A stretch of DNA of 64,000 nucleotides from Opitutia bacterium (lineage in GTDB: Bacteria; Verrucomicrobiota; Verrucomicrobiia; Opitutales; Opitutaceae): the NCBI GenBank assembly GCA_016190985.1, contig JACPPI010000001.1, positions 248,001-312,000 of the forward strand, in the 5' to 3' direction. The translations under genes and the position numbers were made by a program. The notes under the pieces are model-generated. The model was not told the DNA's origin and did no database searches. It saw only the letters and a program-made list of their open reading frames with translations. This document shows, piece by piece, positions 1 through 64,000 of this stretch. The stretch's first letter is position 1; the number at the start of each line of letters is the position of its first letter.

Positions 1-1859
1 GCCAGGTCGGCCACCGGATGCTCGCCCGCGGCAATCTGCCGCCGCAGCCGCGAGATCTCCGCCGCCGGGGACTCCGGGCTCACGCCCAGCAGATGGGCGA
101 TGAGCTGGTCGCCCAGCCGCTTGAGAAACGGCTCGATCCCGCGCGAACGCAGCGCCGAGCCGCGCAAGGTGATCTGCCCGCCCGCCGCGAGCGCGTAGTT
201 CTTGGCCTTGTAGCAGAACATCGCGTCGTAGGCCCCGTCGTATTCCAGCTCGATGCCCGTCGGCAGGATCTGCGCGACCAGAGCCAGCAGCTCCTCGGGC
301 CGGGCAAAATGTTTCTCGGCCGACAGGTAGATGCCGTCTGTGTCGGCCTCGAGGATGATGCAGCCATGCCGCTGGAATTCCCCGATGAGCGCCTGCAGCA
401 GTTCGCGACCGCGCCGGGTGACTTCCGCCGCCAGTTCCCCGTCGCCGAACCGCGCCCCGGAAAACCCGAGGTAGCCGTAGAAGGAATTGATGAGGATCTT
501 GAAGGTGGCCTGCCGGGCCTGCGCCTCGTCGCGCTCGGCGGCGGTCGGCGCGTCCCTGGCCAGCTGCTTGTATTTCAGCCGGTAGTCGCGCAGCCGCCGC
601 AGCATCGGGATGAACACCCCGAGCGAGTCGCTCTTCGGGTTGCGGCCCATCTGCAGCAACAGGCTCGGGTAGAGCGAAGCCACGTCGAAATGCAGCACAT
701 GCCGGAAAACACCTTCCTGGAAACTGCGCGTGAAGCCGCCCTCGAACGGCGCGATGTCGATCGGGGCCGGGCAGCTGGCGCGGGCGTGGTAATACTCCTC
801 CAGAAACAGCAGGTCCACCTTGCCGGCGGTGCCGCGCAGCGCCGCCTCCTGGAGCAGCAGCGGGAAGGCCCGGGCCTGTTCGAAGTAGGTCGGCAGCAGC
901 ACCTCGGCCAGTCCCTTGGTCTCGCGCAGATCATCCGCCAGATAGGCGAGGAACTCGGCGCGGTTTTGCCGGAAGGCGCTCTGGATCTCCGCGCCGTCGA
1001 TGTAGGTCCGGCCCTCCCCCGACTCCGGAGTGACGCCGAAATAGACCGCCGCGTCCTTCAACCCGTAGGCGGTCATCTCGCGCGCCGTGATGTCGTAGAG
1101 CTGCGCCAGCAGGTAGGTGTCGATGACGGCGCGGCCGGGCATGTCGCAGCGCGGAAAATCGATCCAGCGCTCCGCCACCTTCAGGCGGCTGTTGCGAAAC
1201 GCCGCCGTCAACCCGAACCGGCCCCAGGCGCACGGCACCCGGTGGCGTTTGCTCCGCGTGCGCAGGTAGTCGAGGTCGAACTTGAAAAGGTTGTGCCCCT
1301 CGACGACATCGGGATCGAGTTCGCGCAGCCGATCGTTGAAAGCCAGCAGCAGGCGCTTTTCGCCGGCGTCGCTCTCCTCCTCCAGCGTCAGCAGCTCGCG
1401 GCGGGCCCCGCACTGCAAGCCGATGGCGAGCACCCGGTCGCCGGGATTCTTCGCGTCGCTGAAGGCTCCGGCCTCGGCCGCGCCGGTCTCGATGTCCAGC
1501 TGGCAGCGGCGCAGGTCGGCGAAGCGCAGGTCCGCGTAAAGCCGGGCGCGTTGCTGCATCAGCCACTGGCTCTCATAGGGCTTGAGCACGTCGATCGCCG
1601 CGCCCTCGCGGACGTCCTTGAAAAAGGACTCGAACACCGCGAGCGATTCCGCGTGCGCCAGCCGGTGGAAGACCCCCTCGCCCGCCAGCCGCTCAAACGT
1701 CACCCCCTCGTGCGCGGTTTCCGCCCCCACCCAGGCGAAAGGCCGGAACGGCTCCGCCTGCTCCGCGCGTCCGCCGTCCGGCGTGGCCACGCAGGTGTGC
1801 GCCCGGCCGTCGTCGCCAATCCACAGGCCGCAAAGCGTCTCGCTGCCCTTGTTTGTCAT
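1..1859 (-). CDS. Family B DNA polymerase (PolB), 3' end outside window
   Basis: The reverse strand is open from an ATG at 1859 to the window edge (619 residues, C-terminus missing). Proofreading exonuclease motifs are visible: LDIET near residue 121 (Exo I), GHNLFKFDLDYL near 188 (Exo II) and YLADD near 306 (Exo III). Polymerase motifs follow: DVASLYPS near 392 (motif A), KILINSFYG near 454 (motif B), ADTDGIY near 505 (motif C) and KAKNY near 551. All catalytic acidic residues are present. By family it would be a template-directed, proofreading DNA polymerase acting in repair or lesion bypass. The start codon lies inside a dispersed palindromic repeat (1854-1937), so the original start may have been replaced. 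The identification is firm; the exact start is less so. Confidence 0.93.
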   Translation of the reverse strand, partial: MTNKGSETLCGLWIGDDGRAHTCVATPDGGRAEQAEPFRPFAWVGAETAHEGVTFERLAGEGVFHRLAHAESLAVFESFFKDVREGAAIDVLKPYESQWLMQQRARLYADLRFADLRRCQLDIETGAAEAGAFSDAKNPGDRVLAIGLQCGARRELLTLEEESDAGEKRLLLAFNDRLRELDPDVVEGHNLFKFDLDYLRTRSKRHRVPCAWGRFGLTAAFRNSRLKVAERWIDFPRCDMPGRAVIDTYLLAQLYDITAREMTAYGLKDAAVYFGVTPESGEGRTYIDGAEIQSAFRQNRAEFLAYLADDLRETKGLAEVLLPTYFEQARAFPLLLQEAALRGTAGKVDLLFLEEYYHARASCPAPIDIAPFEGGFTRSFQEGVFRHVLHFDVASLYPSLLLQMGRNPKSDSLGVFIPMLRRLRDYRLKYKQLARDAPTAAERDEAQARQATFKILINSFYGYLGFSGARFGDGELAAEVTRRGRELLQALIGEFQRHGCIILEADTDGIYLSAEKHFARPEELLALVAQILPTGIELEYDGAYDAMFCYKAKNYALAAGGQITLRGSALRSRGIEPFLKRLGDQLIAHLLGVSPESPAAEISRLRRQIAAGEHPVADL

Positions 1860-1937
1860 CCTGAGCGAAGCGAAGGATCCAGAATGATGAACGTCAACGG
1901 TCGTGCTGCTGGATGCTTCGCTCCGCTCAGCATGACA
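1854..1937. repeat. Family A inverted repeat pair (TGTCATyCTGAGCG... type)
   Basis: Two inverted arms (1854-1881 and 1910-1937) of the sequence type tgtcatyctgagcg-agcgaag-atcca form a long hairpin between polB and the next gene. Near-copies occur at 5836, 6184, 9782, 43836, 45139 and 62760. The left arm overlaps the polB start codon. Confidence 0.85.
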
Positions 1938-1949
1938 GAAAGGGGAAAA

Positions 1950-2297
1950 TCAGAAGGGCCGGAAGAACACCATGACGAGCGCCACCAAGATCAGGGCCAG
2001 CGCCACCAGGCTGAGCAGGCCGCGCAGGTGCGCCTTGCGGTAGACGACGCCCGCCATCGACCCGAGGGCCAGCCAGCAGACGAGCTTCACGATCACCCAG
2101 CCGCTGGAAAATGGAATTTTCTGGATCGCCAGCATGGCGAACCCGCTCGCCAGCATGAGCAGCGACGCGATGCCCGTGACCATCAAGGTCAGCCACCGGT
2201 TCGCCCGATCGGGATTGGCGAAGGCCATGAACGTGTGCGCCGTCTGCACGATGAGCGCGAAGACATGCAGGAGTTTGTAGAAGGTCAGTTTGTCCAT
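1950..2297 (-). CDS. Small four-helix inner-membrane protein
   Basis: A 115-residue protein, almost entirely hydrophobic, with about four predicted membrane segments (roughly residues 8-26, 36-56, 66-84, 90-112) separated by short basic loops (KAHLR, NRW). I do not recognise a characterised family; it resembles small integral proteins of the SirB or DUF type. It lies between the family A repeat downstream of the polB start and a 240-bp gap. No strong ribosome-binding site is visible before the ATG. Function unknown. Confidence 0.6.
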   Translation of the reverse strand: MDKLTFYKLLHVFALIVQTAHTFMAFANPDRANRWLTLMVTGIASLLMLASGFAMLAIQKIPFSSGWVIVKLVCWLALGSMAGVVYRKAHLRGLLSLVALALILVALVMVFFRPF

Positions 2298-2540
2298 CGG
2301 GAAAATAGTGACACCCCATTTGTGCCGTGCGCCCCGTGGCTCATGTCCTTTTTAAGTTAAAGGTGGGCGCCACCCGACGGCCCTCTGTCTTCCGGTTTAC
2401 GGCCTGACATCAGACCGCCTGTCAGCGGTTCCCAAATTATAGCAAAGGCAAAGAGCGTGGTAGGAGCACCTCGAACACTACAGGGTGTCGGCGAGGAAGC
2501 TACCCCGCCCGCCTCCGCCGTCAAATGCGAATCCGTCGGT
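2298..2540. other. Intergenic stretch without a supported gene
   Basis: No convincing gene is seen on either strand in these 240 bases. A reverse-strand open frame of about 70 codons spans it, but its composition (many Arg, Pro, Gly) and lack of family resemblance suggest chance. No clear terminator was found. Confidence 0.5.
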
Positions 2541-3002
2541 TCACGCCTCCTCCGCCAGGGGATCAAGGTGCTCGAGGATTATCTTCTGCACCTGGTCGAG
2601 GAACGCGTAGGCGGCGAACGGCACGCGGACCGCGTCGGCGATGGACTCGGGCGGCACATCCTCGTCCTCCAGCAGGTCGGCCGGGATGCCGTGCAGCCAG
2701 CGCGTCAGGATCTGGATGCGCAGCGCCGAGCACCCGCGCAGCAGGGAGTCGCCGTTGTGCGAGTCGATCGCGATGGCGCCGTCGGCGAAAAAATCCTTCC
2801 CGAACAGGCCGAGCAGCTCGCGCACGTCGCTGTTCTGCCCGGCGAGCAGCTCCTGCGTCCAGGTCTCGTTGAACTCGCTGTCCTCCTCCGGGAAGGTGGC
2901 CCGGATGGCCAGGTTCTGGCGGAGGTCGTCGGCCGCCTGCTTGATGACGTCCAGCAGCGGCGCCACGGCGCCGATGTTCAGCTTGATCTCGACGCGCTTC
3001 AT
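2541..3002 (-). CDS. DUF2017-like protein, partner gene of clpS
   Basis: A 153-residue soluble acidic protein starting at the ATG at 3002, which overlaps the clpS stop by four bases (ATGA), so translation is probably coupled. The sequence is helical, with a central EEDSEFNETWTQELL stretch and a C-terminal AFLDQVQKIILEHLDP segment. It resembles the DUF2017 proteins encoded beside clpS in Actinobacteria; that match is from memory of the family's size and context. Position in the proS-clpS operon suggests a role tied to the ClpS/ClpAP N-degron pathway (inference). Biochemical function unknown. Confidence 0.75.
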   Translation of the reverse strand: MKRVEIKLNIGAVAPLLDVIKQAADDLRQNLAIRATFPEEDSEFNETWTQELLAGQNSDVRELLGLFGKDFFADGAIAIDSHNGDSLLRGCSALRIQILTRWLHGIPADLLEDEDVPPESIADAVRVPFAAYAFLDQVQKIILEHLDPLAEEA

Positions 3003-3307
3003 GCGGCCGTCCCGTCGGCCTGCACGACGGCGGTCAGGTGCCACTGCTGCAGGGCAAACACATAGGCCTCGGCCTGTTCGCGCGTGCCGGACCACAGCAC
3101 CGAGCGGCCCGTCTCATGGACCTCCAGCATGTGCTTGCGCGCGCGCTCCTCGGCCAGGCCGAAGACCCGGCGCAGCACCATGACCACATACGACATGCGG
3201 TTCACCGGGTCGTTCAGCACGACGACGCGCCACAACTCGGCGCGGGCGGTCTGCGCGGCGAACGCGGCATGGGGAGTCTTTTTGGTTTTTGCCTCGCCTG
3301 CGCTCAT
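2999..3307 (-). CDS. clpS: ClpS, ClpA/ClpC adaptor for N-degron substrates
   Basis: This 102-residue protein carries the ClpS core. WRVVVLNDPVNRMSYVV is the family's NDD/NDPxxxxxYV substrate-recognition region, followed by the helix RRVFGLAEERARKHMLEVH with the conserved HxxG element (HETGRSVLW), and it ends in a two-strand segment. ClpS binds the N-domain of a Clp ATPase and delivers proteins with N-degron residues. Both ends overlap neighbours by four bases: its ATG overlaps the proS stop and its stop overlaps the next start. The three genes are therefore one translationally coupled operon. Confidence 0.93.
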   Translation of the reverse strand: MSAGEAKTKKTPHAAFAAQTARAELWRVVVLNDPVNRMSYVVMVLRRVFGLAEERARKHMLEVHETGRSVLWSGTREQAEAYVFALQQWHLTAVVQADGTAA

Positions 3308-5070
3308 GCTTTCGCCGCCGCTGCTCGCACCGCGTCGGTGACCGCGCTTTCGGCCTCCGTGATCGCCACCTTGCGGACTTCCTTCGCGGCGCGCCATTTG
3401 AATTCGAAAATGCCCTCCTTCAACCCGCGGCCGCCCACGGTCAGGCGCAGCGGCAGCCCGATGAGGTCGGCGTCCTTGAACTTCACGCCCGGGCGCTCGG
3501 CGCGGTCGTCGATGAGCACGTCGGCGCCGGCGGACTCGGCGATCTGCGCGAGCTTCAGGCACAGCGCGGTGGCGGCGGCGTCCGCCGGGTCGAGGTTGAC
3601 CACGAGCACCTGCCACGGCGCCACCTGCCAGGGCCAGAGGATGCCGTCGGCGTCGTTGCTCTGCTCGACCACCGCCTGGAGCGTGCGGCTGATGCCGATG
3701 CCGTAGCAGCCCATGACCATCGGGTGTGACTGCTTCTGGTCGTCGGTGTAGACGGCGCCGAACTTCTCGGAGTATTTCGTGCCGAGCTTGAAGACGTGGC
3801 CGACCTCGATCGCGCGGGCGATCTGGAGCGGGCGGCCTGATTTGGGATCGGGCTCGCCGGCGCGCACGGTGCGGAAATCGCCGAACTTCGTGATCTCAAG
3901 ATCACGGCTGACATTCACATTGCGCAGGTGGAAGCCGTCCTTGTTGGCCCCGGTCGTGCCGTTGCCGACGAGGCGGACGGCGTGGTCGGCGAAGATGCCG
4001 GCGAGTGCGCCGGGATTCCTGATCGTGCCCTTCACGGTGCCGAGACTGCCGGGCTTCGCGCCCATGACCGGCTCGATCTCCTCCGGCGTGGCCGGCCGCC
4101 AGAGCTGGAAACCCAGCGCGCCGAGCTTCGCCTCCTCCAGATCGTCGCAGCCGCGCAGGACCACGAGGAACGGCTTGCCGTCGCCCATGTAGACGAGGGT
4201 CTTGAACTGCCGGTCGCCCGCGACGTCGTAGGGCGCGGCGGCGAGAGCGGCGATGGTCACGACTCCGGGCGTGGCAAATTCCTCCAGCGCGCCGGCCGGG
4301 GCCGCGTCGGCGAGGTCCTTCGGCACGAGGCCGCTGGTGGCCTTCTCACGGTTGGCCGAGTAGCCGCTCTCCTCGCAGTAGACAATGTCGTCGTCGCCGA
4401 CCGGCGCCGGCACCATGAATTCGTGGGAGAAGCTGCCGCCCATGACGCCGGTGTCGGCCTCGACCGCGATCGTCTTCAGCCCGCAGCGGGTGAAGAACGC
4501 CGTGTAGGCGCGCTTCATCCGGTTGTAGCTCTTGATCGCACCCGCGTCGTCCACGTCGAAGCTGTAGGCGTCCTTCATGATGAACTCGCGGGCGCGCATC
4601 AGGCCGTAGCGCGGCCGGATCTCGTTCCGGAACTTGGTGCCGATCTGGTAGAAATTCCTGGGCAGGTCGCGGTAGCTCGTGATTTCCGACTTCACGAGCG
4701 GCGTGATGACCTCCTCGTGCGTCGGCCCGAGCACGAACTCCGGCTCCTTGGCCCGGCCCTTGCCGCTGCCGGCATGGTCGACGCGATACATGATCTCGCG
4801 TGCGGCGGCCCAGCGCGGCCCGTCCACCCAGTTCTCCACCGGGTGGATGAACGGCATGGACAGCTCGATGGCGCCCTCGCGGTCCATCTCCTCGCGGCAG
4901 AGCTGGCTGATCTTCTGCACGACGCGCAGGCCCGCCGGCATGAAGGTGTAGAGGCCGCCGCCCAGCTTGCGCACGAGGCCCGCGCGCAGCAGCAGCTTGT
5001 GCGAGGCGATCTCGGCGTCGGCCGGGCTTTCCTTGAGAGTCGGGATGAACGTCTGCGACCAGTATTTCAT
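3304..5070 (-). CDS. proS: Prolyl-tRNA synthetase
   Basis: A 588-residue class II aminoacyl-tRNA synthetase of the bacterial ProRS type. Motif 1/2 sequences are visible (KLLLRAGLVRKLGGGLYTFMP; RFRNEIRPRYGLMRAREFIMKD, part only). A central editing-type insertion runs from about residue 225 to 380, followed by motif 3 (YGIGISRTLQAVVEQ) and the anticodon-binding domain. It charges tRNA-Pro in the cytoplasm. I use the ATG at 5070 (MKYWSQTF); an in-frame TTG lies 21 bases upstream but the ATG fits family N-termini. First gene of the proS-clpS-DUF2017-like operon. Confidence 0.96.
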   Translation of the reverse strand: MKYWSQTFIPTLKESPADAEIASHKLLLRAGLVRKLGGGLYTFMPAGLRVVQKISQLCREEMDREGAIELSMPFIHPVENWVDGPRWAAAREIMYRVDHAGSGKGRAKEPEFVLGPTHEEVITPLVKSEITSYRDLPRNFYQIGTKFRNEIRPRYGLMRAREFIMKDAYSFDVDDAGAIKSYNRMKRAYTAFFTRCGLKTIAVEADTGVMGGSFSHEFMVPAPVGDDDIVYCEESGYSANREKATSGLVPKDLADAAPAGALEEFATPGVVTIAALAAAPYDVAGDRQFKTLVYMGDGKPFLVVLRGCDDLEEAKLGALGFQLWRPATPEEIEPVMGAKPGSLGTVKGTIRNPGALAGIFADHAVRLVGNGTTGANKDGFHLRNVNVSRDLEITKFGDFRTVRAGEPDPKSGRPLQIARAIEVGHVFKLGTKYSEKFGAVYTDDQKQSHPMVMGCYGIGISRTLQAVVEQSNDADGILWPWQVAPWQVLVVNLDPADAAATALCLKLAQIAESAGADVLIDDRAERPGVKFKDADLIGLPLRLTVGGRGLKEGIFEFKWRAAKEVRKVAITEAESAVTDAVRAAAAKA

Positions 5071-5134
5071 TTTGAACCCGGACGAGAACAACTCGCCCGG
5101 GGCGGCGCAATTGTATTTGCGCTTGCCGCTCCGA

Positions 5135-5194
5135 GGTGGAGCGCGTTGACCTCAACGCGCTTGTTTGGGCGGCTTGAGGTCACGCCGCCCCACC
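5135..5194. repeat. Family C palindromic repeat (GGTGGAGCG...CCCCACC type)
   Basis: The block begins ggtggagcgcgttgacctc and ends in an imperfect inverse, ggtcacgccgccccacc. Related blocks lie at 10845-10902 (inside the amidase gene) and 54451-54540. It occupies the proS upstream region just before the next gene's start. Confidence 0.7.
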
Positions 5195-5196
5195 CC

Positions 5197-5823
5197 ATGC
5201 CCGCCGCCAACCACCGCCCGCCGCCGAAACCCTGGCCCATGAAATGGATCGTGGCCGCCATCGTGCTGTTCGTGGCCGGTTACACGGTGGTGAACCTCTG
5301 CTTCCGGAAATCCGGCCGGCCCTACCGGCCTTATCAGGATGCGCAGGACCGGGCCACCACCGCGCGCCTGCTCGCCGCCGGCTGGCAGAAACTGCCCGTG
5401 GATGCGCGCCGCCCCGCCGAGAAGCCGGCGAGCGACGACACGCCCGCCGCGATCACCCGCGCCGCGGTCGGGCTGGGGCCGGACCTCGCGACCAAGTTCG
5501 CCGAGACGCCCAGGCTTCTCGCCAGCATCGACAAGGTCGTGGCCCCGGAGGCGGTGGCGCACGGCGCGGACTACACGGCCTACTTCACCGCCACCCTCAC
5601 CACCCAAAAGGCGCAGGTCGGCGACCTCGCGCTCTACCGCCGGGGCACCGAGCTCGTGCTCATTCCGACCACCGAAGCGCTCCCCGGCAAGGAGCTGATG
5701 AGCCGGTGGAGCGACTCGACCTACTGCGTGAATTTCTCCACCGCGAGCCTGCCGCCGGGCCGCTACCAGGCGCGGCTCGTCGCCAAGGGTCCGGCCGCCG
5801 CGTGGAGCTTCACGATCAAATAG
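5197..5823 (+). CDS. Membrane-anchored hypothetical protein
   Basis: A 208-residue protein with a proline-rich N-terminus, one membrane segment (about residues 18-33, WIVAAIVLFVAGYTVVNLC) and a soluble remainder. That remainder ends in a beta-rich domain (YTAYFTATLTTQ...YQARLVAKGPAAAWSFTI). The topology suggests an inner-membrane anchor with an exported domain. It is divergent from proS. The start is the ATG at 5197, immediately after a family C repeat. No family is recognised. Confidence 0.65.
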   Translation: MPAANHRPPPKPWPMKWIVAAIVLFVAGYTVVNLCFRKSGRPYRPYQDAQDRATTARLLAAGWQKLPVDARRPAEKPASDDTPAAITRAAVGLGPDLATKFAETPRLLASIDKVVAPEAVAHGADYTAYFTATLTTQKAQVGDLALYRRGTELVLIPTTEALPGKELMSRWSDSTYCVNFSTASLPPGRYQARLVAKGPAAAWSFTIK

Positions 5824-5835
5824 ACAGCGTGAGCT

Positions 5836-5863
5836 TGTCATTCTGAGCGCAGCGAAGAATCCA
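5836..5863 (+). repeat. Family A repeat, left flank of GIY-YIG gene
   Basis: A single arm of the family A repeat immediately upstream of the GIY-YIG start codon. Its inverse lies at 6184-6211, so the two bracket the nuclease gene. Confidence 0.8.
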
Positions 5864-5870
5864 TTTTCAC

Positions 5871-6266
5871 ATGTGCGCCCGTGCCGCCAACCGTTCGTAT
5901 TGGGTCTATATCCTGACGAACAAACGCAACGGAACCCTGTATGTCGGCGTGACTAATTCGCTCGAACGCCGCATCTGGCAGCACAAAGCCAAAATCATAG
6001 AAGGCTTCATCAAGCAACACGGCTTGGTTCAACTCGTCCATTTCGAGCAATTCCGGGACGTGAACATCGCCATCGCGCGGGAGAAGGAAATCAAGGGCTG
6101 GCTTCGCAAGCGCAAGCTGGCGCCGATTGAAGCGGACAACCCGGCTTGGACTGACTTGAGCGCCGGTTGGTTCGGAGGTTCACTGGATTCTTCGCTGCGC
6201 TCAGAATGCCAGAAGCCCATTGACGCGCGCGCCGGGATGACCGATGAAGGCGCGTCCCCACGATGA
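5871..6266 (+). CDS. GIY-YIG endonuclease domain protein bracketed by repeats
   Basis: A 131-residue protein with a complete single GIY-YIG domain: YWVYILTNKRNGTLYVGVTN at residues 10-29 (YIL...YVG), the ERR arginine motif near 33, and IAREKEIKGWLRKRK near 68. It belongs to the short UPF0213/YhbQ-like group, normally about 85-100 residues. The last 27 or so residues (from LDSSLRSEC) are encoded by the family A repeat at 6184-6211 and flanking sequence, not by conserved domain. The stop overlaps the argA ATG by four bases. Family members cut DNA, but the biological role of this group is unsettled. Inverted repeats on both sides suggest a mobile or formerly mobile unit. Confidence 0.85.
   Translation: MCARAANRSYWVYILTNKRNGTLYVGVTNSLERRIWQHKAKIIEGFIKQHGLVQLVHFEQFRDVNIAIAREKEIKGWLRKRKLAPIEADNPAWTDLSAGWFGGSLDSSLRSECQKPIDARAGMTDEGASPR
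6184..6211 (-). repeat. Family A repeat, inside the 3' end of the GIY-YIG gene
   Basis: An inverted copy of the repeat at 5836-5863. It is translated as part of the GIY-YIG C-terminus. Confidence 0.8.
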
Positions 6267-7561
6267 GCAACGGCGCCGACATCAAGCCCACCGACCTGCG
6301 CGGCATCCTGAAATACGTCCCCCGGTTTCAGGGCCAGACCTTTGTGATTTCCTGCGACGGCATCATCGTCGCCGATGAGAATTTCTCGAACATCCTCACC
6401 GACATCGCCGTGCTCCGCAGCCTCGGCATCAAGATCGTCATCGTCCACGGCATCGGCCACCAGATCGAGGAGCTGTCCAAGCTCCGGAGCATCCCGATCA
6501 CGGATACCCAGGGCACGGGCGTGGCCGACGCCGCCACCCTCGATCTCGCCATCCGCGCCTCGTCCCGCGTCACCCACCTCGTCATCGAGGGCCTGACCCA
6601 GAACGGCCTGAAGGCCGCGCTGACCAACGCCGTCCGCGCCGTGCCGCTCGGCATCATCAAGGGCGTGGACCACCAGTTCACCGGCCGCGTCGACCGCGTG
6701 GACAAGGAATTTCTCGCGCAGCTCATCGAGTCGCAGGTGGTGCCGGTGGTGAACCCCATCGGCTTTGACCGCGACGGCCGGCCACTGCGGATCAACTCCG
6801 ACCTGCTCGCCGCCGAGCTGGCCGAGGCGCTCCACGCCACGAAGATCATCTACCTCACGCCGCACGACGGCCTGGAGCTGAACGGCCAGCTGCAGCACCA
6901 GATCGCCGCTACCGCCCTGCGCGCCGTGCTCGACAGCAAGCCCGAGTCCATCAACGAGCCCATGCGCAGCACCGCGGCCCATGCCGTCAAGGCCGTCGAG
7001 ACCGGCACCCCGCGCATCCACCTGCTCGACGGGCGGCTCCTGGACGGCCTGCTCAACGAGATTTTCTCCAACGACGGCGTGGGCACGCTCATCCACGGCA
7101 ACGAATACCAGCAGATCCGGCAGGCCACCAAGCGCGACGTGCGCGCCATCTACAACCTCACCCGCCAGGCCGTGAAGCGCGAGGAGCTGCTCTACCGCAC
7201 CCAGGCCGCGATCGAGAAGAACATCGAGCAGTTCTACGTCTTCGAGATCGACGAGAACATCATCGCCTGCGTCTCGCTGCAGCTGTTCCCGGACAAGCCC
7301 AAGTTCGCCGAGCTGGGCTCGCTCTACGTCATGCCCTTCTACCATCACCGCGGCGTGGGCAAGAAGATGGTGGAATACGCCGGCATGATGGCGAAGGAGC
7401 GCGGCGCCACCGACGTGATCGCGCTGTCCACGCAGGCCTTCACCTTCTTCACCTCCGTGTGCGGCTTCGAGGAGGCGGACAAGGAGGCGCTGCCGGAGTC
7501 GCGCCTGAAGGCCTACGAGGAAAGCGGCCGCAACTCGAAGATCCTGGCGAAGAAGCTGTGA
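6263..7561 (+). CDS. argA: N-acetylglutamate synthase, kinase-fold plus GNAT (ArgA type)
   Basis: A 432-residue two-domain protein. Residues 1-280 form an amino-acid-kinase fold like N-acetylglutamate kinase (VIVHGIGHQIEEL; VVPVVNPIGFDRDG; RINSDLLAAELAEAL). Residues 290-432 form a GNAT acetyltransferase domain, with the acetyl-CoA loop in YHHRGVGKKMVEYA. This is the ArgA architecture, making N-acetylglutamate from glutamate and acetyl-CoA in the first step of arginine synthesis. The kinase domain normally acts as the arginine sensor. The start codon overlaps the stop of the GIY-YIG gene, so translation may be coupled to an inserted gene. Confidence 0.93.
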   Translation: MSNGADIKPTDLRGILKYVPRFQGQTFVISCDGIIVADENFSNILTDIAVLRSLGIKIVIVHGIGHQIEELSKLRSIPITDTQGTGVADAATLDLAIRASSRVTHLVIEGLTQNGLKAALTNAVRAVPLGIIKGVDHQFTGRVDRVDKEFLAQLIESQVVPVVNPIGFDRDGRPLRINSDLLAAELAEALHATKIIYLTPHDGLELNGQLQHQIAATALRAVLDSKPESINEPMRSTAAHAVKAVETGTPRIHLLDGRLLDGLLNEIFSNDGVGTLIHGNEYQQIRQATKRDVRAIYNLTRQAVKREELLYRTQAAIEKNIEQFYVFEIDENIIACVSLQLFPDKPKFAELGSLYVMPFYHHRGVGKKMVEYAGMMAKERGATDVIALSTQAFTFFTSVCGFEEADKEALPESRLKAYEESGRNSKILAKKL

Positions 7562-7569
7562 TTGGCCGT

Positions 7570-7643
7570 GGAGGCGGGACCATCAGTCCCGCGGTAGACT
7601 GCCGCGCACACCATGATTCGCGGGGCTGATGGCCCCCGCCTCC
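7570..7643. repeat. Imperfect inverted repeat after argA
   Basis: Arms ggaggcgggaccatcagtcc and ggctgatggcccccgcctcc face each other around a short centre. It could act as a transcription barrier between argA and the convergent genes, or be another dispersed palindrome. Confidence 0.6.
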
Positions 7644-7651
7644 ATCATGGC

Positions 7652-7815
7652 TCACCCCTGCGTTGAGCCGCGCTCCAGGCGCCGCCCGGCCAGCTCCACG
7701 ATCACCTGGATCTCGACGGTCGCGCCCTTGGGCAGGCCGCAGCAGACCGCCACGGCGGCGCGGGCGGGTTGGGCAGAGTGAGACCGAGTTCGGTGAGTTT
7801 GGCTTCGATGGTCAT
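7652..7815 (-). pseudogene. ridA/YjgF remnant with large internal deletion
   Basis: Reading the reverse strand from the ATG at 7815 gives MTIEAKLTELGLTLPNPPAP, the typical start of RidA-family enamine/imine deaminases. A second frame then gives RAAVAVCCGLPKGATVEIQV and a stop, the typical RidA end. The roughly 90 residues between them are missing and the junction shifts the frame. The product cannot be functional. Intact RidA hydrolyses reactive enamines from PLP enzymes. It lies between argA and the ABC importer operon. Confidence 0.8.
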
Positions 7816-7840
7816 GGAATGGGGAGTTGGCCGGGGTGGA

Positions 7841-7901
7841 TAAAATGTGGAACTCAGGAATTGAATGGCTTTATTCCAGCATTCCTGAGTTCCACATTTC
7901 T
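7841..7901 (-). terminator. Perfect 19-bp hairpin after the ABC importer operon
   Basis: Arms 7843-7861 and 7881-7899 are perfectly complementary around a 19-base loop. In the reverse-strand transcript the stem begins just after the binding-protein stop codon and ends in UUUUAU. This is the position and shape of an intrinsic terminator, although the stem is AU-rich and long. Confidence 0.65.
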
Positions 7902-8944
7902 CATTGGCCTTTCGGGATGAATTCAAAGGTGGCCACGTCGGAAACGGCAACCGCTTTGTCGAGCACACCGACCTCCTGCAGCAACCTGATCTGCTTCTCG
8001 AGTCGTGCCGCGGTCAGCTGCCCGGTGAACTCGCCTTTCGCCGGATCGCCTGAGACCAGCTTGTATTCGTTCATGGCCTTGATGCTGTAGGCCATGAACT
8101 CCGGCGGCAGGTCGTTGCGCCTCGCCGCGAGCAATTTGTTCCCCGGCGCCGGGTCGCCCGTCAGGTAGTCCGCCCAGCCGCGGAGGCTGGCGCGGACGAA
8201 CTTGCCGACCACATCGGGATGCCTGGCCAGAAACTCATTTCCCGTGAACATCACGCGGTAGGGCTCGTAGGTGTCGCTGGCGATGAGCAGCACGCCGACA
8301 TCGGCCCCGCGCTGGCGCGCGAAGAACGGCTCGTTGGTCACGAAACACTGTTGGACAAACCCGGGGTTGTTCATGAACCGGGCGAGGTCGCCGACCAGCG
8401 GCACCTGGTTGAACTCCACGCCCAGTTTCTTGCGCACCACCTCCAGCCAGGTCGAGCCCGAGCCGGCCATGACGGTGCGGCCCTTGAGGTCGCGGAGGTC
8501 GCGCACGGGATGCGCGGTGTGGAAGAGGATGCCCTGGGCGTCGCGCTGCATCTCGGCCGCGACCATCTTGATCGGCACCCCGCGCGCCACCGCCACGATG
8601 ACGTCGTCGCCGTTGGTCATGCCGAGGTCGGCGCGGCCCACGGCGACCGACGACATGACCTGGGCGTTGGGGCCGCCGGGCAGGATTTCGACATCAAGCC
8701 CCTCGGTGGCGTAATAGCCCTTGGCCAGCGCCTGATAGTAGCCGCCGTGCTCGGGCTCGGGAAACCAGTCGGTCTGGAAACGGATCTTGGCCAGCGCCGG
8801 GGTCAAGGCCGGCGCGGATTCCGTCTTCCGGCCGCAGCCGGCGACAGAAATAACCAAGGCAAGGCCAACCGCGAATGCACACGAAGGGACACGAAGCAGT
8901 GCCCGGCGTGCGCTTCGAAATGATTCGTGTCCATTCGTGTGCAT
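7901..8944 (-). CDS. ABC importer substrate-binding lipoprotein, NMT1/SsuA type
   Basis: A 347-residue binding protein of the NMT1/THI5-like periplasmic family: KIRFQTDWFPEPEHGGYYQA, GLDVEILPGGPN, and ADLGMTNGDDVIVAVARGVP at the ligand cleft. A lipobox, LVISVAGC, near residue 37 predicts lipid anchoring. It works with the permease and ATPase upstream on the same strand. The substrate is not readable from sequence; relatives bind thiamine precursors, riboflavin, taurine/sulfonates or nitrate. The first 27 or so residues (MHTNGHESFRSARR...) are encoded by the arms of a palindromic repeat at 8868-8952, so the repeat appears to have supplied the start codon and signal n-region. Confidence 0.87.
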   Translation of the reverse strand: MHTNGHESFRSARRALLRVPSCAFAVGLALVISVAGCGRKTESAPALTPALAKIRFQTDWFPEPEHGGYYQALAKGYYATEGLDVEILPGGPNAQVMSSVAVGRADLGMTNGDDVIVAVARGVPIKMVAAEMQRDAQGILFHTAHPVRDLRDLKGRTVMAGSGSTWLEVVRKKLGVEFNQVPLVGDLARFMNNPGFVQQCFVTNEPFFARQRGADVGVLLIASDTYEPYRVMFTGNEFLARHPDVVGKFVRASLRGWADYLTGDPAPGNKLLAARRNDLPPEFMAYSIKAMNEYKLVSGDPAKGEFTGQLTAARLEKQIRLLQEVGVLDKAVAVSDVATFEFIPKGQ

Positions 8945-8952
8945 TCGTGGTT
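8868..8952. repeat. Family E palindrome (cacgaatg/cattcgtg) over a gene start
   Basis: The left arm 8868-8896 (accgcgaatgcacacgaag...) and right arm 8923-8952 (attcgtgtccattcgtgtg...) are inverted, near-identical copies. The palindrome covers the start of the ABC binding-protein gene. A related cacgga-type repeat brackets the GxxExxY gene at 42.2-42.6 kb. Confidence 0.8.
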
Positions 8953-8957
8953 AAAAA

Positions 8958-9752
8958 TCAGTGGTCGTTGCGCTCGAAGGAATCGTGCCACTTGTGGAGC
9001 ACAAGCCAGTTGAGCCAGGAGACGGCGGCCACGAACATGAATCCCAGCAGGCAGCTGGTCAATGCCGTGGCAAAGAGCGCCGGAATTTTGATCTGGGTGT
9101 TGTAGCTGTAGACGAGAAACCCCAGCCCGCCGGTGCCGCCGGAGGCGTTGCCGGCCATGTATTCGCCAAAGATTGCGCCGATCGGGGCGAGCGTCGCGGC
9201 GATGCGCAGCCCGGCCAGATAATACGGCATGGCCGAGGGCACGCGCAGCAGGAGCATCTCCTGCAGGCGGCTGGCGTTGGCCATGCGGAAGAGCGCCACG
9301 TGGTTCATGTCGGAGGAGAGCAGACCCTGCGTCATGTTCGCCACGATGGGAAAATAGCTGATGAGCCAGGTGATGGTGATGATGCCCGGCAGGCCCGGCC
9401 CGGCCCACAGCATGATGACCGGGGTCAGCACGATCACCGGCGTCATCTGCAAAACCAGGAGCCAGGGATAAAGCCCCGCCCGCAGCGAGCGCGACACGCC
9501 CAGCACCAGCGAGGTGACGAAGCCCAACGCCGCGGCCAGGGTGAACCCGCCCAAGGCCCCGACGGCGGTGTGCCCGGCGGCGGCGAGCAACCGGGTGTGC
9601 TCACGCCACGCCGCCTGCAGAATCTCCAGCGGCGTCGGCAGGATCCAGCTCTGCAGGCCGCTGACCGCGCGCACGCCATACCACAGCGCGACAAACAGCA
9701 CCCCGCTGGCCACGGGCAGGCCCCAGACGAGAAGTGGCGGCAGCTTCTTCAT
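8958..9752 (-). CDS. ABC importer permease (SsuC/ThiX type)
   Basis: A 264-residue inner-membrane protein with about six membrane segments and the BPD_transp_1 coupling region. The EAA-type loop reads SAMPYYLAGLRIAATLAPIG. I take the ATG at 9752 because AGAGG sits nine bases upstream; an in-frame ATG at 9770 is possible. It lies between the ATPase and binding-protein genes and forms the channel of the importer. Spacing to the binding-protein gene is 13 bases. Confidence 0.88.
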   Translation of the reverse strand: MKKLPPLLVWGLPVASGVLFVALWYGVRAVSGLQSWILPTPLEILQAAWREHTRLLAAAGHTAVGALGGFTLAAALGFVTSLVLGVSRSLRAGLYPWLLVLQMTPVIVLTPVIMLWAGPGLPGIITITWLISYFPIVANMTQGLLSSDMNHVALFRMANASRLQEMLLLRVPSAMPYYLAGLRIAATLAPIGAIFGEYMAGNASGGTGGLGFLVYSYNTQIKIPALFATALTSCLLGFMFVAAVSWLNWLVLHKWHDSFERNDH

Positions 9753-9781
9753 GACTGACAACCTCTCCATCCCCCCATGCC

Positions 9782-9865
9782 TGTCATTCTGAGCGCAGCG
9801 AAGAATCCAGCAGGATGTGCGCCGGCGGCCGTGCCACTGGATTCTTCACTTCGTTCAGAATGACA
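9782..9865. repeat. Family A inverted repeat pair
   Basis: Arms 9782-9809 and 9838-9865 form a hairpin filling most of the gap between the ABC ATPase and permease genes. It could act as a transcript-stabilising or attenuating element within the operon (inference). Confidence 0.85.
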
Positions 9866-9876
9866 GATAGTAATTT

Positions 9877-10653
9877 TCATGGGCGTCCCGGCGCCTCCAC
9901 CTCGTGCAGCAGGCGCGACACCTCGTTGACCCTGACCTGAAACTCCGGCCGGGCGCGCAATCCGGCCTCGCGCGGATAGGGGAAATCCACGCGCACCTCC
10001 GCGTGGAAGCGGCCGGGATGGGCCGCCATCACGATGATGCGGTTGGACAAAAAGACCGCCTCGGCCACCGAGTGCGTGACGAAAAGCGCGGTGAACGGCG
10101 ACTGCGCGCGCAGGTCGAGCAGCTCCTCGTTCAAACGGTTGCGGGTCATCTCATCCAGCGCGCCGAACGGCTCGTCGAGCAGCAGGAGCTGCGGGGCGAG
10201 GGTCAGGGCGCGGGCGATCGACACGCGCATCTTCATGCCGCCGGAGAGCTGCCGCGGATAATAGCCGCCCTCCCCGCCCAGGCCGACCAGCGCCAGCATC
10301 TGCTTTGCCTTGCCGGTGCGCTTGTCCGCCCGCAGGCCCCGCAGACGGAGCGGCAGCTCGACATTGCGCTGCGCCGTGAGCCAGGGCAGCAGCGTGGCGT
10401 CCTGAAAGATGAAGGCCTGCCGGTCGCGCGAGAGCTTGGGGGAAGTGCCCAGGACCGTGACTTCTCCCGTTGTCCCCGGGCTGAGCCCCGAAACCAGCTT
10501 CAGCACGGTGGACTTGCCGCAGCCGCTCGGCCCGATGAAGGTCACAAAGTCCCCCGGCCGCACGGCGAGGTCGATCCCGTCCAGGATCAGCGGTCCGCCG
10601 CCATAGCGTTTTTGCAGCGAGGTAAATTTGACGATGGGTGCGACTGCCTCCAT
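9877..10653 (-). CDS. ABC importer ATPase (SsuB/ThiZ/TauB type)
   Basis: A 258-residue ATPase with Walker A GPSGCGKST, Q-loop FQDATLLPW, signature LSGGMKMRVSIARAL, Walker B LLLLDEPFGALD and H-loop FVTHSVAEA. The C-terminus matches nitrate/sulfonate-type importer ATPases. It is the first gene of the operon ATPase-permease-binding protein. The ATG at 10653 is only 13 bases from the putative start of the divergent amidase, so at least one promoter must lie inside a neighbouring gene or one start is misplaced. Confidence 0.92.
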   Translation of the reverse strand: MEAVAPIVKFTSLQKRYGGGPLILDGIDLAVRPGDFVTFIGPSGCGKSTVLKLVSGLSPGTTGEVTVLGTSPKLSRDRQAFIFQDATLLPWLTAQRNVELPLRLRGLRADKRTGKAKQMLALVGLGGEGGYYPRQLSGGMKMRVSIARALTLAPQLLLLDEPFGALDEMTRNRLNEELLDLRAQSPFTALFVTHSVAEAVFLSNRIIVMAAHPGRFHAEVRVDFPYPREAGLRARPEFQVRVNEVSRLLHEVEAPGRP

Positions 10654-10666
10654 GAATGGTCCCCGA

Positions 10667-12010
10667 ATGGACACAATCGCGCCCAAAACGCCAGCCGCTT
10701 TGCCGTTCGCCGCGTGGCAGGCGATGTCGCCGGCCGCCGCCGCGCGCGAGGTGCAGGCCCGTGGGGCCGCGCTGCCCCCTGCCTTGCGCGCCGCCGCGCT
10801 GGCCTGGCTGAGGCCGGAGCGGGAGCTGGCGGCGGAGATGGAAGGGTGGAGCGGCCTGACCTCAGGACGCTCTGAGCGCGCTGGGGTCAGCGCGCTCCAC
10901 CCTCTCCGCGGCATTCCCTACTTCCTGAAAGACCTGTTCGACCTCGCCGGCGCGCCGACCCAGGCCGGTTCGACTTTTCTGAACTCGGTTCGCGGCACGC
11001 CGAAGCGCGACAGCGCCATTGTCCGCCGCCTGGGCGAACTCGGCGCCGTCTGCGCGGGCAAGACCCATCTGGTCGAGTTCGCAGCCGGTTTGTTTGGCGA
11101 CAACGCGCACTACGGCGACTGTCCGCATCCGCACTTTCCCGACCGGCTTTCCGGCGGCTCCAGCAGCGGCTCGGCGGCGCTCGTCGCCGCGGGGGTCGTG
11201 CCTTTCGCCATCGGCACCGACACGGGCGGCTCGGTGCGCGTGCCGGCTGCTTTCTGTGGTCTGTATGGTTTCCGGCTGAGTCCTGGCGGCGACTTCATCC
11301 GCGACGCCGTGCCGCTCTCGCCCACGCTCGACACCGCCGGCTGGTTCACGGCCAACGCAGGCGACATGCTGGCGGCATGGAAGGCTCTGGTTCCTTGTAG
11401 GGCTGCCGCTCGCGGCAGCCTGGTCGGCGCAGAGCCCCGCGGATGTTTTCTCCCGGCCAAGTCGCTCGGCATCCCTTTCGACCCGGACACGGCGGCCGCC
11501 TGCGACCGCGCCGCCGCCGCATTCGCCCGGCCGGCGGATCAAGCCACGACCCGCGCCCTGTTCGCATCGTGGCACGACGCGATCGACGCCTACACGGTGA
11601 CGGCTTTGGGCGAAGCGCATGCGGTGCATCGCGACTGGCTGGCGCCCTATCGCGAACACTACGATGCGGCCATCTGGCAGCGCTTCAGCGATGGAGGGCG
11701 TTTCCCGGCCGGGAAGCAGCGCGCGGCGGCGGCCACCATCGACGCAGTGAAGAGTGGCTTCCGGCAATATTTCGCCAGCCACGATTGCCTGGTGCTGCCG
11801 GCCACGCCCTTTCCCGCCCTGCGCAAGGCCGACTGCACCCCCGAGGCCCGCAAAGCGCTGCTCGCGCTCACGACCCCGGCCAGCCTGGCGGGTTTGCCTG
11901 TGCTGACGATTCCGGTGCCGCTGCCTTCGGGGCTGACCACGGGATTGCAGGTCATCCTGCCGGTTGCGACCAGCGCCGTGGTGCCGTGGGTTTGTAGCGG
12001 CGGCCTATGA
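10667..12010 (+). CDS. Amidase-signature hydrolase carrying in-frame palindromes
   Basis: A 447-residue protein of the amidase signature family. The catalytic Lys is in PYFLKDLFDLAG, the cis-Ser region is LSGGSSSGSAALVAAG, and the nucleophile region is GTDTGGSVRVPAAFCGLYGF. The family hydrolyses C-N amide bonds; the substrate here is unknown. The position divergent from an ABC importer suggests the imported compound may be an amide (inference). In-frame repeat blocks interrupt it: a family C palindrome at 10845-10902 (residues 60-79) and a short palindrome at 11400-11425. The last 10 or so residues come from a further repeat-like stretch near 11990. An internal ATG at 10722 is an alternative start. 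Confidence 0.82.
   Translation: MDTIAPKTPAALPFAAWQAMSPAAAAREVQARGAALPPALRAAALAWLRPERELAAEMEGWSGLTSGRSERAGVSALHPLRGIPYFLKDLFDLAGAPTQAGSTFLNSVRGTPKRDSAIVRRLGELGAVCAGKTHLVEFAAGLFGDNAHYGDCPHPHFPDRLSGGSSSGSAALVAAGVVPFAIGTDTGGSVRVPAAFCGLYGFRLSPGGDFIRDAVPLSPTLDTAGWFTANAGDMLAAWKALVPCRAAARGSLVGAEPRGCFLPAKSLGIPFDPDTAAACDRAAAAFARPADQATTRALFASWHDAIDAYTVTALGEAHAVHRDWLAPYREHYDAAIWQRFSDGGRFPAGKQRAAAATIDAVKSGFRQYFASHDCLVLPATPFPALRKADCTPEARKALLALTTPASLAGLPVLTIPVPLPSGLTTGLQVILPVATSAVVPWVCSGGL
10845..10902. repeat. Family C palindrome inserted in frame in the amidase gene
   Basis: Begins ggtggagcggcctgacctca and ends gtcagcgcgctccacc, matching the repeats at 5135 and 54451. It encodes about 20 residues absent from amidase relatives and keeps the reading frame. 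Confidence 0.75.
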
Positions 12011-12070
12011 CCGCCGTCCGGCACTCGCCGAGTGGCGCTGCAGCCCGCAAACGCCGGCAACGATCACAAT

Positions 12071-12961
12071 CTACGGGGCGCGCTCGATCCGCGCGGTCCA
12101 GCCGCCGCCGGAGGACAAGCCATTCTGCTGGGAAAAACTGCCGCGGTTGAGCGCGCAGCCGACGTTGAGCAGGCTGTTCAGGTAGAGGAGCGGCGATCCG
12201 ACCGGCACGTCGCCGAAAGTCCGCACATAGGGCATGACGCCGCGATAGGCCTCCTTGCCGTCGTGGCAGATGACGACGAGGAACTTGTCGCCGAAGGCCG
12301 GCTTCAGCTCGTTGAACAGCGTGTCCGGGATGTTGGTCCAGACATTGCCGTAGTGGAAATCGATCTGCGGGATGGTGCCCTGCAAACCGCCCGCTTTCAT
12401 CGCCGGACGCTCATAGGGCAGGCTGACGACCTTGGGCTCGAGCAACGGCCCGACCTGCTCGTAGGTGATCTTGCCCGACGCCAGCCGGGCGCCGGTGAAA
12501 GCGTAAATGTCCCGCCCGTGGAAAGTGTAGCTCTTCTCCGAGCCGGCGCGGCGGTTCAGCTTCTCGTCGACGCGTCGCACGGCGGCGATGCCCAGCTCCT
12601 CCGCCACCAGGGTCCAGGTGCCGTTGTCCGGTCCGACGAAGAAGTGGCCGCTCTTCGTTTGCAGCACGATCGAGGCGCGTTCCGTGCCGACGCCCGGGTC
12701 GACCACGGAAATGAAGACGGTGCCGGCCGGCCAGAACTCGGCGGTCTGCTTGAGGCGGTAGGCCGCCTCCCAGATGTCAAAGGGCGTGTTCTCGTGGCTG
12801 AGGTCATGGATGGCCAGCGTCGGCGACACGCCGAAGGCGATGCCCTTCATCGCGGCGACGGCGCCGTCCTTGGTTCCGAAGTCGGTCTGCATCACGAGCG
12901 CGTGCTGGGCGCAGACGAGGCCGGGCAGGCTGAAGAAAACAAACAGGAGCAGCTTTCTCAT
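12071..12961 (-). CDS. Exported SAM hydrolase (DUF62, SAM hydroxide adenosyltransferase)
   Basis: A 296-residue protein of the DUF62/SAM hydroxide adenosyltransferase family: TDFGTKDGAVAAMKGI, the VVDPGVGT motif, FFVGPDNGTWT and TFHGRDIYAFTGA. The family converts S-adenosylmethionine and water to adenosine and methionine; the halogenases are relatives. A clear signal peptide (MRKLLLFVFFSLPGLVCA, then QH) predicts export. I use the ATG at 12961 because an upstream extension would hide it. It is divergent (89 bases) from the NUP gene. Together with the neighbouring exported purine enzymes it would feed adenosine into a periplasmic salvage route (inference). Confidence 0.88.
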   Translation of the reverse strand: MRKLLLFVFFSLPGLVCAQHALVMQTDFGTKDGAVAAMKGIAFGVSPTLAIHDLSHENTPFDIWEAAYRLKQTAEFWPAGTVFISVVDPGVGTERASIVLQTKSGHFFVGPDNGTWTLVAEELGIAAVRRVDEKLNRRAGSEKSYTFHGRDIYAFTGARLASGKITYEQVGPLLEPKVVSLPYERPAMKAGGLQGTIPQIDFHYGNVWTNIPDTLFNELKPAFGDKFLVVICHDGKEAYRGVMPYVRTFGDVPVGSPLLYLNSLLNVGCALNRGSFSQQNGLSSGGGWTARIERAP

Positions 12962-13050
12962 GGGCAGAGGAGAACAGCCAAAGCCACCGGGAGACAAGCC
13001 TGCGGAGGAAATAATTGCCACACCTGCCGGAAACCTGCTGACTCCAGCCC

Positions 13051-14124
13051 ATGACACCACGCCTCGCGGTCATGCGCCTCGTTGCCTGCGCGGCGCTGCT
13101 GCCAATCACCGCCCCGGCCGACGAGACCATCCGGCCCAAGGTCGTGATCGTGGCCATGTTTGAGCGCGGCGCCGACACCGGCGACCAGCCCGGCGAGTTC
13201 CAGTTCTGGGTGGAGCGCGAAAAACTCGGCCGCGTCATTTCCCTGCCCGCCGCCTGCCACGATGTCCGGGCCAGCGCCGACGGCTCTGTCATCGGCCTTG
13301 TCACGGGCGTCGGCAACACCAACGCCGCCGCCACCATCATGGCCCTCGGGCTCGATCCTCGCTTCGATCTGCGCCGGAGCTACTGGTTGATCGCGGGCAT
13401 CGGCGGGCTGGATCCGGCGGACGCCTCCATCGGTTCGGCGGTGTGGGCCGACTACGCCGTCGAAGGCGACCTGGGCCACGAGATCGACGCCCGGGAAATC
13501 CCCGCCGACTGGAAGACCGGCTACATCCCGCTCCGCAAAAAGACACCCTACGAGCTGCCGCTCCTGCCCGAGGCCGACCGCGCCAACAATTGCTACCGGC
13601 TCAACCCGGGTCTCCTGCGCTGGGCCTACAACCTCACCAAGGACACGCCCCTGCCCGACAGCGACGCCCTCCGCGGCTTCCGCGCCCGCTACACCGGCCA
13701 CCCCAAGGCCCTGCAGCCGCCGAGCGTGCTCATCGGATCCACCCTTTCCTCCAGCACCTACTGGCACGGCCGCCTGCTCAACGCCTGGGCCAACGACTGG
13801 GTCGCCTACTACACCGAGGGCCGCGGCAACTACGTGACCACGGCGATGGAGGACACCGGCACGCTCCGGGCCCTGACCAACCTGACCCGCGCCGGCCGGG
13901 CGGACGTCAGCCGCACGCTGCTGCTCCGCACCGCCAGCAACTTCGACCAGCAGGCGCCCGGCGTCACCGCCGCCGAAAGCCTCGCGGGGGAAAAGCTCGG
14001 CAGTTATTCCGCCTACCTTCCTTCGTTGGAAGCGGCCCACGCCGTCGGCCGCCGCGTCGTGCATGCGCTCGTCGCCGGCTGGGCGGACTACGAAAACAGC
14101 CCGCCCCGCACACCCGCCCCCTGA
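13051..14124 (+). CDS. Exported purine nucleoside permease/phosphorylase-fold protein (NUP family)
   Basis: A 357-residue protein of the NUP family (purine nucleoside permease, PF06516 type): KVVIVAMFERGADTGDQPGEF, GLVTGVGNTNAAATIMALGL, YWLIAGIGGLDP, YYTEGRGNYVTTAMEDTGT and TASNFDQ. It resembles the nucleoside phosphorylase/hydrolase superfamily and shows no multiple membrane segments, so despite the family name a nucleoside-cleaving enzyme is likely (inference). An N-terminal signal peptide from residue 8 (MRLVACAALLPITAPA) predicts export. Eight bases separate it from the downstream base permease gene, an obvious operon. Confidence 0.87.
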   Translation: MTPRLAVMRLVACAALLPITAPADETIRPKVVIVAMFERGADTGDQPGEFQFWVEREKLGRVISLPAACHDVRASADGSVIGLVTGVGNTNAAATIMALGLDPRFDLRRSYWLIAGIGGLDPADASIGSAVWADYAVEGDLGHEIDAREIPADWKTGYIPLRKKTPYELPLLPEADRANNCYRLNPGLLRWAYNLTKDTPLPDSDALRGFRARYTGHPKALQPPSVLIGSTLSSSTYWHGRLLNAWANDWVAYYTEGRGNYVTTAMEDTGTLRALTNLTRAGRADVSRTLLLRTASNFDQQAPGVTAAESLAGEKLGSYSAYLPSLEAAHAVGRRVVHALVAGWADYENSPPRTPAP

Positions 14125-14132
14125 ACCGCTCC

Positions 14133-15458
14133 ATGCTCCAGAAACTTTACCAACTGCCGGAAAACGGCACCACTGTCGGCCGCGAACTTGCGGCCGGCGC
14201 GACGACCTTCGCCGCGATGGCCTACATCCTCGCGGTGAATCCCGCCATCCTCTCCGCCGCCGGCATGCCGCCCGCCGCGCTGATCACGGTCACGGCGCTG
14301 ACCGCCGCCATGAGCACGCTGCTGATGGGTTTCCTCACCAACTACCCGCTGGCGCTCGCCCCCGGCATGGGCATCAACGCCTACTTCGCCTTCACCGTCT
14401 GCGTCGGCCTCGGGGTCTCGTGGCAATCCGCCCTCGGCCTCGTGTTCGTCAACGGCTGCATCTTCCTCGCCCTCTCGGTCACCGGCGTGCGCGAGAAGAT
14501 CATCGCGGCCATCCCGCACCAGTTGAAATTCGCCATCACCTGCGGCATCGGCCTCTTCATCGCCTTCATCGGCCTCAAGAATGGCGGCATCGTGGTCGCC
14601 AGCCCCGCCACATTTGTGACCCACGGGGATTTCGGCACGCCGGCCGTGCTGCTCTGCTTCGGCGGCATTTTGCTCACCGCCGTGCTGGTCGCCCGCAAGG
14701 TGCCCGGCGCCATCATCCTGTCCATCCTGGCGGTGGCCGCGGCCGGCCTGTTTGTTTCCGACGGCAAGGGCGGGCATGTCACCGCCATGCCCGGAGCGCT
14801 TTTTTCGTGGCCGGCTTCGCCCTTGCCGACGATGTTCCAGCTCAACTTCGACCTGCTGCGGCACGATTTCGCCAAGGCCCTGCCCATCATCCTCACCCTG
14901 CTGCTGGTGGACATGTTCGACAACATCGGGACGCTCATCGGGGTGACGCAGCGCGCCGGCCTGCTCGACAAGGATGGCAAGCTGCCCAAGGCCGGCCGCG
15001 CGCTCGTGGCCGACTCGATCGCCGCCATCCTCAGCTCGCTGTTCGGCACCTCGACGGTCGTCAGCTACATCGAATCCGCCTCGGGCGTCGAGGCGGGCGG
15101 GCGCACCGGCCTGACCGGGGCGACGACGGCCGTGCTCTTTCTTTTGGCGCTGTTCCTGACGCCGGTGATCCTCGCCATCCCCGCCGCCGCCACGGCGCCG
15201 GCGCTCGTGATCGTCGGCATCTTCATGTTCCAATCGGTCGCGCAGCTGAAGCTCGACGATTTTGCGGGGACGGCCCCGGCCTTCCTCATCATCGCGGGCA
15301 TCCCGCTCAGCTTCAGCATCGCCGAGGGCATCGGCCTCGGGCTGATCGCCTGCGCCGTCATCCATCTGGCCACGGGCCGCGCCCGGCAACTGCCGGGCCT
15401 CACCTACGTCCTCGCCAGCATCTTCGCGCTGCACCTGCTGCGCGGCCTGCTGGGGTGA
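14133..15458 (+). CDS. AzgA-type purine base permease (NCS2 family)
   Basis: A 441-residue inner-membrane protein with about 12-14 hydrophobic segments and AzgA/GhxP-family signatures: GATTFAAMAYILAVNP, LALAPGMGINAYFAFTV, LVDMFDNIGTLIGV and TVVSYIESASGVEAGGRTG. The family imports adenine, guanine or hypoxanthine with protons. Encoded eight bases after the exported NUP enzyme, it would take up the free base produced outside the inner membrane. Confidence 0.93.
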   Translation: MLQKLYQLPENGTTVGRELAAGATTFAAMAYILAVNPAILSAAGMPPAALITVTALTAAMSTLLMGFLTNYPLALAPGMGINAYFAFTVCVGLGVSWQSALGLVFVNGCIFLALSVTGVREKIIAAIPHQLKFAITCGIGLFIAFIGLKNGGIVVASPATFVTHGDFGTPAVLLCFGGILLTAVLVARKVPGAIILSILAVAAAGLFVSDGKGGHVTAMPGALFSWPASPLPTMFQLNFDLLRHDFAKALPIILTLLLVDMFDNIGTLIGVTQRAGLLDKDGKLPKAGRALVADSIAAILSSLFGTSTVVSYIESASGVEAGGRTGLTGATTAVLFLLALFLTPVILAIPAAATAPALVIVGIFMFQSVAQLKLDDFAGTAPAFLIIAGIPLSFSIAEGIGLGLIACAVIHLATGRARQLPGLTYVLASIFALHLLRGLLG

Positions 15459-15494
15459 GCGACGAAGCGAAGAGAGTTCGCGTTTGCTGGCCCT

Positions 15495-15550
15495 TGTGGG
15501 AGCGAGCTTGCTCGCGACAACCCACAGTCGCGAGCAAGCTCGCTCCCACA
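15495..15550. repeat. Family B palindrome (TGTGGGAGCGAGCTTGCTCGCGAC type)
   Basis: Near-perfect inverted arms tgtgggagcgagcttgctcg and cgagcaagctcgctcccaca. Other copies: 19599-19646, 27488-27512 (inside the MFS gene), 38672-38727 and a degenerate one at 62688-62754. The unit resembles REP elements described in Pseudomonas. Confidence 0.9.
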
Positions 15551-15572
15551 GGTCATCCCAACCGAGCTGCAT

Positions 15573-15604
15573 AAAAAAGCAGCGGTCTCGCGACCGCTGC
15601 TTGA
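15573..15604 (-). terminator. Intrinsic terminator of the TonB-dependent receptor gene
   Basis: In the reverse-strand sense, a 10-bp stem (AAGCAGCGGT/ACCGCTGCTT) with a six-base loop is followed by six U, just downstream of the receptor stop at 15626. Classic rho-independent form. Confidence 0.9.
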
Positions 15605-15625
15605 GGATGGGCCTGAGGCCGGGCC

Positions 15626-18046
15626 TCAGAACTTGTATTTGAAGCTGGCCTGGAAGTTCACCGGGAGCTCGGCCACGATGGACTCGTTGCCGTAGACGGC
15701 GTTGGGCGCGCTCCAGTTCCTCTCGTCGGTGGCGTTGAGGATGGCGAAACGGACCTCCCAGTCCTTGGCGTTGTAGAACGCGGTCAGGTCGAGCGTGTAT
15801 TGGCTCGGGATGACCAGGTTGCCGACGACGTTGTTGTTGATCTTGGTCGTGTAGACCACGTTGGCGGTCACGCCGAAGCCGTTGTCCCACTTGTAGGTGG
15901 CGAGCGCGTTGACGAGGTTCTTCGGCACGCCCTGCCGGCGGTTCTCACCGGGCCCGAGGATGAAGAAGCGCGAGGTCGGGGGCGTGAGCGAGGTGTTGCC
16001 GACGTCGAACTGGCCGGTGTTGACGGTCGAGTCGAGGTAGGAGTAGCCGCCGGTCAGGTAGAGGTGCTTGTTCGGCTGGTAGCTGCCCTCGATCTCAAAG
16101 CCCTGCGTCTTGAAGCGGACAGTCGAGCGGTCCTGCTGGAGGTCGTCGCGGTCCTGGCGGAAGAAGGCGGCGCTGATGTAGCCCTTGCCCTCGTCATAGG
16201 TCTGCTTGAAGCCGACCTCGGTCAGCTTGGCCTCGTTGCGCAGGTTGGCGTTGAAGAACTTGGCGCCGCCCGAGGTCGTGACGCCGCCGCCGTTGCCGGT
16301 GGCCCCGACCGGGTTCTGGCTGTAGTTGTAGGTGGCGTAGGCCGAGACGGTCTTGGAGATCTTGTAGCGCATGCTGGCATTGTAGTTCGGGAGGCCGACG
16401 GTGACCTTGTCGGCGATGCTCTGCGCGCCGATGATGGTGTTGACCCACTTGCTCTTGAAGTCGACGTTCAGCATATCCACGCGGCCGCCGGCCTCGAGGG
16501 CGAACTTGTCGCTGACCTTCCAGTTGGCCTGGAAGAACGGCGAGGTGGTGAAGGCCTTGGACTGGCCGGAGTCGCCGTTATCGGGCGTGTAGTAGCGGCC
16601 GGGCCAGCCGGGGACGGCGATCTGGGTGAACGGGTTGGGGCTGTTCACCGAGTTGAAGTAATTGATGAAGTTGCGGTCCTTGGTGAGATCCCAGACGTTG
16701 GCGGGCTCGTTGAAGAAGTCGTTGTAGGCCTTGACCGCCTGGTAGCGCAGCGCGAGGCCGGTGTTGATCTCCCAGGCGTTCTTGGTCAGGCGGAACTCGG
16801 TGCGGTTCTCCAGGCTCCAGCTCGGGTCGATGATCTCGGAGTAGGAATAGGACGAGAGCGTGTTGCGGCGGACGTAGCGGAACATGGTGTTGTTGGCCAC
16901 CGTGAGGTCGGGCGAGGAATGCCATTGCTGGATGGCCTGCCCGTTGAAGCTGAAACCGTTGGAATTATCGCCCGGACGCAACAGGCGCTGGCGGCGGTCG
17001 ATCTTCACCACCGGCCCGAGGGCGATGCGGTTGACGGCCGGGAAGCCGGACACGACCCAGCGGGAATTCTGCGGGTCGGATTGCGGCGCGGCCGTGCCGC
17101 CCACGACGTTGATGTTGGTGAACGTGATGGGCGCGCCGGTGGAGTCCACGTAGCCGACCACAGGGCCCGTGGTGAAATTGGGCGCGGGGTTGTTGTTCAC
17201 GCCCGTCTGGTAGAGGCCTTTGTCGATCAGGTCCTGGGTGACGCGGTTGATGCCGAAGTTCTCGGTGTATTCGGCGTAGAAGGCCTCAGCGTTCATGAAG
17301 AGGTCATAGCGGTCATTGGGCCGGTAGGTCAGGGCCGCGTAAAGCGCCTGGGATTTCTTGTAGCCGTCGGTGTAGTAGCTGCCGGCGTCCTCGCCGGAAT
17401 AGCTGATGCGGTAGGCGGCCGTCTTGGAGACCGGCGCGCCGTAGTCGAAGGTCCAGCGGTAGGTGTCGTAGGAGCCGATGGTCGCGGAGAAGTAGCCCTT
17501 GGCGGAACTAAAATCCGGGCGCTTCGTGATGAGGTCAGCGTAGCCGCCGATATACTGCGAGGCGCCGAAGATCGCCGTGGCGGGGCCCTTGACGATGTTG
17601 ACCGACTCGACGGAGTTGAAGTTGACGGGCAGGCCGTTGCCATTGCTGCTCAGGCCGATGCGCATGCCGTTGAGGAAGGTGTCGGCGATCTGCGTGCGGA
17701 TGTCGGGCGTGGTGGGCGCGCCGAAGTTGCTGCGCGTATACGAGCTGGCTGTGAGCTTGGAGAAATCGCGCACATCCGAGATGCTGATGGAGGTGAGCTG
17801 CTCGCGCGAGATGATCGTCACGTTGCGCGGGGTGTCGAGGATGCTGCGGTCGAAACCGAACACGGAGTTGAACGGCCGGGCGGTCGGCAGCACCACCTGT
17901 TCGATCGGCACGCCGTTGACGGAGAATTTCTCCAACTGGAGAACTTCCTCGCCGGCGGGCTCGGTGGATTTCTTTTCCTGGGCAACTGCGCCGGCGGTGA
18001 GGGCGGCGAGGATGACGGCAAGTCTGGTCAGGTTGTGTTTGGTCAT
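15626..18046 (-). CDS. TonB-dependent outer-membrane receptor
   Basis: An 806-residue receptor starting at the ATG at 18046 with signal peptide MTKHNLTRLAVILAALTAGAVA. The plug domain includes the VLQLEKFSVNG segment typical of Opitutaceae receptors, then TPRNVTIISREQL and VESVNIVKGPATAIFGASQ. A long beta-barrel ends in the terminal aromatic signature FKYKF. It imports a ligand across the outer membrane using TonB energy. It sits between the purine permease and the exported adenosine deaminase, so a purine nucleoside or nucleotide-type ligand is plausible, but the sequence alone does not show the substrate. Confidence 0.93.
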   Translation of the reverse strand: MTKHNLTRLAVILAALTAGAVAQEKKSTEPAGEEVLQLEKFSVNGVPIEQVVLPTARPFNSVFGFDRSILDTPRNVTIISREQLTSISISDVRDFSKLTASSYTRSNFGAPTTPDIRTQIADTFLNGMRIGLSSNGNGLPVNFNSVESVNIVKGPATAIFGASQYIGGYADLITKRPDFSSAKGYFSATIGSYDTYRWTFDYGAPVSKTAAYRISYSGEDAGSYYTDGYKKSQALYAALTYRPNDRYDLFMNAEAFYAEYTENFGINRVTQDLIDKGLYQTGVNNNPAPNFTTGPVVGYVDSTGAPITFTNINVVGGTAAPQSDPQNSRWVVSGFPAVNRIALGPVVKIDRRQRLLRPGDNSNGFSFNGQAIQQWHSSPDLTVANNTMFRYVRRNTLSSYSYSEIIDPSWSLENRTEFRLTKNAWEINTGLALRYQAVKAYNDFFNEPANVWDLTKDRNFINYFNSVNSPNPFTQIAVPGWPGRYYTPDNGDSGQSKAFTTSPFFQANWKVSDKFALEAGGRVDMLNVDFKSKWVNTIIGAQSIADKVTVGLPNYNASMRYKISKTVSAYATYNYSQNPVGATGNGGGVTTSGGAKFFNANLRNEAKLTEVGFKQTYDEGKGYISAAFFRQDRDDLQQDRSTVRFKTQGFEIEGSYQPNKHLYLTGGYSYLDSTVNTGQFDVGNTSLTPPTSRFFILGPGENRRQGVPKNLVNALATYKWDNGFGVTANVVYTTKINNNVVGNLVIPSQYTLDLTAFYNAKDWEVRFAILNATDERNWSAPNAVYGNESIVAELPVNFQASFKYKF

Positions 18047-18173
18047 AAGTGGGCTGGTTGGCGGGTGGAAATAAATCGGGCGGCGACGTGATGCAAGCAG
18101 TTCGTGCAGCATAGGTGCGGAGCGGCCCAAAATAATGGTTGCCGCGATTCCCCGGCCCGCCTCGTAATCCCCC

Positions 18174-19580
18174 ATGCGCTACACCTTGATACTGGCGGCA
18201 GTCTGTTTGGCGGGCCGGGCGCTGGCGGGCGGTTTCGCCGAGCGGTTTGAGGCCATCAGGAAGACCGCCAAGCCGGCGGAGCTCTACGCCCTGCTCTACG
18301 CCCTGCCCAAGGGCGGCGATCTGCACAACCACCTCGGCGGCGCCGTGCGCCCGGAATGGTGGCATGAGCTGGGCACCAACCCCGCGCTCAACGGCGGCGA
18401 CACCTTCTACACCCGCGTCAAGTTCTCCACCACGCCCGACACCGGCGAGCCGCTGACCCTGTTCCGCAACATCCGCGGCTTCACCTTCCGGCAGCTGCCC
18501 CCGGCCGTGCAGGCCGACTATGTGCGGCTCGACCAGCTGACACCCGAGCTGAAACAGGCCTGGCTCGACTCCCTGCGGCTCGACCGCCCCGACGAAGGCC
18601 GGGCCGAGTTCTTCGGGCAGCTCTTCCAGCGCATCGGCCAGATGTTCCAGAACCCCCATGTGACCGCCGAGTCCATCGTCTGGAACCTGAAGGCGTTTGG
18701 CGCCGAGCACCTGCGCTACCTTGAGGGCCAGACCCACGTGCATGGCATGACCGACAACGAGGGCAACGCCATCTCCGCCGGGCAATACACGGATTTTCTC
18801 CGCCAACGCCTCGCCCGGCCCGACGCCGTCGCGACCGGCGTGACCCTGCGCCTCCAGCTCGCCGTGCTCCGCTTCCTGCCCGACGCCGAGCAGTCGCTGG
18901 AGGAGGACTACGCGTTTGTGGCGGCCAACCGCGACCTCTTTGTCGGCCTCAACCTGGTCGGCATCGAGGACAACGGCCGCGGCTATCCCCGGCGCTTCCT
19001 CGAAAAGTTCCGGGAGATGCGCCGCCGCTACCCCGCCCTCGCCCTCTCCATCCATGCCGGCGAGCGCGACGGGCCCGACACGCACATCCGCGACACGCTG
19101 CTCCTCGGCGCCAGCCGCATCGGCCACGGCGTCAATATCCTCAAGGATCCCGACACCTACCTGCTCATGCGCGGCGGCCGCTGGCTCGTGGAGTGCAACC
19201 TCATCTCCAACCGCCTCCTCGAATACGTGCCCGACCTGTCGAAGCACCACTTCCCGGAGCTCCTCCGCACCGGCGTGCCGGTCTGCCTCAACACCGACGA
19301 CCGCGGCATGTGGGACAGCAACCTCACCGACGAATACTACACCGCCGTCACCACCTACAACCTGTCGTGGGACGAGATCGTGCAGATCGGCCGCAACTCC
19401 CTCACCCACTCCTTTGCCCAGCCGGACGTGAAGGCGAAACTGCTGGCCGACTACGAGCGCGCCGTGGTGGAATTCGAGAAGGAGTATCTGCCGCCGGATT
19501 CGCTCTCCCGCCTCGCGGCGGTCAAGCCCGTCACCTACGGCTACGGCCTGCGCAACTGGGGTTTCCCTTTCGCGCAGTAA
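18174..19580 (+). CDS. Exported adenosine deaminase (ADGF-like)
   Basis: A 468-residue metal-dependent deaminase. The zinc-binding HxH is in GGDLHNHLGGA (near residue 52), the catalytic region is SIHAGERDG, followed by RIGHGVNI and the metal Asp pair LNTDDRGMW. Signal peptide MRYTLILAAVCLAGRALA predicts export, and the length fits secreted ADGF-type enzymes rather than the roughly 340-residue cytoplasmic Add. It converts adenosine (or deoxyadenosine) to inosine. It is divergent from the TonB-dependent receptor with 127 bases between starts, so the two may share a regulatory region. Confidence 0.92.
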   Translation: MRYTLILAAVCLAGRALAGGFAERFEAIRKTAKPAELYALLYALPKGGDLHNHLGGAVRPEWWHELGTNPALNGGDTFYTRVKFSTTPDTGEPLTLFRNIRGFTFRQLPPAVQADYVRLDQLTPELKQAWLDSLRLDRPDEGRAEFFGQLFQRIGQMFQNPHVTAESIVWNLKAFGAEHLRYLEGQTHVHGMTDNEGNAISAGQYTDFLRQRLARPDAVATGVTLRLQLAVLRFLPDAEQSLEEDYAFVAANRDLFVGLNLVGIEDNGRGYPRRFLEKFREMRRRYPALALSIHAGERDGPDTHIRDTLLLGASRIGHGVNILKDPDTYLLMRGGRWLVECNLISNRLLEYVPDLSKHHFPELLRTGVPVCLNTDDRGMWDSNLTDEYYTAVTTYNLSWDEIVQIGRNSLTHSFAQPDVKAKLLADYERAVVEFEKEYLPPDSLSRLAAVKPVTYGYGLRNWGFPFAQ

Positions 19581-19598
19581 GGATCCTGTCCGGGTTTT

Positions 19599-19646
19599 GT
19601 GGGAGCGACCTCGGTCGCGACAGTCGCGTGCAAGCACGCTCCCACA
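19599..19646. repeat. Family B palindrome
   Basis: A hairpin of tgtgggagcgacctcggtcg and cgtgcaagcacgctcccaca just after the adenosine deaminase gene; a possible terminator-like element. Confidence 0.8.
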
Positions 19647-20053
19647 GCTCCGATCCGAGCCGGGGCCAACTCCGGCGTATTGACCTCACCGAGGATATAC
19701 CGGCCCGACCGGGCTCTCATGCCGATGCACCTGCCGGCGGCGGAGAAAATCGGACTGGGCGCGATCCCTATCGCGACCGCGCTCGTGGCCTGGCTGGCGC
19801 CGCGCGCCGGATTGCGGCTTGAGACCGGCGGACTGCTCGCCGGCGATTTGCTCAAGGACTTCGCCGTCAGCCGGGCGCCGGGGCGGGTCTTCCGCGGGAA
19901 AGACCATGCCCAGCTCATCGTCCGCTGGCGGAAGTGAATTGCCTTGAGGTGGAACGCGACCTCCGGGCGCGTTGCGGCGGCGGAGCAAGCCCGACCGGTC
20001 TGGCCGCCATAGCCTTGGCGACTGTGGAAGGCCGGGTTCCGCCTGGGAAAATT
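19647..20053. other. Gap with doubtful small frame and family C-like repeat
   Basis: This 400-base stretch holds one doubtful 72-codon frame (19719-19937) and, from 19946, a block starting aggtggaacgcgacctccgg and ending ccgggttccgcctgg that looks like a diverged family C repeat. Nothing else is supported. Confidence 0.5.
19719..19937 (+). CDS. Doubtful 72-residue hypothetical protein
   Basis: The open frame starts at the ATG at 19719 and encodes a short hydrophobic segment (IGLGAIPIATALVAWLAP) followed by a basic tail. No ribosome-binding site or family resemblance is seen. It could be a remnant of a larger gene. Listed only because the gap otherwise lacks coding sequence. Confidence 0.25.
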   Translation: MPMHLPAAEKIGLGAIPIATALVAWLAPRAGLRLETGGLLAGDLLKDFAVSRAPGRVFRGKDHAQLIVRWRK

Positions 20054-20374
20054 CTATTTCGGCGGCGGCCACTTCCAGCCGCGCAGAGCGTAATACTTCT
20101 CCCTGGGCTCCGCCGTCCAGCCATGCACGCCTTTCCTGACGGGCAGCCACCAGCAGTGAACCACCGCGACCAGCACCGCATTCACTCCCAGCATCACGTA
20201 GAACCATGTCCGGCCAAAGGTCGCGGAGATGAACACGGCCAGCCCGCAGCCGATGAATACTTTTCCCACCCGGCGCCACTTGGGCGTCTCCGCCTCAAAA
20301 TGCCCGAGCAGGATGTTGCCGATGGCGATCAGCACCCCCATCACCGCCGCTTCAAACCAGTAGGGCGAGTTCAT
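20054..20374 (-). CDS. Small membrane protein, last gene of the Mn operon
   Basis: A 106-residue protein with about three membrane segments (residues 8-25, 37-52, 58-76) and a C-terminal tail rich in Trp and basic residues (YYALRGWKWPPPK). Its start overlaps the upstream usp gene by four bases, so it is the last gene of the barrel-barrel-mntH-usp operon. Function unknown; context suggests metal or envelope homeostasis (inference). Confidence 0.7.
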   Translation of the reverse strand: MNSPYWFEAAVMGVLIAIGNILLGHFEAETPKWRRVGKVFIGCGLAVFISATFGRTWFYVMLGVNAVLVAVVHCWWLPVRKGVHGWTAEPREKYYALRGWKWPPPK

Positions 20375-20802
20375 TTGGCGGGGATGGCGCTGACGACCAG
20401 CAGGGGAATATCGGTGTTGTGCCGCACCCGCTCGATCGTGCTGCCGTGGAGGAGGTCGCCGATCAGCTTGTGCCCGTGCGAGGCCAGCGCGATGAGGTCG
20501 CAGCCGGACAACGACGCGACCTTCAGGATTTCGTTCGGCGGGTTGCCCAGCGCGAGCAGGGTCTCGACCCGCAGGCCCTCGGCGCGGAGCTGGCCGGCCA
20601 GCTTCTCCAGATAGTTGGCGTCGTTCCTCATCTCGTCGGACTCGGCGAGCTTGAGCTGCTCGAAGTTGCGGGCGGCCCAGCCGTCGGCCACGTGCAGCAG
20701 CAGCAGCTCCGCGCCGACCTGGCGGGCCAGCTGGCAGATGTGCGGCAGCAGGCGCGCGTCGGCCGGGCCGTTTTCGAGGGCGACAAGTATTTTCCTATAC
20801 AT
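20371..20802 (-). CDS. Universal stress protein (UspA family)
   Basis: A 143-residue single-domain Usp: KILVALENGPADARLLPHI at the N-terminus, then DLIALASHGHKLIGDLLHGSTIERV, which matches the ATP-binding GxxGx9GS motif region, and IPLLVVS at the end. The Gly spacing is slightly altered (SHGHKLIGDLLHGST). Encoded four bases after mntH. Usp proteins aid survival under stress and sometimes partner with transporters; a role modulating MntH is speculative. Confidence 0.85.
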   Translation of the reverse strand: MYRKILVALENGPADARLLPHICQLARQVGAELLLLHVADGWAARNFEQLKLAESDEMRNDANYLEKLAGQLRAEGLRVETLLALGNPPNEILKVASLSGCDLIALASHGHKLIGDLLHGSTIERVRHNTDIPLLVVSAIPAK

Positions 20803-20806
20803 GGGA

Positions 20807-22168
20807 TCATTTCCCGCCGGTCAGGCCGGCGATATCGAGCAGCAGCTTCACGTTGAGCCCGATGATGACCAGCGTGATCGTCCAGCCAAGCAGTTTGATC
20901 CACCACGGGTTCACGAATTCGCCCATCTTGGCCCTCTCCCCGGTGAAGCGCATCAGCGGCCAGCAGGCAAAACCCAGCTGCATGCTCAGGCAGACCTGGC
21001 TGGCCACGAGCAGTTCGGTCGACTTGGCCTCGCCATAGACGCCGATGACGACGACGGCGGGGACGATCGCGATGGCGCGGGTGATCAGCCGGCGCAGCCA
21101 GGGCCGCAGGCGGATGTTGAGGAACCCCTCCATCACGATCTGCCCGGCCAGGGTGCCGGTGAGGGTCGAGTTCTGCCCCGAGGCCAGCAACGCCACCGCG
21201 AACAATACTCCGGCAAAAGTGACCCCGAGCGCCCCGTCGAGCAGGTGGTAGGCGTCCTGGATCGCGGCGACGTTCGCATGCTCGGTGCCGTGAAAGGCGG
21301 CCGCGGCCAGCACCAGGATCGCGCCGTTGATGAAGAGGGCGAACATCAGCGCGAAGGTCGAGTCGATGGTCGCATACTTGATGGCCTCGCGCCTGCCGCC
21401 GGCGGTCTGCTCGTATTTGCGCGTCTGCACGATCGAGGAGTGCAGGTAGAGGTTGTGCGGCATCACCGTCGCCCCGAGGATGCCGATGGCGACGTAGAGC
21501 ATCGCGGGGTTGGTGACGATCTGGCTGCCGGGCACGAAGCCGCCCAGCACGCCGCCGAGATCGGGCTTGGCCAGGAACAGCTCCACGGCGAAACACCCGC
21601 CGATCGTCAGCATCAGCGTGATGACCACGGCCTCCAGCCAGCGGAAGCCCCGGTTCTGGAGCAGGAGCACCACCATCACATCCACCGCCGTGATGACGCA
21701 GCCCCAGACCAGCGGGATGCCGAACAGCAGCTGCAGCGCGATGGCCGAGCCGATGACCTCCGCGAGGTCGCAGGCGGCGATGGCCAGCTCGCACAGGAGC
21801 CACAGGAACCACACCACCGGCCGCGGATAGTGATCGCGGCAGGCCTGCGCGAGGTCCCGCCCGGTGGCAATGCCGAGCTTCACGCACAGGTGTTGCAGCA
21901 GGATCGCCATCAGGTTCGAGATCAGGATGACCGACAGCAGCGTGTAGCCAAACTGCGCCCCGCCCGCGAGGTCCGTGGCCCAGTTGCCCGGGTCCATGTA
22001 GCCGACGGCCACCATGAAGCCGGGACCGGAGAAAGCCAGGAGCTTGCGCCAGAAGCCCACGCCGGTCGGCACGGCCACGCTCGCATGCGACTCCGGCAGG
22101 CTCAGCGCCACGCGGGCATGCCGCCAGCCGGGCTCCACGGGGTTTTTGCTGGTGAGCGCTTCACTCAT
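20807..22168 (-). CDS. mntH: MntH, Nramp-type manganese/divalent metal importer
   Basis: A 453-residue Nramp transporter with about 11 membrane segments. The metal-site motif MDPGNWATD lies near residue 58 (DPGN in TM1), the TM6 motif is [13 protein letters not shown], and the conserved [17 protein letters not shown] is present. The family takes up Mn2+ with protons. It lies in a tight operon downstream of two outer-membrane barrels and divergent from an mntR gene, supporting manganese rather than iron as the main substrate. Confidence 0.95.
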
Positions 22169-22178
22169 CGGCGGTGCT

Positions 22179-22952
22179 TCAAAATCTGTAGTTGAACCGC
22201 AGCACGTGGTTCCAGTCCGTCGCGCCGCTCGACAGCCCGCGGTAGAGGGCGTAGTCCCACCAGGCGTGCTCCGCGATCTTCAGCGTCGCTCCGACGCCCA
22301 GCGCGCCCGCCCACGGCGCTCCGCCGGAGGATTTCGCCACGGTCGCCTCACCATAAACCCCGATCGCGCTCAAAATGGGCCGGCTGACGGACGCCGAGGC
22401 GAACCAGTAGGTGTCATAGCCGTCGTCATTGTCGTTGCGCAGGAAGCTGAGCCTGCCCATCGCCGCGAATTTGAAGCCGCCGGTCAGCTCGGTCTGGAGC
22501 GGGATGATGAGCCCGCCCTCGACGGCGCCGTTGCCGACACCGCCGGAGTTGGTGGGGAGCTTCACGTAGGGCAGCAGGGCGACCGAGGTGTAGGTGTCCT
22601 CCGACTCGTAGAACCGCCACTTGGTCCGGACATACATGTCGCCGACCCCCGACTGGCGCTCGGTCAGCCCGGCGGCGTCGAATTTCTGGCTGAGGAAGAA
22701 TTCCGCGCCCACCTGGATGTCCCAGTTGGCCGTCAGGCCGGTCGTGAGGAAGGTCGAGGCGGCGCCGAACGCCGTGTATTTCAGCCCGGGTTCCCGGTCG
22801 ATGCTCAACGAGATCGCATCCACCTCCACCAGGAAGCGCCCGGGTTTGACCGTGGTGGTCCACTCCGTGATTTGCGCCGGGAGCGTGGTGGCGCCCAGGG
22901 CGAGGCCGAGGGGCAGGACCAGAGCGCGGAAAAACGGGGGGATTCGGTTCAT
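22179..22952 (-). CDS. Outer-membrane beta-barrel, MetA/transporter type (Mn operon, second copy)
   Basis: A 257-residue protein with a signal peptide (cleavage likely after TTLPA) and alternating-hydrophobicity strands ending in [10 protein letters not shown], the terminal-Phe signature of outer-membrane barrels. It resembles the transporter/Phenol_MetA_deg barrel family: [21 protein letters not shown] is the family's KLPTxxxxxGxG segment. It lies 10 bases before mntH and 12 bases after a paralogous barrel gene. Placement in an MntR-linked operon suggests an outer-membrane manganese channel, by analogy with the MnoP concept (inference). Confidence 0.78.
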
Positions 22953-22964
22953 GCTGGAGCTGGT

Positions 22965-23813
22965 TCAGAAGCGGCGCGAGAGGCCGGCAAAGGGCTGGTA
23001 ATCGGGGGCGGAGTCGGTGACGCCGAAATTGCAGCCGAGGTCGAGCTGGGTGTTGTCGTCGAGCGCATAGGTCAGGCCGGCGTCGAACTGTCCCTGCCAC
23101 TTGAAGCCCGGCGCATCGCCCGTCACCGCGACGAGTTCCAGATAGCCGCCCAGGCGGTCGGTCAGGTCATGGGCGAAGGTGATGCTGTTGACCCACTCGG
23201 TGTCGCGCCCGCCCGCGCCATCGCTGACGATGTCCAGCTCCGTCATCGCGGCCGAGCTCCAGCCACCCGGCAGCTGGAACCCGAGGATGAAAATGACCCC
23301 GCCCTCGGTCGCGCCATTGCGCACGCCGGAGGCGGGCAGCGGCCACTTGACGAACGGCATGATCGCAAACGCGGTGGATCCGCCGTCGTTGCCCCAGAAA
23401 TTCACCTTCAGCCGGGTGGTCACATCCCCGAAACCCGACACTTCTTCGGTCGTGCCGGCGATGCGGTCCTCCACGCGCGAATTCACCAAGGGATCGACCA
23501 GCAGCTGCAAGTCCACCCGGTCGAGGAGACCGACCTTGAGATTGACGGGCGCGATGCGCCAGTTCCTGGTGCGCACGCTGCCCCCGCCCGACGTGTCGCG
23601 GCGCGAGGCGTGATGCACGAAGTCCAACTCGACCTGGAAACGCCCCGCGTCCACGGTGTAGGGACTCTCGGTCTGGTCCGGCCGGTCGGTGCTGAGCTCG
23701 CGCAGCAGGCTGGCGGGCACGGGCCGCGCGAGCGAGTGGCCGGACTTGGCGGCGGCGCCCGCGCCCGCCACCAGGAGCGGCAGCGCGGCCGCCGCATGCA
23801 GGAATTTACGCAC
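22965..23813 (-). CDS. Outer-membrane beta-barrel, MetA/transporter type (Mn operon, first gene)
   Basis: A 282-residue protein starting at a GTG at 23813 (VRKFLHAAAALPLLVAGAGA), with signal peptide and a barrel ending YQPFAGLSRRF. TDRPDQTESPYTVDAGRFQVE is the family's N-terminal hallmark; MPFVKWPLPASGVRNGATEGG parallels its neighbour, so the two are diverged paralogues. The ribosome-binding AAGG lies seven bases before the GTG, inside the palindrome at 23816-23831. A regulator bound there would block both transcription and initiation. First gene of the Mn operon. Confidence 0.78.
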   Translation of the reverse strand: MRKFLHAAAALPLLVAGAGAAAKSGHSLARPVPASLLRELSTDRPDQTESPYTVDAGRFQVELDFVHHASRRDTSGGGSVRTRNWRIAPVNLKVGLLDRVDLQLLVDPLVNSRVEDRIAGTTEEVSGFGDVTTRLKVNFWGNDGGSTAFAIMPFVKWPLPASGVRNGATEGGVIFILGFQLPGGWSSAAMTELDIVSDGAGGRDTEWVNSITFAHDLTDRLGGYLELVAVTGDAPGFKWQGQFDAGLTYALDDNTQLDLGCNFGVTDSAPDYQPFAGLSRRF

Positions 23814-23815
23814 GA

Positions 23816-23831
23816 TGTAGCCTTGGCTACA
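23816..23831. promoter_or_regulatory. Candidate MntR operator between mntR and the Mn operon
   Basis: TGTAGCCTTGGCTACA has perfect 7-bp arms around TT. It lies in the 60-base divergent gap between the barrel gene (start 23813) and mntR (start 23874). DtxR/MntR-family regulators bind such dyads; the assignment is by position and symmetry. Confidence 0.65.
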
Positions 23832-23873
23832 CTTTGCCCTCGACTTGTCAAGCCCGGCCCGCACAATCCCCGT

Positions 23874-24311
23874 GTGCCTGCCCAGCCCCAGCCCCAGCCC
23901 GTGCGCCCCTCCGCCCTCCAGGCCGAGAGCCTGCGGCAGACCCGGCGCGAGCACGCGTCGGAAACCGCCGAGGACTACGTGGAGGCCATCGCCGACCTCG
24001 CGGCCTCCCTGGGCGAGGCCCGGCTTGTGGACCTGGCCCGCCGCCTCGGGGTCACGCACGTGACGGTCAACCGCACCCTCGCGCGGCTCCAGCGCGAGGG
24101 CTTTGTGCAGGTCCAGCCCTACCGCGCCATCTTCCTCACGCCCTCCGGCCGGAAACTCGCCGCCACCTGCCGCCACCGCCACGATGTCGTGGTCGCGTTT
24201 CTGCGCTCCCTCGGCATTCCGGGGAAGACCGCCGAGATCGACGCCGAGGGCATCGAGCACCACGTCAGCCCGCGGACACTCGCGGCGTTCGCGAAATTCT
24301 CGGCCCGGTAG
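23874..24311 (+). CDS. mntR: MntR, DtxR-family manganese-responsive regulator
   Basis: A 145-residue regulator matching the E. coli MntR layout. RRXHXXXXAEDYVEAIADL-type entry, then a winged helix (LVDLARRLGVTHVTVNRTLARLQREGFV), and a metal-binding/dimerisation part with RHRHDVVVAFLRSLGI and DAEGIEHHVSP carrying the conserved His/Glu ligands. Mn-bound MntR represses Mn import. A GTG at 23874 is the likely start, giving a proline-rich N-terminal extension; a second GTG downstream is possible. Divergent from the five-gene Mn operon with a perfect palindrome between them. Confidence 0.92.
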   Translation: MPAQPQPQPVRPSALQAESLRQTRREHASETAEDYVEAIADLAASLGEARLVDLARRLGVTHVTVNRTLARLQREGFVQVQPYRAIFLTPSGRKLAATCRHRHDVVVAFLRSLGIPGKTAEIDAEGIEHHVSPRTLAAFAKFSAR

Positions 24312-24364
24312 GTAGGGCGAGTCCTCCGGACGAGCCGCGGCTCATCGGGACGATTCGCCCTACC
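24311..24364. repeat. Family D palindrome (GGTAGGGCGAGTCCT type)
   Basis: ggtagggcgagtcctccgga faces gacgattcgccctacc. A half-copy follows prfC at 57745 (tagggcgagtcctcaggacg) and a diverged one lies at 39263-39325. Positioned after mntR; possible terminator role. Confidence 0.7.
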
Positions 24365-24408
24365 TTGCCCCCTTCCTTCTTGTCTCGGGCCGGCCTCGCG
24401 AACATTTT

Positions 24409-26112
24409 ATGGGCTGCATGTCGCAGAACTACGCGCGCCTCGTCTTCACCCTCACGCTGGCGTTCTTCGGCGCCTTTTTCCTGTGGCCCGTCGTCCAGAT
24501 CCTCAAGGGCGGTTTTGTCGACGCTGACGGGCGCCTCACGTTCGCCTACCTCGGCTCGCTGCTGACCGACCCGGTCTATCTCGGCGGCCTGGCCAACTCC
24601 TTCCTGCTCGCGCTGACCACCACCGTTTTTGCGCTGCTCATCGCCCTGCCCCTCGCGTTCGCGTCGGACCGGTTTCTTTTCCCCGGCAAGGGGCTGCTCG
24701 GTTCGCTCATCCTCGTGCCGATGATCCTGCCGCCCTTCGTCGGCGCGATCGGCATCAAGCAGATCCTCGGGCAATACGGCGCGCTCAACGCCCTGCTCAT
24801 CCACCTCGGCCTGCGCCCGGCGGGCTGGACCTTTGACTGGCTCGGCGCGAACCAGTTTCTCGGCATCGCCGTCGTCAACGCCCTCAGCCTCTACCCCATC
24901 ATCTACCTCAATGTCGTGGCGGCGCTCGCCAACATCGACCCCGCGATGGAGGAGGCCGCCGCCAACCTCGGTTGCACCGGCCTGCGCCGTTTCCGCCGGA
25001 TCACGCTGCCCCTGGTCAAGAGCGGCCTCTTCGCCGGCGGCACCATCGTGTTCATCTGGGCCTTCACCGACCTCGGCGTCCCGCTCATCTTCGACTACTC
25101 GCGCGTGACCTCGGTGCAGGTTTTCCACGGGCTGAAGGACATCGGCGGCAATCCCTTCCCGTATACGCTGGTCGCCGTGATGCTGTTCAGCTCGGTCCTC
25201 TTCTACGCGGTCGGCAAGGGCCTGTTTGGCCGCGACAGCCACGCCATGATGGCCAAGGCCACCTCGTCGGGCGGGCCGCAGCCGCTGCCGCGCGGCCGCG
25301 CCTGGCTCTGCGCGGCGCTGTTCGGCGGCGTGACGTTCATCGCGGTGCTGCCCCACCTCGGCGTGGTGCTCGTCGCCTTCTCCAGCGACTGGTATGCCGG
25401 CGTGCTCCCGCGCGATTTCACCTTGGACAACTTCGCCGCCGCCCTCGGCCACGACCTCACCGTGCCGGCCATCGCCAACAGCCTCAAATACGCGAGCCTG
25501 GCCACGCTGATCGACCTCGTGCTCGGCGTCGCGCTGGCCCACGTCATCGTGCGCTCGAAGCTCGCCGGCCGGCATCTCCTCGATTTCCTCGCCATGCTGC
25601 CGCTCGCGGTGCCGGGCCTCGTGCTGGCCTTCGGCTACCTCGCCATGAGCCAGGACGGAAAATTCTTCTCCTTCCTCAATCCGGTGCGCGACCCGACGAT
25701 CCTGCTCATCATCGCGTATTCCGTGCGCCGCCTGCCCTATGTCGTCCGCTCGGCCGCCGCCGGCTTCCAGCAGACCAGCGAAACCCTCGAGGAGGCCGCG
25801 CAAAACCTCGGCTGCCCGCCGCTCAAGGCGGTGGTCCGGATCACGCTGCCGCTCATCGCCGCCAACCTCATCGCCGGCGGCCTGCTCGCGTTCGCCTTCG
25901 CCATGCTCGAGGTCTCCGACTCGCTCATCCTTGCGCAGAAGCAGGCGTATTATCCCATCACCAAGGCCATCTACGAACTCTTCCAGCTGCTCGGCGACGG
26001 CAAGCTCATCGCCTCCGCCCTCGGGGTCTGGGCCATGGCGTTCCTCGGCATCGCCCTCGCCGGCCTGACGATCCTCCTCGGCAAGAAACTCGGCGCGATC
26101 TTTCGCGTTTAG
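24409..26112 (+). CDS. Fused-duplicate ABC permease, ferric iron (FbpB/AfuB) type
   Basis: A 567-residue protein with two BPD_transp_1 domains in tandem, about 12 membrane segments. The first EAA loop is EEAAANLGCTGLRRFRRITLPLV (in part) and the second is EEAAQNLGCPPLKAVVRITLPL; the domains sit at roughly residues 60-270 and 345-555. This is the FbpB/AfuB/ThiP-type architecture for Fe3+ or similar importers. No binding protein or ATPase gene is adjacent in the window, so partners must be elsewhere. An ATG at 24418 is an alternative start. The location next to the Mn regulon may be coincidental. Confidence 0.88.
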   Translation: MGCMSQNYARLVFTLTLAFFGAFFLWPVVQILKGGFVDADGRLTFAYLGSLLTDPVYLGGLANSFLLALTTTVFALLIALPLAFASDRFLFPGKGLLGSLILVPMILPPFVGAIGIKQILGQYGALNALLIHLGLRPAGWTFDWLGANQFLGIAVVNALSLYPIIYLNVVAALANIDPAMEEAAANLGCTGLRRFRRITLPLVKSGLFAGGTIVFIWAFTDLGVPLIFDYSRVTSVQVFHGLKDIGGNPFPYTLVAVMLFSSVLFYAVGKGLFGRDSHAMMAKATSSGGPQPLPRGRAWLCAALFGGVTFIAVLPHLGVVLVAFSSDWYAGVLPRDFTLDNFAAALGHDLTVPAIANSLKYASLATLIDLVLGVALAHVIVRSKLAGRHLLDFLAMLPLAVPGLVLAFGYLAMSQDGKFFSFLNPVRDPTILLIIAYSVRRLPYVVRSAAAGFQQTSETLEEAAQNLGCPPLKAVVRITLPLIAANLIAGGLLAFAFAMLEVSDSLILAQKQAYYPITKAIYELFQLLGDGKLIASALGVWAMAFLGIALAGLTILLGKKLGAIFRV

Positions 26113-26175
26113 CGCCGCTAAACGCGCCTCGCCGTAGCCTGCAAGGCGAAGGCGGGCTTGGTCGAAAGCTGACGG

Positions 26176-26907
26176 CTAATTGTCCGCCCCAAACTTGAAC
26201 GACCAGTTCTCGGCGACGACGAGGCGCCGGGACCCGACCCGCGGCGGCTCATAGCGCCATTGCGCCACCGCTGCGAGCGCCGCCGCGGCGAACTCCGGCT
26301 TCGTCGCCGCGACGACCTGCGGCAGGCGCACGCGTCCCTCCTCATCCACAAAGAAACGCACCTCGGCCCGGCCCTCGACGCCTTTGCCGGTCAGCGCGGC
26401 GGGATAGGCCGGCATGGGCTGGTGGATGGCCTTCGGCGCGGACGGCAGCGATTGCAGCTCGGGGATGCGCACCGGCTCACGCAGCTTTTGCGCCACCTGG
26501 TCCGCGAGCAAGCCCGCCTTGCTCTGGCTGTGTGCGGCGATATAGACCACGCCGGTCGCGCGGAAGCCGATCCGCACCAGCTCGGCGGCGGGCTCCGTGC
26601 CCGGGATCGCCGGCGCAAAGCGCCACGAGCGCGCCGCCTCCAGTGCGGCCTCCGTGAAGCGCCGGTCCGTGGTGTCAATCACCAGGATGTCGCCGGGCAC
26701 GCCCGCCGCGTCGCGGCTGATGGCCAGCGTGACCAGCCCGTCGGGGATTCCCTCCATCCGGGCGCTCGTCGGAAAGACCGGCTCGGTGTAGCGGGTCAGC
26801 CTGAGCTGGCTGACCGACGCCTCGTTCAGATCGCCCAATAACGCCAGCGGCGCGAGCAACGCCGCAACGGTCCCGAGCCGCGCCATCCGCTTTGCGGGAG
26901 TCTTCAT
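26176..26907 (-). CDS. TonB-like periplasmic protein with two TonB C-terminal domains
   Basis: A 243-residue protein with a signal peptide or anchor (MARLGTVAALLAPLALLG) and two TonB_C-like repeats. Residues 40-130 contain YTEPVFPTSARMEGIPDGLVT and WRFAPA; residues 160-243 contain PAYPAALTGKGVEGRAEVRFFVDEEG and AQWRYEPPR. Family proteins contact TonB-dependent receptors. There is no Pro-rich spacer or ExbB/ExbD nearby, so it may be a specialised partner rather than the main energy transducer. Confidence 0.78.
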   Translation of the reverse strand: MKTPAKRMARLGTVAALLAPLALLGDLNEASVSQLRLTRYTEPVFPTSARMEGIPDGLVTLAISRDAAGVPGDILVIDTTDRRFTEAALEAARSWRFAPAIPGTEPAAELVRIGFRATGVVYIAAHSQSKAGLLADQVAQKLREPVRIPELQSLPSAPKAIHQPMPAYPAALTGKGVEGRAEVRFFVDEEGRVRLPQVVAATKPEFAAAALAAVAQWRYEPPRVGSRRLVVAENWSFKFGADN

Positions 26908-26952
26908 GGCTTCGGCCGGGAATATACTCCTTCCCCGGACAAATTCAATGCG

Positions 26953-28092
26953 TCAGGTCCGTCGCACCGCGGCAATGACGCCGCTGAGCCCCAGCACGCC
27001 GAGCCCGAGCAAGGCGCTGAACAGGAAGTAGCGCCCGCCTTCCTGCAAGCCGAGCCCGGTGATCAGCACCGGGGCGAAGCCGCCGAAGATGCGCCCGAGG
27101 TTGTAGGCCGCCCCCGACAGCATCGTGCGATAGCCCGTGAAAACCTCGTTGAACCACGCGCCCATCAGTCCGAACGGAATGCCGTTGAGCAGCGGCAGGA
27201 CCAAGGCGAACGCCAGCCCGGAGCGCGTCGAAACGCCGAGCCAGCAGATCGTGGACAGTGCTAGCAATCCGCCCGCATACAGCATCAGCGCCCGGGCCAC
27301 ACCCCAGCGTTGCACCACCCCCGCGCCGAGCAGCATGCCCGGGGCGACATTGGCCCAGAACAACACGGTGTAGACCGGCGACTGCGGCAGCTCCTTCGCG
27401 TAGAAAACATTCATCGTGCCGCTCGCGATCGTCAGGCTCGCCAGCCCCAAGCACAGCAGAAACGGCCGCCAGTTGACTTGGATTGCCTGTGGGAGCGAGC
27501 TTGCTCGCGACATCGGAGAAATCTCACCGCTCAACGCGCGCCACCGCAGCGCGCTGAGCGCCACCACCGGCACGATCGACGCCGCGAACAGCCACCTCCA
27601 ACCCACGACCGGCAGCGCATAGCGCGACATCAGCGCCGCCAGCAGCCCGCCGAGGATGGAAAACTGCAGCAGCGCTGAGAACCGGTAGCGTCGTTCGCCG
27701 CTCACGCGCTCGGCCAGGTAGGTATGACTGATGCCCCACTCCGCCCCGAGCGACAGCGACGCCAGCAAGCGGAACACGAGCAAACTCTCGTGGCTCCACG
27801 CCAGGCTCAGGCCGGCGATGCCCGCCGCATACACTCCGAACACCGCCAGCATCATCCGCCCCCGCCCGAGCCGGTCCGCCAGATAGCCGAAGACCAGCGC
27901 GCCCACGCCGACGCCCGCCAGTCCGGTGAATTGCAGCCAGCCGCTCTGCGTCGTCGACAAAGCAAACTCCCTCGCCAGCACCTTCTCCAGGTAGACGAAC
28001 AGGTAGAGATCGTAGTAATCGAAAAACAGCCCTATGAACGCCGTCCAATAGACGCGCGGCGCCGACTCGGGAGCTTTGACCACGGATGACAA
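26953..28092 (-). CDS. MFS transporter with an in-frame palindrome in the central loop
   Basis: A 379-residue major-facilitator protein with 12 predicted segments. The inter-helix motif GYLADRLGRGRMMLA lies between TM2 and TM3, and EWGISHTYLAERV is sugar-acid/aromatic-acid-transporter-like. The substrate is unknown. In the central cytoplasmic loop, about 12 residues (ISPMSRASSLPQAIQ) are encoded by a family B palindrome half at 27488-27512, an in-frame insertion that keeps the gene open. An identical 24-bp element lies upstream at 28182-28205. Confidence 0.87.
   Translation of the reverse strand: MSSVVKAPESAPRVYWTAFIGLFFDYYDLYLFVYLEKVLAREFALSTTQSGWLQFTGLAGVGVGALVFGYLADRLGRGRMMLAVFGVYAAGIAGLSLAWSHESLLVFRLLASLSLGAEWGISHTYLAERVSGERRYRFSALLQFSILGGLLAALMSRYALPVVGWRWLFAASIVPVVALSALRWRALSGEISPMSRASSLPQAIQVNWRPFLLCLGLASLTIASGTMNVFYAKELPQSPVYTVLFWANVAPGMLLGAGVVQRWGVARALMLYAGGLLALSTICWLGVSTRSGLAFALVLPLLNGIPFGLMGAWFNEVFTGYRTMLSGAAYNLGRIFGGFAPVLITGLGLQEGGRYFLFSALLGLGVLGLSGVIAAVRRT
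27488..27512 (-). repeat. Family B repeat inside the MFS gene
   Basis: tgtgggagcgagcttgctcg followed by cgaca, matching half of the hairpin at 15495-15550, embedded in coding sequence. Confidence 0.85.
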
Positions 28093-28181
28093 GCTGTCCC
28101 GATAAGCCCGAGCCCGCCGCCAGCGTCAACGAGCTTGTGCCGCCCCCGCCGCCCGCCGCTCCGCTCCAATTCACCCCAGAC

Positions 28182-28205
28182 AATTCGTCAATTAATACGT
28201 TACAA
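28182..28205. repeat. 24-bp direct repeat, copy 1
   Basis: AATTCGTCAATTAATACGTT plus ACAA, identical to 28651-28674. It overlaps the stop codon of the HTH-like gene and lies 90 bases upstream of the MFS start. AT-rich in a GC-rich genome; may be an operator or the scar of a duplication. Confidence 0.8.
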
Positions 28206-28646
28206 ATTACCAGGGACCGGCGGCGCTCCTGGTTGCAGCCTGCGGCGGCCGGGACGGACGGACGGTGTCAGCGCTCCGCCCTGCTGGAAATAGCCCAGCC
28301 ATCCGACCAGAAGCAGTGTGCGCTCCGCATCGAGGCTGGCCGAGCCGGCTTTGAGGCATTCGTGCAGACGTTGCCGGTGCAGGCCAAGCAGACGCGCCAA
28401 TTGCGCTTTGCTTCCGCGCTGCCGCAAATGCGGCTGCAATGCCCGCACCAGTGCGTTCCAGAGCGGCGTGTCCGGCCCGGGACGCAGCGTCAGGCCGCGC
28501 CGTGGCGGGCGATGCCGGCGCCGGGCTTCGGCGGCCCGGGCCCGAGCTGTCGCAACGGCGGCCTCCGCGGCCGCAGCCACCAGTTTTTCGACCAGATCGA
28601 AGAGAAGCGGCGGATCGCCGCGCACGGCTTGTCTGAGCGTAGGCAT
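28200..28646 (-). CDS. Small HTH-like protein 3' of the integron integrase
   Basis: A 148-residue basic protein starting at the ATG at 28646. The N-terminal part is alpha-helical and Ala/Arg rich. Residues 80-125 contain SKAQLARLLGLHRQRLHECL, which looks like a helix-turn-helix, followed by a leucine-rich helix. The gene is delimited by two identical 24-bp repeats: one directly before its ATG, one across its stop. It follows intI on the same strand with a 38-base gap, so it may be co-transcribed. I do not recognise a named family. A regulator of the integrase or of the MFS gene is a reasonable guess. Confidence 0.65.
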   Translation of the reverse strand: MPTLRQAVRGDPPLLFDLVEKLVAAAAEAAVATARARAAEARRRHRPPRRGLTLRPGPDTPLWNALVRALQPHLRQRGSKAQLARLLGLHRQRLHECLKAGSASLDAERTLLLVGWLGYFQQGGALTPSVRPGRRRLQPGAPPVPGNL

Positions 28647-28650
28647 GATT

Positions 28651-28674
28651 AATTCGTCAATTAATACGTTACAA
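28651..28674. repeat. 24-bp direct repeat, copy 2
   Basis: Identical to 28182-28205. Here it lies in the gap between the intI stop and the HTH-like gene start, and is extended to an ATTAATT-cgtc-AATTAAT dyad from 28647. Confidence 0.8.
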
Positions 28675-28684
28675 GTTGCTCGGG

Positions 28685-29995
28685 TCAAACCTGGTCCAGC
28701 GGCGAGCGCACGCCGAGGCCGGGCTTCTGCATGACGTGGGTGTAGATTTGCGTCGTCTCCACGCTGGCGTGGCCGAGCAGCTCCTGCACGGTGCGGATGT
28801 CGGCCCCGCCCTCCAACAGGTGTGTGGCGAAGGAGTGCCGCAGCACATGGGGCGTCACCCGCTTGTTGATTCCAGCACTGGCCGCCGCCTTGCCGACTGC
28901 CTTTTGAAACGCACTGTCCAAGGTGTGGTGCCGCCGCACGATCCCAGTGGCGGGATCGCGGCTCGCTTCGCGCGAGGGGAAAAGCCACTGCCACTCCCAT
29001 TTCTCTCCCGCCCGTTTGAACTTCTTCTCCAGTCCATCCGGCAACCAGACCGCCGGTAGACCGGCTTTCCGATCCTCCTCGTGCAACTGACGCAACCGGT
29101 CCAACTGCCGCTCCAGTGCCGGGACCAAGGACTGGGGAATAACCGTCATCCGGTCCTTGTCTCCCTTGCCACCCCGCACCACCAGCTGCATCCGCCCAAG
29201 GTCGACGTGCTGCACCCGCAGGCGCAGCAATTCCATCAACCGCAGCCCTGAACCGTAAGCCAGCTCCGCCATGAGTCGCGTCGTGCCGTCCAATTGCCGG
29301 AACAGCCGCTGGCACTCGGCTTTGGACAGGACGATTGGCACCCGCACGCGCGGACTGGCGCGCTTGAAATCAAGTTTGCCGAGGTCACGGTGCAAGGCCT
29401 CCTGCATCAGGAACACCAAGGCGTTCAGTGCCTGCCTTTGTGCGGACGGACTGGCTCGCGTCCTTACCGCCAGATCGGTGAGAAAGGCGCCCACCTCCTC
29501 GGCGGTCGCAGCATACGGGGTCAGCGGGGCGATGAAAGCGGCAAACCGTCGGCCCCACATCCGGTAGGTTTCCTCGGTGCGCCACAGCAGACCCCGCACC
29601 CGCATAGTTTTGATCAGGGCCTTTTCCCAATCTGAGCTGCCCGTGTCCTGGGCGGCGGGGCGCGGCTCCATCGGCCGCAAGGCCGACCGCCTGACTGGTT
29701 CCCTGGCCGCTGAGACTGAATCTTCCGGTGCCCGCGCGCCGTCCGGCCCCGGTTGCTCCCGCGCGCCCTCCCGATAAAACCAGCGCAGTGCCTCACGGGC
29801 GGGGCCCGTGGACTGTTTTTCCCGGACACTCAGGTATTGCTTGGCCAGCTCAACGGTCGCCGCGGCGCGGCTGACTTTGCAGTGGTGCAGGAAGGTGATG
29901 ATTTCGCGGGCATAAGCCGCCTTCACTCCCGGACTATGATTCGTCTGGGCCAGCACTCCCTTCCATCCGGGAAACGATACAGGCTGTGATGACAT
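28685..29995 (-). CDS. Integron integrase (IntI-type tyrosine recombinase), N-terminally extended
   Basis: A 436-residue tyrosine recombinase. The catalytic domain shows Arg in YGSGLRLMELLRLRVQHVD, then HVLRHSFATHLLEGG (HxxR), GH in ELLGHASVETTQ and the Tyr in IYTHVMQKPGLGVRSPLDQV. The insert between the first Arg and HxxR, with EWQWLFPSREASRDPATG and VRRHHTLDSAFQKAV, is the IntI-specific region that binds attC hairpins. A core-binding domain (DWEKALIKTMRVRGLLWRTE onward) precedes it. Typical IntI proteins are about 320-340 residues; here about 100 extra N-terminal residues look like a partial second core-binding domain. I chose the ATG at 29995 over an upstream in-frame extension. It is divergent from eleven cassettes. 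Confidence 0.93.
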   Translation of the reverse strand: MSSQPVSFPGWKGVLAQTNHSPGVKAAYAREIITFLHHCKVSRAAATVELAKQYLSVREKQSTGPAREALRWFYREGAREQPGPDGARAPEDSVSAAREPVRRSALRPMEPRPAAQDTGSSDWEKALIKTMRVRGLLWRTEETYRMWGRRFAAFIAPLTPYAATAEEVGAFLTDLAVRTRASPSAQRQALNALVFLMQEALHRDLGKLDFKRASPRVRVPIVLSKAECQRLFRQLDGTTRLMAELAYGSGLRLMELLRLRVQHVDLGRMQLVVRGGKGDKDRMTVIPQSLVPALERQLDRLRQLHEEDRKAGLPAVWLPDGLEKKFKRAGEKWEWQWLFPSREASRDPATGIVRRHHTLDSAFQKAVGKAAASAGINKRVTPHVLRHSFATHLLEGGADIRTVQELLGHASVETTQIYTHVMQKPGLGVRSPLDQV

Positions 29996-30018
29996 ACGCT
30001 TGGCCCGTGTGAGAGTGA

Positions 30019-30061
30019 GTTCGGCTTTTGGTGGGTAAAAACTCAACCTGAAAAGCCGAAC
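30019..30061. promoter_or_regulatory. Perfect 11-bp inverted repeat upstream of intI
   Basis: GTTCGGCTTTT (30019-30029) and AAAAGCCGAAC (30051-30061) are perfect inverses and each contains the cassette core GTTCGGC. Located 24-66 bases before the intI start; could be part of attI, an operator or a cruciform. Confidence 0.6.
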
Positions 30062-30094
30062 CCAGCAAAGTGCGCTATTGCACTTCAAGTGTTT

Positions 30095-30165
30095 AACCGC
30101 CTTCATGGGGTGGTTTTAACAACCGTGAAAACCGGAACTCAGTTCGGCTGAATATACTGATCGGC
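30095..30165 (+). other. Putative attI primary recombination site
   Basis: Sequence between intI and the first cassette, ending in the core GATCGGC (30159-30165), after which the first cassette begins. A second core-like GTTCGGC lies at 30142-30148. The position beside intI is canonical for attI. The left limit is approximate. Confidence 0.6.
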
Positions 30166-30185
30166 GGAAAACAAGTATCACCATC

Positions 30186-30368
30186 ATGGGACTCCTCGAA
30201 ACCGCCCGCGACGCCCTGAAGGATTTGCCCGTCTCCGACATTCTTCGGGAGCGTCTTTCGCTCGCGCTCGATCAGGCGACGGCGTCTGAAAAGAAGATAG
30301 ATGAAGAAGAGGCCGATCCAGAGCATCACAGCCAACTCCGGGGAGCTGACGCTCCCCTTCGTGGCTGA
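30186..30368 (+). CDS. Cassette 1 protein, 60 residues
   Basis: The ORF begins MGLLETARDALKDLPVSDIL and is helical and charged, ending in residues encoded by its own attC. It resembles the N-terminus of longer coiled-coil hypothetical proteins, so it may be truncated. A near-identical copy is cassette 4. First in the array, so best placed for expression from an attI or intI-borne promoter. Confidence 0.55.
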   Translation: MGLLETARDALKDLPVSDILRERLSLALDQATASEKKIDEEEADPEHHSQLRGADAPLRG

Positions 30369-30383
30369 CTGCTGACGTTCGGC
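30312..30383 (+). other. attC site of cassette 1
   Basis: R'' GCCGATC at 30312 and R' GTTCGGC at 30377-30383, with inner inverted boxes (cacagcc / ggctgac) around a short hairpin. Confidence 0.8.
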
Positions 30384-30389
30384 AATTAA

Positions 30390-30686
30390 ATGACCGCGAA
30401 CATCGCCAAATTAAATCCGGGGTTCACCTTCCATGCGGAAGGCCGTTCAGGAGCGATCTTCTACAAGCGCGACGAGCACGTTTTAGAACTCTACTGGGAG
30501 ATGTCCGGCGTGCCGGATTACGATATTTTACTCTGGATCGACGAAAGTTATTTTTGGACTTATCCCAAAAAAGAAAAAATAGAAGATACTGAAAGAGATC
30601 AGATTATCAGAGCACTGGATTTATGGCTACGGAAAGAGAATTTGCGTTCGGACGCTTTCCCGCCAGCTAGTCCGAAAGTAATATGA
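30390..30686 (+). CDS. Cassette 2 hypothetical protein, 98 residues
   Basis: A soluble protein (FTFHAEGRSGAIFYKRDEHV; ELYWEMSGVPDYDILLWIDE) with aromatic and acidic residues and a compact alpha/beta look. ATG seven bases after the cassette core. Markedly AT-richer than the host genome. No family recognised; size and acidity resemble immunity-type proteins, but this is a weak impression. Confidence 0.75.
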   Translation: MTANIAKLNPGFTFHAEGRSGAIFYKRDEHVLELYWEMSGVPDYDILLWIDESYFWTYPKKEKIEDTERDQIIRALDLWLRKENLRSDAFPPASPKVI

Positions 30687-30699
30687 TACAAACGACTGA

Positions 30700-30797
30700 G
30701 CCGAACCATACGCTACAGCCAACGACCATGCTTGTCACGGATGCTGCTGCGCAGCCTCCGCGCCAAGCACGGTCGCGGCTGATCTAGGACGTTCGGC
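30700..30797 (+). other. attC site of cassette 2
   Basis: R'' GCCGAAC at 30700-30706 pairs with R' GTTCGGC at 30791-30797; inner arms cagccaacgac and gcggctgatc flank an imperfect hairpin. Confidence 0.85.
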
Positions 30798-30930
30798 CGA
30801 GCAAAGAATATCCTGCGTTTTCCGTCGCGCATTTCGTAAATGAGTCCCGCTTTTTTAGCCCTCGAAAGAAGTCTTCCGGCTGGACGGCAGAATCTCGCAG
30901 GCGCCGAGTCTCCGGGAAGGGCCGCCCCCC
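30791..30930 (+). repeat. 140-bp cassette leader, copy 1
   Basis: Identical over 140 bases to 33225-33364, starting at the GTTCGGC core and ending in gccgcccccc. It leads cassette 3 here and cassette 9 there. It is probably noncoding, because its forward frame is in phase with only one of the two cassette genes. Confidence 0.9.
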
Positions 30931-30950
30931 TCTTCTCTCCGGTGCTCGGC

Positions 30951-31130
30951 ATGATTGGCTATGTGTTTGCCCGTATCTTCACCCAAAGAAGAGAAGGAAA
31001 GAGTTGGTCTCAGGTTTGGGCGGACGGCGAGAAGCCGATGACCGGCAGTGTCTGGCTGGATGCCGTGGTCTTCTTTTTCATCTTGGTCCTCATTTGTGCT
31101 GTCGTGGTCCTATTTATGTTTTGGGATTGA
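30951..31130 (+). CDS. Cassette 3 small membrane protein, 59 residues
   Basis: Starts MIGYVFARIFTQRREGKSW and ends with one strong membrane segment (AVVFFFILVLICAVVVLFMF). I place the start at 30951 after the shared leader; an in-frame extension to 30840 would include leader sequence. Function unknown. Confidence 0.6.
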   Translation: MIGYVFARIFTQRREGKSWSQVWADGEKPMTGSVWLDAVVFFFILVLICAVVVLFMFWD

Positions 31131-31137
31131 AGAAGAG

Positions 31138-31272
31138 GCCCATCCAGCAGCCACAGCACAACGCCCTTGATCTCACCTGATTCGTTGATGATATCTCCGC
31201 TCAACATGGCCCCGTATTTCAAAAGAGACGGCTTGCCCGCCCGGCGGGCGTGGCTGATCTGAGTCGTTCGGC
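31138..31272 (+). other. attC site of cassette 3 (long type)
   Basis: R'' GCCCATC near 31138 and R' GTTCGGC at 31266-31272. The 135-base site is closely similar to the attC of cassette 10, with gcccgcccggcgggc at the hairpin. Confidence 0.8.
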
Positions 31273-31292
31273 GGAAAACAAGTATCACCATC

Positions 31293-31460
31293 ATGGGACT
31301 CCTCGAAACCGCCCGCGACGCCCTGAAGGATTTGCCCGTCTCCGACATTCTTCGGGAGCGTCTTTCGCTCGCGCTCGATCAGGCGACGGCGTCTGAAAAG
31401 AAGATAGATCCAGAGCATCACAGCCAACTCCGGGGAGCTGACGCTCCCCTTCGTGGCTGA
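31293..31460 (+). CDS. Cassette 4 protein, duplicate of cassette 1
   Basis: A 55-residue ORF identical to cassette 1 protein at residues 1-39, lacking five residues because of a 15-base deletion. Not an independent gene family. Confidence 0.5.
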   Translation: MGLLETARDALKDLPVSDILRERLSLALDQATASEKKIDPEHHSQLRGADAPLRG

Positions 31461-31475
31461 CTGCTGACGATCGGC
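31404..31475 (+). other. attC site of cassette 4, R'' box deleted
   Basis: R' GATCGGC at 31469-31475, but the R'' box present in cassette 1 (GCCGATC) has been removed by the 15-base deletion, so the site may recombine poorly. Confidence 0.65.
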
Positions 31476-31485
31476 GGAAAGAATC

Positions 31486-31722
31486 GTGAGCCTATCGAAG
31501 ATCATACGGCTTGGCAGCGCGGCACTCCCATTCGGAGTGATTCTGTTTTGGATGCAGGGTGGCGTGATCTACGGGCGTTCCGGTTTCCGCGTCGTGAAGG
31601 AAGAAAACCCAGAGGTGTTTTATCTCTGCTGTGGTCTGGCCGCCCTGCTTGGGCTCGTCCTGATCGTTTACGCGTTCAAGAAAGAGCCGATCCAGCCACT
31701 AGAGACAACGCGCGGGAAGTGA
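31486..31722 (+). CDS. Cassette 5 membrane protein, 78 residues
   Basis: Starts at a GTG (31486). Two membrane segments: residues 9-28 (GSAALPFGVILFWMQGGVIY) and 47-64 (LCCGLAALLGLVLIVYAF). The tail KKEPIQPLETTRGK reads into attC and recurs in cassette 6, showing it is attC-encoded. Confidence 0.7.
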   Translation: MSLSKIIRLGSAALPFGVILFWMQGGVIYGRSGFRVVKEENPEVFYLCCGLAALLGLVLIVYAFKKEPIQPLETTRGK

Positions 31723-31819
31723 CCGTAATTCGTATGGCCCAGCTCCGCTCAGCATCTCCAGTTTTTCAGAAGGGCTCACTGCACGCTCGCCCGCGCGTGT
31801 CTCACCTTTAACGATCGGC
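31686..31819 (+). other. attC site of cassette 5
   Basis: R'' GCCGATC 31686-31692 pairs with R' GATCGGC 31813-31819; inner acaacgcgcggg/cccgcgcgtgt arms. Similar to the attC sites of cassettes 6 and 9. Confidence 0.85.
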
Positions 31820-31825
31820 GGAAGA

Positions 31826-32155
31826 ATGAAACGTCCACCTAATCTGCTGGCTCTCGTTTTCGGAGCGCTCCATCTCGCGCTATGTGCGCTCTTCTTCGCC
31901 GCCTATTTCCTGTCGCCAGATTCAGAAAGAGGCATGGCGCTCATCGTATTCTGGTTCATCGACCCATGGGTCCGACTGTTTTTCTCAGGATTCTCGGGCT
32001 CTCTCAGCGATGAGATTGGGTTCGCGGTCGCAGTCACATTATTTGGCACCGCTCTCTGGTGGGCCGCCGGCTGGTTGGTCAGCCAAGTCTACGTGAGTAT
32101 TCGAAAGAAAGAGCCGATCCAGCTGCCAGAGACAACGCGCGGGAAAGGGATGTGA
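31826..32155 (+). CDS. Cassette 6 membrane protein, 109 residues
   Basis: About three membrane segments (residues 6-28, 36-53, 65-90; LALVFGALHLALCALFFAAY first). The C-terminus RKKEPIQLPETTRGKGM runs into attC. No family recognised. Confidence 0.72.
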   Translation: MKRPPNLLALVFGALHLALCALFFAAYFLSPDSERGMALIVFWFIDPWVRLFFSGFSGSLSDEIGFAVAVTLFGTALWWAAGWLVSQVYVSIRKKEPIQLPETTRGKGM

Positions 32156-32243
32156 TTCGCATGGCCCAGCTCCGCTCAGCACCGTTCCTAATTTCAGGTC
32201 GTCAGCACGCTCGCCCGCGCGCGTCTCATCGTTAACGATCGCC
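32113..32243 (+). other. attC site of cassette 6
   Basis: R'' GCCGATC 32113-32119; R' GATCGCC 32237-32243 (one mismatch to the usual core). Confidence 0.8.
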
Positions 32244-32251
32244 GGAAGAAA

Positions 32252-32530
32252 ATGCCTCCGAACCAAGATTCCCCCATCGTAGTCGCCATCGGCTTCCTGC
32301 TCATGATTTCCCTCTTTGGCGGATTTTTCTGCGCCGTCCTTGTTCCGAGGTGCGTTGATCCGGCGAAGCTCAGAAACGAAGAAGATAAGAAGCTGGTTGG
32401 TATGATGAGTAATCCCTGGCTCCCGCGGCGGGTGTTGACACCTACCGGAGAGAAGTTGTGGCTCGCGCGGAATTACCTTCTGGGCGCAGCTCTCGTTCTC
32501 GTGATCGCGAGCATGGCTGTCCGTCCATGA
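32252..32530 (+). CDS. Cassette 7 membrane protein, 92 residues
   Basis: Two membrane segments flank a soluble loop: residues 8-30 (PIVVAIGFLLMISLFGGFF) and 73-90 (YLLGAALVLVIASMAV). The loop contains EEDKKLVGMMSNPWLPRRVL. Unknown function. Confidence 0.72.
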   Translation: MPPNQDSPIVVAIGFLLMISLFGGFFCAVLVPRCVDPAKLRNEEDKKLVGMMSNPWLPRRVLTPTGEKLWLARNYLLGAALVLVIASMAVRP

Positions 32531-32534
32531 ACGA

Positions 32535-32604
32535 GGCGATCCAGCCACCACAGACAACGACCGGGAGCGGCGCTCCCGGTCGTGTCTGAGTTCAATCGAT
32601 GGGC
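32535..32604 (+). other. attC site of cassette 7 (short type)
   Basis: R'' GGCGATC 32535-32541, R' GATGGGC 32598-32604, with a strong central hairpin accgggagcg/cgctcccggt. Confidence 0.75.
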
Positions 32605-32613
32605 AAAGAAAGC

Positions 32614-33216
32614 ATGAAAAGAGCGCCATTAATTCTCGTCGTCCTGTTCGCAATCAGCGGGTGCGTAAACCCGCTCAATCAGGCCACCTACGGCCGCTAC
32701 ACGGATCAAGGCAACCGGGCATTTGCCGCTGGCGATTTCCTACTTGCTGAAGCCGCGTTCGCGAGGGCTGCATACAATGTCGACTGGGGTAACCTAGGCG
32801 ATGCCGCCAAGGCCAGCTCGCTTTACAATCTAGGCGAGACGAAGAGAATTTTGCGAAAGTATGCGGAAGCTGAATCTCTGTTTTTGCAGGCTGTAGTGTT
32901 CGATGAGCGCGCACGGAAAGATGACGCATACGAACGCCACATGCTCAATACCGCGCTTGTTTTGCTGTATTTCGACACTCATGACGCTGCGAAGGGATGG
33001 CCATATCTCCAAAAGACGTTCGATAAAGCGGATACTCGCAAGTATGGCGCGAACGTGAGATGGATTGAGGTTTATACACAATACGAGGCAGAGCTATCCA
33101 AGCTCGGAATGAACGCTGAGGCCAGTCTGGTGCGCGACGAGATTGAGAAACGAAAGAAGACGGAGCCCATCCAGAGCACTACAGACAACTCCGGGGCTTC
33201 GCCCCTTCGTGTCTGA
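32614..33216 (+). CDS. Cassette 8 lipoprotein with TPR-like repeats
   Basis: A 200-residue protein starting at the ATG at 32614 (a preceding in-frame ATG at 32599 overlaps the recombination core). The signal ends in a lipobox, LFAISGC. The remainder is helical with tetratricopeptide-like units (YTDQGNRAFAAGDFLLAEAA; YNLGETKRILRKYAEAESLF). Probably an envelope lipoprotein with a scaffolding role (inference). The largest cassette product; the C-terminus reads into attC. Confidence 0.8.
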   Translation: MKRAPLILVVLFAISGCVNPLNQATYGRYTDQGNRAFAAGDFLLAEAAFARAAYNVDWGNLGDAAKASSLYNLGETKRILRKYAEAESLFLQAVVFDERARKDDAYERHMLNTALVLLYFDTHDAAKGWPYLQKTFDKADTRKYGANVRWIEVYTQYEAELSKLGMNAEASLVRDEIEKRKKTEPIQSTTDNSGASPLRV

Positions 33217-33231
33217 CCGCAGTCGTTCGGC
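33165..33231 (+). other. attC site of cassette 8 (short type)
   Basis: R'' GCCCATC 33165-33171; R' GTTCGGC 33225-33231; central hairpin ccggggcttcgccccttcg. Confidence 0.8.
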
Positions 33232-33364
33232 CGAGCAAAGAATATCCTGCGTTTTCCGTCGCGCATTTCGTAAATGAGTCCCGCTTTTTTAGCCCTCGAA
33301 AGAAGTCTTCCGGCTGGACGGCAGAATCTCGCAGGCGCCGAGTCTCCGGGAAGGGCCGCCCCCC
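33225..33364 (+). repeat. 140-bp cassette leader, copy 2
   Basis: Identical to 30791-30930. Here it precedes the cassette 9 gene in a different phase, supporting a noncoding role. Confidence 0.9.
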
Positions 33365-33370
33365 ACATCC

Positions 33371-33820
33371 ATGAAAGAATCGATCAAATGGTGGTTCACG
33401 CGAGGTGTCGTGTCGGCCATCACGATCCCAATTTTTCTGCTGCTTCTGGTCATGACCGTAAGCGCATTCTACAATGGAGGCATTCAGACCTTAGCATACG
33501 TTAGGGTCACGAAAGCCGTGTGGGGTTGGCTTGGCGTCATTGCTTGTCTCTTTATCTGGCCATTCTCGCTGCTGATGCCCGGTTGGCTCATTTGGTCGGC
33601 CATAAAGGAGACCCCGAAGATTATTTCCCAAAGAGAAGAGAAGACCAAAGGTTCCGCGGTGGCCCTTTTTGTTTTCGGGCTCATTTTCCTCGTCGGGCTA
33701 GCATCGCTGATGCAATGGGGCCATGGCCATGTTATCGGCTGGATCGCGGATCATGATCCCGATGCCGCCTACAAGGCCGGAGTCACCGGTTCTAAGCCGC
33801 CGTCAGGGTATAAGCCATGA
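33371..33820 (+). CDS. Cassette 9 membrane protein, 149 residues
   Basis: Three predicted membrane segments (residues 14-36, 50-74, 94-116; VSAITIPIFLLLLVMTVSAF is the first) with a cytoplasmic KETPKIISQREEKTKG loop. Unknown function. Starts seven bases after the 140-bp leader. Confidence 0.75.
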   Translation: MKESIKWWFTRGVVSAITIPIFLLLLVMTVSAFYNGGIQTLAYVRVTKAVWGWLGVIACLFIWPFSLLMPGWLIWSAIKETPKIISQREEKTKGSAVALFVFGLIFLVGLASLMQWGHGHVIGWIADHDPDAAYKAGVTGSKPPSGYKP

Positions 33821-33826
33821 GAGAGA

Positions 33827-33961
33827 GCCCAACCAAACCGCCGAGAACAACGCGCGGGAAGTGACCGTAATTCGTGTGGCCCGGCTCCGCTCAATATCTC
33901 CCGTAGTTCAAAAGGGCTCACTCCACGCTCGCCCGCGCGTGTCTCATCCGTAGCGTTGGGC
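33827..33961 (+). other. attC site of cassette 9
   Basis: R'' GCCCAAC 33827-33833 pairs perfectly with R' GTTGGGC 33955-33961; inner arms like those of cassettes 5 and 6. Confidence 0.85.
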
Positions 33962-33970
33962 AAAGAACAG

Positions 33971-34261
33971 ATGAGTTACCGCACACTTTGCATCACCGGC
34001 CTAAGCATAGAAGCCATCTTGATGGGGATCGCTCTCTTCGGGATTGGCGAAGATGCATCGCTCGGTGCGGGAATCGCATGGGGGCTCACCCAAATGCCAT
34101 CGCTCCCGGTCGCCAATTGGCTGCTCAGTGATTATGTCGGCTCAGACGCACCCTTCTATGTGATCACCTTTATATTGCAGAGCGTGTTCCTCGCATCGGT
34201 GCTCTGTCTGATTAAGTGGACGAAAGAGCGTCTTGCGCCTATGCCCCAGAAAAAAGACTGA
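33971..34261 (+). CDS. Cassette 10 membrane protein, 96 residues
   Basis: Starts MSYRTLCITGLSIEAILMGI (ATG 33971, chosen over an in-frame TTG within the recombination core). Two to three membrane segments and a basic tail (KWTKERLAPMPQKKD). Unknown function. Confidence 0.72.
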   Translation: MSYRTLCITGLSIEAILMGIALFGIGEDASLGAGIAWGLTQMPSLPVANWLLSDYVGSDAPFYVITFILQSVFLASVLCLIKWTKERLAPMPQKKD

Positions 34262-34271
34262 GAAGTTCAGA

Positions 34272-34407
34272 GCCCAACCAGCAGCCACAGCAGCAACGCC
34301 CTTGATCTCACCTGAATCGCTGATCATATCTCCGCTCTACATGGTCCAGTTATTCAAAAGAGACGGCTCGCCCGCCCGGCGGGCGTGGCTGATCTGAGGC
34401 GTTAGGC
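34272..34407 (+). other. attC site of cassette 10 (long type)
   Basis: R'' GCCCAAC 34272-34278 and R' GTTAGGC 34401-34407; paralogous to the attC of cassette 3. Confidence 0.85.
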
Positions 34408-34411
34408 AAAG

Positions 34412-34849
34412 ATGAAGATCGTCGTTATCCTCCTTCTAGTGTGTGCCCTGAGCGGTCTTGCCGGCGGCATAACCGGAGTTAAGCGCTACAGTTATTCGTC
34501 TGTAAGCGGACCGGAAGTAACCCACTATGATCCCATAGGAAGAGCGGGAGTCTTGTTGTTTGGGATTACATCCCTCGCCGCCGCGGTAGGCTGCTGGAAG
34601 AGAAGAATCTTTGGTTGGTATATCACCATCGCGCTGATGGGAGCCGCCATTGGCATCACCGTTTGGGGCATCATCATGATTCTAGCAGCTTCATGGTCGA
34701 GCATCCCGACTGCTCTCTGGTGGTCGGCGCAGATCGTAGCGATGAGTTTTCTGATTCGGTGGTGGCTCCGGCAGAAGCAGTTCTTCGAGCCAATCAAGAA
34801 GCCTAACCAGATTTCACAGCCAACGCCTAGCGGCGTGGCTGACCGCTGA
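34412..34849 (+). CDS. Cassette 11 membrane protein, 145 residues
   Basis: Signal or anchor VVILLLVCALSGLAGGITGV, then three further membrane segments (about 48-64, 70-95, 103-122), ending in attC-encoded residues. Last cassette before the chromosomal dgt gene. Unknown function. Confidence 0.75.
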   Translation: MKIVVILLLVCALSGLAGGITGVKRYSYSSVSGPEVTHYDPIGRAGVLLFGITSLAAAVGCWKRRIFGWYITIALMGAAIGITVWGIIMILAASWSSIPTALWWSAQIVAMSFLIRWWLRQKQFFEPIKKPNQISQPTPSGVADR

Positions 34850-34857
34850 CGTTGGGC
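34801..34857 (+). other. attC site of cassette 11, end of the array
   Basis: R'' GCCTAAC 34801-34807, R' GTTGGGC 34851-34857, inner cagccaacgcc/ggcgtggctg hairpin. After it no further core is seen before dgt. Confidence 0.85.
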
Positions 34858-34943
34858 AAAAGAAAGAGTCCTGCTGAAGGCCAAAGGGCCGGCGCGCGCA
34901 CAACACTGAAGGACGTTCAGACGCCTGCGCAGCGGCAAGCGCT

Positions 34944-36215
34944 TCAACTCAAATCCCGGAACGACCCAAATTCCGGATCGAATAGTCTCCGGTAGGTGCG
35001 CACCACCATGCCGTCGGTCTGGCCGGCGAGGAAATCGCAGATGCGCCGGGCCTTCCCGTCCTGCGTCTTCTCCGCCTCGATCAGGCGGCTGACGTTGGCG
35101 GGCAGGATGCGGATGACGCGCTCGTTGCGCTCGGCGTAGTTTTCCCAGATGGCGTTGTAGAGGGCGTGGATGACGACGCGGGCCTTGTATTCGAGCTGCT
35201 CCAGCTGCGGGCTCTCAAAGATGATGTCGTTGGCCATCTTCTTGAAGAAGGCGGCCTCGTTGAGCGCCGTCTCCTCGACAATGAGGTCGTATTTGTAGCG
35301 GTTGGTCTTTTCCGCCATGAAATTGTCGCGCGGCCTGAGGCGGCACGCCTGGATGAAGGCGCCGATCTTCTTGGAGAAGGTGTTTTCCAGCCGGTCGCGG
35401 CGCAGGGCGTCGAACAGCGTGTCGAGGTGCCGCTGCTCGGCCGCGCCGACGGTCTCGCCGTCGGCCCAGCGCTCGACGCGCTCGACGGTGAGGAAGCCGG
35501 CGCGCACACCGTCGACGATGTCGTTGAGCGAGTAGGCCGCGTCGTCGGCCCAGTCCATGATCTGGCACTCGACGCTCTTGAAGTCGTTGAGCGCGTCGCC
35601 GCGCATGAGGTTGCCGGGGATCTTGGCCCCGCCGAAGACCCAGTCGCGCACCGGCGCCTGGCCGTCGTAGATGAAGTGGTTGAGCGGCGGCGTGGCGAAC
35701 TCGGTGTAGAGTTTTTTGTATTTCAGGACGCCGTCGAGGAGCGCCCGCGTGGGCTGCATGCCCTTCACGCCGGATTCGTTCTGGTAGATGGTCTCGCAGA
35801 GCAGATGCAGCGTCTGGGCGTTGCCCTCGAAGCCGCCGCGGCGCTTCATCAGCTCCTGCAGCGTGCGCTCGCCGGAGTGGCCGAAGGGCGGGTGGCCCAT
35901 GTCGTGCGCCAGGCTGCAGGCTTCGACGAGGTCGGAGTCGATGTAGAAACCGGCGGCCAGCGGGTCGCCGCGGCTGATGAGCCAGGCGCAGATGGAGCGG
36001 CCGATCTGCGCGACCTCCATCGAGTGCGTGAGCCGGGTGCGGTAGAAATCGTATTCGCCGCTGAGGAAGACCTGGGTCTTCGACTGGAGCTTGCGGAAGG
36101 CGTGCGCGTGGATGATCCGGTCGCGGTCGATCTGGAACGGGCTGCGGTAGTCGGTCTTCCGGGCGGTGCCCCACTCCTGCAGGTCAAAGGCGTTGTAGAA
36201 ACTGTTCTGCGGCAT
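34944..36215 (-). CDS. dgt: dGTP triphosphohydrolase (HD family)
   Basis: A 423-residue HD-domain phosphohydrolase with the dGTPase layout: TDYRSPFQIDRDRIIHAHAF, RLTHSMEVAQIGRSI (first His), HDMGHPPFGHSGER (HD) and MDWADDAAYSLNDI with the second catalytic Asp. It hydrolyses dGTP to deoxyguanosine and triphosphate, controlling dNTP pools. The start at 36215 gives a normal N-terminus (MPQNSFYNAFDLQEW). Its 3' end lies 86 bases from the last integron cassette, facing it. Confidence 0.93.
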   Translation of the reverse strand: MPQNSFYNAFDLQEWGTARKTDYRSPFQIDRDRIIHAHAFRKLQSKTQVFLSGEYDFYRTRLTHSMEVAQIGRSICAWLISRGDPLAAGFYIDSDLVEACSLAHDMGHPPFGHSGERTLQELMKRRGGFEGNAQTLHLLCETIYQNESGVKGMQPTRALLDGVLKYKKLYTEFATPPLNHFIYDGQAPVRDWVFGGAKIPGNLMRGDALNDFKSVECQIMDWADDAAYSLNDIVDGVRAGFLTVERVERWADGETVGAAEQRHLDTLFDALRRDRLENTFSKKIGAFIQACRLRPRDNFMAEKTNRYKYDLIVEETALNEAAFFKKMANDIIFESPQLEQLEYKARVVIHALYNAIWENYAERNERVIRILPANVSRLIEAEKTQDGKARRICDFLAGQTDGMVVRTYRRLFDPEFGSFRDLS

Positions 36216-36221
36216 GTGTGA

Positions 36222-36357
36222 AGTGAAAGTGCACAGTGAAGGTGAGAGTGACAGCCTTGCCAAGCTAATGCCGCGCCCGGGCCGGCGCGAAAATGCCCCG
36301 ACCGCCCACGCCGCTTTTTGATCGCCCACTTTCACTCTCATTCTCACTTTCACCGGC
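36222..36357. repeat. Divergent promoter region with GTGAAAGTGAGAGTGA-type inverted repeats
   Basis: gtgaaagtgcacagtgaagg near dgt and cactttcactctcattctca near the peptidase gene are inverse. A similar pair flanks 41010-41148 upstream of tdh. Another dispersed repeat family, or a shared regulatory sequence. Confidence 0.55.
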
Positions 36358-38640
36358 ATGCTGCGCCCCCTCTCCCCTCTGTTTCTGGCCGCCCTTTGTC
36401 TCGTCAGCGCCCCCGTCCTCCGGTGCGCCGAATCCACCGAGGCCAAGAGCCCCATCACCGCCGCCGACCTGCTGAACCTCAAGCAACTCGAAAGTCCCGC
36501 CCTGTCGCCCGACGGCCGCTGGGTCGTCTATGTCGTCCGCTCCATCGAGCCAAAGGCCGGCGAGACTGACGACTGGACCTACCGCACGCGCCTCTGGCTC
36601 GCGGCAACGGACGGTTCGGCCGCGCCCCGCCAGCTCACCTTCGGCGCCGCCCGCGATTCCAGCCCGGCCTGGTCCCCGGCGGGAGACCATATCGCCTTTG
36701 TGCGCGCCGTGGAAAAGGAGAAGCCGCAAATCCACCTGCTTCCGCTCGCCGGTGGCGAGGCCCGGCCGCTGACGAAGATCGAAACCGGCGCCACCAGCCC
36801 GCGCTGGTCGCCCGACGGCGCGCAGATTCTCTTCACCAGCTCCCTCGCCTACGCGCAGGTGCGCGCCGCGCTGGAGAAAAAATCCGCGGACGCCACACCG
36901 GCCTGGAGCAACGAGAGACCCCGCCGCAAGGCCAACGACACCGCCAACTGGGGCCTGAAGGACGACAAGGCATCAGCCGCCGCCAAGGCTATGGCTGACT
37001 CGTCCAGCGGCGTTGCCGCAGGCGAGAAGGCCGGTGGCCAGAAACCGGTAGCGAAGCCCGATGGGTCACTGCAGGAAATCCGCGAGTGGCTCGCCAAGGA
37101 CGAGGCCGACGCCAACCCGCGCGTCAGCAACCGCCTGAATTTCCTCGCCGAGGGCGATCTCGCAGTGACGCCCGAGTTCAACCAGTTCTACACCATCGCG
37201 CCCGCCGAGGGTGCCGAGCCGCAGGCCATTACTCCCGGCTACGAGGGCTATGCCGCCGCCGCGTGGCTGGCCGATGGCAAAGGCATCGTCTGCGTCGGCC
37301 CGCGCGACCGCAAGCTGCACCCGGATCGCGACCGCCTGAGCGGCCTCTACAGCATCGACGTCGCGACCGGCGCGGCCAAGGTGCTCTTGGAGGAGCCGGG
37401 CTGCAATTACACGGAGCCCGCCGCGTCGCCCGACGGCAAGTGGATCGCCTATGCGCTGCGCACGGGCGGGGAGTTCAGCTTTGACCAACCCATGGTCGCC
37501 GTCGTGCCCGCCGGCGGCGGCACACCGAAAGTGCTGACGCCAAACCTCGACCGCGCCGTGAGTGGCCTCAAATGGTCGGATGACGGGAATTTCGTTTACT
37601 TCACCGCCCCTGACCGCGGGGGTTTTCCGCTCTTTCGCGTTGGTGTCGACGGGGCGACGCCGGAGACACTCACCGCAGCGCGTGATTGGGGCATCCGCGA
37701 CTACGACGTCCGGCACGGCATCCTCGCGCAAATCGTGACCAACCCCGCCAACCCCTGGGAGCTTTATCTCGGCGCGGCGGACAGCAAGAGCGCCCGGCCC
37801 CTCACCGCGCACAACAGCGCCTGGCTGAAGGACCGCCAGCTCAGCGCCTACGAGCCGCACCGGCTCGAACAGGCCGACGGCATCACGGTCGACTACTGGA
37901 CGATCAAGCCCGCGGATTTCGACCCGGCGAAAAAATATCCCCTGCTGCTCAACATCCACGGCGGCCCCTCGGCCATGTGGGGCCCGGGCGAGGCGACGAT
38001 GTGGCTTGAGTTCCAGTTCTACGCCGCGCGCGGCTACGCCATTGTCTTCGCCAACCCCCGCGGCTCGGGCGGCTATGGGAAGGACTACCAGCGCGCCAAC
38101 TTCAAGGACTGGGGCATCGGCCCCGCGAGCGACGTGCTCGCGGCCGCCACCTTTGCCGCCAAGGAGCCGTGGATCGACCCGGCCCGGCAGGTCGTCACCG
38201 GCGGCTCCTACGGCGGCTACCTGACGGCGTGGATCGTCGGGCACGACCACCGCTTCAAGGCCGCCGTGGCCCAGCGCGGCGTCTACGATCTCGCGACCTT
38301 CTACGGCGAAGGCAACGCCTGGTTCCTGGTGCCGCTCTATTGGGGCGGTTACCCGTGGCAGCCGGAGGTGCGGGCGATCCTCGAGCGCGATTCGCCCTTG
38401 AACTATGTCGCCAACATCAGGACCCCGCTGCTCATCCAGCATGGCGACGTGGATTTCCGCACGGGCGTGATCCAGAGCCAGATCCTCTACAAGAGCCTCA
38501 AGCAGCTCGGCCGCGAGGTGGAATACGCCCGCTATCCGCGCGCCACGCACGAGCTGAGCCGCAGCGGCGAGCCCAAGCAGCGCCTTGACACGCTGGTGCG
38601 CTACGAGGAGTTTTTCCGCCGCTATGTGGGAAAAAATTAG
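36358..38640 (+). CDS. S9-family prolyl oligopeptidase-type serine peptidase, exported
   Basis: A 760-residue protein with signal peptide MLRPLSPLFLAALCLVSAPV, an N-terminal seven-bladed beta-propeller with WD40-like/PD40 repeats (ALSPDGRWVVYVV; SPRWSPDGAQILF; SPDGKWIAYAL) and a C-terminal alpha/beta hydrolase. The triad is visible: Ser in GGSYGGYLT, Asp in HGDVDFRTG, His in RATHELSR. It is an acylaminoacyl/dipeptidyl peptidase-like enzyme that likely trims peptides in the periplasm. Confidence 0.92.
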   Translation: MLRPLSPLFLAALCLVSAPVLRCAESTEAKSPITAADLLNLKQLESPALSPDGRWVVYVVRSIEPKAGETDDWTYRTRLWLAATDGSAAPRQLTFGAARDSSPAWSPAGDHIAFVRAVEKEKPQIHLLPLAGGEARPLTKIETGATSPRWSPDGAQILFTSSLAYAQVRAALEKKSADATPAWSNERPRRKANDTANWGLKDDKASAAAKAMADSSSGVAAGEKAGGQKPVAKPDGSLQEIREWLAKDEADANPRVSNRLNFLAEGDLAVTPEFNQFYTIAPAEGAEPQAITPGYEGYAAAAWLADGKGIVCVGPRDRKLHPDRDRLSGLYSIDVATGAAKVLLEEPGCNYTEPAASPDGKWIAYALRTGGEFSFDQPMVAVVPAGGGTPKVLTPNLDRAVSGLKWSDDGNFVYFTAPDRGGFPLFRVGVDGATPETLTAARDWGIRDYDVRHGILAQIVTNPANPWELYLGAADSKSARPLTAHNSAWLKDRQLSAYEPHRLEQADGITVDYWTIKPADFDPAKKYPLLLNIHGGPSAMWGPGEATMWLEFQFYAARGYAIVFANPRGSGGYGKDYQRANFKDWGIGPASDVLAAATFAAKEPWIDPARQVVTGGSYGGYLTAWIVGHDHRFKAAVAQRGVYDLATFYGEGNAWFLVPLYWGGYPWQPEVRAILERDSPLNYVANIRTPLLIQHGDVDFRTGVIQSQILYKSLKQLGREVEYARYPRATHELSRSGEPKQRLDTLVRYEEFFRRYVGKN

Positions 38641-38671
38641 CCGCCCGGTTTGCGCCCTTGGCTTGAGCCAC

Positions 38672-38727
38672 TGTGGGAGCGAGCTTGCGCGCGACAATTT
38701 TGAGTCGCGTGCCAGCACGCTCCCACA
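38672..38727. repeat. Family B palindrome
   Basis: tgtgggagcgagcttgcgcg faces cgtgccagcacgctcccaca between the S9 peptidase and ogt genes. Confidence 0.85.
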
Positions 38728-38730
38728 ACA

Positions 38731-39264
38731 ATGCACCCCATGCCTCACGCGCTCCTCTCCACCAAGTTCGGCACCTGCGGCATCGCGTGGAATGACGCCG
38801 GCCTGACCGGTTTCCAACTGCCCGAGGAGACCGAGGAGCTGACCGAGCAGCACCTCGCCCGCAAGGCGCGCAGCCAGTTGGCCGCCGAGCCGCCGCCGGA
38901 ATGGGTGCGGAGGGTGATTGCCCGCGTGCAGCAGCATCTGGAGGGGCAGTTGCAGGATTTCGCCGGCACCAAGCTCGACTGGTCGCGCGTGACGGATTTC
39001 CAGCAGGCCGTCTATCTCCAGGCTCAGGCCATCAAGCCCGGCCACAAGAAGAGCTATGGCGAGATCGCCAGGCTTATGGCGCTGGGCAACGAGGCCGCCC
39101 GCGCCGTGGGTGTGGCGCTGGCGACGAATCCCTGGCCGCTCATCGTGCCCTGCCATCGCGTCGTCTCGGCCGGCGACAAGATGACGGGCTTCTCCGCCCC
39201 TGGCGGCGTGCGCACCAAGACCCGGCTGCTCGCGCTCGAAGGCGCGGAGCTGCTGTCGGAGTAG
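38731..39264 (+). CDS. ogt: Methylated-DNA-protein cysteine methyltransferase
   Basis: A 177-residue Ogt-type protein with the active-site IVPCHRVVSAGDKMTGF (acceptor Cys), DNA-binding helix with ARAVGVALATNPWP, and KSYGEIARLMA. It transfers O6-alkyl groups from guanine to its own cysteine. Positioned 68 bases before an alkylbase glycosylase gene on the same strand, forming an alkylation-repair pair. A second in-frame ATG at 38740 is possible. Confidence 0.93.
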   Translation: MHPMPHALLSTKFGTCGIAWNDAGLTGFQLPEETEELTEQHLARKARSQLAAEPPPEWVRRVIARVQQHLEGQLQDFAGTKLDWSRVTDFQQAVYLQAQAIKPGHKKSYGEIARLMALGNEAARAVGVALATNPWPLIVPCHRVVSAGDKMTGFSAPGGVRTKTRLLALEGAELLSE

Positions 39265-39325
39265 GTAGGGCGCGTTATCCCTAAAGCGCCATTGTTATCG
39301 GCGGATTAAGGATATTCCGCCCTGC
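39263..39325. repeat. Diverged family D-type repeat between ogt and the glycosylase
   Basis: gtagggcgcgttatccc ... ggatattccgccctgccc form an imperfect palindrome like 24311-24364. Confidence 0.5.
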
Positions 39326-39332
39326 CCAAGAC

Positions 39333-39965
39333 ATGAAACCCCGCTTCCAATTCGATCCCGCGGCCGCCGTCGCCCACCTGCGGGCGACCGACGCCGGGCT
39401 GGCCGCGCTGATCGACCGCATCGGCCCTTTCGCCCTGGAGTTGACCGCCGCAGATTCGCTGTTCGAGGCTCTGCTGCGCTCCCTCGTTTACCAGCAGTTG
39501 CACGCCAGGGCTGCCGCCACGATCCATGCGCGCGTGCTGGCCGAGCTGGCCCGCCACGGGGGAACCACGCCGCAAGCCCTGGCCCGGGTCAGCGACCCGG
39601 CGCTGCGCGCCGCCGGGCTGTCGCGCAACAAGCTGATGGCCGCGCGCGACCTCGCCGCCAAATGCCTGGCGGGCACGGTGCCGTCGCTCCGGACGGCGGC
39701 GAAGCTCGGCGACGACGAACTGGTGGCGCGTCTGACCGAGGTGCGCGGCATCGGGCCGTGGACCGTCCACATGCTCCTGATTTTTCATCTCGGCCGCCCG
39801 GATGTGATGCCCACGGGCGATTTCGCGATCCGGCTCGCCTTCAAGAATCTCTACCGCAAGCGCAGGGATCCGACACCCGAGGCCATCCTGAAGCTGACGC
39901 GGCCCTGGCAGCCCTACCGCTCGGTTGCGAGCTGGTATCTCTGGCGTTCGCTCGACAGCGGCTGA
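39333..39965 (+). CDS. AlkA-type DNA-3-methyladenine glycosylase
   Basis: A 210-residue HhH-GPD glycosylase. The helix-hairpin-helix is EVRGIGPWTVHMLLIF, followed by the GPD loop with the catalytic Asp in VMPTGDFAIR; LVYQQLHARAAATI is the N-terminal helix typical of AlkA/MagI. It lacks the AlkA N-terminal domain, so it is of the short alkylbase glycosylase class. It excises alkylated purines. Confidence 0.9.
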   Translation: MKPRFQFDPAAAVAHLRATDAGLAALIDRIGPFALELTAADSLFEALLRSLVYQQLHARAAATIHARVLAELARHGGTTPQALARVSDPALRAAGLSRNKLMAARDLAAKCLAGTVPSLRTAAKLGDDELVARLTEVRGIGPWTVHMLLIFHLGRPDVMPTGDFAIRLAFKNLYRKRRDPTPEAILKLTRPWQPYRSVASWYLWRSLDSG

Positions 39966-39988
39966 CGAATTCCCCTACGCTGGCGGGC

Positions 39989-40996
39989 ATGGCCATCATT
40001 GACGACGCGCCCGCCAGCTATCCGGAGCAAAGCATCGGCAGTTTGATGGAGCCGCCGATCGCGGTCTTCCCGCCGCGGATGACCGTGGCGGAGGCCACCG
40101 AGGAGATCCGCGAACTGGCCGGGCGGCGGATGTTCACCTACGGCTATATCACGGACACGGCCGGCGTGCTGCTGGGGGTTGTCACCATGCGCGACCTGCT
40201 GCTGCATCAGGACTCGGACCGGCTGGAGGATTTCATGCTGCGCCAGCCGTTCTTCCTGCAACCGGGCATGGACCTGATGGAGGCCATGCGGCTGACGGTG
40301 AACAAACATTACCCGTCCTATCCGGTGTGCAATCCGGCCGGAGTGCTCGTCGGCATCGTCCGCGGCTCGCGGATTTTCGAGCAGCAGGCGATCGAGATCA
40401 GCGCGCAGGCCGGCGCCATGGTCGGTGTTGAAAAGGAGGAGCGCGCCTCCACGCCGTTTCTCACCAGCCTGAAATTCCGGCATCCCTGGCTGCAGTTCAA
40501 CCTCCTGACCGCCTTCGTCGCGGCCGCGGTGGTGGGCTTGTTCGAGGACACCATCGCGCGGATCACGGTGCTGGCGGTTTTCCTGCCGGTGCTGGCGGGG
40601 CAATCGGGCAACACCGGCTGCCAGGCCATGGCGGTGGCCTTGCGCGCTCTCACGCTCGGCGAACTGAAACCGGAGGACCGGCATCGCTTCCTGGTCAAGG
40701 AGGCGGCCCTCGGCCTGGCCAACGGCATGATGGTCGGGCTCAGCGCGGGCCTCGGCATGTTTTTCTACGCCACCATGCATGGCACCGGCGAATCCGCCTT
40801 CAAGCTCAGCGCGATCGTGTTCCTCGCCATGACCTGCAGCTGCTTTCTCAGCGGTGTCTCGGGCGTGATGGTCCCGCTCACGCTGAAGAAACTGGGCTTC
40901 GACCCCGCGACCGCCTCGAGCATTTTCCTGACCACCGCGACCGACGTCGCGAGCATGGGGTTTTTCCTCGGCCTGGCGACGCTGTGGTTGGGTTAG
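39989..40996 (+). CDS. Short MgtE-family magnesium/divalent cation transporter
   Basis: A 335-residue protein: tandem CBS domains (residues 15-140; PPRMTVAEATEEIRELAGRR and PGMDLMEAMRLTVNKHYPSY), then about five membrane segments of the MgtE domain (VVGLFEDTIARITVLAVFLP; VLAGQSGNTGCQAMAV). It lacks the MgtE N-terminal superhelical domain found in Thermus MgtE (about 450 residues). It probably conducts Mg2+ or Co2+, with CBS domains sensing ions or nucleotides. Confidence 0.87.
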   Translation: MAIIDDAPASYPEQSIGSLMEPPIAVFPPRMTVAEATEEIRELAGRRMFTYGYITDTAGVLLGVVTMRDLLLHQDSDRLEDFMLRQPFFLQPGMDLMEAMRLTVNKHYPSYPVCNPAGVLVGIVRGSRIFEQQAIEISAQAGAMVGVEKEERASTPFLTSLKFRHPWLQFNLLTAFVAAAVVGLFEDTIARITVLAVFLPVLAGQSGNTGCQAMAVALRALTLGELKPEDRHRFLVKEAALGLANGMMVGLSAGLGMFFYATMHGTGESAFKLSAIVFLAMTCSCFLSGVSGVMVPLTLKKLGFDPATASSIFLTTATDVASMGFFLGLATLWLG

Positions 40997-41150
40997 GATT
41001 GAGGGAAGAATGAGAGTGAAGGTGGAAAGGACGGGTGGCGCACCCGGCACCCCGAATAAGCTGAAAGGCGTATGCTTGCAGGGTTGTCTCGGAGGGGCGG
41101 TCTGCTGTTGAGTTCCCCGTCCTCCACTCTCACTTTCCCTCCTCACTCAT

Positions 41151-42191
41151 ATGCCCGCCAAAATGCGCGCCATCGTCAAACCCACCGCCGCACCCGGCCT
41201 CATCATGACGGAGGCTCCCGTCCCGACTCCGGGCGTCAACGAGGTCCTGATCAGGATCCGCAAGACCTCCATCTGCGGCACCGATGTTCACATCAACAAA
41301 TGGGACCAGTGGGCCGCGCGCACCATCAAGCCGCCGCTGATCATCGGCCACGAATACGTCGGCACTGTGGAGGAGGTCGGCGACGGCGTCACCGACCTCG
41401 TCAAGGGGCAGCTCGTCACCGGCGAGGGCCACATCGTGTGCGGGCACTGCCGCAACTGCCTCGCCGGTCGCCGCCACCTCTGCCCCAACACCGTCGGGGT
41501 CGGCGTGAACCGCAGCGGCGCGTTCGCCGACTACGTGGTCATCCCGCATTCCAACATCTGGAAGATTCCCGCCGGCATGGATCTCGATGTCGTCTCCTGC
41601 TTCGACCCGCTCGGCAACGCCGTGCACACCGCCCTCTCCTTCGACCTCGTCGGCGAGGATGTGCTCATCACCGGCGCCGGGCCGATCGGCTGCATGGCCG
41701 TCGCCGTGGCCCGGGCCGCCGGCGCGCGCAAGATCGTCATCACCGACATCAACGACGGCCGCCTGGAGCTGGCCAGGAAACTCCGCCCGACTCGCACGGT
41801 GAATGTCGCCAGGGAAAACCTGACCGAGGTCTGGCACAAGGAGCTGGGCATGAGCGAGGGCTTCGACGTCGGCCTCGAGATGTCGGGCAGCGCGCAGGCC
41901 CTGAACCAGATGATCGACAACATGGTGATGGGCGGCCGCATCGCGCTGCTGGGCGTGCATCCCGGCGAGGCGCAGGTCGACTGGAACAAGATCGTCTTCA
42001 AGATGCTTCACCTGAAGGGCATTTATGGCCGCGAGATGTTCGAGACCTGGTATAAGATGACCGCGCTCGTGCAAGGCGGCATGGACATCACGCCGATCAT
42101 CACGCACCGCCTGCCCGTCGCGGATTTTCAGGAGGGGTTCGAACTCATGGGCGCGGGCAAGTCGGGCAAGATCGTCCTCAACTGGGAGTAG
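41151..42191 (+). CDS. tdh: L-threonine 3-dehydrogenase
   Basis: A 346-residue zinc alcohol dehydrogenase-type enzyme. Catalytic Zn ligands are in [11 protein letters not shown] and IIGHEYVG, the structural Zn cluster is [15 protein letters not shown], and the Rossmann motif is [13 protein letters not shown]. It oxidises threonine to 2-amino-3-ketobutyrate, which the downstream kbl product cleaves to glycine and acetyl-CoA. The two genes normally adjoin; here a GxxExxY gene with flanking repeats separates them. Confidence 0.95.
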
Positions 42192-42197
42192 AATATC

Positions 42198-42240
42198 GCC
42201 ACGGATTACACCGATGGCCACGGATGAGCTGATTCACGGA
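42198..42240 (+). repeat. Family E repeat, left flank of GxxExxY gene
   Basis: gccacggattacaccgatgg ccacggat-type sequence. Its inverse lies at 42594-42625. It overlaps the start codon of the GxxExxY gene. Confidence 0.75.
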
Positions 42241-42591
42241 GAACTGAGCAAAGCCATCATCGGCTGTGCGATGCTTGCCCATCGCAAGCTCAGGCCAGGT
42301 CTTCGGGAAAAGACGCATGAGAGAGCGTTGGTTCTTGAATTGAACAAGAAGGGGCTGCTGTGCGAGCAGCAGGAGTCTTTTGATGTGTTCTACGACGGCG
42401 AGGCCATCGACACCTATATCCCCGATTTGATCGTCGCAGATAAGGTCATTGTGGATGCGAAATGCGTGACATCCTTTGACGACACCCACGTTGCCCAAAT
42501 GATCGGATACCTCGCCATCACCAAACTGAGATTGGGATTGCTCATCAACTTTAAGCATGCCCGCCTTCAATGGAAGCGCATCGTCAACTGA
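42214..42591 (+). CDS. GxxExxY protein (PDDEXK_3 nuclease-like)
   Basis: A 125-residue protein of the GxxExxY family. The helix carrying the name motif is [17 protein letters not shown], here GLREKTH, with His in place of Tyr. A PDDEXK-like core follows ([18 protein letters not shown]), with the Glu of the ExK replaced in VDAK. These changes question whether it still cuts nucleic acid. The family function is unknown. The start codon is encoded by the left flanking repeat and the gene interrupts the tdh-kbl operon, so insertion as a unit is likely. Confidence 0.85.
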
Positions 42592-42593
42592 CA

Positions 42594-42625
42594 GATCATC
42601 CGTGCCCATTTGTGCCATCCGTGGC
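42594..42625 (-). repeat. Family E repeat, right flank of GxxExxY gene
   Basis: atccgtgcccatttgtgcca tccgtggc, inverse of 42198-42225 with a few mismatches. Confidence 0.75.
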
Positions 42626-42634
42626 TACTCAGAC

Positions 42635-43825
42635 ATGAATTCCGCCTATTACGACCACCTCAAGAAGACCCTCGGCGAGATCGAGGCCGCCGGGCTCTAC
42701 AAGCGCGAGCGTGTGATCACCACGCACCAGACCGCGCACATCGCGGTGGCCTCGGGCCAGAAGGTGCTGAACCTCTGCGCCAACAATTATCTCGGCCTCG
42801 CCGACAATCCTGAACTTGTCGCCGCCGCGCGCGAATCGCTCGACCGCTGGGGCTACGGCCTCGCCTCGGTGCGCTTCATCTGCGGCACGCAGCAGATCCA
42901 CAAAGACCTTGAGGCCGCGATCTCCCGGTTCCTCGGGACCGACGACACCATCCTCTACTCCTCCTGCTTTGACGCCAACGGCGGTCTCTTCGAGACCCTG
43001 CTCGGCGCGGAGGACGCCGTCATTTCCGACGAGCTGAACCACGCCTCGATCATCGACGGCGTGCGCCTCTGCAAGGCCCAGCGCCACCGTTACAAGAACA
43101 ACGACCTCGCCGACCTGGAGGCGAAACTCAAGGAAACCGACGCCGCCAAGGCCCGGTTCAAGCTGATCGCCACCGACGGCGTGTTCTCGATGGACGGGTT
43201 CATCGCCAACCTGCAGGGCATCTGTGATCTCGCCGACAAATACGGCGCGATCATGATGGTCGACGACTCCCACTCCGTCGGCTTCATGGGCAAGACCGGT
43301 CGCGGCACGCACGAGCACTGCGGCGTCATGGGCCGCGTGGATGTTTTCACCGGCACACTGGGCAAGGCTCTCGGGGGCGCCACCGGCGGCTACACGAGCG
43401 GCCGCCAGGAGATCATCGACCTGCTCCGGCAGCGGTCGCGGCCCTACCTTTTTTCAAACACGATTGCGCCGAGCGTCGCCGCCGCGTCGATCAAGTGCCT
43501 GGAGATGCTTACGCGCTCGACCGAGTTGCGCGACAAGCTCGAGGCCAACACGAAGTTCTTCCGCGACGGCCTGACCAAGGCCGGCCTCACGATCCGTCCC
43601 GGCACGCACCCGATCGTCCCGGTCATGCTCGGGGACGCCGCGCTGTCGCAGAAGGTCGCGGCCCGCATGTTGGAGAAAGGCGTCTATGTCATCGGATTCT
43701 TCTATCCCGTGGTGCCGCAGGGCATGGCGCGCATCCGCACCCAGGTGTCCGCCGCGCACAGCCGTGAGGACCTGGCGTTTGCGATTGAGAAGTTTGCCGA
43801 GGTGAAGCAGGAATTTGGGCTTTAG
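42635..43825 (+). CDS. kbl: 2-amino-3-ketobutyrate CoA ligase (glycine C-acetyltransferase)
   Basis: A 396-residue PLP enzyme of the alpha-oxoamine synthase family: [31 protein letters not shown], the [11 protein letters not shown] motif and PLP-Lys in [14 protein letters not shown]. It splits aminoketobutyrate with CoA into glycine and acetyl-CoA, completing threonine catabolism begun by Tdh. The ATG at 42635 follows directly after the right flanking repeat of the inserted gene. Confidence 0.95.
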
Positions 43826-43835
43826 TTCAATTAAT

Positions 43836-43918
43836 CGTCATTCTGAGCGAAGCGAAGAATCCAGCGATTCACTCACGGCGTGACAGCCCATGGATTCTTC
43901 GCTTCGCTCAGAATGACC
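43836..43918. repeat. Family A inverted repeat pair
   Basis: Arms 43836-43863 and 43891-43918 face each other between kbl and the cytidine deaminase gene. Confidence 0.88.
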
Positions 43919-43928
43919 GGAAGCTAAC

Positions 43929-44345
43929 ATGAAAGCGCCAACTCCGCCTCAACTCCGCAAGCTCAAGGCCGCCGCCAAGACGGCCGCCGGCCGGGCCTAC
44001 GCGCCCTACTCCAGGTTCACCGTCGGCGCCGCCATCCTGACCGCCTCGGGAAAGGTCTACTCCGGCTGCAACGTCGAGAACGCCTCCTACGGCCTGACCA
44101 ACTGCGCCGAGCGCACCGCGATCTTCAATGCCGTGGCTGCGGGAGAGAAGAAACTCCGGCTGCAGTGCGTGGTCGTCTACACCCCGACCGACATGCCCAC
44201 GGCGCCCTGCGGCGCCTGCCGCCAGGTCATCAATGAATTCGGCCCGAAGGCCCGCATCCTTTCCATTTGTCGCGGCAAGGGCCAAATCTCCTCGAGCACG
44301 CACGAGTTGCTGCCCGATTCCTTTGGTCCGGCCAGCCTGGGCTAA
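43929..44345 (+). CDS. cdd: Cytidine deaminase
   Basis: A 138-residue homotetrameric-type deaminase: NVENASYGLTNCAERTAIF with the zinc ligand Cys and catalytic Glu (CAE), and TAPCGACRQVINEF with the other two Cys ligands. It converts cytidine to uridine. Its stop overlaps the stop of the convergent hydrolase gene by four bases. Confidence 0.95.
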   Translation: MKAPTPPQLRKLKAAAKTAAGRAYAPYSRFTVGAAILTASGKVYSGCNVENASYGLTNCAERTAIFNAVAAGEKKLRLQCVVVYTPTDMPTAPCGACRQVINEFGPKARILSICRGKGQISSSTHELLPDSFGPASLG

Positions 44346-45139
44346 AGCGAGTCGATAAACTTCCGCAGTTCGTCCCAATAGCGCGGGCCGGTGAAGTCCG
44401 CCAGGCCGGCATGCGGCCCACCCTCGACGAAGAGCTTGGCTTTCCGCGCCGTGATCGCCTCGTAGAGTTTCTGCCCATGCCAGAAAGGCACCGTGTTGTC
44501 CGCCGTGCCGTGGATGACAAACACCGGCAGCTTCAGCTCCGGCGCTTTCGCCAGGTTGGTGAACTTGTCGCCGGGAAAAACAGGGACGTGGGTCATCACC
44601 CGGTAGGCGCTGACAAACGCGCCCTGGATCACGAGTCCGGCCGCCGGCTGGTGCCGGGCCAGCTCGATCGCCGGTCCCGCCCCGAGCGAGTAGCCGAAGA
44701 TGATGATGCGCTCCGCCGGCACGCCCAGCTTGGCGCGCATGTAACCATAGGCCAGCGCCGCGTCGGCGCAGGTGTTCGCCTCCGTCGGCACCCCCTCGCT
44801 GTGGCCGTAGCGCCGGTAGTCGATGGCGAAGACCGCGTGGCCGGCCGCGAGAAAATTGGGCATGTAGTCCGCGATGCTCCCCAGGTTCTCATAGTTTCCG
44901 TGCAGGTAGAGCAGCGTGTATTTCGCCTTGGGGTTCGGCCAGTGGCGGGCGGCGATCTTCACGCCGTCCGGCGCCGTCAACTGGATGTAGTCCGGCCCCA
45001 GCTGGTATTTCACCGGGGGCCGGGGAAAGACCATCGACCGCGACAGAAAATGCGCGCCCACGGCCAGCAGCACGTAGGCAATGCCCAATAAAATCGCGAT
45101 CCGGCCGAGACTGGGGATAAGTTCGGACATCTTAGTCAT
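44342..45139 (-). CDS. Alpha/beta hydrolase, membrane-anchored (ABHD-like)
   Basis: A 265-residue protein with an N-terminal anchor (IAILLGIAYVLLAVGAHFL) and an alpha/beta hydrolase domain. Nucleophile elbow GYSLGAGPAIE, acid in HGTADNTVP, His in GGPHAGLAD. It resembles the serine aminopeptidase/BEM46-like group; the substrate is unknown. An ATG at 45130 is an alternative start. Confidence 0.85.
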   Translation of the reverse strand: MTKMSELIPSLGRIAILLGIAYVLLAVGAHFLSRSMVFPRPPVKYQLGPDYIQLTAPDGVKIAARHWPNPKAKYTLLYLHGNYENLGSIADYMPNFLAAGHAVFAIDYRRYGHSEGVPTEANTCADAALAYGYMRAKLGVPAERIIIFGYSLGAGPAIELARHQPAAGLVIQGAFVSAYRVMTHVPVFPGDKFTNLAKAPELKLPVFVIHGTADNTVPFWHGQKLYEAITARKAKLFVEGGPHAGLADFTGPRYWDELRKFIDSL

Positions 45140-45221
45140 GTCATCCTGAGCGTGGCGAAGGGTCCAGCAGGATATGCGAGGCGAGTGTCATTCTGGATTC
45201 TTCGCTGCGCTCAGAATGACA
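45139..45221. repeat. Family A inverted repeat pair
   Basis: tgtcatcctgagcgtggcga faces ttcgctgcgctcagaatgac between the hydrolase start and the hisS stop. Confidence 0.85.
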
Positions 45222-45233
45222 GGCAGCGGAGTT

Positions 45234-46580
45234 TCAGTGTCCTGTGAGCAGACTCCGGACCATCGCCACCACCTGGCCGCGCGGCACGTCGCGCTCGCTG
45301 CGGTCGGCCAGATTGCGGAGCTTGACTACGCCGTGGGCGAGCTCGTCGCCGCCGTAGATGAGGGCAAGCTTTGCCCCGGACTCGGACGCCGCCTTGAACT
45401 GCTTGCCGAAGGAGAGGTCCTTGAACGGATACTCGACACGGACACCAGCCGCGCGCAACGCCTGGATGTCGGCAAAGGCCGCCTTCCGCTCCACTTCGCC
45501 GCCGATGACCACGTAGACATCTGTCGCTGGGCCCGGCTTCGAGGTCAGGCCCCGCTGCTCCAGCAGCAGGCCGGTGGTCACGTCGCCGATGGCGAAGCCC
45601 ACGGCCGGCAGGTCGGTGTAGCCGAGCTTCTTGATGAGGTCGTTATAGCGCCCGCCGCCCGCCAAGGCCCGCAGGTCGCCCTTGCGGTCGAAGGCCTCGA
45701 ACACGAAGCCGGTGTAGTAGGCCAGCCCGCGCACGACCATCATGTCGATTTCAACGAAATCCTTAAGCCCCATGTCCGCTAGTCCGTCCATCAACTTTCG
45801 AAAATCTGCCAAGCGGGCAGATACTTTTTCCCGGGCTTCGGGTTTGGCGTCTTGGAGCCACCGTGTCAGGATTTCCTGCTCGCTGAAGTTTTTTCCACTT
45901 TGCAGCGCGAAGGCATGGACTCTGTTCTTGGTGGTCTGATCCAACGGCCCGAATTTCTCTTCATAGGGCTTGAATGCCTCCACTTGCGGCGCCCCCGCTT
46001 TCTCGAAGCGATCCACCACGGTAAGCACCGCAGGGATTTGTGCCGCGGTGAACCCGAGTGCTCCCAAGTAGTAGAACCAGAGATTCCGATCGCTGAGCCG
46101 GATGGTGAAATCATCGGCGGTCAACCCGAAGCCGGCCAGACATTGGATAAGCAGGGCGATGAGCTCGATCTCGGCCTCCGGTCCGGCCTCGCCAAAGATG
46201 TCGGCGTTAAACTGGTGGAAGGCGCGCAACCGGCCCTTCTGGGCGCGCTCGTAGCGGTAGAATTCGGCGATGCTGAACCACTTGATCGGCCGCTTGAGCG
46301 ACCCCGCCTTCTCGCCGACCATGCGGCAGACCGTGGGGGTCATCTCCGGCCGCAGGGACACCTCGCGGTCGCCCTTGTCCTTGAAGCTGAAGAGCTGCGC
46401 CTCGATCTCGTCGCCCGACTTGGTCTTGTAGAGTTCCAGCGGCTCGAGGACCGGCGCGTCGTATTCCTGGAAGCCGAAGGCGGTGGCGGCCGAGCGCCAG
46501 ACCCGAAAGACATGCTGGCGGCGGGAGAAATCCTCCGGGGGGAAATCCCGGAAGCCCGGGAGCGACTGAAAGCCGGCCAT
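45234..46580 (-). CDS. hisS: Histidyl-tRNA synthetase
   Basis: A 448-residue class II synthetase: motif 2 (EFYRYERAQKGRLRAFHQFN), HisA boxes (LAYYTGFVFEAFDR; AGGGRYNDLIKKLG), motif 3 (PAVGFAIGDVTTGLLL) and a C-terminal anticodon domain. It charges tRNA-His. Codons between about 45,775 and 46,130 use far more A/T at third positions than the rest of the gene, suggesting a recombined segment. It follows the HU-like gene by 24 bases, probably in one transcript. Confidence 0.95.
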   Translation of the reverse strand: MAGFQSLPGFRDFPPEDFSRRQHVFRVWRSAATAFGFQEYDAPVLEPLELYKTKSGDEIEAQLFSFKDKGDREVSLRPEMTPTVCRMVGEKAGSLKRPIKWFSIAEFYRYERAQKGRLRAFHQFNADIFGEAGPEAEIELIALLIQCLAGFGLTADDFTIRLSDRNLWFYYLGALGFTAAQIPAVLTVVDRFEKAGAPQVEAFKPYEEKFGPLDQTTKNRVHAFALQSGKNFSEQEILTRWLQDAKPEAREKVSARLADFRKLMDGLADMGLKDFVEIDMMVVRGLAYYTGFVFEAFDRKGDLRALAGGGRYNDLIKKLGYTDLPAVGFAIGDVTTGLLLEQRGLTSKPGPATDVYVVIGGEVERKAAFADIQALRAAGVRVEYPFKDLSFGKQFKAASESGAKLALIYGGDELAHGVVKLRNLADRSERDVPRGQVVAMVRSLLTGH

Positions 46581-46604
46581 GCCTCGCTGCGACTAAGCGC
46601 GCGC

Positions 46605-46943
46605 TCAGGCCGAGGCCGGAGGCGGCGGATTGCTGCGCAATTTCTCGAGGCTGAGCTGCTTGATCTTCTGCTTGAGAATCTTGCCCGACTTGAACTTCAC
46701 CACAGCGCGCTCCGGGATGACGACCTCGGTCTCGGGCTTGTTGGGGTTGCGGCCCACCCGGGCCTTGCGGATCTGCACCTCGAGGACGCCGAAGTTGCGG
46801 AGCTCGACATTGCGGCCGGCCGCAAGTGCATCCATGACAATGTCGAGGGTCATTTGCACGGTGTCCTGGATTTGCTTCTGCGGAAAGCCGGTCTTCTCGT
46901 AGATTTCGAGGACGATCTCACGTTTGGTCAGGTTGGTCGACAT
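46605..46943 (-). CDS. HU/IHF-family DNA-binding protein
   Basis: A 112-residue protein with the HU fold: MTLDIVMDALAAGRNVELRNFG, the DNA-clamping arm RKARVGRNPNKPETEVVIPE with the intercalating Pro, and VVKFKSGKILKQK. A 20-residue Pro/Ala-rich tail is extra. It bends and compacts DNA. It is the first gene upstream of hisS, with a plausible sigma-70 promoter before it. Confidence 0.92.
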   Translation of the reverse strand: MSTNLTKREIVLEIYEKTGFPQKQIQDTVQMTLDIVMDALAAGRNVELRNFGVLEVQIRKARVGRNPNKPETEVVIPERAVVKFKSGKILKQKIKQLSLEKLRSNPPPPASA

Positions 46944-46992
46944 GGCGGGGCGCGGGTTGAAAGTTGGTAACCTAGGGTGACTGCAACCACAA

Positions 46993-47020
46993 ATAATTCA
47001 CTACCCAGTGCTTGCGTCAA
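46993..47020 (-). promoter_or_regulatory. Possible sigma-70 promoter for the HU-like gene
   Basis: On the reverse strand, TTGACG (47015-47020) and AATTAT (46993-46998) are 16 bases apart, with the gene start at 46943. Judged by eye. Confidence 0.35.
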
Positions 47021-47052
47021 CCGCAAAGCCGCACAAAGCCTAGGCCCTGACC

Positions 47053-47748
47053 ATGCCCGATCCCAAGGCAGTTAACAGCATGTTTGCCCGCATCGCGGGC
47101 CGCTACGACCTCGCCAACCATCTGTTGAGCGGAGGGGTGGATTTCTGGTGGCGCCAACGCCTCGTCCGGGCCGTCCGCGACTCCCACCCGGGTGATGTCC
47201 TCGATCTGGCCACGGGTAGCGGTGACGTGGCCTTTGCCTTGGCGGATGCACTGCCTGCGGCCGTCAGGATCACCGGGATGGATTTTTGCCAGCCCATGCT
47301 GGACGAGGCGGTCAAGAAAAGCTCCGGCCACCCCCGCTGGGGCGGCATCGAATTCAGGCAGGGCGACGGCCTGGCCCTGCCGCTGCCCGACCGCGCGTTC
47401 GATGCCGTCACGATATCCTTCGGTCTGCGCAACATGGCGGACCGGCATCGGGCGCTTTCAGAGATGCGCCGCGTGCTCCGGCCCGGTGGCCGGCTGTTCA
47501 TCCTCGAATTCTCCCAGCCCTGTTTCTGGTTCCGGCCGTTCTACTACGCCTACCTGAAGCTCATCCTGCCGGCCATCGCGGGCCTCGTGACAGGCGACCG
47601 CTCAGCCTACGAATACCTGTGCGGCACCATCGGACTGTTTCCTGACCGCGCCGGCATCGCCGCGGAAATCCACCGCGCCGGGTTCGGATCAGTCCGCGCC
47701 GCGCCCCTGACCTTCGGCATCGTCGCCCTGCACGAGGCGCGGGCGTAG
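47053..47748 (+). CDS. ubiE: Demethylmenaquinone methyltransferase (UbiE/MenG type)
   Basis: A 231-residue SAM methyltransferase: MFARIAGRYDLANHLLSGG, DVLDLATGSGDVAFAL (motif I), and the family signatures DAVTISFGLRNMADR and LRPGGRLFILEFSQP. It makes menaquinone (and in some species ubiquinone) from its demethyl precursor at the membrane. Divergent from the HU-hisS unit. Confidence 0.93.
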   Translation: MPDPKAVNSMFARIAGRYDLANHLLSGGVDFWWRQRLVRAVRDSHPGDVLDLATGSGDVAFALADALPAAVRITGMDFCQPMLDEAVKKSSGHPRWGGIEFRQGDGLALPLPDRAFDAVTISFGLRNMADRHRALSEMRRVLRPGGRLFILEFSQPCFWFRPFYYAYLKLILPAIAGLVTGDRSAYEYLCGTIGLFPDRAGIAAEIHRAGFGSVRAAPLTFGIVALHEARA

Positions 47749-47786
47749 GTTGCGCGCCTGCACGCCAACAGCAATCAACCCGCGGT

Positions 47787-48104
47787 TCAGTTGAACGACT
47801 TTCCGCAGCCGCAGGTGCTCTGGGCGTTGGGATTCTTGATCTCAAATCCCTTGCCGTGGAGTCCGTCGTCGAAATCGATGCTGCAGCCATCCAGGTAGGC
47901 GAGGCTGGTCGGATCGACCAGCACCTGCACGCCCTCACTCTCGAAGACCTTGTCGTCGGCCTTGGGACGGTCGAACGACATGCCGTATTCAAAGCCCGAG
48001 CAGCCGCCCGTCTCCACGAACACCCGCAGCTGCTTCGCCGCATCGGCCTGCGCCGAGCGCATGGTCTGCACCTGGCGGGCGGCGCGATTGGAGAGCGTGA
48101 TCAT
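47787..48104 (-). CDS. erpA: A-type iron-sulfur cluster carrier (ErpA/IscA)
   Basis: A 105-residue protein with the three conserved cysteines: VETGGCSGFEYGMSF and STCGCGKSF at the C-terminus. FDDGLHGKGFEIKNPNA precedes the CGCG motif as in the family. It passes Fe-S clusters to target apoproteins. Convergent with ubiE. Confidence 0.93.
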   Translation of the reverse strand: MITLSNRAARQVQTMRSAQADAAKQLRVFVETGGCSGFEYGMSFDRPKADDKVFESEGVQVLVDPTSLAYLDGCSIDFDDGLHGKGFEIKNPNAQSTCGCGKSFN

Positions 48105-48215
48105 GCGGGCAAACTACGCGCGCTGCCCCCACTGTCAACCGGTGCAGAGCAGGAAGTGTGCAAACCCGGCACATGAGTTCTTGCCACACGCTGTCGGCAA
48201 GGCTTTTCTCCAGTC

Positions 48216-49223
48216 GTGCCCTCACCCGCCCTCAAACACATCTTCAACGAGCTCCAATACGAGCTGACCAACAAGCTGGCCGAAGGCGGGATGGGCCTGG
48301 TGTTCGAGGCCGTGCAGAAGGGCACGGGCAATTTCCGCAAGGTTGTCGCCATCAAACTCATTCGGGAGGAATACTCCAGCATCCCCGAGTTCCAGAAGAA
48401 TTTCATCGGCGAGGCCCGCCTGGTGGCCGACCTCATCCACACCAACATCGTCCAGACCTACCACCTCGGCCAGATCGGCGGCCAGTATTTCATGACGATG
48501 GAGTTCGTGCGGGGCGTGAACCTGGAGCAGTTCATCGACCGCCACATCGAGCTGGGCCGCCCGGTGCCGGTCGACATGGCCGTCTTCATCGCCTCCCGCG
48601 TCTGCCGCGGCCTCAGCTACGCCCACACCAAGCGCGACACCGAAGGCCGCCTCCTCGGCATCGTCCACCGCGACGTCAACCCGAAGAACGTCATGCTCGC
48701 GATCGAAGGCGACGTGAAGCTCACGGACTTCGGCATCGCGAAGGCCCTCGACCTCATGTATAATGAGGAAGGCAAGGTGATCCCCGGCAAGGACGAGTAT
48801 CTCTCCCCCGAGGGCGCCAGCTATGCCGTCACCGACGGCCGTTCCGACCTCTTCCCCCTCGGCATCGTCCTGACCGAGATTTTGCTCGGGAAGAATATTT
48901 TCCGCGGCGCCACGCGCGTCGAGTCCCGCCGGCTCATCCTGACGCTGCCCATACCGACTTTCAGCTCCCTGCGCGCGGACATCGACCCCAAGCTCGAGGC
49001 CATCCTGCACCGGGCCCTCGAGCGCGACCGCGACAAGCGCTACCAGTCCGCCTTCGAGATGCTGACCGACCTGGAGATGTATCTCTACAGCGACCGCTAC
49101 GGCCCGACGAACGAGAAGCTGGCTGTCTACCTCGCCGAAGTTTTCCCCACCAAGCCCGGAACCAACCCCGCCGTCCCCGCCCCTCTCCTCCCCCGCGTGT
49201 CCACGCTCGAAAGCCAGCGGTAG
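48216..49223 (+). CDS. Soluble Ser/Thr protein kinase (Hanks type)
   Basis: A 335-residue kinase with GTG start. Gly-loop [13 protein letters not shown], invariant Lys in VVAIKLI, catalytic loop [16 protein letters not shown] loop [10 protein letters not shown], activation/PE segment [11 protein letters not shown]. All key residues are present. HRDVNPKN replaces the usual HRDLKPxN. There is no membrane segment or extracellular sensor. Twelve bases separate it from rpoN, suggesting the kinase may act in sigma-54-dependent regulation (inference). Confidence 0.9.
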
Positions 49224-49235
49224 CCCCTTGCGCGC

Positions 49236-50693
49236 ATGAGCGGTCCCGGACTCAACCAGAGCTTCCACCAGAGGCAGACGCAGCAGCTCGTGCTGGCGCC
49301 CCAGATGCGGCAGTCGCTGAAGATCCTGCAGGTCGCCGCGCTCGACCTGCGCGCGGCCGTCCAGGAGGAGCTCCAGGCCAACCCCACGCTCGAGGAACTG
49401 CCGATGGACGATGTCAGCCTCGAAAAGGAGGCCCGCAGCGGCGACGCCGGCGACGCGCCCGACAACGACCAACGGGAGGAAATGAATTTCTCCAAGGACT
49501 TCCAAGTCCTCGAAAAGATCGGCCAGGACTGGCGAGATCACCTGTCGGACGTCGGCGGGGTCCGCCAGGCTTCCAACGAAGAGGATGAGCGCCGGCAGCA
49601 TTTCTACGATTCGCTCACCACGGAGACTTCCCTGCAGGAACATCTCATGGGCCAGGCCGAGCAGTCCGACTGCACCCCGGCGATGCTCACGGCCCTGCGA
49701 TTCCTCATCGGCAGCCTTGACGACCGCGGCTATCTCACGGCCACCCTGCCCGACCTGGCCCTGCTCGCCAACCTGCCCCTCGCGACGATGCAGGCGGCGG
49801 CGAAACTGCTCCAGACCTTCGAGCCCGCCGGCATCGGCGCGGCCGATCTGGCCGATTGCCTGCTCATCCAGCTGGCCCAGAAGGGCCGCGAGAAATCCGT
49901 CGCCGCGCGCATCATCCGCGGCCATTTCGATCTGCTGGTCCGCCGCCGCATCCCCGATCTGGCCCGCAAGACCGGCCTCGCCCCCGAGGCCATCCAGGAG
50001 GCCATCGGGGAGATCGGCACCCTCGATCCCGCGCCCGGCCGGCGCTTCGCCGACGACGCCAACCGCGTGGTCGTGCCCGATGTCACGGTCGAGGACGACA
50101 ACGGCGAGTGGAAGATAATCCTCAACCACGACTACATTCCCCGCCTCCGCCTCAGCAACACCTACAAGGATCTCATCGCCAAGGGCAAGTTGAGCAAGCC
50201 GGAGAGCGACTACCTCCGTGAAAAGCTGCGGTCGGGCAAGTTCATCATCAACGCCATCGAGCAGCGCCAGCGCACCATCGAGCGCATCACCCGCGAAATC
50301 CTCCGGCACCAGGGCGAGTTTTTCGCCGAAGGCGTCGCCAAACTAAAGCCGCTCAAGATGACCCAGATTGCCGACATCATCGGCGTGCACGAGACGACGG
50401 TCAGCCGCGCCCTGGCCAACAAATACATCAAGACCCCGCACGGCGTCTTCGCGCTGAAGTATTTCTTCACCTCGGGCTACCAGTCCGACGCCGGGGCCGC
50501 CGTGGCCAACACCAGCGTGAAGGAGATGATCGCCGACATCTTCGCCGGCGAGGACCCCGGCCAGCCGCTCAGCGACCAGGACATCGCCGGCCTGCTCGAA
50601 GCCAAGGGCCTCAAGATCGCCCGCCGCACCGTGGCGAAATACCGCGAGGAACTCGGCCTGCTGCCGAGCAACCTGCGGCGGCGGTATGACTGA
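49236..50693 (+). CDS. rpoN: RNA polymerase sigma-54 factor
   Basis: A 485-residue RpoN. Region I is Gln/Leu-rich (LVLAPQMRQSLKILQVAALD), then an acidic region II, core-binding region, HTH (MTQIADIIGVHETTVSRALA) and the RpoN box ARRTVAKYREELGLLPS near the end. It directs RNA polymerase to -24/-12 promoters with AAA activators. Co-transcribed with the kinase upstream. Confidence 0.96.
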   Translation: MSGPGLNQSFHQRQTQQLVLAPQMRQSLKILQVAALDLRAAVQEELQANPTLEELPMDDVSLEKEARSGDAGDAPDNDQREEMNFSKDFQVLEKIGQDWRDHLSDVGGVRQASNEEDERRQHFYDSLTTETSLQEHLMGQAEQSDCTPAMLTALRFLIGSLDDRGYLTATLPDLALLANLPLATMQAAAKLLQTFEPAGIGAADLADCLLIQLAQKGREKSVAARIIRGHFDLLVRRRIPDLARKTGLAPEAIQEAIGEIGTLDPAPGRRFADDANRVVVPDVTVEDDNGEWKIILNHDYIPRLRLSNTYKDLIAKGKLSKPESDYLREKLRSGKFIINAIEQRQRTIERITREILRHQGEFFAEGVAKLKPLKMTQIADIIGVHETTVSRALANKYIKTPHGVFALKYFFTSGYQSDAGAAVANTSVKEMIADIFAGEDPGQPLSDQDIAGLLEAKGLKIARRTVAKYREELGLLPSNLRRRYD

Positions 50694-50863
50694 CCGTTGC
50701 GGTCAGGCCTGCGCCGCCTTGGCGAAGCAGGCCAACCTGCGGCGGCGCTACGACTGCGGAGACTGCTGTTGATTGGGGTGGAACCCGGCCTCCGGACGGG
50801 TTTCAGGACGCGCGGGTGGAAAACGCGCCCGGCGGCCGCGTGCCGCCTTCACCTGCCGCCAAC
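50694..50863. other. Gap with a partial copy of the rpoN 3' end and a repeat
   Basis: At 50731-50752 the sequence aacctgcggcggcgctacga repeats the final codons of rpoN (NLRRRYD). From 50777 a ggggtggaacccggcctccg block resembles family C repeats. No gene is seen. Confidence 0.55.
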
Positions 50864-51298
50864 TCACGCCGGCCGCGCCGCGACCGTCTGGTCGTGCAGT
50901 TTGGCCGCTTCCTGCACGGTCTTCACCAGCTCCGGCAGCGACACCGGCTTGAGCAGGTAGCGGTAGAGCGCCGCCTCGTTCACGCTGCGCAGCAGCATCT
51001 CCGGCTTCATGTAGCCGGTCACGAGCACGCGCTGCATGTCGGGATACTCCTCGCGCGCGTCCACCAGAAAGCTCAGGCCGTTGCCGCCCGGCATCAGGTG
51101 GTCGCACACGACGACCTTGAAGGACCGCTTGTGGAGGATGAACCCCGCCTCGCGGGTGCTGGTGGCCAGCACGCAGTCGAAATGCGGCGCCAGCGCCTCG
51201 GCAAACAGCTCGATCAGCGGCTTTTCGTCGTCGATCAGCAGCACCGTCCCCAGCTTGGGCCTCGCGGTGGTCGGTTCTGTGGCAGGTGCGGTCGACAC
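50864..51298 (-). CDS. Single-domain response regulator (receiver)
   Basis: A 144-residue CheY-like receiver: acidic pair in TVLLIDDEKPL, phospho-acceptor Asp in VVVCDHLMPGGN, Thr in RVLVTGYM, Lys in YLLKPVSLPEL. There is no output domain. The start is a GTG at 51298; an ATG far upstream would add a basic, repeat-like extension. Convergent with rpoN and divergent from the ankyrin gene. Partner kinase unknown. Confidence 0.85.
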   Translation of the reverse strand: MSTAPATEPTTARPKLGTVLLIDDEKPLIELFAEALAPHFDCVLATSTREAGFILHKRSFKVVVCDHLMPGGNGLSFLVDAREEYPDMQRVLVTGYMKPEMLLRSVNEAALYRYLLKPVSLPELVKTVQEAAKLHDQTVAARPA

Positions 51299-51417
51299 AA
51301 CCCGCAGGGTGCGCGGCGCGCCCCGGTTGGCAAACCCAAACCGTGCGCGCGGCCGGCCCGGACCCGGTTTTGGTTTGCCTGCCCCGGGCACTGGGTGTTC
51401 TTTCGCCCGACACTGGC

Positions 51418-53797
<2,380 letters not shown>

Positions 53798-53878
53798 TCT
53801 TGCCAATGGCGCGGAGATGGCCGTGCATGAAATCAATCGAGACAAGGCCTGACACCGAGTTTCGCCCGCACACACACT

Positions 53879-53910
53879 GGGAAGGCCGGGCTGCAAAGCC
53901 CGGCCTTCCC
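53879..53910 (+). terminator. Hairpin terminator after eno
   Basis: A perfect 14-bp stem (gggaaggccgggct/agcccggccttccc) with GCAA loop, 80 bases after the eno stop. There is little T-tract, so termination strength is uncertain. Confidence 0.7.
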
Positions 53911-53982
53911 CATTTCCGGGCCCGGACCGCCTGCCTACAGCTCGGGCTTGCCCGCCAACCTCGGCCCGGTCAGTCTGCCGCC

Positions 53983-54435
53983 GTGACCAAATACCCCGCG
54001 CTCCTCGCCGCCCTCTGCATCGCTGCCTGCGCTTCCGCCGCCGAGCCTGCCGCGCCGGCTGCACCTCCTTCCGGGCCGGTGGTCGAGCTTCCCACCGTCA
54101 AGGTCCAGGAGAGACGCATCAAGGCCATCGACGCCGAACTCAAGAGAATCGACAAGCAGATCGCCGTTGAGAAAAAGAAGATGAAGGCGACCGACCTCGA
54201 CAAGTCGCTCAACGGCGACAAGCTGGCCAAGTCCGCCGCCATCCTCGGCGGCAACTCCGCCGCGCACATGGAGGCCGTCGCGGCCACCCGCGTGGCCCTG
54301 CTCGAGAACGAACGCGCCATGCTCGAGCGGCTCAAGTTTCCCCGGACGGCGGAGGATCAGGCGCTGATCGAGAAGGAACTGGTCAATCTCCGCACCACCC
54401 GCCGGCATCTCGACGACGCCGCGAAGCAGCGGTAG
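53983..54435 (+). CDS. Exported coiled-coil hypothetical protein
   Basis: A 150-residue protein from a GTG at 53983 with a signal peptide (YPALLAALCIAACASAAEP, possibly a lipobox at IAAC). A long charged helix follows (RIKAIDAELKRIDKQIAVEK, KKMKATDLDKSL) and a final ALIEKELVNLRTTRRHLDDA, all coiled-coil-like. Likely an envelope structural protein; no family recognised. Confidence 0.68.
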   Translation: MTKYPALLAALCIAACASAAEPAAPAAPPSGPVVELPTVKVQERRIKAIDAELKRIDKQIAVEKKKMKATDLDKSLNGDKLAKSAAILGGNSAAHMEAVAATRVALLENERAMLERLKFPRTAEDQALIEKELVNLRTTRRHLDDAAKQR

Positions 54436-54450
54436 CGGTGACCGCCTTGG

Positions 54451-54540
54451 GGTGGAGCGCGTTGCCTGTCGGGCCGTAGCCTTGCGCGAAGGACGAACCC
54501 CAACGCGCTTCTCAGCGGCTTGAGGCCAGGCCGCTCCACC
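54451..54540. repeat. Family C palindromic repeat
   Basis: ggtggagcgcgttgcctgtc ... aggccaggccgctccacc, between the coiled-coil gene and the stop of the rlmI-like gene. Confidence 0.75.
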
Positions 54541-55718
54541 TACTCCACCCGCAGGATATACCCCCGCAGGTATTCGCTCTCCGGCATCGTCACCAGCACC
54601 GGATGATCCGGCGGCTGGTGGCAGAATTCCAACACGTGCACGCGCTTCCTCGCATCCGCCGCGGCCTCGGCGAGCACCTCCCGCAGATGCGCGTCCTGCA
54701 TGTGGTGCGAGCAGGTGTAGGTCGCCAGCACGCCGCCGGGCGTGAGCGACTTCATGGCCCGCAGATTCAATTCCTTGTAGCCGCGCAGCGCGCCCTCCAG
54801 CGCCGACTTCGACTTCGCAAACGGGGGCGGATCGAGGATGATCAGGTCCCACGCCGGCGCGGTCTCGCGCTGCGCCGTGAACCAGTCGAATACGTTGGCG
54901 CCGGTGAACTCCGCCTTCAGCCCGTTGCGCTCGGCGTTCTTCTTCGCCTGCCCCACCGCGTCAAAGGCGCTGTCGAGCCCGAGCACGCTCGCCGCCCCGG
55001 CCTTCGCGCAGTGCAGCGCGAACGAGCCCTGGTTGCAGAACGCGTCGAGCACGCGCTTGCCGGGGGCGTATCTCGCCACGGCGCCATGCTGCAACCGCTG
55101 GTCGAGGTAGAAACCGGTCTTCTGCCCGCCCTGCAGGTCGAGCCAGTAGTCGATGCCGTCGATCATCATCCAGCGCGGCTCCCACGCCGCGCCCGAGCGC
55201 GTGCGCACCTCGACGGGCAGGCCTTCGAGTTTCCGGATGTTCGCGTCGTTGCGGAAGATGATTTCCGCCGCGCCGGTCAGCTCTGCCAGCAGGTCGCTGA
55301 TGACTGCGCTGCGCTTTCCCATCGCGAGTGTCTGGAGCTGCACGACGAGCGTGTCGCCAAACTGGTCCGCCACCACGCCCGGCAGATCGTCGGATTCGGA
55401 CCAAACGAGCCGCTGAAAGCGGCTCGTTTGCCCTGAGCCTGTCGAAGGGCTCCTCCGCGCGAGGGCGCGGGTCAGCGTATCGCGGAGATACTTCTCATCG
55501 AGTCCTACTCTTTCCCGGCTCAGCCGCCGCCAGACGATCTGTGATTTGCTGTTGTAGATGCCCGCGCCGAGGAACCGCCCGGTGCGGTCGCGGCACTCCA
55601 CGGCCTCGCCGTCATGCTCGGCCGGCAGCAGCGCCTCGCATTCGTTGGCAAACACCCAGGGGTGGCCGCCGAGCACGCGGGACGTGGCGTTGGGCTTGAG
55701 CTTCAGGGAGACAGACAC
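54540..55718 (-). CDS. RlmI-like 23S rRNA cytosine methyltransferase with repeat insert
   Basis: A 392-residue protein with PUA domain (LKPNATSRVLGGHPWVFANE), a mid domain (SESDDLPGVVADQFGDTLVV) and a SAM Rossmann domain (VLDAFCNQGSFALHCAKAGA; DLIILDPPPFAKSKSALEGA) with catalytic Cys in TYTCSHHM. The RlmI/RlmK-like family methylates cytosine C5 in 23S rRNA. An insert of about 13 residues (RSPSTGSGQTSRF) at 55401-55462 comes from an in-frame palindrome and a ccctgagcctgtcgaaggg repeat. Start at the GTG at 55718. Confidence 0.88.
   Translation of the reverse strand: MSVSLKLKPNATSRVLGGHPWVFANECEALLPAEHDGEAVECRDRTGRFLGAGIYNSKSQIVWRRLSRERVGLDEKYLRDTLTRALARRSPSTGSGQTSRFQRLVWSESDDLPGVVADQFGDTLVVQLQTLAMGKRSAVISDLLAELTGAAEIIFRNDANIRKLEGLPVEVRTRSGAAWEPRWMMIDGIDYWLDLQGGQKTGFYLDQRLQHGAVARYAPGKRVLDAFCNQGSFALHCAKAGAASVLGLDSAFDAVGQAKKNAERNGLKAEFTGANVFDWFTAQRETAPAWDLIILDPPPFAKSKSALEGALRGYKELNLRAMKSLTPGGVLATYTCSHHMQDAHLREVLAEAAADARKRVHVLEFCHQPPDHPVLVTMPESEYLRGYILRVE
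55401..55462. repeat. Palindrome plus CCCTGAGCCTGTCGAAGGG-type repeat inside rlmI-like gene
   Basis: acgagccgctgaaagcggct cgt is a hairpin, followed by ccctgagcctgtcgaaggg, itself palindromic. Both are in frame and translated. Confidence 0.8.
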
Positions 55719-55801
55719 GCCGGCATCATTCGCCGAACCGCACCACAGAGAAGAACAAAATCGCCACCTTGCGCCGCGTCGGCTCCACGGCCTGCGGGCG
55801 C

Positions 55802-55930
55802 TTACTCGAAAATATCCCGCGTTTGCTGCTCTTCGCTCATCGCGCCCGGATTGCTTTCGAGCAGCCAGAGCGCCACAAGCAACATGCCCAGCATCCCGAC
55901 GCTCAAGAGGACGGTGATGATATGGCTCAT
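55802..55930 (-). CDS. 42-residue single-pass membrane protein
   Basis: A short ORF from the ATG at 55930: MSHIITVLLSVGMLGMLLVA, then LWLLESNP and an acidic tail. One membrane helix with a cytoplasmic C-terminus rich in Glu/Gln. Small size makes chance possible, but the helix, charge pattern and isolated position look genuine. Function unknown. Confidence 0.5.
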   Translation of the reverse strand: MSHIITVLLSVGMLGMLLVALWLLESNPGAMSEEQQTRDIFE

Positions 55931-56110
55931 GCTGTCCTATCGGCAGTTTTCCGCAGGACTTTAACCCAGAATCGGCCAACTCACCGGAGTTTGCGCCCTT
56001 GTCGCAGGCTCGGGCGTCCAATCGTTTCACCCTCTCGCTCTTACCCCAGCGCTGTCCGGCCCAAAATAGGCTTCCCCTTTGCGCCGATGCGCCTTTGCGT
56101 GAGCCCTTTC

Positions 56111-57748
56111 ATGCCCACGCCCGCCCAGGAAATCGCCCGCCGTCGCACCTTCGCGATCATCTCGCATCCCGATGCGGGCAAGACGACCCTGACCGAGAAG
56201 TTCCTGCTCTACGGCAACGCCATCCACCTCGCCGGCGCTGTCAAGGACCGCAAGAACCAGCGCGCCACCGCCTCCGACTGGATGGAGCTCGAGAAACAGC
56301 GCGGCATCTCCATCTCGTCCACCGTCCTCCAGTTCGATTACGCCGGCTGCGCCGTCAACCTCCTCGACACGCCCGGCCACAAGGATTTCTCCGAGGACAC
56401 CTACCGCGTGCTCACCGCCGTGGACGCCGCGCTCATGGTCATCGACGCCGCCAAGGGCGTCGAGACGCAGACGCGCAAGCTCTTCGAGGTCTGCCGCCGC
56501 CGCGGCGTGCCGATCTTCACGTTCATGAACAAGTGCGACCGGCCCACCCGCAGCCCGATCGACCTGCTCGACGAACTTGAGAACGTCCTCGGCCTGCAGT
56601 CGTCGCCCGTCATCTGGCCGCTCGGCAACGGCCCGTCCTTCAAGGGCGTGTTCGACCGCCGCACCAAGGAGGTCCACCTCTTCGAGCGCGTCCCGGGCGG
56701 CAAGTTCCAGGCGCCGGTCCACGTCACCTCCCTTGACGACCCCGCCGTCCGCGGCAAGCTCGACGACTACACCTACAACGAGGTCAAGGACCAGCTCGCC
56801 ATGCTCGACGGCGCCGGCCACCCCTTCGACCTCAAGGCCGTGCAGGCCGGCCAGCAGACCCCCGTCTATTTCGGCTCGGCCGTGAATAATTTCGGCATCC
56901 AGCTGCTGCTCGACGGCTTCCTCAAGGACTCCGTGCCCCCCGCCCCGCGCAAATCCGTCACCATCACCGTGCCGGGTTTTCCCCAACCAACCACCGCCCG
57001 CGAGGTGCCGGTCGACGACCCGAAGTTCTCCGGCTTCATCTTCAAGATCCAGGCCAACATGGACGCGAAGCACCGCGACCGCATCGCGTTCTGCCGCGTC
57101 TGCTCCGGCAAGTTCGACCGCGACATGGTCGTCATGCACCAGCGCACCGGCAAATCCGTCCGCCTGTCCTCGTCGCACAAGCTCTTCGGCCGCGAGCGCG
57201 AGACGGTGGACGAGGCCTGGCCGGGCGACGTCATCGGCCTCGTCGGCCACAGCGAGTTTGGCATCGGCGACACGCTCACGCAGGACCGCAGCATCTGCTA
57301 CGACGAGATCCCGCGCTTCCCGTCCGAGGTCTTCACCTACATCGCCAACCCCAACACAGGCGACTCCAAGAAATACCGCGCCGGCCTCGAGCAGCTCCTG
57401 CAGGAAGGCGTCGTCCAGTCCTTCACCGCCAAGAGCGCGCCCTCCGGCGCCACCCTCCTCGCCGCCGTCGGCCCGTTGCAGTTCGAGGTCGTGCAATGGC
57501 GCCTCCGGAGCGAATACGGTGCCGAGTCCCGCCTCACGCCAGCGCCGTGGACGATGCTCCGCTGGGTCGAGCCGCACCCGTCGCTCAAGGATCCCTCGCG
57601 CCTCATCGTCGCCACCGGGGTCAGCTTCGGCGCCGACAAGTTCGAGAACCCCGTCGTGCTCTTCCCCAACGAGTGGACCATGCGCTACTTTCAGGAGAAG
57701 AACCCCGAGCTGAAGCTCCACGCCCTGCCACTGGAGCAGGCCCGGTAG
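56111..57748 (+). CDS. prfC: Peptide chain release factor 3
   Basis: A 545-residue translational GTPase: G1 ISHPDAGKTTLTEKF, switch I region ISISSTVLQF, G3 NLLDTPGHKDFSEDT, G4 FMNKCDRPTR, followed by the RF3 domains II and III (SGFIFKIQANMDAKHRDRIA). RF3 recycles RF1/RF2 from the ribosome after termination. Full length; the ATG at 56111 gives the standard MPTPAQEIARRRTFAIISHP start. Confidence 0.97.
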   Translation: MPTPAQEIARRRTFAIISHPDAGKTTLTEKFLLYGNAIHLAGAVKDRKNQRATASDWMELEKQRGISISSTVLQFDYAGCAVNLLDTPGHKDFSEDTYRVLTAVDAALMVIDAAKGVETQTRKLFEVCRRRGVPIFTFMNKCDRPTRSPIDLLDELENVLGLQSSPVIWPLGNGPSFKGVFDRRTKEVHLFERVPGGKFQAPVHVTSLDDPAVRGKLDDYTYNEVKDQLAMLDGAGHPFDLKAVQAGQQTPVYFGSAVNNFGIQLLLDGFLKDSVPPAPRKSVTITVPGFPQPTTAREVPVDDPKFSGFIFKIQANMDAKHRDRIAFCRVCSGKFDRDMVVMHQRTGKSVRLSSSHKLFGRERETVDEAWPGDVIGLVGHSEFGIGDTLTQDRSICYDEIPRFPSEVFTYIANPNTGDSKKYRAGLEQLLQEGVVQSFTAKSAPSGATLLAAVGPLQFEVVQWRLRSEYGAESRLTPAPWTMLRWVEPHPSLKDPSRLIVATGVSFGADKFENPVVLFPNEWTMRYFQEKNPELKLHALPLEQAR

Positions 57749-57776
57749 GGCGAGTCCTCAGGACGAGCCGTTTGCC
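57745..57776 (+). repeat. Family D half repeat after prfC
   Basis: tagggcgagtcctcaggacg agccg matches the left arm at 24311-24335. Confidence 0.6.
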
Positions 57777-57829
57777 TGCCGCCTGCTCGCCAGTTGACCT
57801 TCCGCGCTCTTCGGTTTCACTCCCCGTGC

Positions 57830-58024
57830 ATGAGCCTGCTTGAGCTGAAACAGAAAGTTGCCCGCCTTTCGCAGCGTGGGCGCCGGGACCTTCAGCTCGA
57901 CCTGATCAAGCCCCGGCACAGCACGCCCGCTTGGAGGCGGGCCACAGCCAAGACCATCCGGGAAATGCAGGCGGGCAAGTTCACGACGATAGAGCAATCG
58001 GAAGCCCGGATCGCCCGTGGCTGA
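57830..58024 (+). CDS. Small antitoxin-like protein, 64 residues
   Basis: MSLLELKQKVARLSQRGRRD, then HSTPAWRRATAKTIREMQAG: a helical, basic protein of a type I have seen as a short conserved hypothetical family in Verrucomicrobia, sometimes beside PIN or ParE-like toxins. No toxin gene is adjacent here, so it may be an orphan. Confidence 0.55.
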   Translation: MSLLELKQKVARLSQRGRRDLQLDLIKPRHSTPAWRRATAKTIREMQAGKFTTIEQSEARIARG

Positions 58025-58052
58025 CATCGAGGGCCCCGACTCCGGCTAACCG

Positions 58053-58523
58053 ATGCCTGCCGCAACCAAAGAGCACGCCGGAGTCATCGCGTTTCCGCCG
58101 CTGATCTTGGCCGCCCATGTCGTGGCCGGCGGCGTGGCATACTGGCTGTGTCCCATCCCGCTGCTGCCTTCTCCATTTGCGCGAACCATCGGCGTGATCC
58201 TCGTGGTGGTAGCCGGGGCGCAGGCGTTCTGGGCCGCGAGAATCATGAAGCGCGCCGGCACCAACGTGAGGCCGAGTCTGCCGACCACCGCGATAGTCGC
58301 GGCCGGGCCCTACCGCTACACGCGCAACCCGATGTATCTGTCGCTCTGCCTGCTCTATCTCGGCCTGAGCCTGCTGATCAATGGCGTGCTGCCCGTGCTT
58401 TTTCTGGTGCCCCTCGCCCTTACGCTGCACTTTGGCGTCATCAGGCGCGAGGAGCGCTACCTTGCCGCCAAGTTCGGTGAAACCTACCTCGCGTATCAGC
58501 GCCGGGTCCGGCGCTGGCTGTGA
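58053..58523 (+). CDS. Isoprenylcysteine carboxyl methyltransferase-like membrane protein
   Basis: A 156-residue protein with four to five membrane segments and the ICMT/PEMT signature AAGPYRYTRNPMYLSLCLLY, then RREERYLAAKFGETYLAYQR near the end. These bind SAM through the C-terminal segment. Bacterial members methylate lipids or small molecules; the substrate is unknown here. Confidence 0.85.
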   Translation: MPAATKEHAGVIAFPPLILAAHVVAGGVAYWLCPIPLLPSPFARTIGVILVVVAGAQAFWAARIMKRAGTNVRPSLPTTAIVAAGPYRYTRNPMYLSLCLLYLGLSLLINGVLPVLFLVPLALTLHFGVIRREERYLAAKFGETYLAYQRRVRRWL

Positions 58524-58530
58524 TTTCTCC

Positions 58531-59289
58531 ATGAAATTCCGCCTGCTGGTCGCCCTCCTCGGATTCACCTGCGCCGCCATCCTGCCCGCGGTGGAGCCGA
58601 CATCTGCGACCACCAAGCAGCCCGTTCTCGTCACCGTCCACGGCGCCTGGGCCGGTGGCTGGCATTTCAAAAAGGTCGCCCCGCTGCTGGAGGCCAAAGG
58701 CTGGAAGGTCTACCGTCCGTCGCTGTCGGGCCTTGGCGAGCACTTCAACACCGCCCGGGCCGACATCGGCCTCCCCACGCACATCGACGACATCGTGAAC
58801 TTCATCCTCTTCGAGGACCTGCACGACGTCATCCTCCTTGGCCACAGCTACGGCGGCATGGTCATCACCGGGGTGGCCGACCGCATTCCCGAGCGCATCG
58901 CGCGGCTCGTCTATCTCGACGCCTTCGTGCCGGAGAACGGCGAGAGCGTCATGGCCATGCACAAGACCGCCGCGCTCCAGGTGGAAAAGGATGGTTTCAT
59001 CATCCCCACTTGGGTGAAGCCGGGCAAACCCTTCCCCATCGACGTTCCCCACCCGAGGAAAACTTTCTCCGATCCCATCACTCTGAATAACCAGACCGTC
59101 GCCGCGAGGATCCCCGCGACCTACATCCTCACCGTCGAGAAAGGCGGCAAGCCCGAGGATGACGCCTTCTTTCCCGCTGCCGAGCGCGCCCGGGCGCGCG
59201 GCTGGCCGGTGCTCATCATGGAAGGCGACCACAATCCCCACTGGCGCCAGCCGGTGGCGTTGGCCGAGTTGCTCGGCGGCATCCGGTAA
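58531..59289 (+). CDS. Exported alpha/beta hydrolase (esterase-like)
   Basis: A 252-residue protein: signal peptide MKFRLLVALLGFTCAAILPA, oxyanion loop VTVHGAWAGGWHF, nucleophile GHSYGGMVITG, YLDAFVPENG, and catalytic His in MEGDHNPHW. The HGAWxGxW pattern matches the hydroxynitrile lyase/methyl-esterase-like branch. Follows the ICMT-like gene by seven bases, so the two likely share a transcript. Confidence 0.88.
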   Translation: MKFRLLVALLGFTCAAILPAVEPTSATTKQPVLVTVHGAWAGGWHFKKVAPLLEAKGWKVYRPSLSGLGEHFNTARADIGLPTHIDDIVNFILFEDLHDVILLGHSYGGMVITGVADRIPERIARLVYLDAFVPENGESVMAMHKTAALQVEKDGFIIPTWVKPGKPFPIDVPHPRKTFSDPITLNNQTVAARIPATYILTVEKGGKPEDDAFFPAAERARARGWPVLIMEGDHNPHWRQPVALAELLGGIR

Positions 59290-59414
59290 GACCTTGCCGG
59301 AGCCAGGCCGGTCTGCGCTGATCGGGATGTGCGCACCCGGCCCGCCCTGGCTGATTCCGCCCGCGCCCCCGGCCAGCGCGCCGATCCGCCATCATTCCCA
59401 CTGCGGCAGATGCC

Positions 59415-59498
59415 ATGCAACTCCTGCGCATCCTCGTTGCCACCTGCTTCGGCGCTTCCGCGCTGACGGCGAGCGAGCGCGGCGAGGTGGCAGTGAAT
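59415..59498 (+). pseudogene. Signal-peptide fragment of a gene cut by an IS200-like element
   Basis: MQLLRILVATCFGASALTAS, then ERGEVAVNS, is a convincing signal peptide start that runs directly into the IS end near 59498. No continuation is recognisable beyond the element. Confidence 0.55.
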
Positions 59499-60085
59499 TC
59501 TCCCCCTACTAAAGCAGGGGGCTTCGGCGGCCACTCAAGTGGCGGTTGCGGCTAAAGCCGCTTCGGCCCCTGGGCTGAAGCCCGCTGAAGTCACTTCACC
59601 TCCTCTGCCACGCGAAAGTCGCCGTCGCCCCGCTCCTGATCCTGCCCGGCGATATACGCCAGGATTACTTCGTCCGTCACGTTCCCACTGCTCACCACAA
59701 AATACCCGCGCGCCCACAGGCGTGCCCCCCAGAACCGCCGGCGCAGCTCCGTATACTCTTGGAGCAGCGTATGCGAACTCTTCCCTTTCAGTCGCTGCAC
59801 CAGCTTGCTCGCCGCCAGCGACGGCGGATACCCCACCAGCAGATGCACGTGATCCTTGCTCACGTGCCCCTTCAGGATCGTCACTTCCTCCACCGCGCAG
59901 ATCTCCCGGATCAACTGCCTCGCCCGCAGTGCCGCCTCCCCCACCGGCACCGCCCGTCGATACTTCGTGATCCACACCACGTGCGCCTTCAGATCATACC
60001 GCGTATGCGACCCGCTCTTGTCGTTTTCCATCCCCATATCATACCATGCTGAAGCCGCCGACCAAAGTCGGGGGTTTCTCTCCCT
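59498..60085 (-). mobile_element. IS200/IS605-family insertion (tnpA only)
   Basis: One transposase gene flanked by subterminal hairpins. Right-hand end: aaacccccgactttggtcgg (reverse sense, about 60066-60085). Left-hand end: ctactaaagcagggggcttc and several further hairpins (59500-59590). No terminal inverted repeats and no tnpB, typical of the IS200 type. Exact ends are estimated. Confidence 0.75.
59591..60037 (-). CDS. tnpA: IS200/IS605-type transposase TnpA (HUH/Y1)
   Basis: A 148-residue Y1 HUH transposase: HVVWITKYRRAVPVG at the N-terminus, the HUH pair in HVSKDHVHLLVGYPP, and the catalytic Tyr within WARGYFVVSSGNVTDEVILA. It acts on single-stranded DNA by recognising end hairpins. Appears intact. 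Start at the ATG at 60037. Confidence 0.92.
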   Translation of the reverse strand: MGMENDKSGSHTRYDLKAHVVWITKYRRAVPVGEAALRARQLIREICAVEEVTILKGHVSKDHVHLLVGYPPSLAASKLVQRLKGKSSHTLLQEYTELRRRFWGARLWARGYFVVSSGNVTDEVILAYIAGQDQERGDGDFRVAEEVK

Positions 60086-60111
60086 CTCCCCGCTACAGAC
60101 AATGAATCTCG

Positions 60112-62670
60112 TTACCGCCATTCGTGGCGGGGATAGCGACGGGAGAGCGCGGGCTTGAGCTTCGGGTAGACCTCGCGCCAGAAGTTGCTGAGGTCGTCCG
60201 TCACCTGGATCGGGCGCTGATTCGGCGCGAGGACCTCGATCTTCACTGGCACGCGGCCGTGGCCGAGGGTGAACGTGGAGTTCACGCCATAAAGTTCCTG
60301 GATGCGTGCGCTCAGGACCGGCGGACCGTCCTTGGTGTAGGTCAGGCGCGCCTTGCGGCCGTTGGCCATGACGAGTCGCCCCGGCAGGTAGTCGTCCAGC
60401 ACCGCCAGCTGCTCGGCCAGCAGCCAGTCGCGCAGGACCGGCATCACGGGCTTGTCCTTCAACTCGCGGGCGCCGTAGCTGCCGTAGCAGATCTGCTCGA
60501 TGAGCGTGGCGCGGTCGGCGTCGGTGATCGGGTTCACCTCCAGCTCCGGCCACCATTTGGCGAGGCAGTTCACGCGGACGATCCACTGTTCCACCGCCTC
60601 GTTCCACTCGGTCAACATGATGTTTCCGGCCATAACCTCGCGGGCGAGAATCGCCGCGGCCTCGCCCTCGGGCGGTTCCTCCGCGGTCTGCTTGGATTCC
60701 AGCACCAGGTCACGGAACCGGCGTCCCTTGCGCGCCAGCACGCGTCGAGCCGTCACGTCGTAGGTCACGCCGCCCGCATCCGCAAAATCCTCCGGGAAGA
60801 GCTCCTTCAACCACGGTTCCTCGATCGCCGTGCAGAGATTCAGCAGCACGTTCACCTCGCCCCGGCTCTCGATCTCCGTGATCTCCGCCGCGACCAGCAG
60901 CGGCGCCTGGTCGATGCCGCTCTCGCGGGCCAGCAGGCCGCGGCGCTTGTGCACCAGCTCGCAGCGCAGCGTGCCCTTGTCGAGTCGCTTGGCGAGATGG
61001 TCGCTGAAGCCGACCAGCACGCACTTTCGGACCGCGACGCCATCGATCCGCTTCTCGGCAACGTCGAGTCCGTCAGCCGCCGCGATCTCCAGGAATTGGT
61101 CGAACAGCGGTCCGACGGCGCGCACACCCTGCACATGAATACCGAGACGCCGGCAGGCGTCCGGATTGTAGCCGGCCTTGTCGGCATAACGCCAGGCGCG
61201 CATCAGCAGGAAGAAGTCCGACTCGTGTTCCTCGCCGAAGAGCTCCTCCCGCGCCTCCGCGGTGCGCTTGTCCACATTGCGGAGCAGAAAATTGCGACCC
61301 TGCGTCAGCGCCGCCATCAACGCCACCGAGCGAACGCAGCCGTAGTCCTGCGCCGCCAGAAACATCCGGGCGTAGCGCGGATGCATCAGGAAACGCAGCA
61401 TGCGGCGACCCAGCTCGGTGATGGAAAGGTGGTCCGTGCGCTCCGCGCGACGACCACCCAATGCTCCCAAATCCTCCAGCAGGGTCTCCGCCCGTTCCAG
61501 TGCTTTGGGCTCGGGTTTTTCCAGCCAGGGGAAATTATAGATGTCGTCGATACCCGCCGCCTTGAGCGTCAGCACCACCTCGGCGAGATCGAGGCGCTTG
61601 ACCTCGGGCAGTTCCTGCAGCGGGCGCTTCTCGTGCTCGCGCTCCGTCCACAGCCGCACGCAGACGCCCGGCGCGGTGCGGCCGGCCCGGCCGGCGCGCT
61701 GGTCGGACGAGGCCACGCTGATCTTCTCGATCAGCAGCGTGTTGATGCCGCGGTGCGCATCGTAGCGCGCCACACGGGCCAGACCGCAGTCGACCACGGC
61801 CATGACGCCGTCGATGGTCAGGGAGGTCTCGGCGACATTGGTCGAGACGATGATCTTGCGGGTGTCGTAGCGCGCCACGGCGCGGTCCTGCTGTTCGGGC
61901 GGCAGTTCGCCGTGCAGCGGATAGCACACGAAACTGCGCAGGCCGTGCGAGCCCTGCACATCCTGCACGGTGCGGCTGATCTCAAAGGCCCCCGGCATGA
62001 AGACGAGGATGTCGCCCGTGCTGGTTGCGGCGATGCGCTCGCACTCCCGGGTCGCGACGACCCAGACCGGGTCATGTTCGAAGTCGACGGACTTGGGCAG
62101 GTATTCGATCCGGACGGGGAAGGTGCGGCCCTGCGAGGTCAGCACCTCGCACGGCGCGAGATAGTTTTTCAGCAGCGCCGCGTCGAGCGTGGCGGACATG
62201 ACGATGATCTTCAGGTCGGGCCGGATGGACTGTTGGATCTGGAGGGCGCGGGCCAGCGAGATGTCGCCGTAGAGGTGGCGCTCGTGGAATTCGTCGAAGA
62301 TGATGGCGCTGATGCCCCGCAGCGACTGGTCAAAGGACATTTGCCGGAGCAGGATGCCCTCGGTCACGAAGCGGATGCGCGTGGTCTTCGAGACGCGCGA
62401 GTCCAGGCGGATCTGGTAGCCGACGATGTCGCCCAACTTGGTGCCGACCTCCTCGGCCACGCGTTTGGCCAGCATCCTCGCCGCCAACCGGCGCGGCTGC
62501 AGGACGACCACCTCGCCCTGTCCGAGCAAGCCGTGGTTGAGCAGCATCTGCGGCACCTGGGTGGATTTGCCCGAGCCGGTCGGTGCCGACACGATGAGCC
62601 GGCCCGGCCCCTTCACCGCCGCGATGAGACGGTCTTCGAGCTCATAGATGGGGAGTTCGCGCGGGGACAT
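60112..62670 (-). CDS. hrpB: ATP-dependent helicase HrpB (DEAH box)
   Basis: An 852-residue DEAH/RHA helicase: Walker A SAPTGSGKSTQVPQ, DEFHERH in place of DEAH, SAT in VMSATLDAALL, motif VI SDQRAGRAGRTAPG, then the HrpB C-terminal region ending YPRHEWR. Acts on RNA or RNA-protein complexes; cellular role poorly defined. ATG at 62670 gives a normal start (MSPRELPIYELEDRL). Confidence 0.93.
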   Translation of the reverse strand: MSPRELPIYELEDRLIAAVKGPGRLIVSAPTGSGKSTQVPQMLLNHGLLGQGEVVVLQPRRLAARMLAKRVAEEVGTKLGDIVGYQIRLDSRVSKTTRIRFVTEGILLRQMSFDQSLRGISAIIFDEFHERHLYGDISLARALQIQQSIRPDLKIIVMSATLDAALLKNYLAPCEVLTSQGRTFPVRIEYLPKSVDFEHDPVWVVATRECERIAATSTGDILVFMPGAFEISRTVQDVQGSHGLRSFVCYPLHGELPPEQQDRAVARYDTRKIIVSTNVAETSLTIDGVMAVVDCGLARVARYDAHRGINTLLIEKISVASSDQRAGRAGRTAPGVCVRLWTEREHEKRPLQELPEVKRLDLAEVVLTLKAAGIDDIYNFPWLEKPEPKALERAETLLEDLGALGGRRAERTDHLSITELGRRMLRFLMHPRYARMFLAAQDYGCVRSVALMAALTQGRNFLLRNVDKRTAEAREELFGEEHESDFFLLMRAWRYADKAGYNPDACRRLGIHVQGVRAVGPLFDQFLEIAAADGLDVAEKRIDGVAVRKCVLVGFSDHLAKRLDKGTLRCELVHKRRGLLARESGIDQAPLLVAAEITEIESRGEVNVLLNLCTAIEEPWLKELFPEDFADAGGVTYDVTARRVLARKGRRFRDLVLESKQTAEEPPEGEAAAILAREVMAGNIMLTEWNEAVEQWIVRVNCLAKWWPELEVNPITDADRATLIEQICYGSYGARELKDKPVMPVLRDWLLAEQLAVLDDYLPGRLVMANGRKARLTYTKDGPPVLSARIQELYGVNSTFTLGHGRVPVKIEVLAPNQRPIQVTDDLSNFWREVYPKLKPALSRRYPRHEWR

Positions 62671-62687
62671 GGGTTGGATATGCTTTT

Positions 62688-62754
62688 TGTAGGAGCTTGC
62701 TTGCAAGCGATTACGCGCGGGGAAATGCCATCGGATGCAAGCAGGCTCTTACAA
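62688..62754. repeat. Degenerate family B palindrome
   Basis: tgtaggagcttgcttgcaag faces gatgcaagcaggctcttaca just upstream of hrpB's start. Confidence 0.7.
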
Positions 62755-62759
62755 GCAGT

Positions 62760-62787
62760 TGGATTCTTCGCTGCGCTCAGAATGACA
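62760..62787 (-). repeat. Family A half repeat
   Basis: tggattcttcgctgcgctca gaatgaca, single arm without a partner. Confidence 0.8.
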
Positions 62788-62975
62788 TGCAACGGGGATA
62801 TGTGAACAACCGGGGAGCAAGCGGTTGGACCCAAGTTATTCACCGGGGCAATTGCAAACCCCCCGCACCTGCCGGTGAACAAGATGGGAGGAAGAAGCCC
62901 TTCACTTTTCGGGCGGGCGGGGCATCTTTTCACCGTTCCTTGATAGAACAGTCGCAGTGCGGCGGCATGAAAAAC

Positions 62976-64000
62976 CCGCCGAGAGCGCGACTGGGATAAT
63001 CCCGGGCAACCGGGGAAAGGTGGGCGTTAATTGGTGACGCCCTCCCCTCGGCGGCGCGAGCCGCAGGCAGGCAAATATCACCAGTTCCTCTGGACGGCGT
63101 CGCAGCCGGTCCAGTTTTGCGACAAAGGAGCTGTGCGACGAGGCGCGAACTCAGAAACCGCGTCCGAGTCGAGTCAGGTCCAAGGCCAGTTTCGGGCCTT
63201 GCGCCGATGCAGTTACCCAGAGGGTTTCGGTTGCTACTGTATAACCAGGACGCAGCGCAGTGTTCCGGTGGGTCCACCCCACCAAAAGGCCCGGCCGTAA
63301 TAAGCGGGGCGCGAAAGGGCCACGGCGCAGCGGGGAGCGGGCGAGTCTGGCAAAGCTCGCAAAACCTCCTCCTTGGGGCGGCGCGTAAAACCGCGTCACC
63401 CAACCGCAAGTCGAACGCAACCTGAGAGGTAAGAGGTCAGACCCGTTACAAGGGGCCAACGCCCGGCCAAAAGCCGGGGCCGTCCCCTTGGCAAGGTGCT
63501 GGTGCGAAATGCAGACGTTGCAGGCGTGCCAACACCCGTCCGGCGAGCCACCCATCGGCAGATGGAGCCGAACCAGGCGCAGAGGCCTCACTCGAAAGAT
63601 TCCGGCGCTGAAAAGACCGGGACGGTCCCGCCATGAGACCGAAAGCATCGCCTGCCGCGGTGAGTGGCGTCGGGAAGCACACGGCCCGCGAAAGCGAGGC
63701 GCCCAATGCTGTGCGAATGGGAAAGAGCGCGTGGCGAGCGCCCACCCCCGATTTTGGCCCGGGAGCCGCAAGGCTCCCGGGCCTCAATCTTTCTGCAGGA
63801 GTCCATTTGTCAGCGCGCTGGGCCCGGGCGAGACCCGGAACCTCGAGCCCCGCCGGGCCCGGTGCGCTGACCGTTTGCCTCGCACGCAGGTGCGGGGACA
63901 TTCGCCCTGACGCAGGTCGGTGGACGAACCCCGGGATGCCAGCAGGCATCAACGGGGCACACCGGGCCGCGATCCGCCAGGTTTTCGCGCAGCGAGAAAC
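62976..64000 (+). ncRNA. Candidate giant structured noncoding RNA, cut by the window edge
   Basis: Over 1 kb without a credible gene but full of stable stems. Examples: ccgccgag/ctcggcgg (62976/63047) enclosing a CCCGG-GCAA-CCGGG hairpin (63001-63014); gggcgt/acgccc (63022/63037); caaggcc/ggccttg (63181/63195); gcgtcc/ggacgc (63160/63248); ggtggg/cccacc (63267/63278); cccggc/gccggg (63462/63473); a 12-bp stem with GCAA loop (63756-63783); gtcagcgc/gcgctgac plus gggcccgg/ccgggccc (63809-63871); gatgcc/ggcatc (63935-63950). GNRA loops read correctly only on the + strand, giving the sense. The class is unidentified: no RNase P, tmRNA, 6S or rRNA signature was recognised. Confidence 0.6.

Follow-up and report, generated by a model that had tools for sequence, protein, structure and literature searches.

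The window analysed here is a stretch of 64,000 nucleotides from an Opitutia bacterium, and its right-hand end is occupied by a structured and apparently gene-free kilobase on the plus strand (62976-64000). An initial annotation had read this kilobase as one giant noncoding RNA that continues to the window edge. Our analysis resolves it, together with a short stretch to its left, into the following features, all on the plus strand:

62935-62949 (+): conserved block GTTCMTTGAWAGAAC, a probable promoter or extreme 5′ leader
62949-62993 (+): covarying 5′ domain outside the Rfam model
62994-63742 (+): MISL RNA (RF03079)
63101-63104 with 63118-63121 (+): pseudoknot 1, loop CGCA pairing with TGCG
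63630-63633 with 63665-63668 (+): pseudoknot 2, GCCA pairing with TGGC
63750-63793 (+): predicted intrinsic terminator, a hairpin with a T-rich tail (12-bp stem and GCAA loop, 63756-63783)
63809-63871 (+): strong hairpin, TCAGCGCGCTGG...GGTGCGCTGA
63874-64000 (+), running past the window edge to about 64053: dispersed element of the form TTTGCC-hairpin-GGACAAACACCGG-stem-AGCA-stem-AACGGTG

Elsewhere in the window, a 6S RNA (RF00013, 57.6 bits) lies on the minus strand at 2309-2489, and an IS200/IS605-type Y1 transposase gene, the best Y1_Tnp match of the genome, lies on the minus strand at about 59591-60031, just downstream of an hrpB-type helicase gene.

A scan of the window with all Rfam models matched 62994-63742 (+) to MISL (RF03079) over the entire model (positions 1-751 of 751), with a score of 502.2 bits against a gathering cut-off of 274.6 (E = 2.3e-151). 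We regard the identification as virtually certain. The initial annotation had assigned the RNA to no known class, had named a strong Rfam hit as the result that would overturn this assignment, and had seen likenesses to ROOL, GOLLD, OLE and group II introns; because the match to MISL is both strong and full length, the claim of an unknown class has to be withdrawn, and none of the suggested likenesses produced a match. Covariance models of ROOL, GOLLD and OLE are in Rfam, and none of the three matched positions 62700-64000 at the gathering score or at E values up to 1; this looser scan returned MISL, three sub-threshold microRNA matches and nothing else. What lies here is therefore a member of an already catalogued family, a genuine large RNA that is ordinary as a discovery. 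The family was reportedly first described by Weinberg et al. in 2017; we found no paper in the open-licence literature that gives MISL a function, nor one that describes the family. In the text available from PMC10925082, MISL figures as an Rfam test sequence only.

To examine the structure we used an alignment (A1) of 63 MISL sequences, only 57 of which are distinct because many of the contigs and genomes are the same records. The alignment leaves out the window itself (L030), rows identical to retained ones (L012, L073, L096, L077 and L062) and partial sequences (L036, L039, L057, L060, L070, L088 and L100). Of the 174 pairs that the Rfam consensus assigns to the window, 159 are standard, and across the 57 distinct homologues standard pairs fill 86.5% of cells, as compared to 74.5% after shuffling. 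Changes on both sides of a pair are found for 132 of the 174 pairs against a shuffled mean of 85.8, a number reached by none of 500 shuffles, and cells with double changes amount to 1172 as opposed to 371.6 in shuffled alignments and at most 311 when the partners are slid by one to three columns. Support is weak for Rfam helices 3, 4, 9, 12 and 25-27 (7-65% of cells) in this sequence-only alignment. The consensus secondary structure of the family is retained through compensatory changes, and the nested long-range pairing proposed in the initial annotation is borne out, as is the covariation that it had expected among homologues of a real RNA.

Folding energy, which had also been put forward as a check, behaves differently. 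The MISL segment itself folds barely better than shuffled sequence and equally so on the two strands (z = -1.65 on the plus strand and -1.63 on the minus strand, with two of 20 shuffles as stable on each); this counts against our preferred reading, but folding energy on its own is weak evidence and as a test of MISL it is uninformative. The strong signal comes from the stretch 3′ of MISL (z = -8.96 on the plus strand and -8.82 on the minus strand) and arises from the terminator, the hairpin at 63809-63871 and the element that begins at 63874. The GNRA loops discriminate between strands more clearly: perfect GNRA-capped hairpins with stems of at least 4 bp number three on the plus strand and none on the minus strand, with 0.26 expected by shuffling, and three such hairpins were reached by one of 500 shuffles of 62976-64000 and by none of 500 for 62937-63795. 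That these loops are correct on the plus strand only was accurately noted at the outset; that there are many of them was an overstatement, as there are three, one of which is the terminator hairpin.

These measurements bear on the proposal that the stretch is an array of palindromic repeats at the DNA level rather than an RNA. Such a description is true of the sequence from 63874 onward, which is a dispersed palindromic repeat, and the near-equal folding of both strands after MISL fits it as well. MISL, however, is present in low copy number, covaries in a manner that includes G-U pairs and pseudoknots, carries its GNRA loops on a single strand, and is found in contigs with RNA-phage genes, all of which make a palindromic array a highly improbable account of it.

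Beyond the nested consensus, a covariation scan of the alignment put forward 283 candidates, the majority of which lie scattered and probably reflect phylogenetic noise; two stacked and fully paired helices were retained, the second of which was lengthened by eye. In pseudoknot 1, which is absent from the nested Rfam consensus, all four positions are paired in 57 of 57 distinct rows and three of the pairs have changed on both sides. The evidence for pseudoknot 2 is weaker: it too is paired in 57 of 57 distinct rows, with a single variable pair (C-G, U-A or U-G) and three that are invariant. Taken together, the two helices are paired in 456 of 456 cells and hold 75 double-change cells as compared to 21.6 after shuffling; the number of further pair types (five) falls under the shuffled mean of 7.0, whereas the remaining measures lie above the shuffles. 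We regard the first as a strong and the second as a weaker candidate for a pseudoknot helix. On these data the RNA begins with a closed 5′ hairpin domain, which is followed by 34 helix segments together with the two pseudoknot helices, and invariant single strands flank a long-range core pairing of GAG-GUAA-GAGG with CCUC-A-CUC. Such a build is typical of RNAs that act through their shape.

Inspection of the sequences flanking the Rfam span indicates that the conserved unit is longer than the model. About 60 bases 5′ of the model start are conserved in an alignment of 53 upstream regions (A2, drawn from 53 of the 63 A1 sequences). Within them, positions 62949-62993 form a domain in which an outer helix, CAGTCGC/GCGACTG (62949-62955 with 62987-62993), encloses an inner helix, CGGCGG/CCGCCG (62960-62965 with 62976-62981), and the outer helix stops one base before the first base of the Rfam model. 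Across the 53 sequences, 83.3% of the cells of this domain are paired against 66.7% after shuffling, double-change cells number 95 (25.9 shuffled, at most 51 in slid versions), and 13 pairs have changed on both sides, which is matched by eight of 500 shuffles; its fold z-score is -3.46. The block GTTCMTTGAWAGAAC, conserved in the same alignment, precedes the domain and is a probable promoter or extreme 5′ leader. A scan for sigma-70-type promoters returned no match. One of the phage-joined contigs described below, L303, starts at the equivalent of the last base of this block, as judged by comparison with L083; the starts of L305 and L196 are not placeable relative to it.

At the 3′ side, the hairpin at 63750-63793 (fold z-score -6.42) is probably an intrinsic terminator, as predicted from its stem and T-rich tail. 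A hairpin of at least eight pairs followed by at least five T in nine bases is present in 37 of 38 aligned downstream regions (A3, from 38 of the 63 A1 sequences), with stems that differ in sequence, L097 being the exception. A terminator scan also matches at 63750-63793, with two matches expected by chance. Adding the 5′ domain and the terminator to the Rfam span therefore brings the MISL unit to about 840 nt (about 62949-63793). The view that one RNA runs to the window edge does not hold, as this unit is followed by the second hairpin and then by the dispersed element; and because the part from 63874 is a mobile repeat, the kilobase originally singled out mixes unrelated things, even though its description as structured, plus-stranded and apparently free of genes was sound. 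As compared to RF03079, the present example agrees in its full-length match, consensus structure, strand and Verrucomicrobiota carriers, and adds to the nested Rfam model the covarying 5′ domain, the two pseudoknot helices and the terminator. These additions and boundaries should help to build a fuller MISL model and aid structural work.

No open reading frame accounts for the conservation. We followed the six longest frames of the region through 56 homologues and found that any one of them is open in eight at most. With no frame conserved, we reject a protein-coding reading, translation, which would have told against the initial annotation, finds no support, and the sequence behaves as expected of a non-coding member of RF03079. 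The broader assertion of a large and ornate noncoding RNA is sustained by this result and by the covariation, and indirectly by the joining of MISL to RNA-phage contigs. That the locus holds a stand-alone, untranslated MISL RNA gene with the ends given above is highly likely, and we are very confident that the explanation which best covers the data as a whole is an untranslated MISL gene of about 840 nt on the plus strand, which begins at about 62949 and is closed by an intrinsic terminator at about 63790. A candidate for an unknown giant RNA is thereby removed from the list and replaced by a defined MISL gene with improved boundaries.

Among 57 genomes including the source genome, MISL is found over the cut-off in 24 and at E values up to 0.001 in 27; it is absent from all 14 control genomes. 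An even draw of the phylum placed it in 23 of 288 genomes, 22 of them over the cut-off, and nearly all carriers have one copy per genome. A 20-base exact motif retrieved 44 stretches from named GTDB contigs, all 44 of which score with the MISL profile; their titles are those of Verrucomicrobiota lineages, except for two titled just ‘bacterium’. The genes for HrpB and TypA neighbour MISL at 20 and 19 of these 44 loci, respectively, and both do so at 12, counts that are lower bounds given the limited flanks; in loci of the Limisphaerales type, both are absent from the flanks. The source genome holds a second, diverged copy on another contig (C33:31713-32464, equivalent to L009 9713-10464; 405 bits), which is followed after about 1.3 kb by a copper-oxidase/cytochrome c gene. 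Its 3′ end, GCGCGCGGCGAGCGCC, is common to it and L037, and the two, from two genomes of the genus, look like a paralogous subgroup with a different neighbourhood.

Because the neighbours differ among loci, we consider MISL to be a stand-alone gene that has a favoured place in Opitutaceae. An alternative is that MISL serves the gene that follows it, here typA/bipA, as a long cis-regulatory leader; typA lies on the same strand with its start about 610 bases after MISL, from 5742 to 6352 in the coordinates of L008, and is recurrently found within the flank (at least 19 of 44 loci). This arrangement is very unlikely to reflect a leader, since a terminator-like hairpin intervenes 3′ of MISL in 37 of 38 loci, L022, L023 and L028 have no typA within reach and are followed by another reading frame, the Limisphaerales-type loci lack both HrpB and TypA, and the second copy in the same genome has different neighbours. 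The recurrent hrpB/typA location means that a stand-alone MISL may nonetheless have some local role in Opitutaceae.

The distribution speaks also to whether MISL is a group II intron, a retroelement or some other mobile RNA, an idea that its size, GNRA loops and long-range pairs invite and that the two copies in the source genome might be taken to favor. We consider it scarcely tenable: the all-Rfam scan of the window gave no match to domain V or to an intron covariance model, the intron families of Rfam all scoring below threshold; MISL contains no conserved frame; and nearly all carriers have a single copy, in a genomic place that recurs in Opitutaceae.

Motif scans of a viral collection yielded four contigs that contain true MISL sequence as judged by the profile, in each of which MISL lies in sense and on the 5′ side:

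L100, positions 5-475: MISL profile 145-609, sense, 5′
L196, positions 62-806: MISL profile 1-733, sense, 5′
L303, positions 47-319: MISL profile 1-267, sense, 5′
L305, positions 33-142: MISL profile 1-101 (35 bits), sense, 5′

The sequence that adjoins MISL in L100, L196 and L303 is leviviral: Pfam reports Phage_mat-A over its cut-off in L100 and L303 and below it in L196 (22.1 as opposed to 25), and L196 and L303 additionally carry RNA_replicase_B. L305, of which we examined the first 1046 of 15,111 bases, carries a DUF3383 gene and no leviviral gene. MISL stands at the start of all four contigs and is cut at a different 3′ point in each; in L196, the join falls at GGGAAAG, a string that occurs both in the 3′ part of MISL and in the sequence leading on into the phage. 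Other candidates for a phage-borne MISL gene were discarded: L181 and L182 are chance motif matches inside phage genes, L304 has one motif match that the profile does not support, and among the matches listed for 120 motif-matched stretches, L196 alone scored with the MISL profile.

We take these joins to be chimeras produced by template switching or by assembly, because two MISL queries had no match in a phage collection that contains 1596 records matching the levivirus replicase of L303; a plasmid collection likewise contained no MISL match. Should the joins instead be recombinants formed in vivo, MISL would take part in, or fall victim to, the replication of RNA phages in Verrucomicrobiota. 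Maturation or replicase genes of leviviruses are indeed present in three of the four MISL-bearing viral contigs, where MISL invariably lies in sense on the 5′ side, and the stretches retrieved with the control motifs that we used, for RNase P RNA and SRP RNA (36 and three viral stretches, respectively), gave no tblastn match to levivirus proteins within the retrieved sequence. This control, in which each motif catches only some of the RNAs in question, speaks somewhat for a special link between MISL and phages. Recombination in vivo is nevertheless very unlikely, as it sits poorly with the lack of a MISL match in the phage collection with its 1596 replicase-matching records, the four different cut points in contigs that all begin with MISL, the L196 junction on a string of both partners and the non-leviviral gene of L305, a pattern to be expected from template switching by reverse transcriptase or from errors of assembly. 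The related idea that RNA-phage replication in Verrucomicrobiota involves MISL, with leviviral replicases joining phage 5′ ends onto it in vivo, is decidedly improbable. Were it true, MISL-phage joins would mark the hosts of environmental RNA phages that at present have none assigned, and MISL would be an RNA that is accessible to replicases, very abundant or targeted by phages.

Even as chimeras, the contigs are informative, if only indirectly, with respect to expression. Leviviruses have no DNA stage, so L100, L196 and L303 derive from RNA, and MISL is in consequence probably transcribed in nature.

In the mode of action that we consider most likely, MISL would operate in trans, as a protein-binding RNA or a self-assembling RNA particle, rather than as a switch for a neighboring gene. 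We advance this idea tentatively, rating it somewhat below an even chance, and draw its likelihood purely from analogy with other large bacterial RNAs. ROOL, GOLLD and OLE are long, complex, non-coding and stand-alone, and MISL shares these four properties with them; it differs in that it was not seen as a regular phage-borne gene.

Between the terminator and the dispersed element lies the hairpin at 63809-63871, with a fold z-score of -4.41. By eye it is kept across loci of the genus, including L022, L023 and L028, where typA is not the next gene, and it is absent from L011 and L017, which belong to other genera. This hairpin could be an alternative 3′ end of MISL or another small element.

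The remainder of the window belongs to a dispersed two-hairpin element, whose motif, GACNNACNCCG-N7-AGCA-N6-AACG, occurs at 63923-63954 and again at contig positions equal to 64004-64035. The genome contains 46 matches to this motif with up to two mismatches, as compared to none for a reversed control pattern. Among 31 distinct copies, taken from 30 loci out of the 46 matches, the inner stem, which the motif does not constrain, is paired in 95% of cells against 63% after shuffling and shows 51 double changes against 15.5. The simple unit spans about 55-80 nt; on our own reading of the sequence, the copy at 63874 appears to be nested in another copy. With a stricter pattern, 19 of 57 genomes hold copies; the genus accounts for 18 of these, out of its 21 genomes, and the one other carrier lies elsewhere, so that two of 37 genera are represented. 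A pattern for the first hairpin, which was poorly chosen, found just two sites across 21 genomes.

Among 18 other loci compared at the site between MISL and the next gene, L027 and L029 carry the element and 12 that belong to the genus have an empty site; the sequence of L018 stops short of it, and the element is lacking in L071, L011 and L017, which are from other genera or not placed. Copies of the element also occur in frame within genes, with Pfam naming six of the ten proteins examined; the named hosts include UvrA-type, 2-oxoacid dehydrogenase E2, topoisomerase IV A and DsbD proteins, and a copy in a phosphate-transporter frame is probably situated 5′ of the start codon. Of 17 rows for the uvrA-like gene, three hold the element, four hold other small inserts, seven have no insert and three do not cover the site; in the E2 gene the element is found in two of the 12 rows listed out of 18. 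In-frame insertion accompanied by empty sites in relatives is thus seen for other copies, the window copy being intergenic. The element moves around the genomes of the genus, even into protein-coding genes, and is mostly confined to that genus.

As to what moves it, the element was found linked neither to the IS200/IS605-type transposase of the window nor to the other Y1 transposases. Y1_Tnp has seven matches in the genome, and none of the seven loci carries a convincing copy of the element: six lack it at up to four mismatches, and the two four-mismatch matches in L348 are unconvincing.

The element is reminiscent of two published kinds of repeat. PMC3733652 describes REPs that interrupt the two uvrA genes of the verrucomicrobium Opitutus terrae, and the element resembles REPs in which a GTAG or CGTC tag stands beside a palindrome of 20-40 bp in being a small palindromic repeat that also occurs within genes, here a uvrA-like gene; it differs in having two hairpins, no convincing Y1-transposase neighbor and, in the consensus of its copies as inspected by eye, neither a GTAG nor a CGTC tag. 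The palindromic elements of Rickettsia, which according to PMC10969869 are about 150 bp long and sit within protein genes unrelated to one another while keeping the reading frame, are likewise short palindromes of in-frame habit, from which the present element is set apart by its size of about 55-80 nt, its sequence, its host phylum and its nested copies. We found no report of the element in Opitutaceae in the open-licence literature, and because both the REPs of the O. terrae uvrA genes and the in-frame palindromes of Rickettsia had already been published, we regard it, as far as we can tell, as a new sequence family of a known type. It makes mobile palindromes with in-frame insertion amenable to study in bacteria other than Rickettsia, and exemplifies how mobile hairpins can inflate fold scores beside real RNAs. 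At the site in the uvrA-like gene, L138, L135, L139 and L148, from other members of the genus, carry other, unrelated small inserts, among them a palindrome and AAATC-type repeats.
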